From Methanomassiliicoccales archaeon (GTDB taxonomy: Archaea; Thermoplasmatota; Thermoplasmata; Methanomassiliicoccales; UBA472): a stretch of 14,435 bases of DNA. The notes under the pieces are model-generated. The model was not told the origin of the DNA. It saw nothing but the letters and a program-made list of their open reading frames with translations, and did no database searches. A program made the position numbers and the translations under genes. Every line of letters begins with the position of its first letter. Positions within the stretch are counted from its first letter, which is position 1. Shown piece by piece: positions 1 through 14,435 of the stretch. The stretch spans positions 1 through 14,435 of the forward strand of contig DUJZ01000033.1 in NCBI GenBank assembly GCA_013329565.1. Reading direction: 5' to 3'.

Positions 1-195
1 CACCACCGTCCGGGTCCTCTCCTTGTAGGAGGTCCGCTTGTACTCGTCCGCCGACGCGGGGTCCAGGAAACTGGTGACGTACCAGAGGCTGTAGGTGTCG
101 AGCAGAGCCCATTCCACCCCGTCGCGCTCTCGCACTTCCAGTACCTTTCCCACCGTCCCGGTGACCCTGTACTTCGCGATATCTCCTACTTGCAT
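1..195 (-). CDS. DUF2098-like small protein, C-terminus cut by window edge
   Basis: The reading frame opens with ATG at 195 and stays open to base 1 (65 codons seen), so the C-terminus lies outside the window. It begins MQVGDIAKYRVTGTVGKV and continues with a segment containing WALLDTYSLWYVTSFLDP. The pattern of 'G..vrY..TGTvGkV..i....g..WalLD...L.Y...yL' resembles the DUF2098 family of small proteins found mostly in methanogens. Its function is not known to me. It starts 8 nt after the mcrA stop, with AAGGTG as a weak ribosome-binding sequence and no terminator between, so it is probably the last or a late gene of the mcr transcript. The family call rests on remembered consensus, not on a search. 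Confidence 0.65.
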   Translation of the reverse strand, partial: MQVGDIAKYRVTGTVGKVLEVRERDGVEWALLDTYSLWYVTSFLDPASADEYKRTSYKERTRTVV

Positions 196-203
196 TGGAC
201 ACC

Positions 204-1868
204 TTACTTAGCGGGGATGATGGCGGTCCTCTCACCCATGGGCACGAACTCCCTCAGGCAGCCGCGACCGAACTCCTTGGTTATGTTCGCGAAATCGAAC
301 GGGAGGTTCTTGTCGGCGAATGCGATCTTTATGAGGGGACTGCACACATAGGCGTCTCCGCGAGCGGCGTGGGGGGCCATGGCGATACCGCAGTATCCGC
401 TCAGGTGACCAACGTTCATGGCGTAGTTCGGGAAGTTCGGACCGCGCAGCTCGTGCGGCAGACCCTCGTCGCTCCGGTAGGAGAACGAGTTGGCGGCACC
501 GCACATGTCCTGCAGGTCGTATCCGTAGAACCCGAGCCTTCCAAGCCTCTCACGGTGCTGGTACATAGAGAGGTACCATCCGTTGACACCTGCGTTGGCG
601 TTACCAGTGGCCATCGCGACACCGATACCGGTGGCGGCAGCGGCGACGGTCGCCCTCTGGGACCCACCGAAGTGGGATTCCATGGCGGCCGGGTAGCGCT
701 CGTACATCTCCAGGGCGTAGGAGTTGATCTCGGACCCGAGCTTCTCGATGAGCTCAGAGGACGGCTTGCTCTTGCAGAACCCGCCGTACTTGTCCTTGAT
801 GTGGTCCACTGCCCAGTAGGTGTAGTCCTCCAGGATGTTGTCGGTGTAGGCGGCGGTGGCGTACTGAGTGAACCCGACCCCTCCGGACATGTATGATCCG
901 AGGTATATCTGGTCCAATATCACTGCTCCCATGGCGACAGCTTCCAGAGATGACCTGGCGGGGTCGTCCGGCTTGGTCCTGGTGCTCTGGACCATATCGG
1001 CCATAACACCGAACGGAATTCCACCGGGCTCGTTGGGGCCCCTGGCCCTCCTGGCGGGCATCATGGTACCCATTTCCACCACTGCGGCGTGCTTGGCGGC
1101 GAAGGCGAAGTCGGCGATAGCGGCTTCACCGGCAGCCAGCCGGTACGCGGTGATGAAGGCCATGGAGATCTGCATCGCAGAGTGCCTGGAGATCGTACCA
1201 CCATCGCACACGCGTCCGACGATGGACGGAACACGGACGACCTGCCACAGCTTCTTGCCGACAGCGGCCTTCAGCTGCTTGGCCTGGTCCGCGGGGAACT
1301 CCTTGTTGATGTCGATGACGAAGCACTTGTCGATCTCGTCGATCAACTCGTCGTCGCCAGAGAACACCTTGACGTAGGAGTCCTTCACCATCTCAGGGCA
1401 AAGCTCGGCCATGTGCTCCTGAACCACTGCGCCGCCTGGCATGGTGTGGTTGACAGCTTCCAGGTAGCGGTTTATGGTCTCGGGGGTGACCTCCTTCGAC
1501 AGCCTCTTCTCTATAACGTTGTGGGCGACATCCAGACCGACGATGACGGTCCTGCGTATGTCGTCCCAGCACTGCTGCATGGCAGCGTTGTTGACCCAGT
1601 GCAGGTCATCGGCCTCGCCATAGATGTCCGTGTGGGACAGCTGGTAGGGCATCAAGACACGCTGGCCCAGAGCCACACCAACATCCTGGTTCATCATGGG
1701 GATCCCACGGGCCTTGGCAATCCTGTTGGACTGCTCAACCCACTCCCGCTTCCTCTTCGACTGTCTCCAGCCTCCGTAGGAATAGTGCTTGGAGCGGACC
1801 TCCGTGGGGTCCTCCTTGAACTTCTTGTGCATGGCGGCGATGAACATCTTGTCCTTTTCCTTCGCCAT
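204..1868 (-). CDS. mcrA: Methyl-coenzyme M reductase subunit alpha
   Basis: Catalytic subunit of MCR, which makes methane and the CoM-CoB heterodisulfide from methyl-CoM and coenzyme B in the cytoplasm. The protein has 554 residues, the usual length. The ATG at 1868 is preceded by GGAGGA at 1875-1880 (6 nt spacing), which fixes the start; a longer open frame reaching to 2012 lies inside mcrG and is not used. Visible family landmarks are Gln150 in GAVVQEHM (axial ligand of F430 nickel), Tyr336 in GGVGFTQY, His260 (methyl-His), Arg274 in [13 protein letters not shown] (methyl-Arg), Gln404 in GGSQRA, Gly449 (thioglycine), Asp454 and Cys456 (S-methyl-Cys) in GYDLQDMCG. The residue before Cys456 is Met, where the better-known enzymes have Gln. 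The gene starts 2 nt after mcrG and ends with TAA. Residue equivalences are by motif alignment to the Methanothermobacter enzyme. Confidence 0.98.
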
Positions 1869-1870
1869 AT

Positions 1871-2653
1871 TTAGTCCTCCTTGACATCGAAGGGTTTGAA
1901 GCCGCACTTGGACCTGAGGGTGTGTATCCTGAGGTTCTGTCTCATGACCTCCTCGTCGTCCCTCATGTCCACGCCATCGGCGCGGAACATGGTGGTGTGC
2001 TCCTTCAACCACTTCTCGGGCATCGGCTTTCCGACCGGGACCGGCTTGTCCAACGGGACACCGACCTGGTCCTTCACGTACTCCACCTCGCCCTTCTTAG
2101 CGTTCCACCGGAACCTCTGCCAGGCATCGAACATCAATCCGTTCTCGTCCAGCCTGACGGCGTGTCCGTGCACGGTGGCTCCCCTGATGCCGGTCCTAGC
2201 GGAATCAAAGGTCTCGCCATCGATGAGTTCCTTGGCGACCTTTTCAACGTCCCTCTCCCTCATCTCGATGATCTGCCTTCCGGACAGGGTACCAGTGTCG
2301 ATCCCCCTGAATCTCCACATGTACATCTGCGCCCTCACGTACGGAACGATGGGGGCCCAGTATACGGAGTCAGTGAACTGAACGTACCTGATCCTGTCTC
2401 CCTTCTTCGCACCATCACTTGGCTCGACCAACGCCCTGATCGGGCAGTCGGGCTCGCTACCCTCGGCCAGCGGCGGGTGGATGGTTGCGTAGTCGGAACC
2501 GGGGACCCTGTGTCCCAAGATCTTGACCACGTCGTCCATCGGAACGTCGCGCAGCTTCTCCAGCTTAACGCTAGGGTCCATGAACCGTCTGCGGTTCTTG
2601 GCGGGCAGGGTGTTGCCAGGATAAAATTGTGCCTTGTACTTTGTCTTAGCCAT
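1871..2653 (-). CDS. mcrG: Methyl-coenzyme M reductase subunit gamma
   Basis: Gamma subunit of the (alpha beta gamma)2 MCR complex; it lines the coenzyme M/F430 pocket. The 260-residue protein has the usual length and the family motifs [20 protein letters not shown] (Arg126, probably the residue that contacts coenzyme M, Arg120 in the Methanothermobacter enzyme) and [16 protein letters not shown] (residues 157-172). The ATG at 2653 follows the mcrD stop by 1 nt, with a GGTG ribosome-binding sequence inside the end of mcrD. Its last codons (GAG GAC TAA) in turn carry the GGAGGA that serves mcrA, so translation of the two genes is probably coupled. mcrC, which lies between mcrD and mcrG in many methanogens, is absent. 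Confidence 0.97.
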
Positions 2654-2654
2654 G

Positions 2655-3077
2655 TTATTTCACCAATCCTTTCTTGTAGTCTGAAGTAGTGGCCTGGAAC
2701 TTGTTGTAGCGACCTACCTCCAGGGTGAAGTTGAAGGGCAGTAATTCCTTGCATATCTCCTCAACTTCCTTCAGAGCCTGCGGGACGAAGTCGATGTCAC
2801 ATATCTCAACGAAAATGCGACCGACCTGTACCGTAAGCTCGATGTCCTCCCCTCTGACCTTGATCATCCTCCGTTCCGGGTGATTTACCGGATCTCCAGT
2901 ACCGGGGCCGGCCTTCATGATCGATGGCAGGCCTTCGCCCTGGATATTGATCTGCCTTACGTTCTTCACGGTGTACAGCTTGTTCAGCAACGCTTCCGTG
3001 GTGGACGCGGACAGCAGCCTCTCCGGGAAGATCTGGATCTCGGGTAGCGGGACTCCTTCAGAGGTAAGCGTACTCAT
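2655..3077 (-). CDS. mcrD: Methyl-coenzyme M reductase operon protein D
   Basis: McrD is encoded in most mcr operons but is not a subunit of the finished enzyme; it is thought to help assembly or delivery of cofactor F430 to MCR. The 140-residue protein shows the McrD pattern: [20 protein letters not shown] near the N-terminus, a [12 protein letters not shown] segment, and [10 protein letters not shown] in the second half. The ATG at 3077 begins 2 nt after the mcrB stop; AAGGAG sits 11 nt upstream within the last codons of mcrB. The stop at 2655 is 1 nt from mcrG. It lies in the second position of the operon, as usual. Confidence 0.95.
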
Positions 3078-3079
3078 TT

Positions 3080-4408
3080 TCAGCCCAGCTCCTTCAGCTT
3101 CTTGGCCTCCTTGCCGACCGTCTTCATGGGGCTCTTGAACTCCGCGATATCGCCGAAGATCTCCTTGAACACCAAGGAGGTGTTCTCAGCGCTGAAGTAC
3201 TGAGTACCAGCATCCAGAGCGCATCCAGCAGCGATGACGGGGTTAACAGTTCCCTTTGCATGCCTGGTGACCACGTGGTTTCCGTGGAACAGTCCCGGAC
3301 CGCCACCGCCATAGATGGAGTGGCTGAAGAAGGACATACCGACGGAAGTACCCATGGCCCTGCCGTAGTCTACACCGGGCAGGCTGGTCTCGTGCTCCAC
3401 CAGGTCGTTGTAGTACAGAATGGTGGACGGAACACCCTGAGCGGCCCTTGCGGCACCGATGTTCACACAGATCGCGGCGAGCATACCAGCAGACACGTAG
3501 GCGTTCCACAGCGGGTAGTCGGTCGTGACATACTCAACGAATCCAGAGGGGAACTTCTTTCCCTTCTTGATGACCTTGTCATCCAGGGCGCGGCCAACGA
3601 CGGAAGCGACGACGTCACCGACGGTGCCGGTCTTGCCGTTCTCCTTGACCCAGCTGTAGACCATGTTGTTGGCGTTCAGGCCCTGATAGGCCAGGGACAA
3701 CAGGTGCTGTCTCTCGAAGTTACCGATCGCGTCACCCATCTCGTAGGCGGCGGCGGTCTCGTAGATCGAGGAGAGAGCGGCGGCGTTCATGGCGTTCCTT
3801 CCAGTCAGCATGACTATGTGGTTGGCCATGATGTTCCTAAGGGCATATCCAGTACCCTCGTTCAGCTGCGGGACATCGAGAATGGACCTCAGGTTGGATC
3901 CCAGCATGTTGATGGTCTGCGGGTATCTGCCCCAGACAGCGGCCTTGACCATGGAGGCCTCGAACATGTTCACGTCGAACTGGTCGATGATCGCCTCGGT
4001 CACGGCGGCAGCAACGGTGGTAAATCCAGTGGTGTACTCGGCACCGGCCTCTATCCTAACGGACGGAACGGTGACGACCATCCTCTTACCAGCATCCTTC
4101 AACTGAACCTCAGTGTCGTCGTCCTTGGCGACCTTGACGATGTCAGCGATCCTCTTCTTCAATTTGTCAGCGTTCGCCACTACAGCGAGGTCCAGAACCC
4201 TGCCTGGAACGTTCAATCCGCCAACCGCTCCGGTCTTGAGACCTTTCTCAATACCCTCGAGGTTGACAGCGATCGTTCTCTTGGTCAGAGATATGGTTCG
4301 CTTAATGGCGGCGTTGTTTAACGGACTCAATGCGTCGAGAGGCACGTCTTTCTCGATTAGTTTGCCTCTGTCGTCATACAAGTCCACCTTGTCCTTGTAT
4401 TTTGCCAT
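3080..4408 (-). CDS. mcrB: Methyl-coenzyme M reductase subunit beta
   Basis: Beta subunit of MCR, contributing to the active-site channel that binds coenzyme B. The protein has 442 residues (family about 440). Landmarks are [13 protein letters not shown] (Phe360, Phe361, Tyr366) and GNHVVTRH (His378, equivalent to the coenzyme-B-contacting His379), plus the N-terminal [18 protein letters not shown]. The start at 4408 is marked by a very strong ribosome-binding site, AGGAGGT at 4414-4420, spaced 5 nt. It is the first gene of mcrBDGA and has a 262-bp AT-rich upstream region with a candidate promoter and inverted repeats. It ends with TGA, 2 nt before mcrD. Confidence 0.98.
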
Positions 4409-4413
4409 TTTTT

Positions 4414-4420
4414 ACCTCCT
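4414..4420 (-). promoter_or_regulatory. Strong ribosome-binding site of mcrB
   Basis: AGGAGGT, close to a full match to the anti-Shine-Dalgarno end of 16S rRNA, 5 nt before the mcrB ATG. It is the strongest such site in the window, as expected for a highly expressed operon, and implies a leadered mRNA in contrast to the leaderless promoters at 8744-8838. Confidence 0.85.
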
Positions 4421-4437
4421 TTCAATAGCTCGGTCCC

Positions 4438-4464
4438 CTCAAGCAGACTTGCATCAATCTTGAG
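4438..4464 (-). promoter_or_regulatory. Hairpin in the mcrB leader
   Basis: CTCAAG at 4438-4443 and CTTGAG at 4459-4464 form a perfect 6-bp stem with a 15-nt loop, about 18 nt upstream of the mcrB Shine-Dalgarno site. If transcription starts near 4483 the hairpin lies wholly in the leader. It could affect mRNA stability or translation; the stem is short and may be accidental. Confidence 0.35.
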
Positions 4465-4504
4465 AAAACCGGTACCCCTTGCGGACTCGACAATGTATAG
4501 TTAG

Positions 4505-4518
4505 AATATAAGCTTGAT
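4505..4518 (-). promoter_or_regulatory. Candidate TATA box and BRE of the mcr operon
   Basis: On the minus strand TTATATT (4505-4511) follows ATCAAGC (4512-4518), which could act as BRE. A start about 25 nt downstream, near 4483, would give a leader of about 75 nt containing the hairpin and the strong ribosome-binding site. A second TATA-like string, ACTATACA (4494-4501), is an alternative. Assignment is by sequence only. Confidence 0.5.
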
Positions 4519-4519
4519 G

Positions 4520-4540
4520 ATGGATGGATAGTCCATCCAT
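4520..4540. promoter_or_regulatory. Perfect 9-bp inverted repeat (probable operator) upstream of mcrB
   Basis: Arms ATGGATGGA (4520-4528) and TCCATCCAT (4532-4540) are separated by TAG, a perfect palindrome apart from its centre. It ends 2 bp upstream of the presumed BRE/TATA of the mcr promoter, which is where archaeal activators, and some repressors, bind. A dimeric helix-turn-helix regulator is the likely ligand; the Lrp-type protein encoded at 6557-7039 is one candidate. Confidence 0.55.
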
Positions 4541-4557
4541 GTTAAACAATAGCTTAA

Positions 4558-4581
4558 TTTTTGTCTCACCCCAGACAAAAA
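4558..4581. promoter_or_regulatory. Second perfect 9-bp inverted repeat upstream of mcrB
   Basis: Arms TTTTTGTCT (4558-4566) and AGACAAAAA (4573-4581) flank the 6-nt CACCCC. It lies about 50 bp upstream of the presumed mcr TATA box and about 90 bp beyond the tfuA stop. As RNA it would be a weak AT-rich stem without a trailing U-tract, so an operator is more likely than a terminator. The half-site TTTGTC/GACAAA recurs in the 10886-11039 promoter region. Confidence 0.45.
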
Positions 4582-4670
4582 CCGTCGAGTTTTAACGTCC
4601 TAAATTTTTTTAATATTTTTTTTATTGAATATAACAGTGCTTTTCATTTTTAATTTATTTTCAACGAGCA

Positions 4671-5324
4671 TTATAATAATTTATATGGCTGCTCGCAGGC
4701 GTCCTTGATGAATTTGAGCACGGTTATCGCGTCCTCCTTTTTAATATCTCGGTAATTATCCGCAAAAAACCGGTCAAATTCCTCGAAATGGCTTTTGCCC
4801 AATCTCCGGCGAGCAACCTCGAGGAAGGCTGGGACCGTCCTACGGGGATAATAGATCGATCGCATCTCGCTCAATATCCCGGCCCTCTGCGCCGTATCTA
4901 TCACATCAGCCATCCAGGCCGCGTCCAGAAGGACCCGCAGATTAACCAGCGGCTCGGACAATGGCTCCATGGTCTCCGGGTCGAAGACCAACGCCACCTC
5001 GTCGTCCCCCTGCACCTCCTCGCTGGCGTACATTTTGAAGATTTGTCCCACGCCGATCATTCCGTAATGACCCATCTCGGCGGCGCGGAGCGCCCCCATG
5101 CTTCCTCCGCCGACCACCTTCACCTTGCGGTTCAGTAGCGAAAGTATCTCCCGGTGGCCGACCGAGCAGCTTTGCAGAAAAACGCCGTCGATAATGCCTA
5201 CTAGCTCAACGCCTTCCAGACGCTGCAGGTCCCCCCGCTTGACTGGCGGACGGTAATCTGCGTCCAGGATATCCTTGGCCTCGGCGAGAGGGAGGCTCGG
5301 CCCCAGATAGATAACCGGCCTCAT
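4671..5324 (-). CDS. tfuA: TfuA-like protein, partner of YcaO in McrA thioamidation
   Basis: TfuA works with YcaO to convert a glycine of McrA into thioglycine; TfuA is thought to recruit or supply sulfur while YcaO activates the amide with ATP. The 217-residue protein has the TfuA-domain pattern: VIYLGPSLPLAEAKDIL (residues 4-20), YRPPVKRGDL (24-33), GIIDGVFLQSCSVGHREIL (43-61), GGGSMGALRAAEMGHYGMIG (72-91) and DDEVALVF (107-114). The ATG overlaps the ycaO stop in an ATGA arrangement (5321-5324), so the two are translationally coupled. It ends with TAA, followed by the mcr control region and then mcrB. The archaeal role is established genetically in Methanosarcina; here it is inferred from family and context. 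Confidence 0.93.
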   Translation of the reverse strand: MRPVIYLGPSLPLAEAKDILDADYRPPVKRGDLQRLEGVELVGIIDGVFLQSCSVGHREILSLLNRKVKVVGGGSMGALRAAEMGHYGMIGVGQIFKMYASEEVQGDDEVALVFDPETMEPLSEPLVNLRVLLDAAWMADVIDTAQRAGILSEMRSIYYPRRTVPAFLEVARRRLGKSHFEEFDRFFADNYRDIKKEDAITVLKFIKDACEQPYKLL

Positions 5325-6514
5325 GCCACCAGCCTCGGTCCCAGGCGGTCCATGTCCATGGCGTATATCTCCATCCCAGGTATGATCACGCGCACGACTG
5401 GAACGCCAAGCTCCGGTCTGGTGAGCTCCACCACGATGACCTTCTCGAAACCGCGTTCCATCAGATGGTCCAGGACCACCTCGATGTCCTCCAGGAGGTC
5501 CTTGGTGTCGAACTCCGGGAAGTCGGAGATGCTGACCCCCTCGGAAGGGGAGAAGTACATGGAGTTCATGGCCTTCATTCGCTCATATCCAAGCGTGCGA
5601 TTCAGGTCGGCCTTGGTGGTGTCCTCGCGGGCGCCGTGTATCTGTGTGCAGCGGCTCTGAGCGACCTCGGTCAGCGCTCGGATCGCCGCCACCCTTGGGC
5701 TCAGGTGAGCTCCCACTCCCAGGTTCAGCAGGGCGGGGTCCTTCATCCTCACGTCGTCCGCTGCCGCGGCGATGGTCGGAATGCCGACATCACTGGTGAG
5801 GTCCTTGAGATGCACTTCGACGCCTTGCTTCCTGAACTTGTCCAGAAGGTCGCTCACCACCGGGCAATCGTCCCCGACGACGATCTCGCCGCGGGGTTTC
5901 CGTCTGGCCTCGCATATAGACCAGGCGTCTCGTTCCACGACCTCGCACATGGCGTGCAGTATCGCCTCTTCGAGGTTGTTGCCGGACGCCAGGCCGTTCG
6001 TGTTGCTCCTGAAGAGCTGGAGGTCCTTGTTCGATCCGTAAGGATGGTACACCGCCCCGGCCGGCACCCAGATGTCCTCACCCTCGATGAGGTCGTACCC
6101 CTTCACCCAGGCGATGGGATGGAAGTTGACATGGACGTTGATCATCTGAGGAAGTATCAGCGAGCGGGGGTCGACGGCGTTCTCGGAGGCCATCATGTTC
6201 TCCATGAGGTCCCGCCGGACCTTCTCGTCCTTCGGTTCGGCCGAGTAGCGTTCCATGGCTTCCATGATCGCTGACACGCGGGCCTGTTCCCGGCTGGCGC
6301 CCTTGCCGTTGTAGATGGATATCGCTCCCTCCTTCGCCCCGGGGCGGATGCTGGAGAACACCGGAATGCCGATGCGGTCCAGATCGGTGATGTCCGCCAC
6401 ACGGGTTATTCCGGCCGCGGGGAGCAGCGGCTCTACCCGTCTCAGGGTGGCCCTGGGGCTGATCGCCCGGTGACCGTCCTTGGTGTACGTCTTGGGAACA
6501 GGGTGGAGTTCCAT
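5321..6514 (-). CDS. ycaO: YcaO-family ATP-dependent enzyme for McrA thioglycine formation
   Basis: YcaO proteins phosphorylate a peptide amide with ATP so that a nucleophile can attack; the methanogen type, with TfuA, makes the thioglycine of McrA. The 397-residue protein carries the YcaO nucleotide-binding signatures: S81-x3-E85-x2-E88-R in ARVSAIMEAMERYSAE, the NGLASGNNLEEAILHAMCEV block (173-192) continuing to ERD (E191, E194), and LTEVAQSR (E283, R288). No C-terminal PxPxP tail, typical of azoline-forming YcaOs, is present. The start is taken as ATG 6514, preceded by GGAGGT at 6526-6531; a TTG nine codons earlier is possible but has no better signal. It lies 42 nt after the Lrp gene and overlaps tfuA by 4 nt. 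Its location next to mcr supports MCR modification as the role. Confidence 0.93.
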   Translation of the reverse strand: MELHPVPKTYTKDGHRAISPRATLRRVEPLLPAAGITRVADITDLDRIGIPVFSSIRPGAKEGAISIYNGKGASREQARVSAIMEAMERYSAEPKDEKVRRDLMENMMASENAVDPRSLILPQMINVHVNFHPIAWVKGYDLIEGEDIWVPAGAVYHPYGSNKDLQLFRSNTNGLASGNNLEEAILHAMCEVVERDAWSICEARRKPRGEIVVGDDCPVVSDLLDKFRKQGVEVHLKDLTSDVGIPTIAAAADDVRMKDPALLNLGVGAHLSPRVAAIRALTEVAQSRCTQIHGAREDTTKADLNRTLGYERMKAMNSMYFSPSEGVSISDFPEFDTKDLLEDIEVVLDHLMERGFEKVIVVELTRPELGVPVVRVIIPGMEIYAMDMDRLGPRLVA

Positions 6515-6556
6515 GGGTGGGAAGAACCTCCGAGGAATCAAAAAGCTTTTGCGTGG

Positions 6557-7039
6557 TCAGTCCCGGGACCCTTCGCTCTCTGCCAACGGCAGGGCCAGAT
6601 CGAAGATGGCGTCCTCGTTGATCGGGATCCGTTCGATAAGGATGTCGACCTCCACCCTCTGCACGTTCGGAATGTTGACGATCTTGTCCTGTATCAGGTC
6701 GTACAAGCTGTCCACGCTGCTCGCGTAGACCTCGCATATGAGGGAGTGGTCCCCGAACACCTTGTAGGCGTACTGGATGCCGGGGAACTTCTTCAGCTCG
6801 TCGATCACCGTGCTCAGCGGAGAACCGACCACCTGGAGCCCGATCAGGGCGCGCATCAGGCCCAATTTTCCGGTGTTCACCTGCATGGTGTAGGCGTTGA
6901 CGTACCCGTCATCCTCTAGGCGGGAGATGCGCCGACTGACCGTGGCCTTGGACACCCCGAGCTGATCCCCGATGGTCCCCAGGTTCGCCCGGGCGTTCTT
7001 CCTCAACATCCTGAGTATCTCTAGGTCGATGAGGTCCAT
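6557..7039 (-). CDS. Lrp/AsnC-family transcriptional regulator
   Basis: A 160-residue protein with the standard Lrp/AsnC layout: N-terminal helix-turn-helix (MDLIDLEILRMLRKNARANL then QLGVSKATVSRRISRLEDDG, residues 1-45) and a C-terminal RAM ligand-binding/oligomerisation domain (about 65-140; GDHSLICEVYA at 96-106). Such proteins bind DNA as dimers or octamers and often respond to amino acids. The start is taken as ATG 7039, matching the family N-terminus; a GTG at 7048 is an alternative. It is the first gene of a probable lrp-ycaO-tfuA transcript, only 42 nt before ycaO, and is the obvious candidate to control this cluster or mcrBDGA. An AAAAGCTTTT palindrome (6541-6550) lies in the 42-nt gap. 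Ligand and targets are unknown. Confidence 0.9.
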   Translation of the reverse strand: MDLIDLEILRMLRKNARANLGTIGDQLGVSKATVSRRISRLEDDGYVNAYTMQVNTGKLGLMRALIGLQVVGSPLSTVIDELKKFPGIQYAYKVFGDHSLICEVYASSVDSLYDLIQDKIVNIPNVQRVEVDILIERIPINEDAIFDLALPLAESEGSRD

Positions 7040-7049
7040 GGTAAACACT

Positions 7050-7062
7050 GCAAATAAATTGC
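7050..7062. promoter_or_regulatory. Palindromic GCAA-N5-TTGC site in front of the Lrp gene
   Basis: A 13-bp near-palindrome with arms GCAA (7050-7053) and TTGC (7059-7062) sits at the predicted start of transcription of the Lrp gene, 11 bp from its ATG. Lrp-family proteins commonly repress their own genes through AT-rich palindromes of about this size. Function is inferred from position only. Confidence 0.35.
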
Positions 7063-7083
7063 ATATTGACCATTGGCAACGCT

Positions 7084-7091
7084 ATTATATT
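7084..7091 (-). promoter_or_regulatory. Candidate TATA box of the lrp-ycaO-tfuA transcript
   Basis: AATATAAT on the minus strand. A start about 25 nt downstream (near 7061) gives a leader of about 22 nt and falls in the palindrome at 7050-7062. No strong ribosome-binding site is seen before the Lrp start. Confidence 0.4.
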
Positions 7092-7103
7092 GAACTTTGT
7101 TTC

Positions 7104-7126
7104 AAAAATGTAATGAAATTAAAAAA
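7104..7126 (-). terminator. T-rich terminator after the DUF169 gene
   Basis: On the minus strand, T6 (7121-7126) and T5 (7104-7108) tracts lie within 50 nt of the DUF169 stop codon. Oligo-T runs without a strong hairpin are the usual archaeal termination signal, so this probably separates the DUF169 gene from the Lrp gene. Confidence 0.45.
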
Positions 7127-7148
7127 TATTTTGTAAAAGAGTTTGGAT

Positions 7149-7856
7149 TCAGCCGCTTTTGATCTTGCCCTTCTCCCGGACCGGCTTGATCTTCTGCAGG
7201 ACCTGCACCACCGCCTCCAGCTTGGTCGCCGGTATCCCGACCATCATCTCGGTCGTCTCCAGGTCGGTGGCCTTTCGGCAGCCGTAGCATCCTATGGACA
7301 TGCTGATGGCGTCGTGAATGTACGGGTATACGGTGGAGTAGGCGCAGCTGGCCTGGAAAGGTTCCAGTTCCACCGTGATCTTCCCGCCCTCGAAGAACCT
7401 GGCCGCTACCGGAAGAAGCCAATACATCTGCTCGGGCGTTCCGGTCACCACCACCACGTCCGGTGCCAGCTCCGCCTTGCTCAGTGGGGATATGGCCGTG
7501 GCGATGACGCTCCCGCAGTCCAGCTGGGGGCGCTCGTCGATCATCTTTTTGGCGGCCTCGACACTATCGAACATGCCCAGGTTGTAATGGAACTCCCCCG
7601 ATCGCACCTTGTCGGGAATGGGGACGATGCCCAGGGCGGATGCTCCGACGTGGCAGGCATGTTTCTCTCCCGTCAGTAACAACTTCTCGCCCCGCCTGGC
7701 CCGCATGATGGACTGACAATGCCGGATGTTCTTCTCCGGGACCTGGTAGCCATCGGGCAACGGCTGGCCTTTCTTCACCAGAGTGACCGCCACGGGTTCG
7801 GTCGACAGCTCCAGGACATCCATGATGATGCGAGAACAGTTGGCGTAATCGGTCAT
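7149..7856 (-). CDS. DUF169 (COG2043) family protein
   Basis: A 235-residue protein that matches the DUF169 layout: N-terminal STEPVAVTLV (18-27), RHCQSIMRARRGEKLLL (45-61), CHVGASALG (68-76), a central DVVVVTGTPEQMYWLL (133-148), and C-terminal CAYSTVYPYIHDAISMSIGC (171-190) with a further Cys193. Cysteines 47, 68, 171, 190 and 193 are plausible metal or cluster ligands. DUF169 proteins are common in methanogens and other anaerobes but I know of no firm biochemical role. There is no signal peptide or membrane segment. The ATG has AGGTG just upstream. It lies 62 nt after the methyltransferase-like gene, so the two may be cotranscribed; a TTAAC-GTA-GTTAA inverted repeat (7882-7894) lies in the gap. 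Confidence 0.75.
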   Translation of the reverse strand: MTDYANCSRIIMDVLELSTEPVAVTLVKKGQPLPDGYQVPEKNIRHCQSIMRARRGEKLLLTGEKHACHVGASALGIVPIPDKVRSGEFHYNLGMFDSVEAAKKMIDERPQLDCGSVIATAISPLSKAELAPDVVVVTGTPEQMYWLLPVAARFFEGGKITVELEPFQASCAYSTVYPYIHDAISMSIGCYGCRKATDLETTEMMVGIPATKLEAVVQVLQKIKPVREKGKIKSG

Positions 7857-7881
7857 TTTAACACCTGATAGAAAATCGATG

Positions 7882-7894
7882 TTAACGTAGTTAA
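7882..7894. repeat. Short inverted repeat in front of the DUF169 gene
   Basis: TTAAC (7882-7886) and GTTAA (7890-7894) around GTA, 26 bp upstream of the DUF169 start, within the 62-nt gap after the methyltransferase-like gene. It may be an operator; it is short and could be chance. Confidence 0.25.
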
Positions 7895-7918
7895 TGGTTG
7901 GTATCTTTCCTTAGCGGT

Positions 7919-8743
7919 TCATCGAACGGAACACACCCATCGGTCATAGAACGGGTCCCGCTCGTTCTCGAACACCTTGGGCGACCGGCCCTTGGCCTCG
8001 GCCCATGACCTGAGCGTGTCAGCCTCCTCCTGGGATCCCACGGTGACCATGACCTGGTCGGCGATCAGCAGCACCTGCTCGAATATCCTCTGCCATATCC
8101 AGGTGTTCCCTACATTGATGTCCCCGGCCATCAGCATGAGGGCGAAAGGCGCTCTTTCCAGATATTGCGAGGCCTTGGTGGCATCCAGTTGAGCAGTGCT
8201 CCAGGCCTGCAGGCGGCCCGATCGCAAGCCGCGGCTAAGAAGCGCCGCATCAATATCGAATGCGAAGGGGCGCAATCCTACCTTGGTCAGTGCTAAACTG
8301 CCGACACCGGACCCGCAGCAGCAATCGTAGCAAAGATCGCCGGGCCTGAAGTCCCATTCCTTCCACACCAGGTTGGAGACCTTTTTTACACGATCAACGG
8401 GAACATCGTCCAAGGCCGGCTCCACCTCGTTCATGATCTTCCGGGCGAAATGGTCGTAAACCGCCTCGCGGTACGTTTCGGTATCGCAGGTGTACACGCT
8501 TATGTCCAGTCCGGGAAGCATCTCGATCAGCTCGTCCGACGGCTCCTTCCAGAGGAAGCTGACCGCCTTCCAGCCGCCGTCCTCCCTTGCCATGGCCAAA
8601 GGCGTTTCGTCGCTGGATATCAGCAGGCGGACCTCATCGGATCCGCGCAGCATCTGAGCCAGGAATATCTCGTTCCCCAGGTCCTCCAGGTTGTTCTCCA
8701 GCAGCCGGAGTTCCTCCAGGTCGAAAAGCTCGCATAGCGCCAT
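7919..8743 (-). CDS. SAM-dependent methyltransferase-like protein; possible MCR-modification enzyme
   Basis: A 274-residue soluble protein. A Rossmann-type methyltransferase core starts near residue 130: motif I is GDLCYDCCCGSGVGSLAL (135-152; Asp140 and the glycine loop), the acidic end of strand 2 is AFDID (161-165), and AQLDATKA (184-191) fits the next SAM-contact strand. The N-terminal 120 residues are not a fold I recognise. The substrate cannot be read from sequence. Its place near lrp-ycaO-tfuA-mcr makes an MCR-modifying enzyme plausible, for example one like McmA, the Methanosarcina protein required for S-methylcysteine in McrA; a tRNA or small-molecule methyltransferase is the alternative. 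The ATG at 8743 has no ribosome-binding site but has a TATA box about 25-34 bp upstream, so the mRNA is probably leaderless. DUF169 follows by 62 nt. Confidence 0.65.
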   Translation of the reverse strand: MALCELFDLEELRLLENNLEDLGNEIFLAQMLRGSDEVRLLISSDETPLAMAREDGGWKAVSFLWKEPSDELIEMLPGLDISVYTCDTETYREAVYDHFARKIMNEVEPALDDVPVDRVKKVSNLVWKEWDFRPGDLCYDCCCGSGVGSLALTKVGLRPFAFDIDAALLSRGLRSGRLQAWSTAQLDATKASQYLERAPFALMLMAGDINVGNTWIWQRIFEQVLLIADQVMVTVGSQEEADTLRSWAEAKGRSPKVFENERDPFYDRWVCSVR

Positions 8744-8766
8744 GGCGAGCGTGTAACGAAGCTGGA

Positions 8767-8777
8767 ATTATTAATAA
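8767..8777 (-). promoter_or_regulatory. TATA box for the methyltransferase-like gene
   Basis: TTATTAATAAT on the minus strand, 24-34 bp before the ATG at 8743. The predicted transcription start falls within a few nt of the start codon, consistent with the missing Shine-Dalgarno site. Confidence 0.5.
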
Positions 8778-8806
8778 CTGATCAATTATGCGAGACTGCC
8801 GCAAAC

Positions 8807-8816
8807 CGATAAATAC
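8807..8816 (+). promoter_or_regulatory. TATA box for the DUF1616-type membrane protein gene
   Basis: CGATAAATAC, preceded by AAAC as a possible BRE. It lies 23-32 bp before the ATG at 8839, placing the transcription start at or next to that ATG. This supports 8839 over the upstream in-frame ATG at 8788, which lies upstream of the TATA box. Confidence 0.55.
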
Positions 8817-8838
8817 GCTCATTCGCTCCCCGTTAGGG

Positions 8839-9831
8839 ATGAGAGCGCAGCCCAGGAGGGATTGGGACCTCTGGTCCATCGGGATCCTTTCCCTAATACT
8901 AATATTGGTGATATACGCCCTTCCGGACAGCGCGCTACGCATAATCATCGGGCTGCCGTTCATCCTGTTCTTCCCGGGATATTCCGCGCTCTCGGTTCTC
9001 TTCCCGGAGAGCAAGGACCTGGAGATCATTGAACGTGTGGCACTATCTTTCGGCCTGAGCATCGCCATATCTCCGCTGGTCGGCTTCGGCCTCAACTATA
9101 CGCCTTTCGGGATACGCCTAGCACCGATACTGTTCTCCTTGGCCGCGCTGAACGTGGCCCTGAGCGTCGGCGGGCTTTATCGCCGCGAAAAGGCCGAGGC
9201 TCCGTACCTTCCCTTCGACCCCGCCGTCGTTTGGAAGAAGTATTCAACCCAGTTCAAGGCCGAGAAGGGCGTTGACAAGCTGCTGACGATCGTCCTGGTG
9301 ATATCGATCCTCTCATCGGTGATCGCTCTCGTCTACGTGGTCGCCGTTCCCCGCCAGGGGGAGAGCTTCACCGAGTTCTACATACTCGGCCCGGGCGGCA
9401 ATGCCACCGGATATCCCAGGAACCTGACCGTGGGGCAGGACGCCTCGGTCATTATCGGGATAGCTAATCACGAGCATCGCACGGTGGAGTACACGGTCGA
9501 ACTTTGGCTGGTGAACATGAGCTTCGTGGACAACGCAACGCAAGTTCATGCCATGTACTTCTTCGATGCCTTCAACGTCACGTTGGATCACACCGACGTC
9601 GATCTGGAAGGGGAATGGCAGTCTCAATGGGAGCTGTCCTACGAGTTCAATATCACCATCGATGGCAATTACAAGCTGTGGTTCCTGCTCTACAAGGACG
9701 GCGCCCCCGCGCTTCCCTTCGCCCCGTCGTCGATGCTCGATTACACCGGCACCTCCGCTGAGGATAGGATGATCAGAGCGGTGGAGAACGAGGTGCAGAG
9801 CCTGAACCTGAATCTGCGCGTGACGGAATGA
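8839..9831 (+). CDS. DUF1616-type membrane protein with sequon-rich external domain
   Basis: A 330-residue membrane protein with about five hydrophobic segments: 12-29, 33-56, 67-88, 92-113 and 147-170. They are followed by an external C-terminal domain (about 172-330) rich in beta-type sequence. The order of four N-terminal helices, a cytoplasmic linker (115-145), one more helix and a PRQGESFTEFYILGPGGNA domain matches DUF1616 proteins of methanogens and related archaea. The external domain holds six N-glycosylation sequons (Asn188, 195, 226, 232, 246, 271), so it is probably an S-layer-associated or glycosylated surface protein. The start at 8839 is chosen because a TATA box sits 23-32 bp before it. 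Its TGA stop abuts the convergent stop of the next gene. No function is known. Confidence 0.75.
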   Translation: MRAQPRRDWDLWSIGILSLILILVIYALPDSALRIIIGLPFILFFPGYSALSVLFPESKDLEIIERVALSFGLSIAISPLVGFGLNYTPFGIRLAPILFSLAALNVALSVGGLYRREKAEAPYLPFDPAVVWKKYSTQFKAEKGVDKLLTIVLVISILSSVIALVYVVAVPRQGESFTEFYILGPGGNATGYPRNLTVGQDASVIIGIANHEHRTVEYTVELWLVNMSFVDNATQVHAMYFFDAFNVTLDHTDVDLEGEWQSQWELSYEFNITIDGNYKLWFLLYKDGAPALPFAPSSMLDYTGTSAEDRMIRAVENEVQSLNLNLRVTE

Positions 9832-10113
9832 TCACATCACGGTGAGATAGCGCCGGTCGTACTCGTCCATCAGCGCGTCGCGGTACAGCTTCTCGGACCC
9901 TTCCGGAACGGCCCTGCGTTCCTTCGCCCGGGCCAGAAGCTCGTCGGCCACAAGCTTTCGCTGCGGCATCTTGAGCTTGCGGACCTGTTCCATGATCTCG
10001 TCCAGGCCGACGATCTCGATCAGCTGCCCGTTGACCAGCAGCTTCTCGCTTTCGCTTGGGAAAAGTCCTGTGTCGCAGTCCATGCAGTTCAGTTTGGTAT
10101 CGTCGCCCCTCAT
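9832..10113 (-). CDS. Small conserved-looking protein with N-terminal CxxC
   Basis: A 93-residue soluble protein that I do not recognise by name. It opens with a Cys10-x2-Cys13 pair in LNCMDCDTGLFPSESEKLL, then GQLIEIVGLDEIMEQVRKL, then a charged helical C-terminal half ending in DEYDRRYLTVM. The CxxC suggests a bound metal or a redox pair. The start has no good ribosome-binding site. It lies 46 nt after the 241-residue gene at 10160, but T-tracts lie in that gap, so cotranscription is uncertain. Its stop abuts that of the convergent DUF1616 gene with no base between. Protein-like composition and neat packing support it as a real gene. Confidence 0.7.
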   Translation of the reverse strand: MRGDDTKLNCMDCDTGLFPSESEKLLVNGQLIEIVGLDEIMEQVRKLKMPQRKLVADELLARAKERRAVPEGSEKLYRDALMDEYDRRYLTVM

Positions 10114-10123
10114 CTCAGTTCAG

Positions 10124-10149
10124 AAAAAGAAGGCAGATGGGGAAAAAAA
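10124..10149 (-). terminator. Oligo-T tracts after the 241-residue protein gene
   Basis: Minus-strand T7 (10143-10149) and T5 (10124-10128) lie within 40 nt of the stop codon at 10160-10162, between it and the 93-residue gene. This is the form of archaeal terminators and could give full or partial termination. Confidence 0.4.
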
Positions 10150-10159
10150 GGGTTTCGGT

Positions 10160-10885
10160 CTACAGGAAGTAGAACCGGGTCTTGTAGGTGAGGCAGACGT
10201 TTCCCATCTTCTCCAGGCGGTCCAGCACCCCGGAGTAGCGGCGGACCATCACCTTTCCCTCGTCCGGAAGCTTCTCCCTGAGCAGCTTTACCTCCTCCAG
10301 GAGCTTGTTGGCGTCCTCCACGGAGAATATTTTCTTGCTCTCCACGGACGACGGAACGCTGGCGACCATGGCGCAGTTGTACTTCTGAGCGATCCCGGGC
10401 AGCGCGCTGTTCTCCGGTCCGAAAGTACCCATGCAGCCCCTCCCCTCGTCCCAGGAAAGCGGGCACTTCAGGCAGGTGGCGGACATCTCATCGAAGGAAA
10501 GCATGTCCCAGCCGGTGAGCCGGTCGTCCTTGCCGGCCTTCTGCATCAGAGCGTTCATCCGGTCGGCGGGCACCTTGTCCACGGATATCCATCCGGTGTA
10601 AAGCTTCTGGCTCTCGGCGGTCAGCAGCTGGCGGTCCCCTTCGTTCTTGACCTTCTCCAGGTACAGCGTCTCCATCTCCGGGTCCAGACGGTTCCGCTTG
10701 AGGAACGCTTCCCAGTCCGCGCCCATGAGCAGCTTGGCCTGGTTTATCGGCACCACCAGGTCGAACTCGGCCAGGTCCTCGAAGCCGGAGACGTCCTTCA
10801 GGTTGACCTTCAACAGGGTGGTCTTCCCGATCTTGCATAACGCACTGTCGCTGTCCACTTCGCAAATGGCTATTGATACGCCCAT
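10160..10885 (-). CDS. Protein of unknown function with CxxC-x9-C cysteine motif
   Basis: A 241-residue soluble protein that I do not recognise. The N-terminal 60 residues (MGVSIAICEV, then DLAEFDLVVPINQAKLL) look like a small alpha/beta unit. A cysteine cluster, Cys138-x2-Cys141-x9-Cys151, lies in ATCLKCPLSWDEGRGCMGTFGP, with Cys171 nearby; it may bind zinc or an iron-sulfur cluster. The C-terminal part (185-228) is helical and charged. The ATG at 10885 has AGGAAGGG upstream and a TATA box at 10921-10929, so it starts a transcript divergent from the mtrA-like gene. It ends in TAG, an amber codon; in-frame reading past it would stop after about 12 codons. The neighbouring 93-residue protein also has a CxxC, so the two may act together. 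Confidence 0.7.
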   Translation of the reverse strand: MGVSIAICEVDSDSALCKIGKTTLLKVNLKDVSGFEDLAEFDLVVPINQAKLLMGADWEAFLKRNRLDPEMETLYLEKVKNEGDRQLLTAESQKLYTGWISVDKVPADRMNALMQKAGKDDRLTGWDMLSFDEMSATCLKCPLSWDEGRGCMGTFGPENSALPGIAQKYNCAMVASVPSSVESKKIFSVEDANKLLEEVKLLREKLPDEGKVMVRRYSGVLDRLEKMGNVCLTYKTRFYFL

Positions 10886-10920
10886 TCTATCCCTTCCTGT
10901 CGCGTGTTACAAAAAGGGCG

Positions 10921-10929
10921 GTATATATC
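10921..10929 (-). promoter_or_regulatory. TATA box for the 241-residue protein gene
   Basis: GATATATAC on the minus strand, 36-44 bp before the ATG at 10885. A start about 25 bp downstream gives a leader of about 13 nt that contains the AGGAAGGG ribosome-binding sequence. Confidence 0.5.
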
Positions 10930-10957
10930 GGTTGTCCCCATAACGCTGAAATTGATC

Positions 10958-10970
10958 TTTGTCTGACAAA
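10958..10970. promoter_or_regulatory. TTTGTC-T-GACAAA palindrome in the divergent promoter region
   Basis: Perfect 6-bp arms TTTGTC (10958-10963) and GACAAA (10965-10970) around one base. It lies between the two divergent TATA boxes, about 30 bp from the minus-strand box and about 35 bp from the plus-strand box. The half-sites equal the inner part of the inverted repeat upstream of mcrB at 4558-4581, though with a different spacer. Confidence 0.4.
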
Positions 10971-11004
10971 AAGAGGTTAACAGGTACTACCTGGCCATGG
11001 CACT

Positions 11005-11015
11005 TTTTATATATT
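11005..11015 (+). promoter_or_regulatory. TATA box of the mtrA-like/mtrH-like operon
   Basis: TTTTATATATT, 25-35 bp before the ATG at 11040. It predicts transcription starting within a few nt of that ATG and therefore argues against the in-frame ATG at 10959. Confidence 0.55.
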
Positions 11016-11039
11016 ATTGAAATTGAATACACAAGGGGA

Positions 11040-11813
11040 ATGGCAATGGCGGAAACGAACACATGGCCTATGGCCAGTGGTGACTACGTCCTGGGCAACG
11101 AAGCTTCGCCTGTGGCGGTGCTCATCGTCGGCCGGGGTGCGGTGGAGGTCCCGCGGGAGCTGTACTGCATCAAAGGCATCCTGAAGACGGAGAACATCGG
11201 TCTGGAAAGGGTCATCGCCAACGTCATCTCCAATCCCAGGATCAGAGTGTTGGTGATCTGCGGAAAGGAGGAGTTCGGACATTTTCCAGGCGAGGCCATC
11301 CACGCTTTGATGAAGAACGGAGTGGACGAGCACCGGCGCATCCGGAACACACGGTCGGCCATCCCGTTCCTGTGCGACCTGTCGCCGGAGGCCATTGAAA
11401 GGTTCCGCGAACAGGTGGAGCTGGTGGATGTCATGGACGGCTCGCCGGCGCAGGAGATAGCCGCCTACGACCCGATATACGAGTTCGACGCGGACAACCG
11501 TGACCGGCTGGAGAGAAAGTTGAGGGAGCTGGCTGAGAGGACGTACGTACCTTACCCCGGGGAGGCCGTGTTCGTCCGCTCCAAAGCGTTCGCCGGAGAA
11601 GGGGGAAGCGTGGCCAAACAGCTTCACCTGGCCTCGGACGACTTCATCACCCCCATGCTGCGCCTTCCCTCGGACGGGCTGAACACGGACATGGGGATGG
11701 TATTATTGGACCAGGAGTTCGGTGTGGTGCTCGAGCCCCTTCAGGGCAGGATCCTCACCGTTCCGTCCATCGAGCTGGCATTGAAATTGCGTTCCTATCT
11801 AACGGGGTTCTGA
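11040..11813 (+). CDS. Soluble MtrA-like corrinoid protein with an extra C-terminal domain
   Basis: A 257-residue protein. Residues 7-150 follow MtrA, the corrinoid subunit of methyl-H4MPT:coenzyme M methyltransferase: NTWPMASGDYVLGNEASPVA, then ILKTENIGLERVIANVISNP, then VLVICGKEEFGHFPGEAIHA, then PEAIERFREQVELVDV. His81 in GHFPG aligns with the MtrA cobalt-ligating His84. The C-terminal membrane anchor of MtrA is missing; residues 165-257 instead form a soluble domain (YVPYPGEAVFVRSKAF, later MGMVLLDQEFGVVLEPL) that I cannot name. The start is taken as ATG 11040 from the TATA box position; ATG 11046 is possible. The MtrH-like gene follows after 1 nt. Role inferred: corrinoid methyl carrier for an unknown methyl transfer outside the Na+-pumping Mtr complex. 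Confidence 0.8.
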   Translation: MAMAETNTWPMASGDYVLGNEASPVAVLIVGRGAVEVPRELYCIKGILKTENIGLERVIANVISNPRIRVLVICGKEEFGHFPGEAIHALMKNGVDEHRRIRNTRSAIPFLCDLSPEAIERFREQVELVDVMDGSPAQEIAAYDPIYEFDADNRDRLERKLRELAERTYVPYPGEAVFVRSKAFAGEGGSVAKQLHLASDDFITPMLRLPSDGLNTDMGMVLLDQEFGVVLEPLQGRILTVPSIELALKLRSYLTGF

Positions 11814-11814
11814 C

Positions 11815-12699
11815 ATGTACAAGTTCCAAACCGCGCAGCGGGAATTCTGCATCGGGGGCGTGAAGGTCGGAGGTCAGCCGGGCAAGAGGCGGACCATGCT
11901 GGTCGGCTCCCTTTTCTATCCGAGGCATTCGGTGGTCCTCGACCCCCGCCAGGGGACGTTGGACCGTGAGAAGCTGAACGAGAGGCTGGACAGTTATCTT
12001 GGAACGATATCAAAATGCGGCTGCCCCTCCGGCCTGATGCTATATTCTGAAAGCTGCGAATCTGCCCGCGCGTACCTGGAAGCGGTGTGCGACAGGGTTC
12101 CCGGACCGCTGTTCGCCGATTCCGGCAGCGCCGAGGTGCGGCTTTCATTCCTGAGAAGCGCGCAGGAGATGGGAGTACTGGACAGGGTGGTCTACAACAC
12201 CATCAACGCCGGTCTTTCGGAGGAGGAGACCGAGGCGCTCCGATCCTGTCCTCCGGTCAACGCGGTCGTCCTAGCGTTCAATCCCCGCGGGGACGATGTC
12301 AAGGGAAGGATATACATGCTGGAGAGCGGGGACGATCTCATCCCTAAGGGGCTGGTCCCGGCGGCGGAGGAGCTGGGGATAAAGAACCTGCTCATCGACA
12401 CCGCGGTCACCTCTCCCGACCTTAGCGCTGGATCTGCTCTCAGGTCCATACTGGTGGCCAAGGCCAAGTGGGGTTTGCCTACCGGTTGCGCCCTTCACAA
12501 CGCCGTGGAGTGCCTGCGGCTGGATGATCTGGAGGACCCCAAGGAGGCGAGGAGGAGCGTGGACGCCTCGGCGGTGGCCATCAGCATAATGGCCGGAGCG
12601 GACTACGTCGTCTACGGTCCGTTGGAGTATGCCAAGCGCACCATGCCGGTGGCGTCGTTCGCGGACAAGATGATGGAGCAGGCGGCGCGGGATCTCTAG
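11815..12699 (+). CDS. MtrH-like methyltransferase
   Basis: A 294-residue protein of the MtrH family, the TIM-barrel subunit that moves the methyl group from a methyl-pterin to the corrinoid of MtrA (family length about 300-310). Visible family features are the N-terminus FCIGGVKVGGQPGKRRTMLV and GSLFYPRH (residues 11-38), PLFADSGSAEVRLSF (98-112), VVYNTINAG (125-133), IDTAVTSPDLSAGSAL (194-209), GLPTGCALHNAVE (220-232) and MAGADYVVYGPLE (259-271). It begins 1 nt after the mtrA-like stop, so translation is coupled. No other mtr subunit is nearby. The methyl donor could be methyl-H4MPT, methyl-tetrahydrofolate or another methyl compound. It ends in TAG, overlapping the convergent gene's stop by 4 bp within a CTAG palindrome. 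Confidence 0.85.
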   Translation: MYKFQTAQREFCIGGVKVGGQPGKRRTMLVGSLFYPRHSVVLDPRQGTLDREKLNERLDSYLGTISKCGCPSGLMLYSESCESARAYLEAVCDRVPGPLFADSGSAEVRLSFLRSAQEMGVLDRVVYNTINAGLSEEETEALRSCPPVNAVVLAFNPRGDDVKGRIYMLESGDDLIPKGLVPAAEELGIKNLLIDTAVTSPDLSAGSALRSILVAKAKWGLPTGCALHNAVECLRLDDLEDPKEARRSVDASAVAISIMAGADYVVYGPLEYAKRTMPVASFADKMMEQAARDL

Positions 12700-13541
12700 A
12701 TCTCCATCGAACATCCCGTACCCAACAACAGGAATCCGGGGAAGCGGTCAGAGAACAGCTTGGTCGCCGCGAACCCGGTGCAGTGCAGCGGAGCCACCTT
12801 GTTCACTCCCGCCCGCTTCACCCCGTCCATGGTCTTCAGAAGAACATCGGTTTCCGCCTTCCACATGTGGAACCCTCCGGCGGCCATGAGCAGCTTCCGT
12901 CCGGTATGCATGCGCACCTGGGTGAGGATGTTCACGATGCCCGGATGACCGCAGCCGGTGAGCACCACCAGGCCGTTCCGGGTGGATACGCACAGCGCCT
13001 GCTCCTCCTTTATGATGTCCTGCGCCGTCTCGCCCTCCCGCTCGATCAGGAAGGAGGCTGGCTTTTCGAAGTCCGTCCTTCGGAATATCTCCCCGGAGGT
13101 GCTTACCCCGGCGACCAGCTCCTTGGGTCGGCCGTCGTATACCGGAGGGTGATCCTTCAGAAGGGAGAGCAGTTCGGCCGACGGCCCTATCTGCTTGCGG
13201 ACGCCGGACGTTTCCACGAAACGCCGGCCCTGGAACGTCAAGGGATGGGTGTGCACTGGAACCCCCTCCCTGAGCAGAAGCGGCAAGGCGCCCAGATGGT
13301 CGTAATGTCCATGAGATACGAAGACCAGGTCGATGTCCCTAGGCCTTAGTCCGACCAGGCCCAGGTTGTGCAGGAACGTCTGTTCCGAAGAACCGGTGTC
13401 GAGCAGGACCTTTTTCCCGCGGTCGGTCTCGATCAAAATGGAAAGCCCGTGCTCGGCCAGAAAGTCGCCGGGGGCCTTGGAAACGGAACTTAAGGGGTTT
13501 GCTGTGCCCGAATTATCGTCGACCAGGCAGGTGAGGCGCAA
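12696..13541 (-). CDS. Metallo-beta-lactamase-fold hydrolase, COG1237 type
   Basis: A 281-residue protein of the metallo-beta-lactamase superfamily. Metal-binding motifs in order are SHGHYDHLGAL (His77, His79, Asp81, His82), TGCGHPGIVNI (His199), GGFHMWKAET (His225) and APLHCTG (His253). The order and spacing fit COG1237, which includes archaeal proteins linked to pterin synthesis (MJ0301, reported as a dihydropteroate synthase); that role is only a guess here. The start is TTG at 13541, immediately after the ramA-like TAA with no intervening base. It is supported by AAAGGAG about 8 nt upstream and a family-like N-terminus RLTCLVDDNSG. Cotranscription with the corrinoid activator gene and convergence on mtrA/H-like genes suggest a place in C1/pterin/corrinoid metabolism. 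It ends in TAG. Confidence 0.85.
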   Translation of the reverse strand: MRLTCLVDDNSGTANPLSSVSKAPGDFLAEHGLSILIETDRGKKVLLDTGSSEQTFLHNLGLVGLRPRDIDLVFVSHGHYDHLGALPLLLREGVPVHTHPLTFQGRRFVETSGVRKQIGPSAELLSLLKDHPPVYDGRPKELVAGVSTSGEIFRRTDFEKPASFLIEREGETAQDIIKEEQALCVSTRNGLVVLTGCGHPGIVNILTQVRMHTGRKLLMAAGGFHMWKAETDVLLKTMDGVKRAGVNKVAPLHCTGFAATKLFSDRFPGFLLLGTGCSMEI

Positions 13542-14435
13542 TTAAGCTTCTCCTTTCCTGACTATCTTGAGCCCGGAGAAGTTAAAGACGCTCTCGGGGC
13601 ACACGGACTGGCAGTTCTTGCAGGCGGTTCCCAGGCAATGCTCGGTGTTTATCCTGATCTGGTATTTCTTGTCGGAGATGGTGGACACCTGCAAGGCGCA
13701 TTCCGGGCATTCCTTCTGGCACTTCTTGCAGCCGATGCAGCCCTCGAACGAGCCCATGAGATACACGCCGACATCGTCCAAGGTCTTCAGGCCGCGGGCG
13801 CCGATGACCGGGATATCCGACAGCACGAGGCGGACTATCTCCTTCGGGCGGACGATATCGGGCAGCGGGCGTAAGCCGGCGTACTGGACCATCTCGTTGT
13901 ACATGTCCATGGACATGCCCTCCGTCCAGTAGGCGAGCTCGTTGACGTATATGTCCTCGAACACCTTGCTGGTGGCGAACATGATATGCTTGCTCGATAT
14001 GGCGTTGGCCACGTCCTGCATCTTGTCCAGGCCGTCGTCGTCCACCAGGATGTCGTAGGACATCATCAGCGAGGTGTTTCCTGCCTGTACCGTTTTCTCC
14101 AGGACCCTCGGGATGAGCCCGACGGTCTGCGCCTTGATCGGGTCGACGTACGTACCGGACGCTCCGGCCATGTACATGGTCCTGATCTCCGCGTCATCAA
14201 CGCCGACCTCTTCGATCAGAGTGCGGTGCCCGGCTCGGATGGCCCCGATGGCCTTTCCCGCCTCCCGTACGTCCTCCTCGCCGAAGTAGATGCCGTTGGT
14301 GAGGTGTATCTTGCGGTCAGTGGTGTCTATGTAGGGCAGTTTGATCACACCGGTCTCCAGGCCGATGGCCATGGCCGCTACCGTTCCGGTGCCGGTAATT
14401 CCGCGGGCGACCACCCCGTCCAGGCGCTGCTCCTC
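13542..14435 (-). CDS. ramA: RamA-like reductive activator of corrinoid proteins, N-terminus cut by window edge
   Basis: The last 297 residues of a longer protein (RamA is about 540); the frame is open to the window edge, so the GTG at 14414 is internal. The ASKHA-like DUF4445/RACo core is visible: RGITGTGTVAAMAIGL, FGEEDVREAGKAIGAIRAGH (AKaAI-aGi pattern) and MYMAGASGTYVDPIKAQTVG, then AGNTSL. The C-terminus has two ferredoxin-type motifs: Cys233-x2-Cys-x2-Cys-x3-Cys-Pro, then Cys267-x4-Cys-x2-Cys-x3-Cys-Pro (numbered from the first visible residue). This C-terminal double cluster is the RamA form, which uses ATP to reduce inactive Co(II) corrinoids to Co(I). A methanogenesis-marker relative of the same superfamily is the alternative. 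It is followed directly by the COG1237 gene. Confidence 0.75.
   Translation of the reverse strand, partial: EEQRLDGVVARGITGTGTVAAMAIGLETGVIKLPYIDTTDRKIHLTNGIYFGEEDVREAGKAIGAIRAGHRTLIEEVGVDDAEIRTMYMAGASGTYVDPIKAQTVGLIPRVLEKTVQAGNTSLMMSYDILVDDDGLDKMQDVANAISSKHIMFATSKVFEDIYVNELAYWTEGMSMDMYNEMVQYAGLRPLPDIVRPKEIVRLVLSDIPVIGARGLKTLDDVGVYLMGSFEGCIGCKKCQKECPECALQVSTISDKKYQIRINTEHCLGTACKNCQSVCPESVFNFSGLKIVRKGEA

Follow-up and report, generated by a model that had tools for sequence, protein, structure and literature searches.

A soluble MtrA-MtrH pair with an MtrB-like MtrA tail as a putative folate-linked methyl-transfer unit in Methanomassiliicoccales

The analysed window (14,435 nt) is the entire contig C118 of a Methanomassiliicoccales genome that is 83% complete, and carries on its plus strand an mtrA gene (11040-11813) separated by one base from an mtrH gene (11815-12699). 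The former encodes a soluble corrinoid protein of 257 aa (PF04208: 144.3 bits, cut-off 25, E = 3.9e-42) and the latter a 294-aa member of the pterin:corrinoid methyltransferase family (PF02007: 225.3 bits, cut-off 22.8, E = 1.2e-66). Since these strong Pfam matches go together with NCBIfam scores below the curated cut-offs for the classical subunits (127.9 vs. 249.15 for mtrA and 226.9 vs. 271.4 for mtrH), we regard both products as divergent members of their families. The real start of mtrA may be the ATG at 11046, which would yield 255 aa (as in the 255-aa P0121), and a candidate TATA-like stretch (TTTTTATATA) was spotted by eye upstream of the gene, near 11004-11013.

The pair is flanked by genes of the minus strand. 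On the mtrH side these are a conserved neighbour with a metallo-beta-lactamase fold (hereafter MBL; 12696-13541, PF00753, best solved chains 3h3e and 2p4z) and the C-terminal part of ramA, a corrinoid reductive activase, at which the contig ends (13542-14435; 349.5 bits against TIGR04270, cut-off 500, the match spanning profile positions 257-533 of 534). Two ORFs adjoining mtrA (9832-10113 and 10160-10885) are kept across the genus; neither had a Pfam match, and the larger had none in NCBIfam either. Farther upstream lies an operon (204-4408) whose ORFs were matched to mcr profiles built in this analysis and which we take to be mcrA, mcrG, mcrD and mcrB; the TfuA and YcaO genes of McrA thioamidation, found beside it (4671-6541) with scores over the curated cut-offs, are ordinary. 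The mcr genes, together with database relatives named 'Methanomassiliicoccales archaeon', support the assignment of the window to this order.

The His81 codon of mtrA (11280-11282, plus strand) specifies the expected lower axial cobalt ligand (His84/85 in canonical MtrA), a residue that was invariant in 16 of 16 aligned MtrA and in all 60 rows of a wider set. This histidine is described as the axial cobalt ligand of canonical MtrA (PMC10998594, PMC12774963). The window protein keeps the predicted MtrA fold and has the corrinoid domain, for which corrinoid binding is predicted. The highest 19-residue hydropathy of the window MtrA was 1.23, compared with 1.73-2.79 in the C-terminal region of seven canonical MtrA; by this measure, the protein is without a C-terminal membrane anchor. 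The initial annotation, which had described an anchorless MtrA with His81 followed by MtrH, was thus borne out by Pfam, residue alignment and hydropathy. A further ~75 C-terminal residues of MtrA were found to be conserved within the order, over 34 rows of which 29 are distinct.

In the plus-strand mtrH, alignment and a residue table placed the pterin residues at Asp102, Asn128, Asp195 and Asn229, and the counterpart of Methanosarcina mazei Arg211 at Arg210. All four pterin positions (Asp, Asn, Asp, Asn) were intact in 31 of the 32 MtrH of the order, the window included; the exception (L029, from genome G014) has three of the four changed.

The distribution of the pair was assessed in 147 genomes of the order, of which 74 were of high quality (20 with and 54 without mtrA). 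We recovered mtrA from 41 genomes and mtrH from 42 (the same 41 plus G104), while profile searches that were positive in two methanogen controls detected MtrE in none of the 147. The earlier claim that other mtr subunits are missing therefore holds for MtrE, which is absent from the window's genome (83% complete) as from all others, and its reading of a soluble pair standing alone without MtrE was right. At 36 of the 43 MtrA loci from 41 genomes, mtrA has mtrH as its next gene, read in the same direction. The other seven comprise the G136 locus, at which the two genes overlap through start-site choice, genus g13, in which G011 (L138) and G014 (L029/L049) have a divergent MtrH on the strand opposite to MtrA, and genus g26, in which G105, G106, G107 and G108 (L141, L142, L144, L149) hold MtrA copies apart from MtrH; in G107 and G108 (L143, L145) mtrH adjoins only a short MtrA-like ORF (149 and 80 aa, respectively). 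The MtrH of G119 is in two pieces.

That the pair has been left behind by an Mtr complex specific to H4MPT and is now relaxed in function could be argued from MtrA and MtrH being the only subunits known here, from MtrAH remnants reported in other archaea (PMC9635834), and from decay in places (the pterin residues of G014, the split MtrH of G119, the short MtrA-like ORFs of G107 and G108). We consider it very improbable, as the pterin residues are kept in all MtrH but one, the histidine in every MtrA row and the adjacency in most loci, and as the MtrA tail has a conservation of its own.

Two H4MPT markers were sought as a proxy for the pterin in use: none of the 147 genomes scored above the cut-off for RFAP synthase or for Mer (19 and 7 genomes, respectively, had weak sub-cut-off matches), while methanogen controls were positive. 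By this genomic proxy, H4MPT does not come forward as the methyl carrier. Pterin_bind (DHPS family) was present in 141 genomes and Fhs in 131 (37 of the 41 with mtrA), and MetF was detected in 48, being distributed over 33 of 41 mtrA-bearing vs. 15 of 106 mtrA-lacking genomes (by genus 14/16 vs. 6/14, p = 0.019) and over 19 of the 20 high-quality genomes with mtrA. Of the eight mtrA-bearing genomes in which it was missing, six are less than 90% complete, G144 and G014 being the others. Considering the absence of both markers, the company that MetF keeps with mtrA and the retained pterin residues, H4F is the likely partner pterin of the pair; methyl-H4F, which had been proposed for this role at the outset, is hence backed indirectly (by two markers absent over cut-off, folate genes and pterin residues). 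A role of MtrH as a substitute for AcsE was weakened by a second, weaker Pterin_bind match near MetF in G131, G134 and G004 (among the matches listed).

One further residue was considered as a mark of folate. The position of Arg239, proposed to contact the H4MPT tail, is basic in none of the 32 MtrH of the order, and elsewhere in 29 of 30 operon-labelled rows and 24 of 27 adjacent-pair rows. The mark was dropped since MtgA has Arg there, and it was weakened further by basic residues at positions 240 and 242 (in 12 and 13 of the 32 rows, respectively); with a non-basic residue in 32 of 32 rows and yet Arg in MtgA, the residues are no proof of folate. In a tree of 90 MtrH rows (the degenerate L029 was left out) the sequences of the order formed one clade (100/100), which grouped with soluble Thermoplasmatota MtrH and MtgA at 91/93, a value under the starred level and obtained with a long MtgA branch. 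In raw score the window MtrH matched the canonical MtrH of M. mazei better (169.7 bits) than it matched MtgA (135.5), and its 152.3 bits against the MtgA equivalog NF047990 lie below the cut-off of 550.

CdhC was found in 71 of the 147 genomes (34 of the 41 with mtrA). A general aceticlastic role of the pair was weakened by two of the 20 high-quality mtrA-bearing genomes (G137 and G138), in which CdhC was not found. As a separate observation, the acetyl-CoA synthase gene of G126 is unusually long (1,357 aa, with a Prismane/CODH domain before the ACS; L051:8518-12591), and that of G143 encodes 1,024 aa, of which ~340 N-terminal residues had no Pfam match at E 0.001 (L035:8335-11409).

In a scan that covered the methanol system, 104 of 147 genomes had an MtaB match with an E-value of 0.001 or lower (in 102 the match was over cut-off), namely 14 of 41 with vs. 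90 of 106 without mtrA. The same held in high-quality genomes (9/20 vs. 50/54) and by genus (9/16 vs. 13/14, p = 0.04), the genus counts lessening, though not removing, the shared descent that genome-level p-values ignore. This inverse distribution of mtrAH and MtaB, drawn from profile matches, seems to be new. The 11 high-quality genomes with mtrA and without MtaB all possess Fhs (in G138 a fragment only) and MetF, nine possess CdhC, and seven (G138, G140, G143, G146, G133, G004 and G005) have mcr genes on the examined stretches. The window's own genome encodes MtaB (G000:C2:12071-13459) along with Fhs, MetF and CdhC. The patchy presence of mtrA also bears on a biosynthetic role, in which MtrA would serve as methyl donor to a core methionine synthase. 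For other methanogens, MtrA has been predicted to donate the methyl group to MesA (PMC7857596), but the same work ascribes to Methanomassiliicoccales MesB alone and ties it to the Wood-Ljungdahl corrinoid protein, and no mtrA was detected in 106 of 147 genomes of the order; we find this role quite improbable.

The surroundings of the pair recur across the order. Of the 27 pairs having at least 4.3 kb downstream, 21 have RamA no more than 7 kb away (not so G135, G020, G022, G023, G105 and G109), an MtaA-family gene occurs on the examined stretch of 23 of 36 mtrAH loci (with none within 6 kb on either side of the G135, G105 and G109 pairs), and mcr genes occur on that of 18 of the 43 MtrA loci. 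The MtaA-family proteins carry H-x-C, presumably their zinc motif, in 33 of 35 cases. In G023 mtrA is immediately preceded, on its own strand, by a divergent mtaA-like gene whose ORF overlaps that of mtrA by 4 bases, giving an mtaA-like-mtrA-mtrH run, and in G020 an mtaA-like gene lies ~4 kb upstream of mtrA. A CobW-like GTPase and a small protein (c26) precede mtrA-mtrH in family f6 (L048, L139, L140, L143, L145, L146); in the window's genus their genes precede mtaA-family genes instead.

We rejected the notion that RamA and the mtaA genes are dedicated partners of mtrAH, since G126 (locus L163), which belongs to the window's family and is without mtrAH, has MBL-ramA arranged in the same way with two genes of the mtaA family. 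The persistence of the ramA, mtaA-family and MBL genes in that genome marks them as shared rather than dedicated, and implies that mtrAH was lost or gained there.

The same neighbours weigh on a rival account, by which the pair would link folate to corrinoid chemistry and not to CoM: a substrate methyltransferase would load MtrA, MtrH would methylate H4F, and the methyl would serve acetyl-CoA synthesis or oxidation, as with MtgA or MtoA. The grouping of MtrH with MtgA in the tree and the MetF and Fhs that accompany mtrAH suit such a role, as does the precedent of MtoA, for which H4F, not CoM, is reported to receive the methyl carried by its own corrinoid protein (PMC8630106). At the loci examined, however, it is mcr, ramA and mtaA-family genes that recur beside the pair, and no recurrent substrate methyltransferase was recognised among the neighbours that were identified, so that we judge this account possible, though unlikely.

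The conserved tail of MtrA offers a clue to how the two proteins may be held together. MtrA residues 219-241 (11694-11762, plus strand) form an MtrB-like segment, the proposed MtrH dock, in which Glu226 aligns with MtrB Glu9. In HHalign, the tail profile was compared with a profile of 37 MtrB from canonical operons (ORFs failing the pattern or length filter were left out), and tail columns 79-101 aligned with MtrB 6-28 (74.5%, score 33.0, pairwise E = 2.7e-5). The maximum score was 17.8 over 60 MtrB column shuffles and 18.5 over 100 tail shuffles, reversed MtrB gave 11.6, and 20 other families peaked at 22.5 (MtrH). Three sets of canonical MtrA tails scored 22.8-26.6 (16-35%) against MtrB, via regions including the membrane helix and in alignments that avoid the MtrB N-terminal sheet; scores in the twenties can therefore have other origins.

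A profile HMM of the MtrB N-terminus was run over 5,657 sequences. The first 40 hits (at least 33 bits) were of MtrB size and place, as expected given that the HMM was built from those sequences, and 32 of the hits ranked 41-75 were MtrA, matched in the tail, two of the other three (L120 and L107) being again of MtrB size and place. Taken singly, the tail matches are weak (6.5-15.3 bits, E 0.0013-1.1), and rows that are related do not count as independent cases. When the tail model (pLDDT 74) was compared with the PDB by Foldseek, the top chain was 9qtp_E (M. mazei MtrB), with 23 columns at 0.9 Å, a match that is not significant (E = 1.4, probability 0.54). MtrB was not among the families given by a Pfam scan of the tail, nor among the matches of a tail-profile search of PDB sequences.

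The MtrH dimer of the M. mazei complex is reported to be docked by residues 1-23 of MtrB, with salt bridges between MtrB Arg5 and MtrH Asp5 and between MtrB Glu9 and MtrH Arg211 (PMC12774963). In the order, 22 of the 29 distinct MtrA tails have Glu at the Glu9 position, and among the 32 MtrH the Arg211 position is occupied by Arg 30 times and by Lys twice, while Arg was found at the Arg5 position in none of the 29 tails and Asp5 was lost in all 32 MtrH. By alignment, the Glu9-Arg211 bridge thus appears retained on both sides, and the Arg5-Asp5 bridge gone from both. As read from sequence, these data suggest that the MtrA tail is an MtrH dock, either derived from MtrB or convergent with it. With a putative MtrB-like sheet (the piece that holds MtrH in the big complex) in its tail, MtrA may bring its own dock, which suggests that MtrA-MtrH is a self-tethering unit. 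A literature search returned no paper that we recognised as reading the MtrA tail as MtrB-like, and this reading seems to be new.

Among other lineages, tails of Thermoplasmatota (10.0), Methanotrichaceae (12.0) and Methanomethylicota (19.4) gave no clear MtrB match. Thorarchaeota MtrA tails (L078, L103, L110, L116) matched the MtrB N-terminus (73.3%, score 32.2), and the MtrH of this group has Gly or Ala at Arg211.

On balance, we favour by a little the reading in which MtrA-MtrH is a soluble corrinoid unit that exchanges methyl groups between methyl-H4F and an MtaA-family CoM methylator, with no pumping of Na+. MtrH would shuttle the methyl group between folate and MtrA (CH3-H4F + Co(I)-MtrA -> H4F + CH3-MtrA), RamA would reduce the MtrA cobalt once oxidised, and an MtaA-type zinc protein would move the methyl between CH3-Co-MtrA and CoM. 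The separate MtaA-type protein would be needed since the pair is without the CoM-methylating MtrCDE part, to which the CoM step in Mtr has been assigned (PMC10998594). Having no Na+ coupling, the reaction should be reversible, and could load CoM from the folate/acetyl-CoA branch, or folate from methyl-CoM. The absence of MtaB from many mtrAH genomes favours the direction from folate to CoM, and transfer towards CoM via the pair is a plausible prediction. For each methyl, Fhs spends one ATP on activating formate; with this cost and no sodium pumped, growth on H2/CO2 by the pair's route alone is disfavoured. If the flow were reversed, so that methanol passed by way of folate to formate, that ATP could be recovered, and the methanol disproportionation proposed by Speth & Orphan (PMC6147122) is such a flow.

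As MtaB is rarer in mtrA-bearing genomes, the pair may be a source of methyl-CoM for organisms that do not use methanol. The stronger claim, that in the MtaB-lacking mtrAH genomes (11 of 20 high-quality ones) the dock-held MtrA-MtrH is the main methyl-CoM supplier, we hold to be doubtful; were it true, these genomes would have a tetrahydrofolate-based, sodium-independent entry into methanogenesis. More generally, the proposed unit would represent the Mtr machine reduced to its smallest functional core, a folate-using corrinoid protein with its own clamp for the pterin enzyme, in which methyl transfer is separated from sodium pumping. It would question the view of these methanogens as dependent only on methanol and other methylated compounds, and bear on the source of their methane carbon.

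Both the pair and the main hypothesis on it are already in print. Soluble mtrAH of Methanomassiliicoccales was proposed as a methyl-H4F:CoM methyltransferase by Speth & Orphan in 2018 (PMC6147122), who had also noted the unusual C-terminal extension of MtrA, and its distribution in environmental clades was published in 2024 (PMC10804542); the idea in the initial annotation is thus supported in part and not new. With adjacent genes, no MtrE, the MtrA tail, and MetF and Fhs in the genome, the window pair is one of the soluble Methanomassiliicoccales mtrAH. The 'Lake Pavin' genome MALP (PMC6147122) is alike in order, in its two subunits (MtrB-G being reported absent), in the MtrA extension, in C1-folate genes and in the reaction proposed. 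It differs in that the extension is left without interpretation in the accessible part of that account, whereas here the tail is read as a putative MtrB-like dock, and in that MALP is credited with methanol genes only, whereas MtaB is missing here from 11 of 20 high-quality mtrAH genomes, a count that also departs from the description of the environmental clades as largely methanol-specific (PMC10804542).

With the Na+-pumping Mtr complex (MtrA-H) the pair shares the MtrA corrinoid fold, the His ligand, the MtrH family with the same pterin residues and, possibly, an MtrB-type sheet that holds MtrH. Unlike the pair, that complex has a membrane anchor and MtrE; in the pair the putative dock is fused to MtrA instead of residing in a separate MtrB, and folate would take the place of H4MPT. 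MtgA is partnered by an MtgC-type corrinoid protein and is not known to work with an MtrA, and the methanogens with mtxA/mtxH use H4MPT. The MtgA of Desulfitobacterium hafniense (a methyl-H4F:corrinoid methyltransferase, PDB 6SJ8) resembles the window's MtrH in family and pterin residues, and mtxA/mtxH (mtxXAH; PMC3087415) resembles the pair in uniting MtrA and MtrH homologues with the rest of the complex absent. The MtrAH of Asgard archaea (PMC11291895) is alike in this last respect, and the Thorarchaeota MtrA tails match MtrB too, but, unlike the folate-linked pair proposed here, it is described together with H4MPT.
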